DNA of 35,948 nt. Source: Mesorhizobium sp. (GTDB taxonomy: Bacteria; Pseudomonadota; Alphaproteobacteria; Rhizobiales; Rhizobiaceae). The stretch is taken from NCBI RefSeq assembly GCF_017306585.1, contig NZ_JAFKIC010000162.1, forward strand, positions 1-35,948, written 5' to 3'. Position numbers and translations under genes: made by a program. This document shows positions 1 to 35,948 of this stretch, piece by piece; position 1 is the stretch's first letter; each line of letters starts with the position of its first letter. The notes beneath the pieces are model-generated. The model was not told the origin of the DNA. It searched no databases and saw nothing but the letters and a program-made list of their open reading frames with translations.

Positions 1-389
1 TTGACGATGACCGGGTCCTTGGACGCGTCAGGCAAGGTGCCGCGCACGCCCTGCACCTTCGACAGCACTTCCGTCAGCGCGGTGTCGGGGTCGGAGCCGA
101 GCTTCATCTGCACCGTTACAGTGCTGGTGGACGGGCTGCTCGAGGAGGTGACGTAGTCGATGTTTTCCGTCGAGGCGACGGCGCGCGCGATCGGGGCGGA
201 AATGAAGCCCTGGATCAGGTCGGCGCTGGCGCCTGGATAGGCGGTAGTGATGGTGATCGCCGTCTCGTCGACCTTCGGATATTGCCGGATCGACAGGTTG
301 AAGATGCCCTGGAAACCCAGAAGCAGGATCATGCAGGCAAGGACCGTCGACAGGACGGGCCGGCGAATGAAAAGATCGGAAACGCTCAT
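1..389 (-). CDS. RND multidrug efflux permease, N-terminal part (cut by window edge)
   Basis: This is the inner-membrane pump of a tripartite RND (HAE1 family) efflux system, which exports drugs or other amphiphiles using the proton gradient. The first 129 residues are visible. They open with the typical MSVSDLFIRRPVLSTV start, followed by the first membrane helix (about residues 12-30) and the start of the porter domain, including QYPKVDETAITI and YPGASADLIQGF. The ATG overlaps the stop codon of the upstream adaptor gene (ATGA), so the two are translationally coupled. The gene continues past the start of the window, so its length and the proton-relay residues cannot be judged. The family call is secure; the substrate is unknown. 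Confidence 0.93.
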   Translation of the reverse strand, partial: MSVSDLFIRRPVLSTVLACMILLLGFQGIFNLSIRQYPKVDETAITITTAYPGASADLIQGFISAPIARAVASTENIDYVTSSSSPSTSTVTVQMKLGSDPDTALTEVLSKVQGVRGTLPDASKDPVIV

Positions 390-1693
390 TGCTGGTCGGC
401 CTGCTTGTTCGCCGATTTGGTCGGGTCGATCGTGTTGTCGACGTTCACGGTCATGCCATTGAACAGGCGGTTCTGGCCGGCGGTGACGACTTCCTCGCCC
501 GCCTTCAGCCCCTCAACGATCTCGACCATGCCCTGATTGCGGCGGCCGGGCTTGACGAAGACCTGAGACAGCACGAGCGCGGGCTTATCGGCCTCGGCAG
601 GCTTGGCCGCATCGGCCGGCTTGGCATCGGCGGGCTTGGCGTCGGCGGGCGTGGGGTCGGAAGGCTTGGGATCGGCAGGCTTGGTCGCGTCGGCGGCCGG
701 CTTGGCATCCGCGGGTTTGGCGTCGGCTGGCTTTTCCGCCTGCGCGGGCGCCGCCCCGGCGGGTTTGGCCGGCTGTACCACGAAGATGTAGTCGCCGTAG
801 AGGCTGGTGGTCAGCGCCGTCTGCGGCAGCGACAGCACGTTCTGCTCCTCCGGCAGTTCGACGCGCACCTGCACGAACTGGCCAGGGGTCAGCTTGCCGT
901 CCGGATTGGCGACCTCGGCGCGGATGTTCACCAGCCGGCTCGACGGGTCGATCTTGGGGTCGATGCCGCGAATGGCGCCGGCGAAGGGCATGTCGCCGCC
1001 ACCAAGGCCCAAGCGAACCGTCTGGCCGATCTTGAGCAGCGGGAGCTGCTGTTCGGGAACAGAGAAGTCGACCCGCATCGTGTCGAGGTCCTGCAGCGTC
1101 ACCACCGAGGTGCCGGGCGACAGGTACTGGCCGAGATCGATCTTCGGAATGCCGACCGTGCCGGCGAAGGGCGCGGTCAGCTGCTTCTGGTCGAGCACAG
1201 CCTGCAGTCTGGTAACCTGCGATGCCGAGGCGGAGGCCGCGGCGCGCGCGCTGTCCAGGGTCGAATCGGAGCCGACACCGCGCTTGGTCAGTTCGATGGC
1301 GCGCGTCAGCGAGACCTGATCGAGCGCGGCCTGCGCCTTCTGCGCCTCGAGATCGGCGCGCTCGACGGCGTCGTCGAGTTGCAACAGCACCGCGTTGGAC
1401 GCGACTTTCTCGTTGGCGTGGAAGGGTATTTCCTTGACGATACCGCTGACTTCCACCGTCAGGTCGACACCGCGCACGGCACGCACGGTGCCGATGGCCT
1501 CGACGCCCGGCGTCCAGTTCGCCGGCTTGGCGATGGTCGTCGACACGGTCGCCGCCGGGGGCTTCATCGTGGCGAAATACTGCTTGATCATGCCGTCGCG
1601 GAAGTAGTTGAACCAGACGATGCCGCCGACCACGACGCCGAGCACGAGCAGGATCAGAAGGATGATGAAGATACGGAGTATGCGCTTGAACAA
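386..1693 (-). CDS. RND efflux periplasmic adaptor (membrane fusion protein)
   Basis: This periplasmic adaptor links the RND pump to an outer-membrane channel. It has an N-terminal membrane anchor (about residues 6-26), a barrel-sandwich/lipoyl half (GIVKEIPFHANEKV), a helical hairpin, the second lipoyl half (LTAPFAGTVGIPKIDLG) and a beta-barrel. I place the start at a TTG (1693), giving 435 residues, because GAGGGG lies 6 bases upstream. The in-frame ATG at 1768 would sit only a few bases from the predicted transcription start. An unusual feature is a low-complexity insert of about 60 residues (roughly 307-370), made of repeated Pro-Ala-Asp-Ala-Lys units, between the barrel and the membrane-proximal domain. 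It is probably controlled by the divergent TetR gene. Confidence 0.9.
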   Translation of the reverse strand: MFKRILRIFIILLILLVLGVVVGGIVWFNYFRDGMIKQYFATMKPPAATVSTTIAKPANWTPGVEAIGTVRAVRGVDLTVEVSGIVKEIPFHANEKVASNAVLLQLDDAVERADLEAQKAQAALDQVSLTRAIELTKRGVGSDSTLDSARAAASASASQVTRLQAVLDQKQLTAPFAGTVGIPKIDLGQYLSPGTSVVTLQDLDTMRVDFSVPEQQLPLLKIGQTVRLGLGGGDMPFAGAIRGIDPKIDPSSRLVNIRAEVANPDGKLTPGQFVQVRVELPEEQNVLSLPQTALTTSLYGDYIFVVQPAKPAGAAPAQAEKPADAKPADAKPAADATKPADPKPSDPTPADAKPADAKPADAAKPAEADKPALVLSQVFVKPGRRNQGMVEIVEGLKAGEEVVTAGQNRLFNGMTVNVDNTIDPTKSANKQADQQ

Positions 1694-1780
1694 GGAAGTC
1701 CCCTCAGTCGAAATCCGGCGCGAAGCTCGGACATCGGGACACATATCGACCGCGGGCCCCGATTTCAAATAGTGGCGGCC

Positions 1781-1809
1781 TTACTGTACCGTCTGGACGG
1801 TCTTGTCAA
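1781..1809 (-). promoter_or_regulatory. Promoter of the efflux operon
   Basis: Read on the minus strand, TTGACA (1809-1804) matches the -35 consensus exactly. It is followed after 15 bases by TACAGT (1788-1783), a 4/6 match to a -10 box. Transcription would begin near 1775, leaving a leader of about 80 bases before the TTG start at 1693. The spacer is occupied by the inverted repeat described separately, so a repressor bound there would block the polymerase. Confidence 0.55.
1788..1801. promoter_or_regulatory. Candidate TetR operator
   Basis: A perfect inverted repeat with 6-base arms, ACCGTC and GACGGT, separated by TG. It lies in the divergent region between the adaptor gene and the tetR gene and overlaps the predicted efflux promoter. 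Its size, symmetry and position are what is expected of a local TetR-family operator. Binding is inferred, not shown. Confidence 0.6.
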
Positions 1810-1838
1810 TTGGGCCTAAGCTTGCGAAGGGAGGCGTC

Positions 1839-2372
1839 ATGAGAGCCCAACGACCGAACTCGCGCGAGAAGATCCTCGCCGCGGCCGCTGATGTTGCACG
1901 GGAATCCGGACCCGGCAGCCTGTCGCTTGAAGCGGTGGCTAGCCGCGCCGGCGTCTCGAAGGGCGGACTGCTCTATAATTTCCCGACCAAGGCCAAATTG
2001 ATGCAGGGGCTGGTCGAAGGCTATCTGCGCGAGTTCGAGCAGGCCCTGGAAGCCGCCAACAGCAATGACAAGGGCGAGAACCCGCTCGCTGTCTATATCA
2101 GGTTGTCGGCGAATGACTGCGAGGAGAAGCAGCCATCGGCATCCTGGATATTCTCGGCGATCGCCGAGGACCCCGATTTCATGACGCCGATAAAGACCTT
2201 CAAGCGCCAGCTGTTCGAAAAGCTGAAGGGCGGCAGGAACGACCTCAGATCGCTGCTGGTCTGCTTTCTGGCCATCGAAGGCCTGCGCAGCATGAACCTG
2301 TTCGATTCCGACGTGCTGTCGAAGGAAGAGCGCGAGCTGCTGGTGTCGTCGCTTCTGGAAATCGCCGAATAG
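1839..2372 (+). CDS. TetR-family transcriptional repressor
   Basis: A 177-residue DNA-binding regulator divergent from the RND operon, so it is most likely its local repressor. The N-terminal helix-turn-helix is clear (about residues 9-55: REKILAAAADVARESG, then LSLEAVASRAGVSKGGLLYN), with the usual TetR phrase KGGLLYNFPTKAKLM. The C-terminal ligand-binding half is helical and not diagnostic. The ATG at 1839 was chosen because AAGGGAGG precedes it at good spacing; an in-frame TTG at 1803 lies inside the promoter/operator region and is unlikely. The inducer cannot be read from the sequence. The gene ends 15 bases from the convergent Lrp/AsnC gene. Confidence 0.92.
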   Translation: MRAQRPNSREKILAAAADVARESGPGSLSLEAVASRAGVSKGGLLYNFPTKAKLMQGLVEGYLREFEQALEAANSNDKGENPLAVYIRLSANDCEEKQPSASWIFSAIAEDPDFMTPIKTFKRQLFEKLKGGRNDLRSLLVCFLAIEGLRSMNLFDSDVLSKEERELLVSSLLEIAE

Positions 2373-2387
2373 ACGCCTGATGGCCCT

Positions 2388-2828
2388 TCAATCGACGGCG
2401 CGTTCGATGTCGCGACGCAGGACGATCGCGGTCGTCAGGTCCTCGACACCGCCGAGCGTGGCAACGAGATCGCGGACCGTGTTGAGCCTGTCGATCGACT
2501 GGACCTCGACCTCGACGATCAGATCGAGCTGACCGCTGACCGACGACACCCGGCGCACTTCCGGATAGCGCGCCAGCTGGTCGAGGATGCCGATCGACGG
2601 GGTACGGATCAGCGTGACCAGCAGGAAGGCGCGGACAAGCCCCGCGTCCATCTGGCCGATATCGGCGCGGTAGCCCCTTATGACGCCGCTCTTTTCCAGC
2701 GAGGCCACGCGTTCGCTGGTCGCGCTGCGCGACAGGCCGATGCGCCCGGCAAGCGACTTCAGCGGGATGCGGGCCTCCTTCGACAGGATGGCGAGAATGT
2801 CCCTGTCCTTGGCGTCCAGTTCCCTCAT
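2388..2828 (-). CDS. Lrp/AsnC-family transcriptional regulator
   Basis: A 146-residue regulator of the feast/famine (Lrp/AsnC) family. It starts with the typical LDAKDRDILAILSKEARI helix and a winged helix-turn-helix (LKSLAGRIGLSRSATSERV, about residues 23-41). It ends with the RAM/AsnC ligand-binding domain (about 65-140), including the VSGQLDLIVEVEV core. Such proteins usually sense an amino acid and control its catabolism or transport. It is transcribed away from the kinase-M23-aminotransferase gene, which is therefore its most likely target. Only a weak Shine-Dalgarno sequence precedes the start. The effector is unknown. Confidence 0.93.
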   Translation of the reverse strand: MRELDAKDRDILAILSKEARIPLKSLAGRIGLSRSATSERVASLEKSGVIRGYRADIGQMDAGLVRAFLLVTLIRTPSIGILDQLARYPEVRRVSSVSGQLDLIVEVEVQSIDRLNTVRDLVATLGGVEDLTTAIVLRRDIERAVD

Positions 2829-2849
2829 GTCCCGATGCTCCAGGCGGTT

Positions 2850-2890
2850 CCGTTAATGTGCCGGTCAAAGCAGTCATTGTGCCGGCGTAA
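2850..2890. promoter_or_regulatory. Direct repeats in the Lrp/fusion-gene divergent region
   Basis: The octamer TGTGCCGG occurs twice, about two helical turns apart (starting near 2858 and near 2878), in the 130-bp gap between the Lrp/AsnC gene and the divergent fusion gene. Spaced same-face repeats fit an oligomeric regulator such as Lrp/AsnC. This is suggestive only. Confidence 0.3.
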
Positions 2891-2958
2891 CCGACGCTTT
2901 GCCGGATGCCCGATTTTTTGGCCCGTGCCAAGCTTCGACAGGACAGATCGGATTTCAC

Positions 2959-5900
2959 ATGACTGACGTTTCCCACCCAGCGCCGCATTTCCCGCCCGGC
3001 GAAGCCGTCGATCTTGCGGCGCTGCATTTCGGCATAGCCGGAACCGTCGCGCCGCTCGACAGCGAGCGCGACCAGAATTTCAAGCTGACGGCGGCGGATC
3101 ATTCGCTGTGGATTCTCAAGATCGTCAATGCCAGCGAGCCGCGGGTCGAGAGCGATTTTCAGGCAGCCCTGTTCGACCATCTCGAACGCCACAGCCCGGA
3201 CCTCGCCGTGCCGCGCCTCAGGAAAACAAGACAGGCAACATCGCTCGCCCATGCAAGGGGCCCCGGCGGCGAAGACCATGCGTTGCGCCTGGTGTCGTGG
3301 CTTCCGGGACGGCCGCTGGCCGAGAGCGAGGCAAGCCCGGCGCTGCTCGAGAGCCTCGGCGGCGCGCTCGGCCGGCTGGACCGGGCCCTGCAGGGCTTCA
3401 TCCATCCCGGTGCCTTGCGCTCGTTCGACTGGGACATCCGCCAGGCGGGCGGCGGGCGGCAGCGTCTTCATCATATCGATGACAGCCAGGACCGAGCCTT
3501 GCTGGAGCGGTTCCTCGATCGTTTCGATGCCGAGGTCGCGCCCCGGCTGCCCGCCTTGCGCGCGCAGGTGATCCATAACGACGCCAATGACTGGAACGTG
3601 CTGGTCGACCCCGACCGGCCAGAGCGCGTCGCCGGGCTGATCGACTTCGGCGATGCGCTGCACAGTGTCCTGATAGCAGAGGTCGCCGTCGCCTGCGCCT
3701 ACGCCATACTCGACGCCGAGGATCCGATCGGCGCGGCCGCACGGCTGACATCAGGTTTTCATGCCGAATATCCGTTGCGCGAAGAGGAACTCGACCTGCT
3801 CTTCGATCTGATCGCGATGCGTCTCGTCACCTCGGTGACCTTGTCCGCCGCGCGCCGGGACCGTACCGTCGACAATCCTTATCTCTCGATCTCGGAAGCG
3901 CCGGCCTGGCGGCTGCTGCATCGTCTTGGCCGGATGAACCGGCGCTTCGCCACCGCCATCCTGCGCCATGCCTGCGGCTTCGAAGCGGCTCCCGGAGCCC
4001 GCGCCGTGACAGGCTGGATCGCGGCGAACCGTGCGCGGCTGGCGCCGATCCTCGACCGTCATCCGGCCACGCTCGCCAAGGCGCTCGTGCCTTATGGCGA
4101 CCCGCAAAATCCGATGACCGTGGCATCGGCCGCGCAGCAGCCCGAGGAGGCGACCGCGTGGTGGGACGCCTATTGCGCCGAGCATGGCGTTGCGCTCGGC
4201 ATCGGTCCATGGGGCGAGGCGCGCACGGTCTATGCGGGCGAAATGTTCCAGTCGCGTTTCGTGGACGGTGCGCGGCGGGCCAATCATCTCGGCCTCGACC
4301 TCTTCATGCCGGCGGGCGCAAGGCTTTACACGCCGCTCGCCGCCACGGTCAGAAGCGTCGAGATCGAAGAGGATCCGCTCGGCTATGGCTGCCTGGTGGC
4401 GCTGGAGCACGCGCCGCCGGGTTGTCCGCGTTTCGTCACGCTGTGGGGCCACATGGCGCATGAGGCGGGACGGCGGCTGAAGGCGGGCGACCGTTTGGAA
4501 GCCGGCGCGCTTGTCGGCGAGATGGGCGGGCCGGCGGAAAATGGCGGCTGGGCGCCGCATCTGCATTTCCAGATATCGACGGACGCAAGCCTCGCGGCGC
4601 GCGACATACTCGGGGTCGGCGAGGAGCGCTATCTCGATGTGTGGAAGGAGCTGTTTCCGGATGCCGCCGACCTCGCCGGCATTCCGCCGGAAACTTTCCG
4701 GCAGAGCGGCCGCGCCCGTTCCGAGATCGTCGCGGCGCGCAAGGCGTCGCTGCTGCCCAACCTCTCCATCTCCTATTCCGAGCCGATCAAATTCGTGCGC
4801 GGCGAGGGCGCCTGGCTGATCGACGACCGCGGCCGCGCCTATCTCGACTGCTTCAACAATGTCTGCCATCTCGGTCATGCCCATCCCGACGTGGTCGAGG
4901 CGATCGCCAGGCAGGCGGCGAAGCTCAACACCAACACGCGCTATCTGCACGACGCCATCGTGACCTATGCGGAACGGTTGACGGCGACGCTTCCGGCCGG
5001 GCTGTCGGTGGCGTCCTTCGCCTGTTCGGGCAGCGAGGCCAACAGCCTGATGCTGCGCATGGCGCGAACCCATACCGGGCGCAGCGAGGCGATCGTGCTC
5101 GACTGGGCCTATCACGGCACGACGCAGGAGCTGATCGACCTCAGCCCCTACAAATACAAGCGCAAGGGCGGCAAGGGCCGGCCGGCGCATGTGTTCGAGG
5201 CGGTCATTCCCGACAGCTACCATGCACCGGCGGAATGGCCCGCCGAAGAGCATGCGAAGCGCTTTGCCGAGAGCGTCGCCGAGCAGATCGCCGAGATGGC
5301 AAGGCAAGGCCACGCTCCGGGCCTGTTCCTGGCGGAATCGATACCGAGCGTCGCCGGCCAGGTCTTCCTGCCGGACGGCTATCTCGGCGAGGTCTACGCC
5401 ATGGTGCGCGCCGCCGGCGGCATCTGCGTCGCCGACGAGGTGCAGGTCGGTTTCGGTCGGGTCGGCAGTCATTGGTGGGCATTCGAGACCCAGGGCGTGA
5501 TCCCCGACATCGTCACCATGGGCAAGCCGATCGGCAACGGCCATCCGATGGCGGCGGTGGTGACGACCCGGGAGATCGCAGCCTCGTTCAACAACGGCAT
5601 GGAATATTTCAATACGTTCGGCGGCAATCCGGTGTCATGCGCGGCAGGTTTGGCGGTGCTCGACGTCATCGAGCGCGACGGGCTGAGGCGAAATGCGCTG
5701 GAGATCGGCGACCATCTCCTCGCCCGGTTCAGGGATCTGCAGGCCCGCTACGACATCATCGGCGACGTGCGCGGCCAGGGGCTGTTTCTCGGCATCGAGC
5801 TGGTCGAGGACCGCAGGATCAAGTCGCCGGCGACGGCGCTTGCCCGCCGCGTCAATGACGGCGTGCGGGCGCGCGGTGTGCTGATCGGCACCGAAGGTCC

Positions 5901-6015
5901 GCACGACAATGTGCTGAAGATGCGTCCGCCGATGATCTTCAGCCGCGCCAACGCCGATCACCTGGTCGGCGTTCTCGATGAGACGCTGGCGGCGGTTCTG
6001 GCGGAAAGGGCGTAG
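2959..6015 (+). CDS. Trifunctional protein: APH-type kinase + M23 metallopeptidase + class-III PLP enzyme (phospho-lyase-like)
   Basis: A 1018-residue fusion of three domains. Residues about 15-330 are an aminoglycoside/hydroxylysine-kinase-like phosphotransferase with catalytic HNDANDWN (H206, D208, N213) and metal-binding IDFGD (D229). Residues about 425-560 are an M23 (LytM) metallopeptidase with its zinc ligands intact (H443 and D447 in HLGLD, H498 in WGHM, H534 and H536 in HLHF). Residues about 590-1015 are a class-III aminotransferase fold with SGSEAN, cofactor Asp826 and PLP-lysine K856 (GKPIGNGHP). Related kinase and lyase pairs phosphorylate a hydroxylated amine (hydroxylysine, ethanolamine) and then eliminate phosphate and ammonia to an aldehyde. 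I infer such a two-step amine catabolism here. The role of the peptidase domain is unknown. The ATG at 2959 is preferred over an upstream TTG at 2899. It is divergent from the Lrp/AsnC gene. Confidence 0.9.
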
Positions 6016-6023
6016 GACTGGCA

Positions 6024-6043
6024 CCGCGCCAAAGGTGGCGCGG
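6024..6043 (+). terminator. GC-rich hairpin after the fusion gene
   Basis: A perfect 8-bp stem, CCGCGCCA and TGGCGCGG, closes on the loop AAGG just 8 bases after the fusion gene stop. No T-run follows, so it is more likely an mRNA-stabilising or attenuating hairpin than a full intrinsic terminator. Confidence 0.5.
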
Positions 6044-6133
6044 AGGGAATTCGGGAGCAGCGATTTTTGAGGAACGTCCGGTGCTTCACGCGCCGGCGGG
6101 AGGAGAGGCTTTGCCTCGAAAAGGGAGGAAACC

Positions 6134-7147
6134 ATGAAACATGCAATCATTGCCACGCTCGCGCTGGCATCGGCCATGATGGCCGTGCCGGCCAAGGCGG
6201 ACACATTCGATACCGTCAAGCAGAGAGGCTCGATCCTGTGCGGCGTCAGCCAGGGCGTGGCCGGCTTTTCGGCGCCCGACGACCAGGGCAAATGGAGCGG
6301 CTTCGACATCGACTTCTGCCGCGCGGTTTCCGCCGCCGTGTTCGGCGATCCGGACAAGGTCAGTTATGTGCCGCTGTCGACCAAGGAACGCTTCACGGCG
6401 CTGCAGGCGGGCACGGTCGACATCCTATCGCGGCAGTCGACCTGGACCCTGTCGCGCGACACCGGCATGGGCATCCATTTCGCCGGCACCGCCTACTATG
6501 ACGGCCAGGGCTTCATGGTGCGCAAGAACCTCAATGTGGACAGCGCCTTGAAGCTCTCCGGCGCCACGGTTTGCGCCGAACAGGGTACGACCACGGAGCA
6601 GAACGTCGCCGACTATTTCAGCGCCCACGCCATGAAATACGAAGCCGTCGTCATCGATTCCGCCGACAGCATCATCAAGGCCTTCGACAGCGGTCGCTGC
6701 GATGTCTACACGACCGACGCGTCGGCGCTCTATGCGCAGCGCCTGAAGCTGACCGATCCCGCCGCCTTCACCGTGCTGCCCGAGATCATCTCCAAGGAGC
6801 CGCTCGGTCCCGCCGTGCGCAAGGGCGACGACAAATGGTTCGATGTCGTGCGCTGGACGCTGTTTTCGCTGATCGAAGCGGAAGAGGAAGGCATCACGCA
6901 GGCCAATGCGGAAGCCTCGCTGAAGTCGCCGAACCCGACGGTCCGGCGGTTTCTCGGCGTCGAGGGCGACAATGGCAAGCAGCTCGGGCTGGAGCCGGCC
7001 TTCGCCTATAACATCGTCGCCAAGGTCGGCAATTACGGCGAGATGTTCGAACGCAATCTCGGCCAGGCCAGCCAGCTGAAGATCGCGCGGGGCATCAATG
7101 CGCTGTGGAACGCCGGCGGGCTGATGTACGCGCCGCCGGCGCGCTGA
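6134..7147 (+). CDS. Periplasmic amino-acid-binding protein, AapJ-like (ABC importer)
   Basis: A 337-residue solute-binding protein that delivers amino acids to an ABC importer. It has a cleavable signal peptide (about residues 1-22, ending AKA before DTFD) and a family-3 binding-protein fold: GSILCGVSQGVAGFS, then WSGFDIDFCRAVSAAVFGD, then the hinge phrase GRCDVYTTDASALYA. Its length and the repeated match to the general L-amino-acid binding protein AapJ of rhizobia support that subfamily. A strong Shine-Dalgarno (AAGGGAGG) precedes the ATG. No permease or ATPase of this type is adjacent, so it is an orphan binding protein. Its position after the fusion enzyme suggests it brings in that enzyme's substrate, which is an inference. 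Confidence 0.9.
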   Translation: MKHAIIATLALASAMMAVPAKADTFDTVKQRGSILCGVSQGVAGFSAPDDQGKWSGFDIDFCRAVSAAVFGDPDKVSYVPLSTKERFTALQAGTVDILSRQSTWTLSRDTGMGIHFAGTAYYDGQGFMVRKNLNVDSALKLSGATVCAEQGTTTEQNVADYFSAHAMKYEAVVIDSADSIIKAFDSGRCDVYTTDASALYAQRLKLTDPAAFTVLPEIISKEPLGPAVRKGDDKWFDVVRWTLFSLIEAEEEGITQANAEASLKSPNPTVRRFLGVEGDNGKQLGLEPAFAYNIVAKVGNYGEMFERNLGQASQLKIARGINALWNAGGLMYAPPAR

Positions 7148-7160
7148 TCCTTGTTCTGTC

Positions 7161-7204
7161 GCAATTCCGGACGGAAAACCGGTTCCCGCTTTTCCTGGAA
7201 TTGC
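7161..7204. repeat. Small palindromic intergenic repeat (RIME-like)
   Basis: Outer arms GCAATTCC and GGAATTGC are perfect inverted repeats; inside them lie GGAAAA and TTTTCC, giving a nested stem about 44 bases long. From memory this sequence type is dispersed through intergenic DNA of rhizobia and relatives; copy number cannot be checked here. It sits between two convergent genes. Confidence 0.6.
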
Positions 7205-7211
7205 TTTGAGA

Positions 7212-7238
7212 CCGTGCACGCCGAGCTGGCGTGCACGG
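7212..7238. terminator. Hairpin between convergent genes
   Basis: A perfect 11-bp stem (CCGTGCACGCC and GGCGTGCACGG) closes on the 5-base loop GAGCT. It lies between the convergent amino-acid binding protein gene and the sugar ABC ATPase gene. It can form on either transcript, but neither side has a proper T-tract. A bidirectional terminator or a 3'-end stabilising structure is likely. Confidence 0.6.
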
Positions 7239-7244
7239 CCGGTT

Positions 7245-8330
7245 TCAAGCCGTCGGCAGGGCCTTGCCCGTCGACGGATCGAACAGACGAAGCGCTGCGT
7301 CGTCGAAAGCGAGGTCGCGCTTGTCGCCCTTGGCGACGGAGGCCCTGGGCGGCAGACAGGCCGTCAGTTGCTGCGTGCCGATGCGGGCGGTGGTCACCAG
7401 TTCCGGGCCGGTCAGTTCGACGACCTCGATCTCGACAGGCAGCGACAGATCGGTCGCGGCGCCCGCAACCGCGCGGAGCGCTTCCGGCCTGACGCCGAGG
7501 ACGACCTGGGCGCCTTCGCGCGCCGAGCCGGCGTAGCGAGCCGGCAAGGGTATGCGCACGTCGGAGCCGGCGATGGCCAGCTTCCCGTCCACGATCACCG
7601 CTTGCAGCATGTTCATCGACGGTGCGCCGACAAAGCCGGCGACATAGAGCGTCGCCGGTTCGTTGTAGATCTCCTCTGGTGTGCCGAGCTGTTCGATCCT
7701 GCCGTCGCGCATCACGGCGATGCGGCTCGCCAGCGTCATGGCCTCGATCTGGTCGTGGGTGACATAGACGACGGTGGTCTGCAGCATCTGATGCAGCCGC
7801 TTCAATTCGGTGCGCATTTCCAGGCGCAGCTTGGCGTCGAGGTTGGACAGCGGCTCATCGAACAGGAACACCTGCGGCTTGCGCACCAGAGCGCGGCCGA
7901 TGGCGACGCGCTGCCGCTGGCCGCCGGAGAGCTGGCTCGGCTTGCGGTCGAGCAGGCTTTCGATCTGCAGCAGTTTCGCGGCTTCGCCCACCGCCTTTTC
8001 GCGCTCATCGGCCGCGACGCCGCGCATCTCCAGCCCGAAGCCGATGTTGCGGCGCACGGTCAGGTTCGGATAGAGCGCGTAGGACTGGAAGACCATGGCG
8101 ATGTCGCGGTTCTTGGGATGGACACCAAGGATCGAACGGCCGCCGATCAGGACGTCGCCGCTCGTCGCTTCGGCCAGGCCCGCGATGATGTTGAGAAGCG
8201 TCGACTTTCCGCAGCCGGAAGAACCGAGCAGCACCAGGAACTCACCGCTCTGCAGCGCGATGTCGATGCCTTTCAGCGTTTCGACGCTGCCATAATTCTT
8301 GCGGACGTTGCGGATTTCAAGCGCGCTCAT
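7245..8330 (-). CDS. Sugar ABC importer ATPase (UgpC/MsmK type)
   Basis: A 361-residue ATP-binding subunit of a carbohydrate ABC importer. Walker A is GSSGCGKST (36-44), the Q-loop Q82, the signature LSGGQ (134-138), Walker B VFLFDEP (154-160) and the switch His H192. After it come a C-terminal TOBE/MalK-like regulatory region from about residue 235. I chose the ATG at 8330 ([14 protein letters not shown]) because it begins exactly at the domain start. It overlaps the end of the PfkB kinase gene by 14 bases and is the last gene of the sugar operon, which is transcribed leftward from 13324. It should energise the two permeases at 10274-12003. Confidence 0.95.
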
Positions 8331-9255
8331 GCGTGGCTTCCCTGGGGTGCATTGGTTCGCCGTAGTTGCGAGGCAAGGTCGATATGGCGCGCGAGGCGAC
8401 CCGCGTCGCGGCTTCGAGCGAGGCGGTGAGCGGCTGGTCCTGCGCCAGCGCGGCCAGGAAAGCGGCGTTGAAGACATCGCCGGCGCCGATCGTATCGATG
8501 ACCTTGACGTCGGGTGCGGCCGCCCGGACCAGCGTTCCGCCGGGGCCGATGGCGATCGCCCCTTCGGGGCCGCGCTTGACCACGGCGGTGGCGCCCTTCT
8601 TCGTCATGGATTGTATCCGCCGCGCGGCGTCGACGGGGTCCGGTGTGCCGGCCAGCGTCACCGTCTCGACCTCGTTGAACAGCGCGAGATCGCAGCGCGC
8701 CAGCCATTCCCGCGCCGCCTTGCAATTGGCCGGCGTCCAGCCCTGCATCGGCCATCCGGTATCCAGCGCCACGGCGATATCGTGGCTGCCCGCCCAGTCG
8801 AAGAAGGCCTCGTAGTCGCCAGTGAGATCGTCGGTGAGGAAGGAGCCGCACAGCAGCGCGTAGCCACCGCCGAGCCGCTTGCCGTCGAGTACGCAGAGCA
8901 CATCGGCCAGGCTGAAGCGAGGCAAATGCCCGCGCGTGGTGAAAAACGTCCGCTCGCCATCGGGATGCGTCATGCCGACGGAGAGCGTCGTGCTTTCGGG
9001 GCGCACCGGCCATTTGTCGGCGCGGGCACCAAAGGCTTCGCGCAGCCAGTGGCCGAACTGGTCGTCGCCGACATTGGCGGCAATCTCGAAATCGACGTCC
9101 AGCGCCTGCCAGGCGAGCCCGGTGTTGCCGGCCTGGCCGCCGACGCGCAGATCGTCATGGTCGACGACGGTTTCAGTGCCGGCCTTCGGCCATGGCGCGA
9201 CCGGGCCGACGATCAGGTCGACATTGACGTTGCCGATCACCGCGAGCGGACGCAT
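8317..9255 (-). CDS. PfkB-family carbohydrate kinase
   Basis: A 312-residue sugar or sugar-derivative kinase of the ribokinase/PfkB family, cytoplasmic. The N-terminal PfkB motif is GGQAGN (39-44) and the C-terminal signature is DTIGAGDVFNAAF (from 254), with catalytic base D260. The start has tandem ATGs; the second (9255) has better spacing from AGGAG, the first (9258) overlaps the SIS gene stop. The gene follows a SIS-domain enzyme in a sugar importer operon. The PfkB plus SIS pairing is seen in fructosamine systems such as FrlD/FrlB (kinase, then deglycase), as well as in amino-sugar pathways. The substrate is therefore undecided. Confidence 0.92.
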   Translation of the reverse strand: MRPLAVIGNVNVDLIVGPVAPWPKAGTETVVDHDDLRVGGQAGNTGLAWQALDVDFEIAANVGDDQFGHWLREAFGARADKWPVRPESTTLSVGMTHPDGERTFFTTRGHLPRFSLADVLCVLDGKRLGGGYALLCGSFLTDDLTGDYEAFFDWAGSHDIAVALDTGWPMQGWTPANCKAAREWLARCDLALFNEVETVTLAGTPDPVDAARRIQSMTKKGATAVVKRGPEGAIAIGPGGTLVRAAAPDVKVIDTIGAGDVFNAAFLAALAQDQPLTASLEAATRVASRAISTLPRNYGEPMHPREATHERA

Positions 9256-10277
9256 CATTCGCTCCTGGTAATCTTGGTCGTGCGCACGGGCGTGCCGGCG
9301 TTGTCGACGCGGCTGTCGGCGAAGGCGATCATCAGGCGCTGGGCGACAGGCAGCATGGCGAAGATCGCGGCCATGCCGGAAGCCGGCCTGAAAGCAAGCG
9401 TCACGGCGCCCGCCACGGGCGATTGCCCGGAAGCGTCGAAGACCACCAGCGGCGCGCCGGTCTCGACCACCGAAAGGGCCATCGCGGTCACCAGTTCCGA
9501 TGTCGGGTCGTTGCCGCGAAACAGGACGACGCCGATCCCCGGGCCAAGCATTTCCATTGGGCCGTGCCGCAACTGGCCGCCCTCGAGGGAGAAGCAAGGC
9601 CGCCGCGACAGCTCGGTCAGGCCGAGCGCCAGGGCTTCGGCGACACCTTGCAGGCGCCGGCCGGAGGTGACGATGGTCTCCACCTCGGCAAGGGTGGCGA
9701 GCGCCGCCGCGATGTCGCAATCCTGGGGGGCTTCGAGCTCGGCGATGGCGGCAACAGAATCCTCGCCCAGGGCGGCGAGGATGGCCAGATGCAGAGCGAG
9801 GGTCACGGTCAGGCTGCGGGTGGCGGCAAAGGCCAGTTCGGTGCCGCCGGCGCCGACCAGGCCAGGCGCAGTGCGGGCAAGGAAGGAGCCGCCCTCGAGC
9901 GTCAGGCCGAAGACATCCGAGACGCCGCCGGCCTGTAAAAACCACCTGACGACCTCGGCGCTCTCGCCGGATTGGGAGGTTACGATCACGCTGCGGCCAT
10001 CGAGCGGCAGCGGCTGGCCGAGTTGCTCCGAGAGCGGCGTCGCCAGGGCGTCGACGCCGAGCGCGCGATATAGCGGTTCCACCGCGCGGCCGACGGCATG
10101 CGAGCCGCCCATGCCGAGCAGCAGCAGCCGTCCCGTTTGCCTGATCGAAGCCGCTATCGTTTGCGCCTCGGCGGTGTTCTGTCGGAACGACGCCAGCGCG
10201 TCGGCGTGCTGGCGCGCCATTTCGCGGTCGATCGCGGCCAGTCCGGCGGGGCGGGTTTTCCCTACAGTCATTGTCAT
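9255..10277 (-). CDS. SIS-domain sugar-phosphate isomerase/deaminase/deglycase
   Basis: A 340-residue protein with two SIS domains, resembling the isomerase half of GlmS and related AgaS/FrlB enzymes. Visible motifs are LLLLGMGGSHAVGRA (51-65), SQSGES (101-106, phosphosugar binding) and EGGQLRHGPMEML, which corresponds to the ESxxxRHGP active-site phrase of this group. There is no glutaminase domain, so it is not a GlmS synthase. It probably acts on a phosphorylated amino- or Amadori-type sugar made by the adjacent PfkB kinase. The ATG overlaps the permease stop (ATGA); a second ATG two codons later is possible. Confidence 0.88.
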   Translation of the reverse strand: MTMTVGKTRPAGLAAIDREMARQHADALASFRQNTAEAQTIAASIRQTGRLLLLGMGGSHAVGRAVEPLYRALGVDALATPLSEQLGQPLPLDGRSVIVTSQSGESAEVVRWFLQAGGVSDVFGLTLEGGSFLARTAPGLVGAGGTELAFAATRSLTVTLALHLAILAALGEDSVAAIAELEAPQDCDIAAALATLAEVETIVTSGRRLQGVAEALALGLTELSRRPCFSLEGGQLRHGPMEMLGPGIGVVLFRGNDPTSELVTAMALSVVETGAPLVVFDASGQSPVAGAVTLAFRPASGMAAIFAMLPVAQRLMIAFADSRVDNAGTPVRTTKITRSE

Positions 10278-11119
10278 CCTTTCACACCGCCGCTGGTCAG
10301 GCCCGAGATCAGCGCCCGCTGCATGACCAGCCCGATCAGGACCGGCGGCAGGGCGGCCAGAACGCCGGCGGTGGCGATCAGCCCGTAGTCGGAAACACGG
10401 CCACCGGCGAGATCGGCGATGGCGACCGTCAGGGTCTTGGCGCGCTGGTCGGACGTGAACAGCAGCGCGTAGAAGAATTCGTCCCAGGCAAGCAGCACGG
10501 CAAACAGGGCCGATGTCGCCATCACCGGCGCGGCGAGCGGCAGCGTGATGATGCGCCAGGTCTGCAGCAGGCCGGCGCCGTCGATCATTGCCGCAGCCTC
10601 GATTTCGCGCGGAATGGAATCGAAGCCGGATTTCATCAGCCATGTGGTGAAGGGAGCCAATATGGAGAGGTAGACCAGCGCCAGGCCGAAGACATTGTTG
10701 AGCAGGCCGAGATGCGACAGGCCCATATAGAGCGGCACGGCGAGCGCCACCGGCGGCAGCATGTAGGTGGCGATGACCATCGACAGCGACCAGCCCACCG
10801 CGGGCGTGCGCGACACCGCCCATCCGGCGGGGATCGCCAGGGCAAGTGCTGCCAGCGTCGCCATGCCCGCGATCTCCAGGCTGTTGCGCAGCGAGGAGGT
10901 GAAGGCCGCGCCGGCACTGTTTTCGGCGGTCGACAGCAATTGCCCGTAGCGTGAGAAATCGACGGCCTGCGGCCACCAGCGCAGCGGCTTGGCGGCGAGG
11001 TCGGCGGCCGGAGAAATGCTCATGATGAACAGCCAGGCGATCGGCGCCAGGATGACGGCCGCGAGCAACAGCGCACAGGCGTAGATGAAAAAGGTGAAGG
11101 CGGGGCTCCTGCGTTCCAT
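10274..11119 (-). CDS. Sugar ABC importer permease (MalG type)
   Basis: A 281-residue inner-membrane permease with six predicted membrane helices. It carries the EAA loop that docks to the ATPase (IPREIEAAAMIDGAGLLQTW, followed by RIITLPLA). The first helix is followed by a short periplasmic stretch typical of the MalG/UgpE half of carbohydrate importers. The ATG overlaps the stop of the preceding permease gene, and its own stop overlaps the next start, so the three genes are coupled. It pairs with the permease at 11119-12003. Confidence 0.95.
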   Translation of the reverse strand: MERRSPAFTFFIYACALLLAAVILAPIAWLFIMSISPAADLAAKPLRWWPQAVDFSRYGQLLSTAENSAGAAFTSSLRNSLEIAGMATLAALALAIPAGWAVSRTPAVGWSLSMVIATYMLPPVALAVPLYMGLSHLGLLNNVFGLALVYLSILAPFTTWLMKSGFDSIPREIEAAAMIDGAGLLQTWRIITLPLAAPVMATSALFAVLLAWDEFFYALLFTSDQRAKTLTVAIADLAGGRVSDYGLIATAGVLAALPPVLIGLVMQRALISGLTSGGVKG

Positions 11120-12003
11120 CAGGCGGCACCCCCCGCGGTCTTCCTCACCAGCGCCGCATAGGCGACGGCAAGCACCGTGACGAGCAAGGTGACGATCAGC
11201 GCCAGCGAGGCGCCCGAGCCGGCGCGCTGGAAGGAGAAGGCCTCCTGGTAGACCAGGATCGACAGCGTGCGCGTGCTGTTGGCGGGACCGCCACGCGTCA
11301 TCACCCAGATGATGTCGAAGACCTTGAACGCTTCGATGGTGCGTAGCACCAGCGCCACCATCAGCGGACCGGCGAGATAGGGCAGGATGACGAAGCGAAA
11401 ACGGTTGAATGGCCCGGCGCCGTCGACCAGTGAGGCGGCGGTGATGTCGCGCGGCACCGCCTGCAGGGCGGCGAGCGCGATCAGCGCCACCAGCGGAAAG
11501 TTCTTCCAGCAGTCGGCGACGATCAGGGCCGCCAGCGCGGTGCCCGGTTCGCCGAGCCAGGAGCGGTAGGCGTCGATGAGATGCAGCTGTGTCAGCGCGG
11601 CGTTGAGCGCGCCATATTCGGGATTGTAGATCAGCCGCCACAGCGTGGCGTTGACCACGGTCGGCAGTGCCCAGGGCAGGATCATCAAAGCGCGCAGGAT
11701 GGCGCGGCCTTTGAATTCCTGGTTGAGCAGAAGTGCCGCCAGAACCCCGATCACCATCTCGGCGGCGACCGAGATCACAGCGAACAGCGTGGTGGTGACC
11801 AGCGTGCGCGAGAAGTTCGGGCTGGACAGCATGCTGGTGTAATTGTCGATGCCGACGAAATCGCCGCCGGTGCCGACGAGCTTGGCGTCGGTGAAGGAGA
11901 GGCCGATCGTGTCGACCAGCGGCCAGCCGATGACGGCGACCATGACCACGAGCAAGGGCAGCATCAGCAGCCATGCACGGGTTGTCATCCAGGTGCCCGA
12001 CAT
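11119..12003 (-). CDS. Sugar ABC importer permease (MalF type)
   Basis: A 294-residue inner-membrane permease of the carbohydrate family. It begins with a membrane helix (WLLMLPLLVVMVAVIGW), has the typical phrase ILPWALPTVVNATLWR, and an EAA loop (ITAASLVDGAGPFNRFRFV, then ILPYL). GGGAGAGG upstream of the ATG at 12003 supports the start; an alternative ATG five codons in is less well placed. It forms the heterodimeric channel with the next gene. Confidence 0.95.
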   Translation of the reverse strand: MSGTWMTTRAWLLMLPLLVVMVAVIGWPLVDTIGLSFTDAKLVGTGGDFVGIDNYTSMLSSPNFSRTLVTTTLFAVISVAAEMVIGVLAALLLNQEFKGRAILRALMILPWALPTVVNATLWRLIYNPEYGALNAALTQLHLIDAYRSWLGEPGTALAALIVADCWKNFPLVALIALAALQAVPRDITAASLVDGAGPFNRFRFVILPYLAGPLMVALVLRTIEAFKVFDIIWVMTRGGPANSTRTLSILVYQEAFSFQRAGSGASLALIVTLLVTVLAVAYAALVRKTAGGAA

Positions 12004-12045
12004 CAGAGCAGCCTCTCCCTAAATTCATCTTGGTTTCAGACATAG

Positions 12046-12070
12046 CACGGGCGGCACAAGGCCGCCCGTG
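12046..12070 (-). terminator. Hairpin between binding-protein and permease genes
   Basis: A perfect 10-bp stem (CACGGGCGGC and GCCGCCCGTG) with a 5-base loop ACAAG, 15 bases after the binding-protein stop. It lacks a T-tract. Such hairpins commonly protect the upstream message and reduce read-through, raising the binding protein above its permeases. Confidence 0.55.
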
Positions 12071-12085
12071 ACCGGATAGCAAAGC

Positions 12086-13324
12086 TTAGAGGCCGCTGTT
12101 CTTGGCGGCGGTGTTCAAGGCGTCTTCCGGAGAAGACGTGCCGAGCAGCGATTCCTGGATGGCCTGCTGCAGGGCGGTCGACAGTTCCTGGTATTTCGGC
12201 GTGGTCGGACGCGGATACATGGCGGCGAGACCAAGCTTGGCGGCGGCGATCAGTTCTTCCTGGCCCTTGGTGACGGCCGGGTCGTCATAGGACGACGCCC
12301 AGATCGGCAGCGAGAGCTTGGCGTACTGGTTCTGCGTCGCCTGCGAGGTCATGAAGGTGATGTACTTCCAGGCTTCGTCGGGATGCTTCGACACCGCCGT
12401 GACGCCAAGTCCCATCGAGCCGTTGACTGCCGACACCTCGCTGGTGCCGGAAACGCCCGGCGCCGGCACGACGCCGACCTTGCCGGCGACCTTCGAGTCC
12501 TTCGGGTCGTTGGCCATGTTGTACATGTAGGTCCAGTTCAGCGCGAAAGCGGCATCGCCGTTTTCGAAGACCTGGCGGACGTCCTCCTCGAGGAATTCCT
12601 TGGAATTCGGATTGGTGAGGCCCGACTTGTAGCTGTCGACCATGTATTTCAGCGCCAGGACGCCGCCGCCGTTCTGGAAGTCGGGCTTGCCGTCCTTGAG
12701 GAAGTCGCCGCCATAGGCGCTGACCAGCGTGGTGTAGTCGCAGATCGCGGCTTCGGCCTGCGACCAGCTCCAGGCAATCGGCGTCTTCAGGAGGCCCTTG
12801 TCCTGGATGATCTTGGCCTGGGCGCCAAGCTCTTCCCAGGTCTTAGGCGGCGTCTTGATGCCGGCCTTTTCCAGGATCTCCTTGTTGTAGAACAGGTACT
12901 TGGTATCGAGGATCCACGGCATGCCGTAATATTTGCCGTCATACTGGACTGTCGTCCACGCGCCCGGCAGCACGCCCTTCTTCATGTCGTCGGTGATTTT
13001 CGAGGACACGTCGACCAGCACCTTGTTGGTCGCGTATTCGGCCGGCCAGATGACGTCGAACAGCACGACGTCATAGCCGCCGCCGGAGCCCTGGGCGAGG
13101 ACCGTCTTGTCGTGCAGGCCTTCGTAAGGGACGAATTCGAGGTTCACCTTGACGTCGGGATTGGCCTTGGTGAAGGCGTCCGTCATGGCGCGCACATCGG
13201 CTTCGCTATAGGCGGCCTGCGCCATGAAAAGCGCATTGAGCGTGGTTTCGGCGAAAGCGTGGGGGACAAGCAGGCCCCCGGCAAAAACGGCACCCAACAG
13301 GGTCTTGCCGATCGATTTAAGCAT
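12086..13324 (-). CDS. Periplasmic sugar-binding protein (family 1)
   Basis: A 412-residue extracellular solute-binding protein of the carbohydrate (family 1) type. The signal peptide covers about residues 1-25 (ending HAFA before ETTL). The mature part has the expected ADVRAMTDAFTKANPDVKVN opening, KYYGMPWILDTKYLFYNKEI hinge strand and KTWEELGAQAKII helix. I chose the ATG at 13324 because GGGAGAAG precedes it and the signal peptide begins there. It is the first gene of the operon and is followed by a strong hairpin. The ligand is unknown; the SIS and PfkB enzymes downstream point to a sugar or sugar-amine. Confidence 0.94.
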   Translation of the reverse strand: MLKSIGKTLLGAVFAGGLLVPHAFAETTLNALFMAQAAYSEADVRAMTDAFTKANPDVKVNLEFVPYEGLHDKTVLAQGSGGGYDVVLFDVIWPAEYATNKVLVDVSSKITDDMKKGVLPGAWTTVQYDGKYYGMPWILDTKYLFYNKEILEKAGIKTPPKTWEELGAQAKIIQDKGLLKTPIAWSWSQAEAAICDYTTLVSAYGGDFLKDGKPDFQNGGGVLALKYMVDSYKSGLTNPNSKEFLEEDVRQVFENGDAAFALNWTYMYNMANDPKDSKVAGKVGVVPAPGVSGTSEVSAVNGSMGLGVTAVSKHPDEAWKYITFMTSQATQNQYAKLSLPIWASSYDDPAVTKGQEELIAAAKLGLAAMYPRPTTPKYQELSTALQQAIQESLLGTSSPEDALNTAAKNSGL

Positions 13325-13446
13325 CTTCTTCTCCCATTTCCGATGTTGTCGGGCCGGCGTTCCCTGCCTTCCCGGGTCGAGGTCGCGTGACCTATTGTTT
13401 TGCCGACGAGCTATGGAACCTGATTGTCCCAAGAGTCGGCACACTA

Positions 13447-13471
13447 TTAAGTCAATTCGCTTGACTTAATT
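13447..13471. promoter_or_regulatory. Candidate ROK operator
   Basis: A perfect inverted repeat with 10-base arms (ATTAAGTCAA and TTGACTTAAT) and a 5-base spacer. It is the most AT-rich stretch of the divergent region. It lies 36 bases before the ROK gene and about 120 bases before the binding-protein gene. Each arm contains TTGACT, close to a -35 box, one per strand. Binding by the ROK protein is an inference. Confidence 0.65.
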
Positions 13472-13507
13472 AGTCGATCAATATCCTAATGGAGTCAAGA
13501 GGGGAAA

Positions 13508-14728
13508 ATGCCGGTGGACGATATCAGCCCGATCCGCGCCAAGAGCGGCACCAATCAGGAAGGCACCAGCGCGCATAACCGCCGCGTCATGATCGAGGCA
13601 TTGCGCCTCAATGGCGCGCTGTCGCGAGCCGACCTGGCGCGGGCGACGCAGCTCACCAAGCAGGCGGTTTCCAACATCATCGAGGATCTTGAAAGCGACG
13701 GCCTCGTCGCGGCGCTGGACGCCGTGCGCAAGGGCAGGGGGCAGCCGTCGACCCCCTACAGGCTGGTGCCCGAAGGCGCTTTCGCCATCGGCCTGCAGAT
13801 CGACCGTCACCTGACACGCGCCGTCGCGGTCGACCTGATGGGCAGCGTGCTGGCGCGGGCCGAGGCCAAGCTGCCCTTCGACGAACCGTCGAAGGGCGTG
13901 GAGGTCATTCTCGGCCTGATCGGCGGCGTGCGGCGCGATCTGGCGACGATTTCCTCTCAGTCGGAAAAGCGGCTCGTCGGCCTCGGCGTCGCCATGCCCG
14001 GTCCTTTCGGGCTGGAGAATTCGGACGACAAATGGATGATGCCGGCCTGGCAGAAGTTTCCGCTGCTGGAGACATTGGCGGCGGGGACAGGCCTGAATGT
14101 CGGCCTGCAGAACGACTCGGCCGCTTGCGCCACGGCCGAACGCATCGCGGCTGCGGCGCACGGCGTCGACCACGCGGTCTGCCTTTATGTTGGCTACGGC
14201 ATCGGCACGGGTTTGATCCTCAACGGCGAGCTTTACAGCGGCGGCCACGGCAATGCGGGCGAAATCGGCATGGCGCTGCTGTCGCCAGCCGGGCCTGGTT
14301 CGACGCCGCTCGAACATCGTGCGTCGCTGGCATCACTCTATCAGCACCTCGGCCTCAATCCGGAAGATAGCGATATCTACCAGCAGATGAACGACCTCGT
14401 GCTGGCCGGGAATCCGGGGATGATGGCCTGGATCGACGGCGCGGCGCATGATCTGCGCTGGAGCGTGCATCTGATCGAAACGATCTTCGATCCGCAGACG
14501 GTCATCCTGACGAGCGGCGCGCCCGAAGCACTGGCGCGCCGGCTCGTCGAGGCGATGCATCCGCTGCTGCCGTCGATCGCCGACCGGCCGGGGCGGAACC
14601 TGCCGCGCCTGCAACTCGGCACCACCGATCCCTGGTCGATCGCGCTGGGCGCCGCCGCGGCGCCGATCAGCCGAGCCTTCGATCCGCTGTTCTCGGCGAT
14701 CCTGAAGACGCGATCCGGTCCCGCCTAG
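13508..14728 (+). CDS. ROK-family transcriptional regulator
   Basis: A 406-residue NagC/XylR-type regulator. Residues about 25-70 form a winged helix-turn-helix (LSRADLARATQLTKQAVSNI). The rest is a ROK sugar-kinase-like domain with GLGVAMPGPFG and a degenerate GHGNAGEIGM motif. The usual zinc-binding CxCGxxGC cluster after that motif is absent: the region reads LLSPAGPGSTPLEHRASL. It should sense a sugar or sugar phosphate and control the divergent importer operon, probably by binding the inverted repeat at 13447-13471. AGAGGGG upstream supports the start. Confidence 0.93.
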   Translation: MPVDDISPIRAKSGTNQEGTSAHNRRVMIEALRLNGALSRADLARATQLTKQAVSNIIEDLESDGLVAALDAVRKGRGQPSTPYRLVPEGAFAIGLQIDRHLTRAVAVDLMGSVLARAEAKLPFDEPSKGVEVILGLIGGVRRDLATISSQSEKRLVGLGVAMPGPFGLENSDDKWMMPAWQKFPLLETLAAGTGLNVGLQNDSAACATAERIAAAAHGVDHAVCLYVGYGIGTGLILNGELYSGGHGNAGEIGMALLSPAGPGSTPLEHRASLASLYQHLGLNPEDSDIYQQMNDLVLAGNPGMMAWIDGAAHDLRWSVHLIETIFDPQTVILTSGAPEALARRLVEAMHPLLPSIADRPGRNLPRLQLGTTDPWSIALGAAAAPISRAFDPLFSAILKTRSGPA

Positions 14729-14822
14729 CTGGATCAAAGCCGGCTGTCGGCGTCACACAGGGTTCATCGTGCGGACTTAGCGTCCTTCCCGGTTCCTTGC
14801 TGCAGTGCAAAAGGAGTGGGAC

Positions 14823-16433
14823 ATGGTGGACATAGTTTCTAACGAAGCGGGTATTCCGAGGCCGGATCACCCGCTGCATCAATCGGGCGGCGCCAAATGG
14901 TTCCTGCCCGCTTTCGGCGTACTCGTGCTGGTCGGCGTCATCTATGTCGGCTACGCGCTCAGCCAGGACCTCGCGGTGGCCAAGACCGTGCCGTGGATCC
15001 TGCTCGGCATCGCCTTGCTGATCGCGCTCGGCTTCGAATTCGTCAACGGTTTCCACGACACCGCCAACGCGGTGGCGACAGTGATCTACACGCGCTCCCT
15101 GCCGGCCGAATTCGCCGTCATGTGGTCCGGCGTCTTCAACTTCCTCGGGGTTCTCACCTCCAGCGGCGCGGTCGCCTTCGGCATCCTGTCGCTGCTGCCG
15201 GTCGAACTCATCCTGCAGGTCGGCTCCTCGTCCGGTTTTGCCATGGTGTTCGCGCTGCTCGTCGCGGCGATCCTGTGGAATCTCGGCACCTGGTTCCTCG
15301 GCCTGCCGGCCTCGAGCTCGCACACCATGGTCGGTTCGATCATCGGCGTCGGTCTCGCCAACCAGTTCATGGCGCCGGCCGGCAGCGCCACCAGCGGCGT
15401 CGACTGGTCGCAGGCGACCAATGTCGGCACCACCTTGCTGGTGTCGCCGATCGTCGGCTTCTTCGCCGCCGCCGCCCTGCTCTACGCGATGAAGCTTCTG
15501 GTGCGCAACCAGGCCCTCTACGAGGCGCCGAAGGGCAACGCCCCGCCGCCCTGGTGGATCCGCGGCCTGCTCATCTTCACCTGCACCGGCGTCAGCTTCG
15601 CGCACGGCTCCAATGATGGCCAGAAGGGCATGGGCCTGATCATGCTGATCCTGATCGGCGTGGTGCCGACCGCCTATGCGCTCAACCGCACGCCCGACAT
15701 CAACTATCTCGAGGCCTACAAGGCGGCCTCGACCGGTGTCGAAACTGCATTGGGCAAATATGTGAAGCCCGGCGTTACCGTCGCCGACGCCAAGGACGCC
15801 AAGGCAGCGGTGCAGGACGCCGTACGCACCCGGACCTGGAGCGACAAGACGACGGTCGCGCTGCAGACCTACATCCACAACACGACGGCGGAGCTGCAAC
15901 CCTACGCTTCGGTCGACAATGTGCCGACCGATCTCGTCAGCAACGCCCGCAACGACATCTACCTGATCGGTGAGGCGCTCAAGCTGATCGACAAGAAGCA
16001 GTTGCTGCCCATGGAGGCCGCCGACCTCAAGGCGGTGACCGACTATCACAAGGCCGTCGACAATGCGACGAAGTTCATCCCGCTCTGGGTGAAGATCGCC
16101 GTGGCGCTGGCGCTTGGCCTCGGCACGATGGTCGGCTGGAAGCGCATCGTCGTCACCGTCGGCGAGAAGATCGGCAAGAGCCACCTGACCTATGGCCAGG
16201 GCGCCGCCGCCGAACTCGTCGCCATGGTGACCATCGGCATGGCGGACCGGCTCGGCCTGCCGGTGTCGACGACCCACGTGCTGTCGTCAGGCGTCGCAGG
16301 AACCATGGCCGCCAACGGCTCCGGCCTGCAATGGTCGACCGTGCGCAATCTCTTGCTGGCCTGGGTGCTGACCCTGCCGTGCTCGATCGCGCTGGCCTTC
16401 GTGCTGTTCATCGTCTTCCGCCAGGTGTTCTGA
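14823..16433 (+). CDS. pit: Inorganic phosphate transporter, PiT family
   Basis: A 536-residue low-affinity phosphate:cation symporter in the inner membrane. Both halves of the PiT signature are present: GFHDTANAVAT (76-86) near the N-terminus and FAHGSNDGQKGMG (about 259-271). The C-terminal half has RLGLPVSTTHVLSSG. A long hydrophilic loop of about 120 residues (roughly 295-420) separates the two membrane halves, as in many bacterial Pit proteins. The ATG at 14823 follows AAGGAG; a GTG at 14805 is less likely. No DUF47 phosphate-transport accessory gene is beside it, unlike the orfA-pit arrangement known in Sinorhizobium. Confidence 0.95.
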   Translation: MVDIVSNEAGIPRPDHPLHQSGGAKWFLPAFGVLVLVGVIYVGYALSQDLAVAKTVPWILLGIALLIALGFEFVNGFHDTANAVATVIYTRSLPAEFAVMWSGVFNFLGVLTSSGAVAFGILSLLPVELILQVGSSSGFAMVFALLVAAILWNLGTWFLGLPASSSHTMVGSIIGVGLANQFMAPAGSATSGVDWSQATNVGTTLLVSPIVGFFAAAALLYAMKLLVRNQALYEAPKGNAPPPWWIRGLLIFTCTGVSFAHGSNDGQKGMGLIMLILIGVVPTAYALNRTPDINYLEAYKAASTGVETALGKYVKPGVTVADAKDAKAAVQDAVRTRTWSDKTTVALQTYIHNTTAELQPYASVDNVPTDLVSNARNDIYLIGEALKLIDKKQLLPMEAADLKAVTDYHKAVDNATKFIPLWVKIAVALALGLGTMVGWKRIVVTVGEKIGKSHLTYGQGAAAELVAMVTIGMADRLGLPVSTTHVLSSGVAGTMAANGSGLQWSTVRNLLLAWVLTLPCSIALAFVLFIVFRQVF

Positions 16434-16453
16434 GCGGAATACCAGCAAGTCAG

Positions 16454-16491
16454 AAAGGGCAGCGCCGCTCGCCGGCGCTGCCCTTTTCTTT
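16454..16491 (+). terminator. Intrinsic terminator after pit
   Basis: A perfect 13-bp stem (AAAGGGCAGCGCC and GGCGCTGCCCTTT) with a 7-base loop is followed directly by TTTTCTTT. It starts 20 bases after the pit stop. This is the clearest rho-independent terminator in the window. Confidence 0.9.
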
Positions 16492-16581
16492 GAGTGAGCA
16501 TCGTGTTCAGGGGGCGAGGACGTATTCGTTTCTGCTGACGTGGCACATAGCTGGGAAATTGGCCAAAACGTCCATCGGTTG

Positions 16582-16782
16582 GTCATCCGGCGGCGGAGCA
16601 AGGAGCGAAGCGACGCGGCGCAGACCCCTGGAGCTGCTCCGCAGCCCAAGGGATCTGTGCCTGGACTCCCGCGCGCTGCCGCAGTGCAGAGTTCTGATCC
16701 GCTGTATTCCACGGCTGAGGTCGCGGCATGGATCCCAGGGTCTTCGCGACGGAGCTTCGCTCCTGCTTCGCCCAGGGATGAC
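16582..16782. repeat. ~200-bp element with long imperfect terminal inverted repeats (MITE-like)
   Basis: The ends are imperfect inverted repeats of about 50 bases. Both begin GTCATCC when read inward, then share blocks such as GGAGCGAAGC and AGACCC. The centre has no ORF with coding features. I recall similar sequences scattered in Mesorhizobium intergenic DNA, which fits a non-autonomous mobile or structural repeat. It occupies most of the gene-free stretch 16434-16879, which holds nothing else recognisable apart from the pit terminator. Confidence 0.55.
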
Positions 16783-16879
16783 GAAGTTTGGAGGCGTCAG
16801 CCAATCTCTAACGTTGACGATGGCCGCTCAAACGAATCCCGGCCAACAAGGCTGAACTATTGCAGGTAACCCGCCTATC

Positions 16880-18040
16880 TCAGGTCGGATCTTCGCGATG
16901 CAGGTCGTGGATGGTGACGCCGTCGGCATTGGTCGGCAGCATCAGCCACTTCTTGTGGCGCAGCGTGCGCTCGGTGTCCTCGAGGCCCATTTCCCAGTGT
17001 TCGCGCATCGAGGTGCCTGAGAACTCATAGTCCTTGGCGTGACCCTCATAGCCTTTGTGCTGGTAGATCAGGTGGACAATGTTGACGACGCCGGCGTCGC
17101 AATAATCGGCGATCAGTTCCTGCTCGCCTTCCTTGAGCTGGTCCGGCGGCACCCGCTTCAGCGCGTCGAGCAGCTTCATCTTCAAGGCATGGATGCGCTG
17201 GAAATTGTCGGTGTTCTGGCGCGTGCGGGAGGAATACATGATGTCCTTGTGGCGCGACAGCACGTCGGCCATGCCGCGCGGCAGTACGCCGCGGGCGCTG
17301 AACAGGTCGACCTGGAACACCAGCGACGAGCGGTCCTCTTCCTGGTCGAGCAGGTATTGCAGTGGCGTGTTGGAGACGATGCCGCCGTCCCAGTAGTACT
17401 CGCCCTCGATGCGGATCGACGGGAAGGCAGGCGGCAGGGCGCCGCTGGCCATGATGTGCTCGGGTCCGATACGCACTTTCTCGGTGTCGAAATAGACGAA
17501 GTTGCCGGTCCGCACGTTGACCGCGCCGACGCTCAGCCGCTTCTTGCCGTCGTTGAGCACGTCGAAGTCGATCAGGCTCTCCAGCGTGTCCTTCAACTCG
17601 GCGGTGTCGTAGAAGCTGGTGGCGCCTTCGGCCCCGGAAAGCTGGAACCAGGGATTGGGATTGCGCGGCTTGAAGAAGCCGGGCTGGCCCATCGTCATCG
17701 TCATCAACGACGAGGTCTGGTTGCGGATATCGCGGTAGAGGTCGCCTTCCGGCGTGTAGGCCCAGATCTTGCGGCCCGAGATCGTCTGCCAGAACTGTTC
17801 CAGCCGCTGCAGGCGGCGGCTGGGTTCATTGCCGGCGATGATCGAGGCGTTGATGGCGCCGATCGAGACGCCGGACAGCCAGGTCGGCTCGCAACCGGCA
17901 TCGGCCAGCGCCTGGTAGACGCCGGCCTGATAGGCGCCGAGCGCGCCGCCGCCCTGGAACACCAGCGCGATGCGGTCGTACTGGGCCGAGATTTCCTCGA
18001 TGGTGGCGGCTGCTTCCTTGTTGCGGGTGCGTTCAAGCAC
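16880..18040 (-). CDS. Patatin-like phospholipase
   Basis: A 386-residue cytoplasmic or membrane-associated lipid acyl hydrolase of the patatin family. The oxyanion motif is GGGALG (30-35), the nucleophile elbow GVSIG with S59, and the catalytic Asp is D218 in WDGG. The C-terminal third resembles the extra domain (DUF3734-like) found on this bacterial subgroup. I prefer the GTG start at 18040, which has GGAG seven bases upstream and overlaps the decarboxylase stop by 8 bases. An ATG at 18100 would lie deep inside that gene. Association of a patatin gene with a 3-hydroxybutyrate dehydrogenase gene is known from the Legionella bdhA-patD operon, so a role in storage-lipid or PHB turnover is plausible. 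Confidence 0.92.
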
Positions 18041-18821
18041 GAATTTTCTCCGGCATGTTTGTGCTGGCCGCGAGGCCGCTGCGCTGGTCGAGATAGTCAT
18101 GGACGACCTCGCCCAATCCGAGCGTCAGGTCGGCCTTGAAATGGACGGCGGATACGATGTCGAGCACCGGGAGTTTCGCCACGTCGGCCATGACGTGCGG
18201 CCGCAGGTCGAGGGCGGCGGGCGCCGTCCAGGCTTCCTTCAGCGTGATGTCGGTGAGGTAATAGCGCACCAGTTCGCAGATGCGCGGGCTGCCGTCGACA
18301 TGCGGGATGATCTTGATCAGGAAATTCGGCGCGGCCAGCGAGGCGAGCACGTGGTCGTGATCGGCCTCCCTGTGCTTGTAGCCCATCGTGCCGGTTGCAC
18401 AGAGAACGCTGCCATAGTGAAGGGTGCCGACGATCACCTCGCCCTCATGAACGATCTTCGGACTGGCGAGCTTCTTGGGGAAGCCCCACAATTCGCGGCC
18501 GCCGGCGATCGGCGCGTCGTCGTCGAGATACATCGAATGGACGAAGCCGCCGTGCTGGCCCTTGTAGCGCACCGGGATGACCTGCCCGGTCTCGGTATAG
18601 TCGCCGAAGCCCGTGGAGTCCGGCATGCGGATGAACTCGTACTTGACCAACGGCTCGTCGATTTCCAGCGGCGCCGGCACCACGGCTTCGAGCGCTTCGC
18701 GTGTCGTGCGGTAGGTGATGATGATGTATTCGCGGTCGAAGAAACGGTAGGGCCCGGGCGGGAAGGACGGGTTGGTGAGCGGCATGGCATAGGCGCGCTT
18801 CACGACATCGGCGATTTCCAT
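18033..18821 (-). CDS. adc: Acetoacetate decarboxylase
   Basis: A 262-residue enzyme that converts acetoacetate to acetone and CO2. The family signature [13 protein letters not shown] is present, with the Schiff-base lysine expected at K116. The conserved [16 protein letters not shown] precedes it. The ATG at 18821 has GAGGA at good spacing; residues upstream of it are not family-like. It is cotranscribed with the patatin gene and divergent from bdhA, whose product is acetoacetate, so the two enzymes act in sequence: 3-hydroxybutyrate to acetoacetate to acetone. Members of this superfamily can have other activities, so the substrate is likely but not certain. Confidence 0.9.
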
Positions 18822-18885
18822 CCTCGTGTCCTCGTGATTTTGAAAAACGACCCTCGCGCGAATGCGCTGGCAAATATGTTGCACG

Positions 18886-18899
18886 GCACCATGACAATG
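18886..18899 (-). promoter_or_regulatory. Shared 14-base box upstream of adc
   Basis: Read on the minus strand this is CATTGTCATGGTGC. It matches the box upstream of bdhA at 13 of 14 positions, in the opposite orientation, and contains a TTGTCA -35-like core. It lies about 65 bases before the adc start. It is either a duplicated promoter element or a regulator site shared by the two divergent units. Confidence 0.45.
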
Positions 18900-18991
18900 C
18901 CGTGTCAGCCCAACGACCGGGGTTTTTGGACGGGCTCAAGGCCCGCCCGCGCCGTCATCTGGCTGTAATCGCGCCGACACATGGCTCTGTC

Positions 18992-19021
18992 ATTGTCATG
19001 TTGCGACGCACAATTATATGC
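18992..19021 (+). promoter_or_regulatory. Promoter of bdhA
   Basis: TTGTCA (18994-18999) and TATATG (19016-19021) are spaced by 16 bases, matching the -35 and -10 consensus at 5/6 and 4/6. Transcription would begin near 19028, leaving a leader of about 26 bases. The box CATTGTCATGTTGC (18992-19005) overlapping the -35 is mirrored upstream of adc. Confidence 0.6.
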
Positions 19022-19053
19022 TCCTGTTCCCTCCCACCTCTCGCGAGATCACC

Positions 19054-19842
19054 ATGGGTTCCCTGTCTTCGAAGAACGCCCTCGTCACCGGCTCGACCAG
19101 CGGTATCGGCCTGGCCATCGCCCGCGCCTTTGCCGCCGAAGGCGCCAACGTCACCATCAACGGCCTTGGCGATCCCGCGGCGATCGAACAGGAGCGCGCC
19201 GGCATCGAGAAGGATTTCGGCGTCAAGTGCCGCTACTCCGACGCGAACATGATGGACGGCGCGGCGGTCAGCGCCATGGTGCATGACGCCGAGGCGGCGT
19301 TCGGCAGCCTCGACATCCTGGTCAACAATGCCGGCATCCAGCACGTGGCGCCGATCGAGGAATTCCCCGACGACAAGTGGGAGGCCATCATCCGCATCAA
19401 CCTGCTTGCCGCCTTCTACGCCATCAAGGCCGTGGTGCCCGGCATGAAGAGCCGCAAATGGGGCCGCATCATCAACACCGCCTCGGCGCACGCGCTGGTC
19501 GCCTCGCCGTTCAAGTCGGCCTATGTCTCGGCCAAGCATGGCATTGCGGGCCTGACCAAGACGGTGGCGCTGGAAGTGGCGCAGGACGGCATCACCGTCA
19601 ATGCGATCGCGCCGGGCTATGTCTGGACGCCGCTGGTCGAAAAGCAGATCCCCGACACGATGAAGGCGCGCGGCATGACCGAGGAACAGGTCAAGCACGA
19701 CGTGCTGCTTGCTGCACAGCCGACTAAGGAATTCGTCACCGTCGAGGAACTTGCGGCGCTGACGCTGTTCCTGTGCTCGGACGCGGCCAAGCAGATCACC
19801 GGCACGACCCTGCCGATGGATGGTGGCTGGACCGCGCAGTAA
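19054..19842 (+). CDS. bdhA: D-3-hydroxybutyrate dehydrogenase
   Basis: A 262-residue short-chain dehydrogenase that interconverts D-3-hydroxybutyrate and acetoacetate with NAD, a step in polyhydroxybutyrate breakdown. The cofactor motif is TGSTSGIG (12-19), with NNAG at 91-94 and catalytic S144, Y157 and K161. Residues that bind the substrate carboxylate in characterised enzymes (Gln94, His144, Lys152, Gln196 in Pseudomonas fragi) appear here at Q96, H146, K154 and Q198. That makes the assignment specific rather than generic. The ATG at 19054 is favoured by GAGA and by the predicted promoter; a TTG-type upstream extension to 19018 overlaps the -10 box. Confidence 0.95.
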   Translation: MGSLSSKNALVTGSTSGIGLAIARAFAAEGANVTINGLGDPAAIEQERAGIEKDFGVKCRYSDANMMDGAAVSAMVHDAEAAFGSLDILVNNAGIQHVAPIEEFPDDKWEAIIRINLLAAFYAIKAVVPGMKSRKWGRIINTASAHALVASPFKSAYVSAKHGIAGLTKTVALEVAQDGITVNAIAPGYVWTPLVEKQIPDTMKARGMTEEQVKHDVLLAAQPTKEFVTVEELAALTLFLCSDAAKQITGTTLPMDGGWTAQ

Positions 19843-20089
19843 GGCAGCCATCAAGGCCGTTTCGGGCTACAGGCCATCGCCCCGTAAAAATGCTTTCCCT
19901 ATCGCCGCCGGATCATTGTATCGTGGCGGCGGCAGTGGAGAAATCGGGAGGTTCTCCGTTGCCGCTCGCCGCGTCCTGGACCGGCGGACGATAAAGGGGA
20001 GAGGGAGGAATTTTCCCTGCAAGCCGTCATCAAGCCGTTACCTAGACCTCCTATTTCGAGCCTCGGAACACCATAGCTGCGCCCGTCGA

Positions 20090-20103
20090 TGCACAGCTGT
20101 GCA
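20090..20103. promoter_or_regulatory. Palindrome at the start of the phosphodiester importer operon
   Basis: TGCACAGCTGTGCA is a perfect 14-base palindrome ending 11 bases before the ATPase start and just in front of its AGGG ribosome site. It could be an operator for the LacI regulator encoded in the same operon. The remaining bases between bdhA and this operon (19843-20089) hold a loose CGCCGCC/GGCGGCG inverted repeat and no gene. Confidence 0.4.
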
Positions 20104-20114
20104 AAGGGTTGAAG

Positions 20115-21272
20115 ATGACGAAAGAAAACTTCCTCGAACTTGCCGAAATCAGCGCCGGGTACGGTGCGTCGCGGGTTCTCGACGGAATAGAGCTGACCAT
20201 CGCCAAGGGCGAGTTCGTGGCGCTGCTTGGCGCCTCCGGCTGCGGCAAGACCACGTTGCTGCGGGCGATAGCCGGCTTCGTTTCGCCGAGCGCCGGTTCG
20301 ATCAGGGTCGCCGGCCGCGATGTCACCCGACTGCCTCCCGACAAGCGCGGCATGGCGCTGGTTTTCCAGTCCTACGCGCTGTGGCCGCATATGACGGTGG
20401 CGCAGAACATCGGCTACGGGCTGAAGCTCAAACGGCACCCGCGCGCCGAAATCGCGCGGCGCGTCGGCGAGATGGAAAAGCTGCTCGGGCTCGACGGGCT
20501 CGGCGACCGCAAGCCGGCACAGCTTTCAGGCGGCCAGCGCCAGCGCGTGGCGCTTGGCCGGGCGCTGGCGATCGATCCGGAAATCCTGCTGCTGGACGAG
20601 CCGCTGTCCAATCTCGACGCGCGCATAAGGCTGACCGTGCGCCATGAAATCCGCGCCTTGCAGAAGCGGCTCGGCATCACCGCGGTGCACGTCACGCATG
20701 ATCGCGAGGAAGCCATGGTGATGGCCGACCGCATCGTCATTCTCGACGCCGGGCGTATCGCGCAACAGGGAACGCCCGAGGCGGTCTACAACCGACCGGC
20801 CTCCGCCTTCGTCGCCGCCTTCATGGGGGCGGAGAACCGGGTGGAGCTCTGGGGCCAGCCCTCTTCAGGCCGTTTCGAGATCGAGAGCGGCCCGGCGAAT
20901 GCCGTCTGCACGGTGCCGCTGGATGGCCGCCCGCTGGCGCGCGGCTTCGTCGAGGCGCGCTTTCGCGCCGAAGCCGCGCAGCTTCTGGCCGGCACCGCTA
21001 GGGATGCCGCGCCTGCGGGAACGCTGGAACTCTCCGGCCGCGTCGAAAGCGTCAGTTATCCCGGCGGCCTCTGGCGCCATGCGGTCAGGGTCGGCGACGA
21101 CGTGGTGCTGGTCGATGCCGGCATGGCTTTCGCCGCCGGCGACGCGGTCAAGATCCGCATCCCCTCGGACGTTCTCTTCCTCTTCAACGCGCCGGCGGCT
21201 TCGTCGCCCGCGCCCATCCGTTCCCGGCCGGGCGGCGAGAAAAGCCGCTCCCTGGAAGCATCCGAAGCTTGA
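20115..21272 (+). CDS. ABC importer ATPase (spermidine/iron/phosphonate-type family)
   Basis: A 385-residue ATP-binding subunit. Walker A is GASGCGKTT (39-47), the signature LSGGQ (137-141) and Walker B ILLLDEP with D161 and E162, followed by VTHDREEAM. A C-terminal TOBE domain runs from about residue 290. The ATG at 20115 has AGGG upstream; a TTG two codons earlier is the alternative. It is the first gene of a six-gene unit (ATPase, binding protein, two permeases, LacI regulator, phosphodiesterase). The partner permeases are of the ThiP/PotB type rather than the classic sugar type. Confidence 0.95.
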   Translation: MTKENFLELAEISAGYGASRVLDGIELTIAKGEFVALLGASGCGKTTLLRAIAGFVSPSAGSIRVAGRDVTRLPPDKRGMALVFQSYALWPHMTVAQNIGYGLKLKRHPRAEIARRVGEMEKLLGLDGLGDRKPAQLSGGQRQRVALGRALAIDPEILLLDEPLSNLDARIRLTVRHEIRALQKRLGITAVHVTHDREEAMVMADRIVILDAGRIAQQGTPEAVYNRPASAFVAAFMGAENRVELWGQPSSGRFEIESGPANAVCTVPLDGRPLARGFVEARFRAEAAQLLAGTARDAAPAGTLELSGRVESVSYPGGLWRHAVRVGDDVVLVDAGMAFAAGDAVKIRIPSDVLFLFNAPAASSPAPIRSRPGGEKSRSLEASEA

Positions 21273-21302
21273 ACCCTCTTCATCCAAACTGGAGATTTTC
21301 CC

Positions 21303-22439
21303 GTGAAGACAATCCTGCAAGCCGCACTGGCGATCGGCCTGGTGGCGTCGCCCGCCACAGCAGCCGAACTGACCGTTCTCACCGCCGGCGACCAGAACAT
21401 GGTCGACTACATCAACGACTATCTCGGGCCGCTGTTCGAGAAGGAAAATCCTGGCAATACGGTGCGCGTTGTCGGCACCGGCCCCGGCGATGCCGGCTCG
21501 CAGAAAATCACCGAGCGCTTCAAGGCGCAGGCGGATGCCGGCTCGCAGAAATGGGACACCGACGTCGCCGTCGTGCATGAAAAGTTCGCCGGTCCGATGG
21601 TCACCGCCGGCTATCTCGAAGCCTATCGGCCGAAGATCGACACCGGCAAGATGGTGACGCGCGCCAATGCCGACATGGCGCTGGGCTCCAATGTCAGCGG
21701 ATATGTCATGCCGATGTTCAACAGCCAGACCGCGATCGCCTACAATCCGGCGATGGTTCCCAATCCGCCGAAGAGCTATGACGAACTCGTCGCCTGGGCC
21801 AAGGAACACCCCAAGCAGTTCGGCTATAACGGCATCAAGGGCGGCGCCTCCGGTGTCAGCTTCGTCATGGGCTGGATCTACGCTTATGGCGAAGGCGACG
21901 CCAAGAAGCTGATGAACGGTCCGTTCGACGAGGCCGAGACCAAGAAGTGGGACAAGGCCTTCGCCGGCCTGAAGGAATTCACGGCCAACGCCACGCTGAC
22001 CCCCGGCAATGCCGGCACGCTCGACATGCTGTCGCGCGGCGAGATCGCCATGGGGCCGGTCTGGGTCGACATGTTCTATTCCTGGCAGGCTGACGGGCGG
22101 CTCCCGCCCGAGCTCAAGCTGGTGCTGCCGGCGCCCGGCATGCCTGGCCAGCCGATGCATTATGTGATCCCGGCCAAGAGCCCGAACGAGGCGCTGGCCG
22201 AGAAGTTCGTGGCGCTGGCGACCAGCCCGCAGGTACAGGCCGAGGGCATCGTCAAGAAGTTCAACTGGTATCCGGGCATCGACGCCGAGTTCGTCAAGCC
22301 GAAGCTCGACGAGGCGACCTGGAACAAGCTGTTCGTCGATATCTCGCCGGAGGATCTGGCGAAATACGGCAAGCCCTTCCCGATTGCCCCCTACAACAAT
22401 GCGATCCTGGAAGCCTATGAGCGCCAGACCGCGAATTGA
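21303..22439 (+). CDS. Periplasmic solute-binding protein (family 1)
   Basis: A 378-residue binding protein with a signal peptide (about residues 1-20, ending ATA before AEL). The mature N-terminus has LTVLTAGDQNMVDYINDYLG. Later come the hinge phrase MPMFNSQTAIAYNPAMV and KSYDELVAWAKEHP. It starts at GTG 21303, preceded by GGAG at 8 bases. The family transports polyamines, iron, thiamine, phosphonates and glycerol-phosphate compounds, so the fold alone does not give the ligand. Linkage to a phosphodiesterase in the same operon suggests a phosphodiester or polyol phosphate. Confidence 0.93.
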   Translation: MKTILQAALAIGLVASPATAAELTVLTAGDQNMVDYINDYLGPLFEKENPGNTVRVVGTGPGDAGSQKITERFKAQADAGSQKWDTDVAVVHEKFAGPMVTAGYLEAYRPKIDTGKMVTRANADMALGSNVSGYVMPMFNSQTAIAYNPAMVPNPPKSYDELVAWAKEHPKQFGYNGIKGGASGVSFVMGWIYAYGEGDAKKLMNGPFDEAETKKWDKAFAGLKEFTANATLTPGNAGTLDMLSRGEIAMGPVWVDMFYSWQADGRLPPELKLVLPAPGMPGQPMHYVIPAKSPNEALAEKFVALATSPQVQAEGIVKKFNWYPGIDAEFVKPKLDEATWNKLFVDISPEDLAKYGKPFPIAPYNNAILEAYERQTAN

Positions 22440-22463
22440 GCGCCTGGGCTGAATGCTGAACCC

Positions 22464-22490
22464 GGACCGCCCGGCTACGCCGGGCGGTCC
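22464..22490 (+). terminator. Hairpin between binding-protein and permease genes
   Basis: A perfect 11-bp stem (GGACCGCCCGG and CCGGGCGGTCC) with a 5-base loop CTACG, 24 bases after the binding-protein stop. No T-run follows. Like the hairpin at 12046-12070 it probably protects the binding-protein message and lowers permease expression. Confidence 0.55.
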
Positions 22491-22522
22491 ACGCCCGTCC
22501 GTTTTCAAGCGAAGGACCAAAG

Positions 22523-23344
22523 ATGTCGAAACGGCTTCTCGGCCTGCTGCTCGTGCTGCCCGCGCTGGCGGTGATCGTGCTCTTGTTCATCGTACCGCTC
22601 GCCGCGTCTGTTGTCGGCGCGTTCGAGGTTGAAGGCGGTTTTGGCACGGGAAACTTCATCAAGTCGTTCGAACTCTACCGCGCCGATACGGTCTTCACCG
22701 TGCTCATCGTCAGCCTGTCGACGCTGCTCATCGGTCTGTTTTCGATCGCCATCGGCGGCTATCTGACGCTGGGTGAGAATCCGCGCGCGGTGGCGATCCT
22801 GCGCTGGCTCTACCGCTGGCCGATGTTCATCCCCTTCATCGTCGTGGGCCAGATCCTGCGTACCTTCCTCGCCAAGAACGGCCTGATGAACAATCTGCTG
22901 ATCGGCGCCGGCGTCATCACGCCGATGCAGGCGACCGCCTTTCTCGACTGGCGCGGCATCGTCATCGCCTTCGTCTGGAAACAGGTGCCCTTCGTCGCCC
23001 TGCTGGTCGCCGGCGCCATGGCGTCGATCGATCGCGGCACCATCGAAGCCGCTCGCAATCTCGGCGCCTCGCGGCTGCGCATCCTGATCGAGATTGTCGT
23101 GCCGCAGGTCGCCACCACGCTCTTGGTCGGCCTTATCCTGTCTTTCGTGACGATGATGTCGGTGCTGTCGGTGCCGCTGATGATCAACGCGCAGTCGCCG
23201 ACCATGCTGACCGCCGACATCGCTTTCCGCATCAACGCCTATGGCGACTACGGCGTCGCCAACGCGCTCGGGCTGATCTCGCTGGTCATCACGTCGGGTG
23301 TCGCCTGGATCTACCTGCGCCACACGATGAAGGAGCGCGCATGA
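22523..23344 (+). CDS. ABC importer permease 1
   Basis: A 273-residue inner-membrane permease with about six helices, starting with LLGLLLVLPALAVIVLLFIV. The EAA loop IDRGTIEAARNLGASRLRIL is clear. AAGGA lies six bases before the ATG. Its stop overlaps the start of the next permease (ATGA). Together they form the membrane channel served by the ATPase at 20115. Confidence 0.94.
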   Translation: MSKRLLGLLLVLPALAVIVLLFIVPLAASVVGAFEVEGGFGTGNFIKSFELYRADTVFTVLIVSLSTLLIGLFSIAIGGYLTLGENPRAVAILRWLYRWPMFIPFIVVGQILRTFLAKNGLMNNLLIGAGVITPMQATAFLDWRGIVIAFVWKQVPFVALLVAGAMASIDRGTIEAARNLGASRLRILIEIVVPQVATTLLVGLILSFVTMMSVLSVPLMINAQSPTMLTADIAFRINAYGDYGVANALGLISLVITSGVAWIYLRHTMKERA

Positions 23345-24180
23345 GCATCGCGACACTCTCCGTGCGGCGGAAACTGGGGGTCGACCTGTGGTGGCTGCCC
23401 AGGGCCGCCATCCTCGGCCTGCTCGCCTTCATCATCTTCGGCCCGCTTCTCAACCTGTTGCTGTGGACGGTGGCGGAGCGCTGGTACTTTCCCCATGTGC
23501 TGCCGCTCGATTATGGCTTCAGCGTCTGGACGCGGGTGTTCTCGCCGCGCGGCAATGCGATGGATTCGCTGCAGAACAGCATTCTGGTAGCGGTGCTGAC
23601 GGTGATCGTCTCGCTGGCGCTCGCCATACCGGCGGGTTACGCGCTGGCGCGGCTGAAGCTGCCATTGCGCAGCCTGATCCTGCTCGCCTTCCTGATCCCG
23701 CAGGCGTTTCCGAACCTGCCCGTCTATGTCAACATCGCGCGCCTGTTCTACCAGATCGGTCTCAACGGCACGATCACCGGCGTGGTGCTGGTGCATGCCG
23801 TGCATGGCCTGGTCTATGCGGTGTGGATCGCGACGGCCGCCTTTTCCGCCGTCGATCCCGAACTCGAGCAGGCGGCCCGCTCGATTGGCGCCGGTCCATT
23901 GCGCGCCTTTCGCGACGTGACCTTGCCGCTCGCCATGCCAGGCCTGATGGCCAGCGCGATCTTCGTCTTCCTGGAGTCGCTCGATGAGTTCACCGGCAGC
24001 TATTTCGTCGGTGCGCCGGATGTGAACATGCTGCCGCTGCTGCTCTACTCGGCGGGCGCCGGCGGCAACTACCAGATCGCCTCGATAACCGCACTTCTGT
24101 TGCTCATCCCGTCGATCGGCTTCATGCTGATCGTCGAGCGATTCCTGAAGGCCGATGTCTTGTCGCGGGTTGGCCATTGA
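23341..24180 (+). CDS. ABC importer permease 2
   Basis: A 279-residue inner-membrane permease, the partner of the preceding gene. Six helices are predicted, with the EAA loop VDPELEQAARSIGAGPLRAF followed by RDVTLPLAMPG. The start overlaps the stop of permease 1. Its 3' end may overlap the LacI gene by 26 bases if that gene uses its upstream ATG. Confidence 0.94.
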   Translation: MSIATLSVRRKLGVDLWWLPRAAILGLLAFIIFGPLLNLLLWTVAERWYFPHVLPLDYGFSVWTRVFSPRGNAMDSLQNSILVAVLTVIVSLALAIPAGYALARLKLPLRSLILLAFLIPQAFPNLPVYVNIARLFYQIGLNGTITGVVLVHAVHGLVYAVWIATAAFSAVDPELEQAARSIGAGPLRAFRDVTLPLAMPGLMASAIFVFLESLDEFTGSYFVGAPDVNMLPLLLYSAGAGGNYQIASITALLLLIPSIGFMLIVERFLKADVLSRVGH

Positions 24181-24199
24181 ACAGCATGAGCATCCACAG

Positions 24200-25243
24200 A
24201 TGACCGCAGACAGGAATTCAGGCGACAAGACCCCGGACAAGATTCGCTCGGTCAGCGCGCTGCATGTCGCGCGCCAGGCCGGGGTGTCGCGCTCGGCGGT
24301 GTCGCGTGCCTTCACGCCCGGCGCCAGCGTTGCCACAGAGACGCGCGAGAAGATCATGCGCGCGGCCGAGGAACTCGGCTACCAGGTCAACGATCTGGCG
24401 CGCGGGCTGCTCGCCAACCAGAGCCGGCTGGTCGGATTGGTGGTGACCAAGCCGGAAGTGGGCTTCCGCGCCCATCTGGCGGCGGCGCTCACCAAGGCGC
24501 TGATCCATCGTGGCAATGTTCCCGTGCTGATCAACACCGGCCAGACCGAACAGGAGCTGATCGCGGCCCAGAAGACGCTGCTTGGCCATCGCGCCGAGGC
24601 GACGATCATCCTGTCCGGCTCGCCGCCATCGTCTTTCTTCGAACTGGCGCGCCGCAACGGCCAGCCGCTGGTGGTCATCGGCCGGTCCGAACCCGAGGCC
24701 GACCACATCCAGACCGACGGCGCCGCCGCGGCGAAACTCGCCGCGTCGCATTTCGTCGCGCACGGCATGACCAGGCTCGGCCTGGCCGGATCGCTGTCGG
24801 GCACGCCGACGATCACCGAGCGCGAGGATGCCTTCTGTGCCGAGGCAAAGCGTCTCGGCGCGGAGGTCGCGGTCGTGCGCGGCAACGATACGGATTATGC
24901 CGGCGGGTTGCAGGCGGGCCGGTTGCTGATCGATCGTTCAGACAGGCCGCAGGCAATCTTCTGCGTCAACGACCTCATCGCCTTCGGCGTCATGGATCAT
25001 GCCCGCCAGGCCGGTCTTGCGATACCGGAAGACCTGTCGGTGATCGGCTTCGACGATGTTCCCGAAGCCGGCTGGCTCGCCTACCGGCTGACCACTTTCC
25101 GTCAGGATCCTGAGTTGATGGCCGCCAAGGCCGTCGAACTGCTCGACCTTCGGCAACGGCAGCCGGATCTGGCCCCCATCCGCGAGCGCTTCAACGTGCC
25201 GCTGGTCGTGCGCGGCAGTTTCGTGCCGCATCACGCGGAATGA
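24200..25243 (+). CDS. LacI-family transcriptional regulator
   Basis: A 347-residue regulator. The N-terminal LacI helix-turn-helix is VSALHVARQAGVSRSAVSRA, then TREKIMRAAEELGYQVN; the rest is a periplasmic-binding-protein-like effector domain ending IPEDLSVIGFDDVPEAGWL. The start is uncertain. ATG 24200 is the closest to the domain, while ATG 24155 lies inside the permease gene and has AAGG in front; neither has a strong ribosome site. Encoded within the importer operon, it most likely controls it in response to the imported compound. The palindrome at 20090-20103 is a candidate operator. Confidence 0.92.
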   Translation: MTADRNSGDKTPDKIRSVSALHVARQAGVSRSAVSRAFTPGASVATETREKIMRAAEELGYQVNDLARGLLANQSRLVGLVVTKPEVGFRAHLAAALTKALIHRGNVPVLINTGQTEQELIAAQKTLLGHRAEATIILSGSPPSSFFELARRNGQPLVVIGRSEPEADHIQTDGAAAAKLAASHFVAHGMTRLGLAGSLSGTPTITEREDAFCAEAKRLGAEVAVVRGNDTDYAGGLQAGRLLIDRSDRPQAIFCVNDLIAFGVMDHARQAGLAIPEDLSVIGFDDVPEAGWLAYRLTTFRQDPELMAAKAVELLDLRQRQPDLAPIRERFNVPLVVRGSFVPHHAE

Positions 25244-25281
25244 CCTTCCTTCCGAAATCCTCGAATCGCAGGCCTTTGCCC

Positions 25282-26037
25282 ATGAAAATCATCCAGCTCT
25301 CCGACCCGCATCTGATGGCGCCAGGTGGCCTTCTGTATGGCTCCGACCCGCTTGCCAGGCTCGATGCATGTCTCGCGGACATCAGCAGGAACCATGCCGA
25401 TGCCGATCTGGTGGTTGTATCGGGAGACCTGACCAATGATGGCGAGCGCGCCGCCTACGCCGCGTTGCGGGACAGGCTCGGAAAATTCGCCCCGCCTTGC
25501 CGGTTGATGCTCGGCAACCATGACGACCGGGCGCTTTTCCTCGATATGTTTCCGGATGCTCCGGCCGATCGCGGGTTTGTCCAGAGCGTTTTCGACGGCG
25601 CCGATGGACGCCTGATCCTGCTCGACACGCTGGACAGCGGGCATGTCGAGGGCAGGTTGTGCCAGTCGCGGCTCGGCTGGCTCGACGAACGGCTGCGGGA
25701 GGCGCGCGACCGGCCGGTCTTCCTTTTCATGCACCACCCGCCGTTTCGCATACACATGCCGGTGCTCGATGAAGTCAGGCTCGCAGATGCCGATGCCTTG
25801 CATGAGGTTCTGTCGCGCCACGGCAATGTCCGCCACATCTTCGCCGGCCATGTCCATCGGCTGATCGCCGGCAGCTGGCGCGGCATACCGGTCAGCACGC
25901 TGCGCAGCACCAATCACCAGACCGGGCTCGATTTTTCAGACAGCTGGCAGCTGGGCCACGAGCCGCCCGCCTATGCCGTCATCTTCATCGATGCGGATGG
26001 CGTGATCGTGCATTTCCACGATTTTCCCGTGGGATAA
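25282..26037 (+). CDS. Metallophosphodiesterase, GpdQ/CpdA class
   Basis: A 251-residue calcineurin-like phosphoesterase with a two-metal centre. All ligand motifs are present: D8 and H10 (SDPH), D49 (SGDLTNDG), N79 and H80 (GNHD), H151/H152 (FMHHPP), and H190 and H192 (GHVH). The class includes Enterobacter GpdQ, which hydrolyses glycerophosphodiesters, and CpdA, which hydrolyses 3',5'-cAMP. Context with an ABC importer and no adjacent signalling gene favours the catabolic, GpdQ-like role. I use ATG 25282, where the family homology begins. ATG 25240 overlaps the LacI stop (ATGA) and would add 14 residues; it may be the true coupled start. Confidence 0.88.
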   Translation: MKIIQLSDPHLMAPGGLLYGSDPLARLDACLADISRNHADADLVVVSGDLTNDGERAAYAALRDRLGKFAPPCRLMLGNHDDRALFLDMFPDAPADRGFVQSVFDGADGRLILLDTLDSGHVEGRLCQSRLGWLDERLREARDRPVFLFMHHPPFRIHMPVLDEVRLADADALHEVLSRHGNVRHIFAGHVHRLIAGSWRGIPVSTLRSTNHQTGLDFSDSWQLGHEPPAYAVIFIDADGVIVHFHDFPVG

Positions 26038-26104
26038 GGCATAAGCGGCCAATGGGAGGCCGACGCCTGTTCCGGCTCGCGGCACCGCTGCCGCAATCGT
26101 GATC

Positions 26105-26118
26105 TGATACGCGTATCA
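26105..26118. promoter_or_regulatory. Palindromic site upstream of the TTT transporter
   Basis: TGATACGCGTATCA is a perfect 14-base palindrome 75 bases before the TctC-like start. A second, looser inverted repeat (CTTAC and GTAAG, six bases apart) lies at 26134-26149. Both could bind a regulator encoded outside the window; none is encoded next to this operon. Confidence 0.45.
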
Positions 26119-26192
26119 CCCCCCTGAAAAATTCTTACCGATTTGTAAGGTCATGGGTTAGAACCGCATTGGGGGTCCATGCGGGGGTCGGT

Positions 26193-27197
26193 ATGCTGGC
26201 TATGATTTTTCGCGCGCCGCGCGCGCTTTGCGTTCTCTTTGCTGGTCTTTTCCTGGCTGTATGCGGGCAGGCGCAAGCGGTCGAATTCAAGACGATCACG
26301 ATCAAGGTGGGCTACGGACCCGGCGGCGGCTATGACCAGACGTCGCGCGTGATCGCGCGCCATTTCGGCCGGTTCCTGCCGGGCAATCCGGATGTCATCG
26401 TCCAGAACGTTCCCGGCGGCGGCAGCCTCAAGCTCACCAAGATGGTGCTGGGCAGCGAGCCCGCGGACGGAAGCGTCATCGCGTCGATCAGCGAGGCGAT
26501 GTCCTACGCCCCGGTGCTTGACCCGCAGAACGCGAATTTCGATCCGCTTGCGCTGCAATGGATCGGTTCGCTCGTTAACGAGCCGGCCTATTGCATGACC
26601 GCGAAGAGCACCGGCATCGATACGATGGACAAGTTCCTGCAGTCCGATTTCCTGATCGGCGCGACCGGCAAGAGCAGCGTCACCTATATTTTCGCGGCGC
26701 TGGTCAAGAACGGGCTGAAGGCGAAATTCAAGATCGTCACCGGCTTCGACGGCACCGCGGATATCGAACTGGCCATGCAGCGCGGCGAGATCGCTGGGAT
26801 GTGCGGGGTTTCCAGCTACAACATCTCGGGAAACCGCGACACGCTCAACCTCATCGGAACGTTCGGCTCCGGCCCGGCCGAGGGGCAGAAGCAGTTCGAG
26901 CGATTTACCGCCAGGATTCAGGATCCGAAGCTGCAGGAGGCGGCCACGCTTATCGAGACGGCTTTGCACTTCCATCACCCGCTGGTCGTTCCGACGGACA
27001 CTCCCAAGGAAACCGTCGAGGCGCTCCGCAAGGGGTACATGGAGATGGTCCGCGACCCCGCCTTCCTCGCAGACATCGGCAAGCTCAGCGACATGGCCGT
27101 CAACGCCACCAGCGGCGAAGAGATAAGCCAGCTCGTGTCGAAGCAGTTGCAGGTGGATCCGGGGGTGTTCGAGACCGCCAGGGATCTTGTGAAATAA
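26193..27197 (+). CDS. Tripartite tricarboxylate transporter binding protein (TctC-like)
   Basis: A 334-residue periplasmic binding protein of the Bug/TctC family, with a signal peptide (about residues 1-29, ending AQA). The mature part has VGYGPGGGYDQTSRVIARHF and the conserved VIVQNVPGGGSLK, which are typical of the family. The ATG at 26193 follows GGGGGTCGGT; a TTG at 26169 and an ATG at 26202 are alternatives. Such proteins bind carboxylates (citrate, tartrate, other acids) or aromatic acids, and the ligand cannot be told here. It feeds the fused membrane protein encoded 22 bases downstream. Confidence 0.92.
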   Translation: MLAMIFRAPRALCVLFAGLFLAVCGQAQAVEFKTITIKVGYGPGGGYDQTSRVIARHFGRFLPGNPDVIVQNVPGGGSLKLTKMVLGSEPADGSVIASISEAMSYAPVLDPQNANFDPLALQWIGSLVNEPAYCMTAKSTGIDTMDKFLQSDFLIGATGKSSVTYIFAALVKNGLKAKFKIVTGFDGTADIELAMQRGEIAGMCGVSSYNISGNRDTLNLIGTFGSGPAEGQKQFERFTARIQDPKLQEAATLIETALHFHHPLVVPTDTPKETVEALRKGYMEMVRDPAFLADIGKLSDMAVNATSGEEISQLVSKQLQVDPGVFETARDLVK

Positions 27198-27219
27198 GGC
27201 TGGGGCGGGGCTTCGAAAG

Positions 27220-29196
27220 GTGGACCTGATCCTGACCGCCATCGTCGAGATGGCCCAGCCGTTCCGCATGCTGATGCTGGTGACCGGGGTTTTCGCCGGG
27301 CTGATTGTCGGCGTCGTTCCAGGCATTGGCGGGCTGTTCGCCATGGCCCTGCTCATCCCCATGACCTACAATATGGACGCCTATGCGGCCTTCGCGCTGC
27401 TGCTCGGCATGGGGTCGGTCAACACCACATCGGACACCATACCGGCAATCCTCTTCGGCGTTCCCGGCTCGGTCGGTGCCGCGGCAACAGTGCTGGATGG
27501 CCATGCCATGGCCAAGAAAGGCGAAGCCGCGCGCGCCTTCGGCGCCTCCTATTCCGCGTCGATGATCGGTGGCGTGTTCGGCGCACTGGTGCTCGCGGCG
27601 GCCATCCCGGTGATGCGGCCGCTGGTCCTTTATCTCAAGACACCGGACTTCTTCGCCATCTGCGCCTTCGGCCTTTCGATCGTTGCGATGCTGGCGGGAA
27701 GCCAGCCGCTCAAGGGGCTGGCGGCGGCGATGTTCGGCATGCTGGCCTCGTTCGTCGGCATCGACGAGATCGCCGGCATCGACCGGTGGACGTTCGGTGA
27801 AATCTACCTGTGGGACGGTCTGCCGGTCGCACTGGTGTTTCTCGGCCTGTTCGGCCTGCCCGAACTCGCCTCGCTGCTGTTGCGCGGTTCCATTCAGGGC
27901 AACGCCGAGAAGCCGACCTATGCCGGCATGTGGCAAGGCATCATGGATACGGTGCGGGAGTGGCCGCTGGTCCTGCGCTGCAGCACCATAGGCTCGCTGC
28001 TCGGTGCGGTTCCCGGCGTCGGCATCGCGGTGCTGGATTGGATCGCCTATGGCTATGCCGCGCGCCGGCCGGGGGCCGGGCCGAAGTTCGGCGAAGGCAA
28101 TGTCCGGGGCGTCATCGCGCCCGAAAGCGCCAACAACGCCAAGGAAGGCGGCTCGCTTATCCCGACCATCGCTTTCGGCGTGCCGGGTTCGGCTTCCATG
28201 AGCATCCTGCTCGGCGCATTCGTGGTGCATGGCCTCGTTCCCGGCCCGGACATGCTCGGCAAGAATGCCGCCCTCACAATGTCGATGGTGTTCAGCATCG
28301 CGGTGGCGAACATCGTCGGCGCGGTGACCTGCCTCGTGCTGACGAGGCCGCTGGCCCGCATCGCGCAGGTATCGGCCGCGATACTGGTGCCGCTGGTGGT
28401 GACCTTCATCGTGGTCGGCGCATACCAGACCAATATGAGCGCTTTCGACTTCGCCCTGGTCATCGGCGTCGGCGCTGTCGGCATGGCGATGAAGGAACTC
28501 AACTGGCCGCGCTCGGCCTTCTCGCTGGGGTTCGTGCTCGGCCCGAGCCTCGAAAACTATTTCTTCCTTGCCTACCAGATTTCCGGCTGGTCGTGGCTTG
28601 CCCAGCCGCTGGTGCTGCTGCTGCTCGGGCTGGCGGTGGTCGGCGTCATCAGACAGACGCTCGCGTGGATCAGGGCCAGAAACGCCGGCGGCCCGCTGCC
28701 GCCCGCGCTGCCCGACATCGTCGCCGGCGCGGCCATGACGCTGCTGGCGCTCGCCGCCCTGGTGACCGCCGCGACAGGCTTCCCCTTCGAGGCCGCCATC
28801 TTCCCCATCATCACGGCCGGACTGCTGGCGGTATTCTCATCGGTCACGACCGTGCAGACGGCGCTGAGGTGGCGTCGCCGCGCGCCGTCCGGCTCCGAAT
28901 CGCAGGCGTCTCAGGCCCATGGCGAATGGACGCCGGCCACCGAACCGACCATGAAGGGCAATCTGTCAGTCATAGGCCTGTGCCTTGCCCTGGCTGTCCT
29001 GATCCTGCTGGTGGGGCATCTGGCGGCGACATTTGTCTTCGTTGCCGGGAGCATCATGCTGCTTGGCGTGAAGTCCTGGCGCAAACCGATCGTGATTGCC
29101 GCCGTCACGACGGTATTTGTCTATTCGGTCTTCGACATGCTGGCGTCACAACCCTGGCCGACGCCCTGGCTCGGGCGCGTCACGGGCATATTCTAG
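27220..29196 (+). CDS. TctA-TctB fusion membrane protein of a tripartite tricarboxylate transporter
   Basis: A 658-residue integral membrane protein. Residues 1 to about 497 are the large TctA subunit, with GLIVGVVPGIGGLFAMALL and GVPGSVGAAATVLDGHAMAK, then a second GVPGSASMSILLGAF repeat. From about 498 (LPDIVAGAAMTLLALAALV) to the end it resembles the small four-helix TctB subunit, which is a separate gene in most systems. A basic, hydrophilic stretch (about residues 550-580) separates the TctB helix pairs. The start is a GTG with only a weak ribosome site. The gene ends a single base from the convergent adenylation enzyme gene, with no terminator between them. Confidence 0.9.
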   Translation: MDLILTAIVEMAQPFRMLMLVTGVFAGLIVGVVPGIGGLFAMALLIPMTYNMDAYAAFALLLGMGSVNTTSDTIPAILFGVPGSVGAAATVLDGHAMAKKGEAARAFGASYSASMIGGVFGALVLAAAIPVMRPLVLYLKTPDFFAICAFGLSIVAMLAGSQPLKGLAAAMFGMLASFVGIDEIAGIDRWTFGEIYLWDGLPVALVFLGLFGLPELASLLLRGSIQGNAEKPTYAGMWQGIMDTVREWPLVLRCSTIGSLLGAVPGVGIAVLDWIAYGYAARRPGAGPKFGEGNVRGVIAPESANNAKEGGSLIPTIAFGVPGSASMSILLGAFVVHGLVPGPDMLGKNAALTMSMVFSIAVANIVGAVTCLVLTRPLARIAQVSAAILVPLVVTFIVVGAYQTNMSAFDFALVIGVGAVGMAMKELNWPRSAFSLGFVLGPSLENYFFLAYQISGWSWLAQPLVLLLLGLAVVGVIRQTLAWIRARNAGGPLPPALPDIVAGAAMTLLALAALVTAATGFPFEAAIFPIITAGLLAVFSSVTTVQTALRWRRRAPSGSESQASQAHGEWTPATEPTMKGNLSVIGLCLALAVLILLVGHLAATFVFVAGSIMLLGVKSWRKPIVIAAVTTVFVYSVFDMLASQPWPTPWLGRVTGIF

Positions 29197-29197
29197 C

Positions 29198-30661
29198 TTA
29201 TTTCCGCGCCAGCGTTTCGACCAACTGGCGGCGCAGCAGCTTGCCGTTGTCGCTGTATGGCAGGGAGGCAACGAGCCGTATCTCGCGCGGCCGCCGATCC
29301 GCCGCGATGTTGGCGCGCAGGAAAGCCTGCAACTCCTCGATCGTCCCCTGTTCTGAAACGATGAAGGCGGCGATCTCCTGTCCCATGGTCTCGTCCGGAA
29401 AGCCTGCGACGGCGACATCGCGCACCTTAGGATGCGTGCGGATCAGCTTTTCCAGTTCCTGTGGCGCGACGCTGACTCCGCCGCGAACGATCATGTCGGC
29501 TTCCCGGTCGACGATCGTGATAAATCCGTCCGCGTCGAGGAAGCCGATGTCGCCGGGAATGCCCCAGTCGGCGCCCATGATCTGCGGATCGACGAATGGG
29601 CGATTGTCGGGCATCAGCACCGCCGACGCCATCGTGGGGGTGCGGGCCTTGATCAGGCCGCGTTCGCCTTGCGGCAGCGCCCGGCCGTCCGCATCGAGAA
29701 TCTCGATCTGGACGCCTGCCACCGGCCTGCCAGCGCTTTCCGGCTTGGCCAGGATATCCAGGCCCGAGAGCGAGGATATGATGCCGGTCAGGCTCGACGA
29801 GTAGCTTATGCGGTATCCCGGCGAGATGTAGCGGTAGGCGGCGATCTTGTCCTCGCCCCTGGCGGGTCCGCCCACGCTGTAGAGCACGGACAGTTGCGGT
29901 AGCAGGTGAGTGGCGCGCTCGCCAACCTCCTTGACCATCCGGGCAATGACCGACGGCGCCAGCGCCGTGCCGCTCGCCTGGAACGACAGCAGCGCCTCGA
30001 TGAGCTCCGAAGGGGTGAACAGAGGCGGGAAGAACCGCACGACGCCGCCGTAGAGCAAATAGCCGAACACCTGGTGTCGCATTGCCGAATAGGAGAGGGC
30101 CATCGGCGTCAGGAAGCGCTTGGCGGTGCCTTCCACGACGGCCCGGCGCGCGGCGATGCGGCGGGCCAGCGCCTCATGCGACTGGATATAGGCTTTCGGA
30201 TCGCCTGTCGTGCCGGACGAGAAGATCAGGAAGGCCGGAATAGCATCGTCCATCGGCGCCTCGGCGCGGAGATCGGGCGAGGAGGCTGTCTTCCAGCCAG
30301 CGTCGAAGAGGGCGTTGGGGTAGACTTCGTCGCCAGGCATGGCGCGGCTTTCGAAAATGATCTTCAAGCCGAAGTCGCGGGCCTGCCTGGCGCGCTGGCT
30401 TCTGGGCGTTCGAAAGTCGATGACGACAGGGGTGGCGCTGTTCTTCCAGCAGGCAATGATGGAGAGCACGACATCGATGTTGTCGACCATGGCGAGGCCG
30501 ACGCGGTCGCCGGGCCTGATGCCCGATGCGCCGAAATTGGCAGCCAGGCGCCCGATCTGCGCCAGCGCCTGGGCATAGGTGACCTGTGACCGGTCACCGA
30601 CCATCGCGACCTTGTCGCCATGGCTGGCGAAGGCCTCCAAAAGCTGCCGGCCAAAACTCAT
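29198..30661 (-). CDS. Stand-alone acyl/aminoacyl-adenylating enzyme (ANL superfamily)
   Basis: A 487-residue enzyme that activates a carboxylic acid as its AMP ester. The P-loop is SSGTTGDPKA (148-157). The hinge region reads GDIGFLDADG then DREADMIVRGGVSVAPQELE, and the C-terminal catalytic lysine is K474 in SDNGKLLRR. The A5 motif is altered to YSSSLTG and lacks the usual Glu, and the A4 region (LSYSAMRHQ) lacks the Asp that anchors an alpha-amino group. A non-alpha-amino acid substrate is therefore likelier. Its start overlaps the stop of the carrier-thioesterase gene (ATGA), so it is coupled to it and probably loads that carrier. Acyl-CoA ligase activity remains possible. Confidence 0.85.
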   Translation of the reverse strand: MSFGRQLLEAFASHGDKVAMVGDRSQVTYAQALAQIGRLAANFGASGIRPGDRVGLAMVDNIDVVLSIIACWKNSATPVVIDFRTPRSQRARQARDFGLKIIFESRAMPGDEVYPNALFDAGWKTASSPDLRAEAPMDDAIPAFLIFSSGTTGDPKAYIQSHEALARRIAARRAVVEGTAKRFLTPMALSYSAMRHQVFGYLLYGGVVRFFPPLFTPSELIEALLSFQASGTALAPSVIARMVKEVGERATHLLPQLSVLYSVGGPARGEDKIAAYRYISPGYRISYSSSLTGIISSLSGLDILAKPESAGRPVAGVQIEILDADGRALPQGERGLIKARTPTMASAVLMPDNRPFVDPQIMGADWGIPGDIGFLDADGFITIVDREADMIVRGGVSVAPQELEKLIRTHPKVRDVAVAGFPDETMGQEIAAFIVSEQGTIEELQAFLRANIAADRRPREIRLVASLPYSDNGKLLRRQLVETLARK

Positions 30662-31713
30662 GAATTGAGCCGAACGTCGCGCGCCGCGCCGCGCCGTTCG
30701 GCCAGGAAAGCGAGAATTTCCGCGTCGATCGCGTCCATGTTGGCCTTGCGGAATTTGTTGTGCGTGCCCGGCATGACAACCGTTTTCACGCTGGCCTTGT
30801 CGGATGCCCAGCCCTTGTAGTCCGCCACCGTCGTGGCGCCCCATTCCGAACTGGCGAGGATCAGGATGTCGCAGGGGTAGGATGACGGCACGAAGCCGGC
30901 GGCTGCCTGCAGCAGCGTGCTCTTGTAGGCCTTCTTGCGCAGGTGCCGCCCAAGCCGCGTCTGCCCTAGCCCCACTGTCTTCAGAGCGTCGCGCAGGAGG
31001 CGCCAGTAGATCACCTTGCGGGCGATGTTGCGCCGCCTGCCTTCGGTCAGCCGATCATCGGGCATCGGCTTCAGCCAGGCCGAACCCGGCGAGGGTGGGT
31101 CGATGAGCACGATCGCCGGCCGCTTGCCGGTTGCCTCGTGGCTCAGCCGGCCGACCTCGATGGCCAGCAGGCCGCCGACGCAGATGCCGCCGACAATGTC
31201 GGGATGCCGGCCGGTCACCGATGTCAGGGCCTCGAAGTAATTCGAGCAGATCTCGGCCATGCCGGAATAGGGCGTCTCGCCAGGCTCGGTACCCATGCCG
31301 CGCACCGCCATGATGGCGTATTTCTGCTTCAGCTGCCTGCTGAAGCGGTTGGCGAACAGCGCCGAGCCGGTAATGCCGTGGATCATGGCGATCGGTTCGT
31401 CACCTGTACTGCCCGAGACCGGCACGATCAGTTCGCGGGCCGGATGCATCGGCACCAGCGAGGCGATCAACCGGCCGAACTCGCGCGGTGTCTGTGCCTC
31501 GAGCAGTACGGAAGTTTGCAGCTTGACCCCGAACCGCTTCTGCACGGCAAGCACCAGGGTCTCGGCCATCAGCGAATCGCCGCCGAGATCGAAGAAATTT
31601 TCGTCGAGACCGACGCTGGGAACCTGCAATTCGCTGGCGAAAATACCAGCAATCGCATGTGCTGGCGCATCGCCCGGCGACGCGACAGCGCGCGCCCTTG
31701 GCTGAACATTCAT
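30658..31713 (-). CDS. Carrier protein-thioesterase didomain with Cys nucleophile (NRPS-like)
   Basis: A 351-residue protein. Residues about 18-85 are a phosphopantetheine carrier domain with DLGGDSLMAE; S47 is the attachment site. Residues about 105-345 are an alpha/beta-hydrolase thioesterase like those ending NRPS lines. The oxyanion region is HGITG (112-116), the nucleophile elbow GICVG with C178 in place of the usual Ser, the acid is likely D205 (LIDPP) and the base H318 (PGTHNKF). It has no condensation domain. Together with the coupled adenylation enzyme it makes a minimal load-hold-release pathway. Cys-type thioesterases are known in beta-lactone and monobactam assembly (ObiF, SulM), but the product here is unknown. 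Confidence 0.88.
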   Translation of the reverse strand: MNVQPRARAVASPGDAPAHAIAGIFASELQVPSVGLDENFFDLGGDSLMAETLVLAVQKRFGVKLQTSVLLEAQTPREFGRLIASLVPMHPARELIVPVSGSTGDEPIAMIHGITGSALFANRFSRQLKQKYAIMAVRGMGTEPGETPYSGMAEICSNYFEALTSVTGRHPDIVGGICVGGLLAIEVGRLSHEATGKRPAIVLIDPPSPGSAWLKPMPDDRLTEGRRRNIARKVIYWRLLRDALKTVGLGQTRLGRHLRKKAYKSTLLQAAAGFVPSSYPCDILILASSEWGATTVADYKGWASDKASVKTVVMPGTHNKFRKANMDAIDAEILAFLAERRGAARDVRLNS

Positions 31714-31743
31714 CGGAAAGCCCCTGACCGATGTCTATGTCGC

Positions 31744-31772
31744 CTTTTACGCACAGCTGTGTCCAGGGACAA
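31744..31772 (-). promoter_or_regulatory. Promoter of the carrier-thioesterase/adenylation operon
   Basis: On the minus strand TTGTCC (31772-31767) and TAAAAG (31749-31744) are exactly 17 bases apart, each 4/6 or better to consensus. Transcription would begin about 25 bases before the ATG. The spacer contains the palindrome CACAGCTGTG (31752-31761), and the -35 box is part of a TGTCC/GGACA inverted repeat (31760-31771). Either could be an operator. Confidence 0.5.
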
Positions 31773-31868
31773 CCCCTTGATCCAACGGTGGGCAAAAAGA
31801 GCGGCAGGCCTGGCGCTCGAGGGTCAGCGAAATGGGAGCTGAAAGTGCGGTAATTTTGGACATTAGTC

Positions 31869-31897
31869 TTGACAGAAATACAGATGTTCACTACCCG
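31869..31897 (+). promoter_or_regulatory. Promoter of the oxidoreductase-dehydrogenase operon
   Basis: A perfect TTGACA (31869-31874) is followed after 17 bases by TACCCG, a poor -10 match. It sits 67 bases before the predicted start of the oxidoreductase gene. The -35 match is good; the -10 is not convincing. Confidence 0.35.
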
Positions 31898-31940
31898 TCA
31901 GGCACTTGAACAAGCCTGCAATGTGGGAGGAATAAGCGGT

Positions 31941-33269
31941 ATGGCTTCCAATATTTCGTTGACGGGCCTTGCCCGCGATCTCGATGAACGCGGCAAGTCG
32001 GGCAAGCCTATCCGCATCGGCCTGATCGGTTCTGGCGAGATGGGAACCGACATCGTTACCCGCGTCGCCCATATGTCGGGCATCGAGATCGGCGCCATTT
32101 CGGAACTCAACCTGCCTGCCGCCAGCAAGGCTGTGGACATCGCTTTCCAGGAAACCGGCCATGCGCGCGAAGCGTCGAACGCTTCGGCGATGACGGCGGC
32201 CATGGAGGCCGGCAAGGTGGCGGTCACCAACGACGCCAGCCTGGTCATCAACAACGACCTGATCGATGTCGTCATCGACGCCACCGGCGTTCCGGCGGTC
32301 GGCGCCGAGATCGGCCTGCGCGCCATGGAGCACGGCAAGCATCTGGTGATGATGAATGTCGAGGCCGACGTTACCATCGGCGCCTATCTCAAGAGCGAAG
32401 CCGACCGCCTCGGCGTCACCTATTCGCTCGGCGCGGGCGACGAGCCGTCCTCCTGCATGGAGCTGATCGAATTCGTCTCTGCGATGGGCCATCCGATCGT
32501 CGCCGCCGGCAAGGGCAAGAACAATCCGCTCAACATCGACGCGACCCCGCCCGCCTATGAGGAAGAAGCCAAGCGCCGGCACATGAATGTGCGCATGCTG
32601 GTCGAGTTCGTCGATGGCTCCAAGACCATGGTCGAGATGGCCGCGATCGCCAACGCCACCGGTCTGGTGCCCGACAAGGCGGGCATGCATGGTCCGGCGG
32701 CGACGCTGGGCGAACTGAACAAGGTGCTGGTGCCGCAGAAGGATGGCGGCGTGCTGTCCAGGGTCGGTGTCGTCGACTATTCGATCGGCAAGGGTGTCGC
32801 GCCCGGCGTCTTCGTCGTCGCCGACATGTCGCATCCGCGCATTTCGGAGCGTATGGAGGATCTGAAGATGGGCAAGGGCCCGTACTTCACCTTCCACCGC
32901 CCCTATCACCTGACCTCGCTCGAAGTGCCGCTGACCTGCGCCCGCGTCGTGCTCTACGGCAAGGCCGACATGGTTCCGCTGTCGAAGCCGGTGGCCGAAG
33001 TCGCCGCCGTGGCCAAGAAGGACATGCAGCCGGGCGAGAAGCTCGATGCGATCGGCGAATACTGCTACCGCGCCTGGATCATGACGGCGCCGGAAGCGCA
33101 TGCCGCCAGGGCCATTCCCTGCGGGCTGCTGCAGGGCGGTTCTGTGACCGCGCCGATCAAGAAGGGTGAGCTCATCACCTACGCAAACGCCGCGCCGGCG
33201 CCGGGCTCGAAGATCGCCGAGCTGCGCGCCCGCCAGGACAAACTCGTCTACGGAACCGTGGAGGCGTGA
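31941..33269 (+). CDS. NAD(P)-dependent oxidoreductase with C-terminal SAF domain (DXR-like/homoserine dehydrogenase-like)
   Basis: A 442-residue oxidoreductase. The N-terminal Rossmann fold has GLIGSGEMG (27-35), followed by the dehydrogenase phrase VVIDATGVPAVGAEIG. The C-terminal 80 residues form a SAF-type domain (MQPGEKLDAIGEYC, then GLLQGGSVTAPIKKGELITY). This is the architecture of the predicted homoserine dehydrogenase-like family that includes the Brucella DXR-like (DRL) enzyme of isoprenoid synthesis. Paralogues with other functions exist, so I do not assign that reaction. GGGAGGA eight bases before the ATG at 31941 fixes the start. It heads an operon with E1 alpha, E1 beta and E2 and probably supplies or modifies their substrate. 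Confidence 0.85.
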   Translation: MASNISLTGLARDLDERGKSGKPIRIGLIGSGEMGTDIVTRVAHMSGIEIGAISELNLPAASKAVDIAFQETGHAREASNASAMTAAMEAGKVAVTNDASLVINNDLIDVVIDATGVPAVGAEIGLRAMEHGKHLVMMNVEADVTIGAYLKSEADRLGVTYSLGAGDEPSSCMELIEFVSAMGHPIVAAGKGKNNPLNIDATPPAYEEEAKRRHMNVRMLVEFVDGSKTMVEMAAIANATGLVPDKAGMHGPAATLGELNKVLVPQKDGGVLSRVGVVDYSIGKGVAPGVFVVADMSHPRISERMEDLKMGKGPYFTFHRPYHLTSLEVPLTCARVVLYGKADMVPLSKPVAEVAAVAKKDMQPGEKLDAIGEYCYRAWIMTAPEAHAARAIPCGLLQGGSVTAPIKKGELITYANAAPAPGSKIAELRARQDKLVYGTVEA

Positions 33270-33271
33270 TC

Positions 33272-34300
33272 ATGGCCGGAGCCAGCAAAGCCGTCGCGGA
33301 CAGCCGCGCCAACCTGCCTTTCGTCTACCGCCAGTACAGCGCCGAGCAGCTCAAGGAAGTGCTCTACAAGATGTACCTCATCCGCCGCTTCGAAGAGGGC
33401 GCGGAAGAAAGCTACATGCGCGGCCTTATCCACGGCACCATGCACCTATCCATCGGCCAGGAAGCCAGCGCCATGGGCATCTGCATGCCGCTGACCGAGG
33501 ATGACCAGATCACCTCGACGCATCGCGGCCATGGCCACTGCATCGCCAAGGGCGCCGAGGTCAAGCGCATGTTCGCCGAATTCTTCGGCAAGACCACGGG
33601 CTACTGCAAGGGCCGTGGCGGCTCGATGCACATCGCCGATGTCGGCAAGGGTAATCTGGGCGCTAACGGCATCGTCGGCGGCGGTATTCCGATCGCGGTC
33701 GGCGCGGCGCTCTCCTCCAAGATGATGAAGACCGGCAAGGTCGTGGTCTCCTTCTTCGGCGACGGCGCCAACAATGAGGGCGCCTTCCACGAGGCGCTCA
33801 ACATGGCGGCGGTCTGGAAGCTGCCTGTCATCTTCGTCTGCGAGAACAACGGCTACGGCATGTCGACGTCGACGGCCCGCTCGACCGCGGTGAAGAACAT
33901 CGCCGATCGCGCCAGCGCCTATTCGATGCCCGGCGTCATCGTCAACGGCAACATCTTCTCGGAAGTCGCCGAGGCCTCGCATAAAGCCGTCGAGCGCGCG
34001 CGCGCCGGCGAAGGGCCAACGCTGATCGAGTCCAAGACCTATCGCCATCGCGGCCATTCCAAGAGCGACCGCAACCGCTATCGCACCAAGGAAGAGATCG
34101 AGGACTGGATGTCGAACCGGGATCCGATCACGCTGTTCGAAAACGAGCTGCGGGAATTCGGCTTCATCGATGACAAGGGCATCGAATCCATCCGCGACGC
34201 GGTGGCGAAGGAAATCGCCGACGGCATCGAGTTCGCCAAGGCGAGCCCGTCGCCCGATGTGCGCGATACGGCAAACTATGTCTATACGGAGCAGGCGTGA
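33272..34300 (+). CDS. 2-oxoacid/acetoin dehydrogenase E1 component, alpha subunit
   Basis: A 342-residue thiamine-diphosphate enzyme subunit. The TPP/Mg motif runs from GDGANNEG (163-170) to ENN (191-193), with the conserved [13 protein letters not shown] and GKGRGGSMH-like loop (CKGRGGSMH). It decarboxylates a 2-oxo acid or cleaves acetoin, passing the acyl unit to the E2 lipoyl arm. Sequence style fits the AcoA/PdhA group; acetoin, pyruvate or another 2-oxo acid are all possible. The ATG at 33272 has GGAGG at good spacing; a GTG two codons upstream overlaps the preceding stop. It is followed directly by the beta subunit. Confidence 0.93.
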
Positions 34301-35298
34301 TGGATGCGATGGTGCGTGAACTGAGCTACGCCCAGGCGATCCAGGAAGCCATGGCGATCGCCATGGACATGGACGAGCGTGTCTTCCTGATGGGCGAGGA
34401 TATCGGCGTCTATGGCGGCGCCTTCCAGGTGACCGGCGACCTGGTCGACCGCTACGGCGCCGACAGGGTGCTGGATACGCCGATCTCGGAACTGGGTGGC
34501 GCCGGCGTCGCTGTCGGCGCGGCCGTGACCGGCATGCGTCCGATCTTCGAGTTCCAGTTCTCGGATTTCGCCACGCTGGCCATGGAGCAGATCGTCAACC
34601 AGGCGGCCAAGATGCGCTTCATGCTCGGCGGCGAGGTTTCCGTGCCGGTGGTGATGCGTTTCCCCGCCGGCTCCGGCACCGGTGCGGCGGCACAGCACAG
34701 CCAGAGCCTGGAGGCCTGGCTCGGCCATGTGCCGGGCCTGAAGGTCATCCAGCCGGCGACGCCATACGATGCCAAGGGCATGCTTCTGGCCGCCGTCGCC
34801 GATCCCGACCCGGTGATGATCTTCGAGCACAAGCTGCTCTACAAGGCCAAGGGCCCGGTGCCCGAGGGTTATTACACCGTGCCGATCGGCAAGGCCGACA
34901 TCCGCCGGGAGGGCCGGGATCTCACCATCGTCGCGACCTCGATCATGGTGCAGAAGGCACTGGACGCCGCCGCCACGCTGGAGGCTGAAGGCATCGACGT
35001 CGAAGTCGTCGATCTCAGGACCATCCGGCCGATGGACAAGCAGACCGTCATCGACAGCGTCAAGAAGACGTCGCGGATGATGTGCGTCTACGAAGCGGTC
35101 AAGACCCTGGGCATCGGCGCCGAGGTCAGCGCCATGATCGCCGAGAGCGAGGCATTCGACTATCTCGACGCGCCGATCGTGCGGCTGGGTGGCGCGGAAA
35201 CGCCGATCCCCTACAATCCGGAGCTGGAAAAGGCCACGGTGCCGCAGGTTCCCGACATCATCAGCGCCGCGCGCGACCTCGTGAAAGGGGTTCGCTGA
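34300..35298 (+). CDS. 2-oxoacid/acetoin dehydrogenase E1 component, beta subunit
   Basis: A 332-residue partner of E1 alpha. It begins with the typical [20 protein letters not shown], then [15 protein letters not shown] and [17 protein letters not shown], which contain the TPP-activating Glu. The C-terminal transketolase domain has [20 protein letters not shown]. The ATG at 34300 shares its first base with the alpha-subunit stop (TGATG), and GGAG lies upstream; a GTG one codon earlier is the alternative. The E2 gene begins three bases after its stop. Confidence 0.94.
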
Positions 35299-35301
35299 TC
35301 C

Positions 35302-35948
35302 ATGCCGACCGAAGTGATTCTTCCCAAGGTCGACATGGATATGGCGACCGGACAGATCTCGCGCTGGTTCGCCACCGAGGGGCAGCAGGTCAAGAAGGGC
35401 GACGTGCTGTTCGAGATCGAGACCGACAAGGCGGCGATGGAAATCGACGCTCCCGCCAGCGGCATATTGCGCGATGTGACCGGCAAGGAAGGCGTCGACA
35501 TCGCGGTCGGCGCGCCGGTGGCGTGGATTTATGCCGAGGGCGAGGCTTATGGGGATGGTGCCGCTGCGGCCAAGCAGGACGTGGCTCCAATCTCCCCCCT
35601 TGTGGGGGAGATATCGGCGAAGCCGACAGAGGGGGGCGCTGTCCCTCCTGCCTCTCATTCTGTCGTGCCCCCCTCTGCCCTGCCGGGCATCTCCCCCACA
35701 AGGGGGGAGATCGGCCAATTGCCGTCGGGCGCACGCGCAACACCTTTGGCTCGTCGTCTGGCCCGTGAGGCAGGCCTTGCCCTCGCTAGCATATCAGGCA
35801 CCGGCCCGCATGGCCGTGTGGTCAAGGCCGATGTCGATGCCGCGATCGCTGGTGGTGGCGCGAAGGCCGCTCCGGCCGCCAAGGCGCCAGCTGCCGCGCC
35901 GGCGGCCGCCGCTCCCGCTCCTGCCAAGGCGATGTCGGACGACCAGGT
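35302..35948 (+). CDS. Dihydrolipoamide acyltransferase (E2), N-terminal part (runs off window)
   Basis: The first 215 residues of the E2 core protein of the same complex. Residues 1-80 are a lipoyl domain with ETDKAAMEID (lipoylated K43). Residues about 143-183 are the peripheral-subunit-binding domain (RATPLARRLAREAGL, then GTGPHGRVVKADVDAAI). An Ala/Pro-rich linker follows and the catalytic domain lies outside the window. The first linker is odd: residues about 97-137 are encoded by a palindromic repeat that keeps the frame open (see the repeat at 35590-35711). No separate start problem: the ATG follows the beta-subunit stop at once, with AAGGGG upstream. Confidence 0.92.
   Translation, partial: MPTEVILPKVDMDMATGQISRWFATEGQQVKKGDVLFEIETDKAAMEIDAPASGILRDVTGKEGVDIAVGAPVAWIYAEGEAYGDGAAAAKQDVAPISPLVGEISAKPTEGGAVPPASHSVVPPSALPGISPTRGEIGQLPSGARATPLARRLAREAGLALASISGTGPHGRVVKADVDAAIAGGGAKAAPAAKAPAAAPAAAAPAPAKAMSDDQ
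35590..35711. repeat. Palindromic repeat inserted in frame within the E2 gene
   Basis: The ends are exact 23-base inverted repeats (35590-35612 and 35689-35711), each itself nearly palindromic around a CCTTGTGG-type centre. Inside, GACAGAGGGGGGCG is mirrored by a CCCCCCTCTGCC block, so the whole 122 bases can fold. From memory this is a repeat common between Mesorhizobium genes. Here it encodes about 41 residues (ISPLVGEI ... ISPTRGEI) of the E2 linker without a stop. Confidence 0.8.

Follow-up and report, generated by a model that had tools for sequence, protein, structure and literature searches.

A multi-copy palindrome of Mesorhizobium in frame within the linker of an E2 protein and within linkers or loops of other proteins

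Coding palindromes and the element in the E2 linker

Palindromic repeats that are read in frame within genes were described in Rickettsia as the Rickettsia palindromic elements (RPE) (Ogata, 2000, 2002; PMC2229807, PMC10969869, PMC3767692). The GTAG and CGTC REPs are composed of 20–40 bp units, and movement of the GTAG families by RAYT transposases has been hypothesised; for intragenic copies, linkers and loops were suggested to be tolerant sites, and the UvrD/REP helicase is among the hosts (PMC3733652). The Rhizobium-specific intergenic mosaic element (RIME; Osteras, 1995) comprises repeats of Rhizobium and Sinorhizobium that were named as intergenic (PMC2573895), and coding palindromes for which strong amino acid selection was inferred occur in the mitochondria of Nematomorpha (PMC6649704). 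Within the accessible parts of these papers, in-frame palindromes, linkers as tolerant sites and UvrD as a host are already known.

We analysed a stretch of 35,948 nucleotides of Mesorhizobium DNA (the window), which, like its contig, stops within an E2 gene, so that the catalytic domain lies outside the sequence. The following features were identified:

34297-35298: E1-beta ORF directly before the E2 gene (Pfam Transket_pyr and Transketolase_C)
35302..35946, + strand: E2 (dihydrolipoamide acyltransferase-type) gene, truncated at the contig end (ORF; Pfam domains)
35311..35526, + strand: lipoyl domain, residues 4-75 (Pfam PF00364 Biotin_lipoyl, E 5.3e-16)
35590..35711, + strand: palindromic element, residues 97-137 (inverted repeat, ORF, fold, copies in the own genome)
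35590..35612, + strand: left arm of the outer 23-bp helix (inverted repeat; structure on aligned copies)
35614..35626, + strand: small hairpin coding S-A-K-P-T (helix 2; G-C/A-T pair going with AKP/TKS)
35628..35676, + strand: inner 12-bp helix and variable loop (helix 3; 35628-35639 pairs with 35665-35676)
35677..35688, + strand: small hairpin coding A-L-P-G (helix 4; C-G/G-C pair going with ALPG/GLPA)
35689..35711, + strand: right arm of the outer helix (inverted repeat; structure on aligned copies)
35734..35835, + strand: E3-binding (peripheral subunit-binding) domain, residues 145-178 (Pfam PF02817 E3_binding, E 1.3e-15)

As the initial annotation had proposed, the 122-nt element is bounded by exact 23-base inverted repeats (35590-35612 and 35689-35711 are exact reverse complements) and lies in an open frame between intact domains, the E2 ORF (35302-35946) being uninterrupted, with Pfam Biotin_lipoyl before the element and E3_binding after it. 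With mismatches allowed, the arms reach 26 nt at 96% (35587-35714), the most complementary among the 11 inverted repeats listed for the window (at least 20 nt, arms within 400 nt), and a direct repeat with a spacing of 99 nt lies within the two arms. The single strand folds with -90.4 kcal/mol as RNA (z -8.65) and -48 kcal/mol as DNA (z -7.39), and in both cases none of 200 shuffles was as good. In a weak AF2 model (mean pLDDT 56.5), the insert is located within a stretch of pLDDT below 50 that has no secondary structure; the open frames predict that the insert is translated. The window contains a further palindromic repeat family at 16590-16775, with arms (16601-16632 and 16733-16764) that are 78% complementary and with 73 matches in the own genome.

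The parallel with RPE that had been drawn for a rhizobial-type genome holds for how the element works. Like RPE, as far as these are described in the accessible parts of the literature, it is a multi-copy palindrome of 100–150 nt, present between genes and in frame in unrelated conserved ORFs, with predicted hairpins. We do not file it as RPE, because its host is outside the Rickettsiales; the named relatives that carry it, M. ciceri WSM1271 and M. jarvisii LMG 28313 among them, are Mesorhizobium, free-living rhizobia, it extends across much of a genus, and it is likened to RPE by features, not by sequence. A further difference is that here amino acid changes are shown to track base pairs and that, within a genome, copies from different genes resemble each other. 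It shares with the GTAG/CGTC REPs, in the part of that work available, palindromes inside ORFs, including the UvrD/REP helicase, and double insertions per gene (PMC3733652), and it differs from GTAG REP/REPIN in its 122-nt length, its arms that begin with ATCTCC and the absence of a PF01797 match in the genome. The RAYT/Y1 transposase search with PF01797 gave 0 matches in the own genome and matches in 5 of 14 control genomes, and a RAYT-driven REP was rejected on the absent match. Regarding MITE features, inverted repeats are present, and a transposase partner was sought only as PF01797. A possible likeness to RIME, as described in the accessible parts of the source, would lie in the rhizobial host, the dozens of copies and the occurrence of the element's units also on Rhizobium and Sinorhizobium plasmids. 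As in the mitochondrial palindromes of Nematomorpha, again from the part of the source available, protein coding and strong inverted repeats are combined in one sequence; unlike there, it is the nucleic-acid level that prevails, in a repeat that is dispersed (PMC6649704). No Rfam family was matched above the gathering threshold, the only matches being six sub-threshold miRNA precursors.

Copies in genomes, plasmids and host proteins

The idea that the element belongs to a multi-copy, palindromic family is borne out by 129 blastn matches, which fall into 40 places of the own genome, the E2 copy included (a 7.09 Mb unannotated draft; matches within 300 nt were merged, and each palindromic half matches both strands). 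Most of these places hold half-elements roughly 50 nt long that are arranged as inverted pairs. Compared with the 48 other distinct genome copies, the 49-nt right unit (35667-35715) shows a mean difference of 7.1% (minimum 0, one copy being identical), and these 48 differ among themselves by 8.6%. Most of the element-spanning ORFs of this unannotated draft that were given to Pfam belong to no family: among the ten longest ones, taken from fetched loci only, eight had no family, one was an ABC transporter ATPase and one a permease, so that long ORFs across copies are mostly no evidence of genes. The element stands ahead of the domain in the permease ORF and inside the domain region in the ATPase ORF (L008:766-2277, G000:C8), where it is in frame, with its half-units in opposite order, at a position that we take to be between Walker A and Q-loop.

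Matches were also found in 183 plasmid records of PLSDB, mainly from Rhizobium (74) and Sinorhizobium (69); for the 60 records listed among them, many unannotated and with an incomplete gene table, the best match is outside any listed gene, with the exception of one ftsY. FtsY encoded on a plasmid of Rhizobium sp. NLR16a (L518:956-2533) contains two in-frame half-units in its N-terminal region. The search for E2s on plasmids gave no match at 1e-40. In an order-wide sample, at least 25 of 249 genomes match, an undercount since at most three candidates were scored per genome.

Within the genus, we searched 119 Mesorhizobium genomes and read the linker of 76 orthologues of the window E2 (E2-2), in 62 of which the element is present (58 by pattern and four, L042, L068, L086 and L087, by eye; L and G numbers denote our loci and genomes), the loci being taken from the top of the genus search list, which favours carriers. 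The strain-specific insertion for which the initial annotation had proposed an orthologue alignment is therefore not what we observe, and the insertion is old within the genus; likewise, where a lack of copies in relatives had been considered, many other copies were found. In all 62 carriers the element follows the frame of the E2; some copies have internal deletions, and in L112 an ambiguous base downstream interrupts the frame. The right half is in a different frame in 18 of them (PPDRPAAGHPPLEGEG), several of which contain a second copy in the second linker. The remaining 14 orthologues comprise one frameshifted element, one other insert (at a contig end), one masked linker and 11 with no recognisable copy, two of these (L084, L085) having a linker faintly like a decayed copy. 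L085 (G051), which has no clear first-linker element, contains two element fragments in the second linker. Both E2 genes of one genome (L107 and L116, G031) are frameshifted at the element, which could be homopolymer sequencing error. An assembly artefact is ruled out, as the element is present in several one-contig chromosomes (e.g. G084, G106, G037, G009).

A consensus peptide gave matches at E 1e-7 in 79 of the 119 genomes, and several other host proteins were identified. In PdhC, the main pyruvate dehydrogenase E2, whose loci were drawn from the same carrier-favouring top of the list, the element is in the same frame in 10 of 71 linkers read and frameshifted in one more; four linkers have another insert and 56, including that of the own genome, have the usual Ala/Lys/Pro linker. 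GlyS (glycyl-tRNA synthetase beta subunit) and a fused hydantoinase/oxoprolinase each contain the element at two sites, in the same frame as E2-2. The element is reversed at a third GlyS site (L292, L306, L371) and in UvrD, where 10 genomes were read as carriers; in the 30 other genomes read, the corresponding UvrD loop varies and lacks the element. The identity of the hosts GlyS, hydantoinase A/B and UvrD is confirmed by Pfam. The E2 insert is one copy of a multi-copy Mesorhizobium palindrome, read in frame in the E2 linker and likewise in linkers or loops of other proteins.

The other insert of PdhC, APTSPSDGGGRAAG..., was noticed in four genomes (L199, L200, L225, L254) and, in one genome, also in E1-beta PdhB (L375:1140-2579), in the linker that follows its lipoyl domain. 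One GlyS ORF (L303, G093) starts with the element in another frame near the third site, be it by frameshift, by a new start or by sequence error. At one contig end (L456, G060:C38:1-900), a single element copy has oxoprolinase on its left and GlyS on its right, probably because the assembly was joined wrongly at the repeat, or else through a rearrangement. A second coding family (peptide APTSPSDGGG...) was discarded as a candidate, with only 7 of 119 genomes matching at E 1e-6.

Base pairs and amino acids in the element

We compared 73 aligned copies (72 distinct) out of 83, ten short or gapped ones being excluded (GlyS SPQAT, SPKAT and SPEAT among them), and found the 44-pair structure formed in 95.3% of cells. 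Relative to shuffles, which leave the relatedness among copies in place, cells changed on both sides are in excess (66 versus 19.2; 0/500) and the covariation score is higher (0.076 versus 0.036; 0/500). Sliding the pairing partner abolishes the excess of double changes, which is retained without the seven UvrD rows (48 double-changed cells versus 16.5; 0/500). The number of pairs with a double change (6 versus 5.6; 259/500) and of further pair types (26 versus 25.1; 192/500) showed no excess over shuffles; two of the five covariation measures do not exceed them, and a small number of pairs carry the signal. In the outer and inner helices, four pairs are broken in at least 14 rows (for example 18-117 in 38/72 and 56-82 in 19/71). 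RNAalifold, run without a given structure, returned the same three covarying pairs, a consensus that differs in the inner part and a small covariation term (-1.06).

The three pairs were tallied against the encoded amino acids in the 63 ungapped rows in E2 orientation, without the seven UvrD rows, which are on the opposite strand, where the peptides PEA, VLPD and part of E..S are not made. At pair 34-40, AKP goes with G-C in 42 rows and other A.P combinations with G-C in 8, TKS goes with A-T in 12 (six E2-2 and six PdhC rows), and one TKP row has a broken pair. At pair 95-104, ALPG goes with C-G (42 rows) and GLPA with G-C (18), three rows being different. The long-range pair 20-115, which joins the two arms, is mainly T-A with V..T (43) or A-T with E..S (9, in E2-2, GlyS and oxoprolinase); M..T with T-A (3), A..A with C-G (1) and seven broken pairs (five with V..S) make up the rest. 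A tree inferred from only the E2 flanks requires at least three switches between AP and TS, and two further rows have a one-sided change. The paired amino acid changes AKP/TKS, ALPG/GLPA and V..T/E..S preserve base pairs.

Codon comparisons point in the same direction. In 39 E2-2 sequences (L036, L054, L059, L073 and the E2-2 rows from L074 on are excluded), pS is 0.170 (0.114-0.231) for the insert, compared with 0.300 for the lipoyl and 0.572 for the E3-binding domain, and pN/pS is 0.67, 0.14 and 0.24, respectively; for both measures, the bootstrap interval of the insert overlaps with that of neither domain. Differences at codon positions 1, 2 and 3 amount to 0.136, 0.094 and 0.159 in the insert and to 0.050, 0.040 and 0.215 in the lipoyl domain. 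In 20 GlyS sequences, pS and pN/pS are 0.159 and 0.56 in the insert and 0.329 and 0.21 in the flank. A segment conserved in orthologues with divergent DNA, a result against which the initial annotation had set its own reading, is thus not observed, the insert DNA being less divergent than the flanks, not more. The element is better conserved at the nucleic-acid level than at the protein level, considering that its pS is below that of the flanks, that its pN/pS is 0.56–0.67 and that its amino acid changes keep pairs; a pN/pS below 1 would still be compatible with a degree of constraint on the protein.

These data bear on the possibility that the 41 residues are an ordinary E2 linker under protein-level selection, with a palindrome that is incidental to codon choice. 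Such a linker would account for a peptide retained in 62 of 76 orthologues and for the same frame in several hosts, and it is already disfavoured, to the point that we regard it as very improbable, by a pN/pS of 0.67 with similar differences at the three codon positions, by the same DNA between genes and in unrelated proteins, by amino acid changes that track base pairs and by the 11 of 76 orthologues with no recognisable copy. Pairing could instead be kept because the mRNA hairpin has a selected function, for example slowing of the ribosome between domains or tuning of the operon. The patchy distribution in PdhC (10 of 71 plus the frameshifted copy), GlyS and oxoprolinase, the opposite orientation in UvrD and at GlyS site 3, and an embedded unit as near to other genome copies as those are to one another make such a function unlikely in our judgement, even if the strong fold, the compensatory changes, the between-domain position in E2 and PdhC and the persistence across the genus are what it would lead one to expect.

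Empty sites, exchange between genes and persistence

Empty sites were identified in two of the host genes, from loci at the list tops, a choice that favours uninterrupted sites. At GlyS site 1, 25 of 30 flank-picked loci are empty (DAVITPQSDDLLQ and variants) and five have a short form like PISPTRGEIGQSP; 13 further loci comprise 12 empty sites and one short form. At oxoprolinase site 1, 30 flank-picked loci comprise 23 empty sites (VAGELGAGPRLMFMM), one short remnant and six unmatched by pattern. No target-site duplication was resolved at the empty sites of either gene. The GlyS short form is shorter by 33 codons, exactly the 99 nt by which the copies of the direct repeat in the arms are spaced, and for this reason it looks like a frame-keeping deletion between direct repeats. 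The short remnant AARDGDQSP at an oxoprolinase site (L403, G081) is possibly a footprint left when an element was lost.

For copies in different hosts, the mean difference is 0.168 within the same genome (31 pairs) and 0.209 between genomes (permutation 0/2000), a signal that gene conversion and within-lineage spread would give alike; of the 15 host pairs, 12 show the greater similarity within a genome and three show the opposite. This comparison kept 105 rows, with seven UvrD rows re-entered in element orientation, and dropped 76 unlabelled rows (mostly antisense, second-linker and UvrD sense readings), rows outside 120–150 nt and a repeated host within one genome. We also noticed that the left flank of the PdhC copies (EAKQDK and variants) resembles that of E2-2, which suggests that linkers may have been transferred between the two E2 genes.

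Both observations, together with the right unit that is identical to another genome copy, would be expected if recombination were the main process, host copies being repeatedly overwritten by other copies without in situ selection for the hairpin. Taken alone, this would leave the kept base pairs unexplained, since the donors must be paired too, and we hold it to be possible, if rather unlikely. We consider it likely that the element is a selfish hairpin in tolerant sites, the sequence of which is governed at the nucleic-acid level, with the peptide as a tolerated spacer. Such a hairpin would spread in a non-autonomous, effectively selfish manner, and insertions would persist where the chain accommodates about 45 extra disordered residues. 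Survival may further be filtered by frame, being favoured where the Ser/Pro/Gly-rich frame is read, given that each of the two remaining forward frames, though open in 60 of 73 copies, encodes Arg/Cys/Trp-rich peptides (as read in one copy). After insertion, base-pair maintenance, replacement by copies of the genomic pool and of other host genes, or both, would act on the copy, and the peptide would drift along with the hairpin, as a tolerated spacer and not as a selected protein segment.

At record level, the literature contained no recognised description of in-frame rhizobial elements in E2, GlyS or oxoprolinase, and base-pair-slaved peptides common to unrelated proteins were not met. We tentatively propose, as a possibility that we hold with less than even confidence, that unrelated enzymes share a peptide written by a mobile hairpin, so that, as a single DNA element, segments of a tRNA synthetase, of two dehydrogenase E2s and of an oxoprolinase would undergo concerted evolution; if true, double amino acid changes would be base-pair changes, with copies exchanged between genes. 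For annotators, such peptides are not domains, and for assemblers, such repeats may cause wrong contig joins. Free-living soil bacteria carry insertions of this kind across a large part of a genus, and empty, filled and deletion-derivative sites coexist, which makes two questions directly testable: by what route such elements get into essential genes and stay there, and whether pairing of the nucleic acid, in place of protein function, can shape part of a protein.
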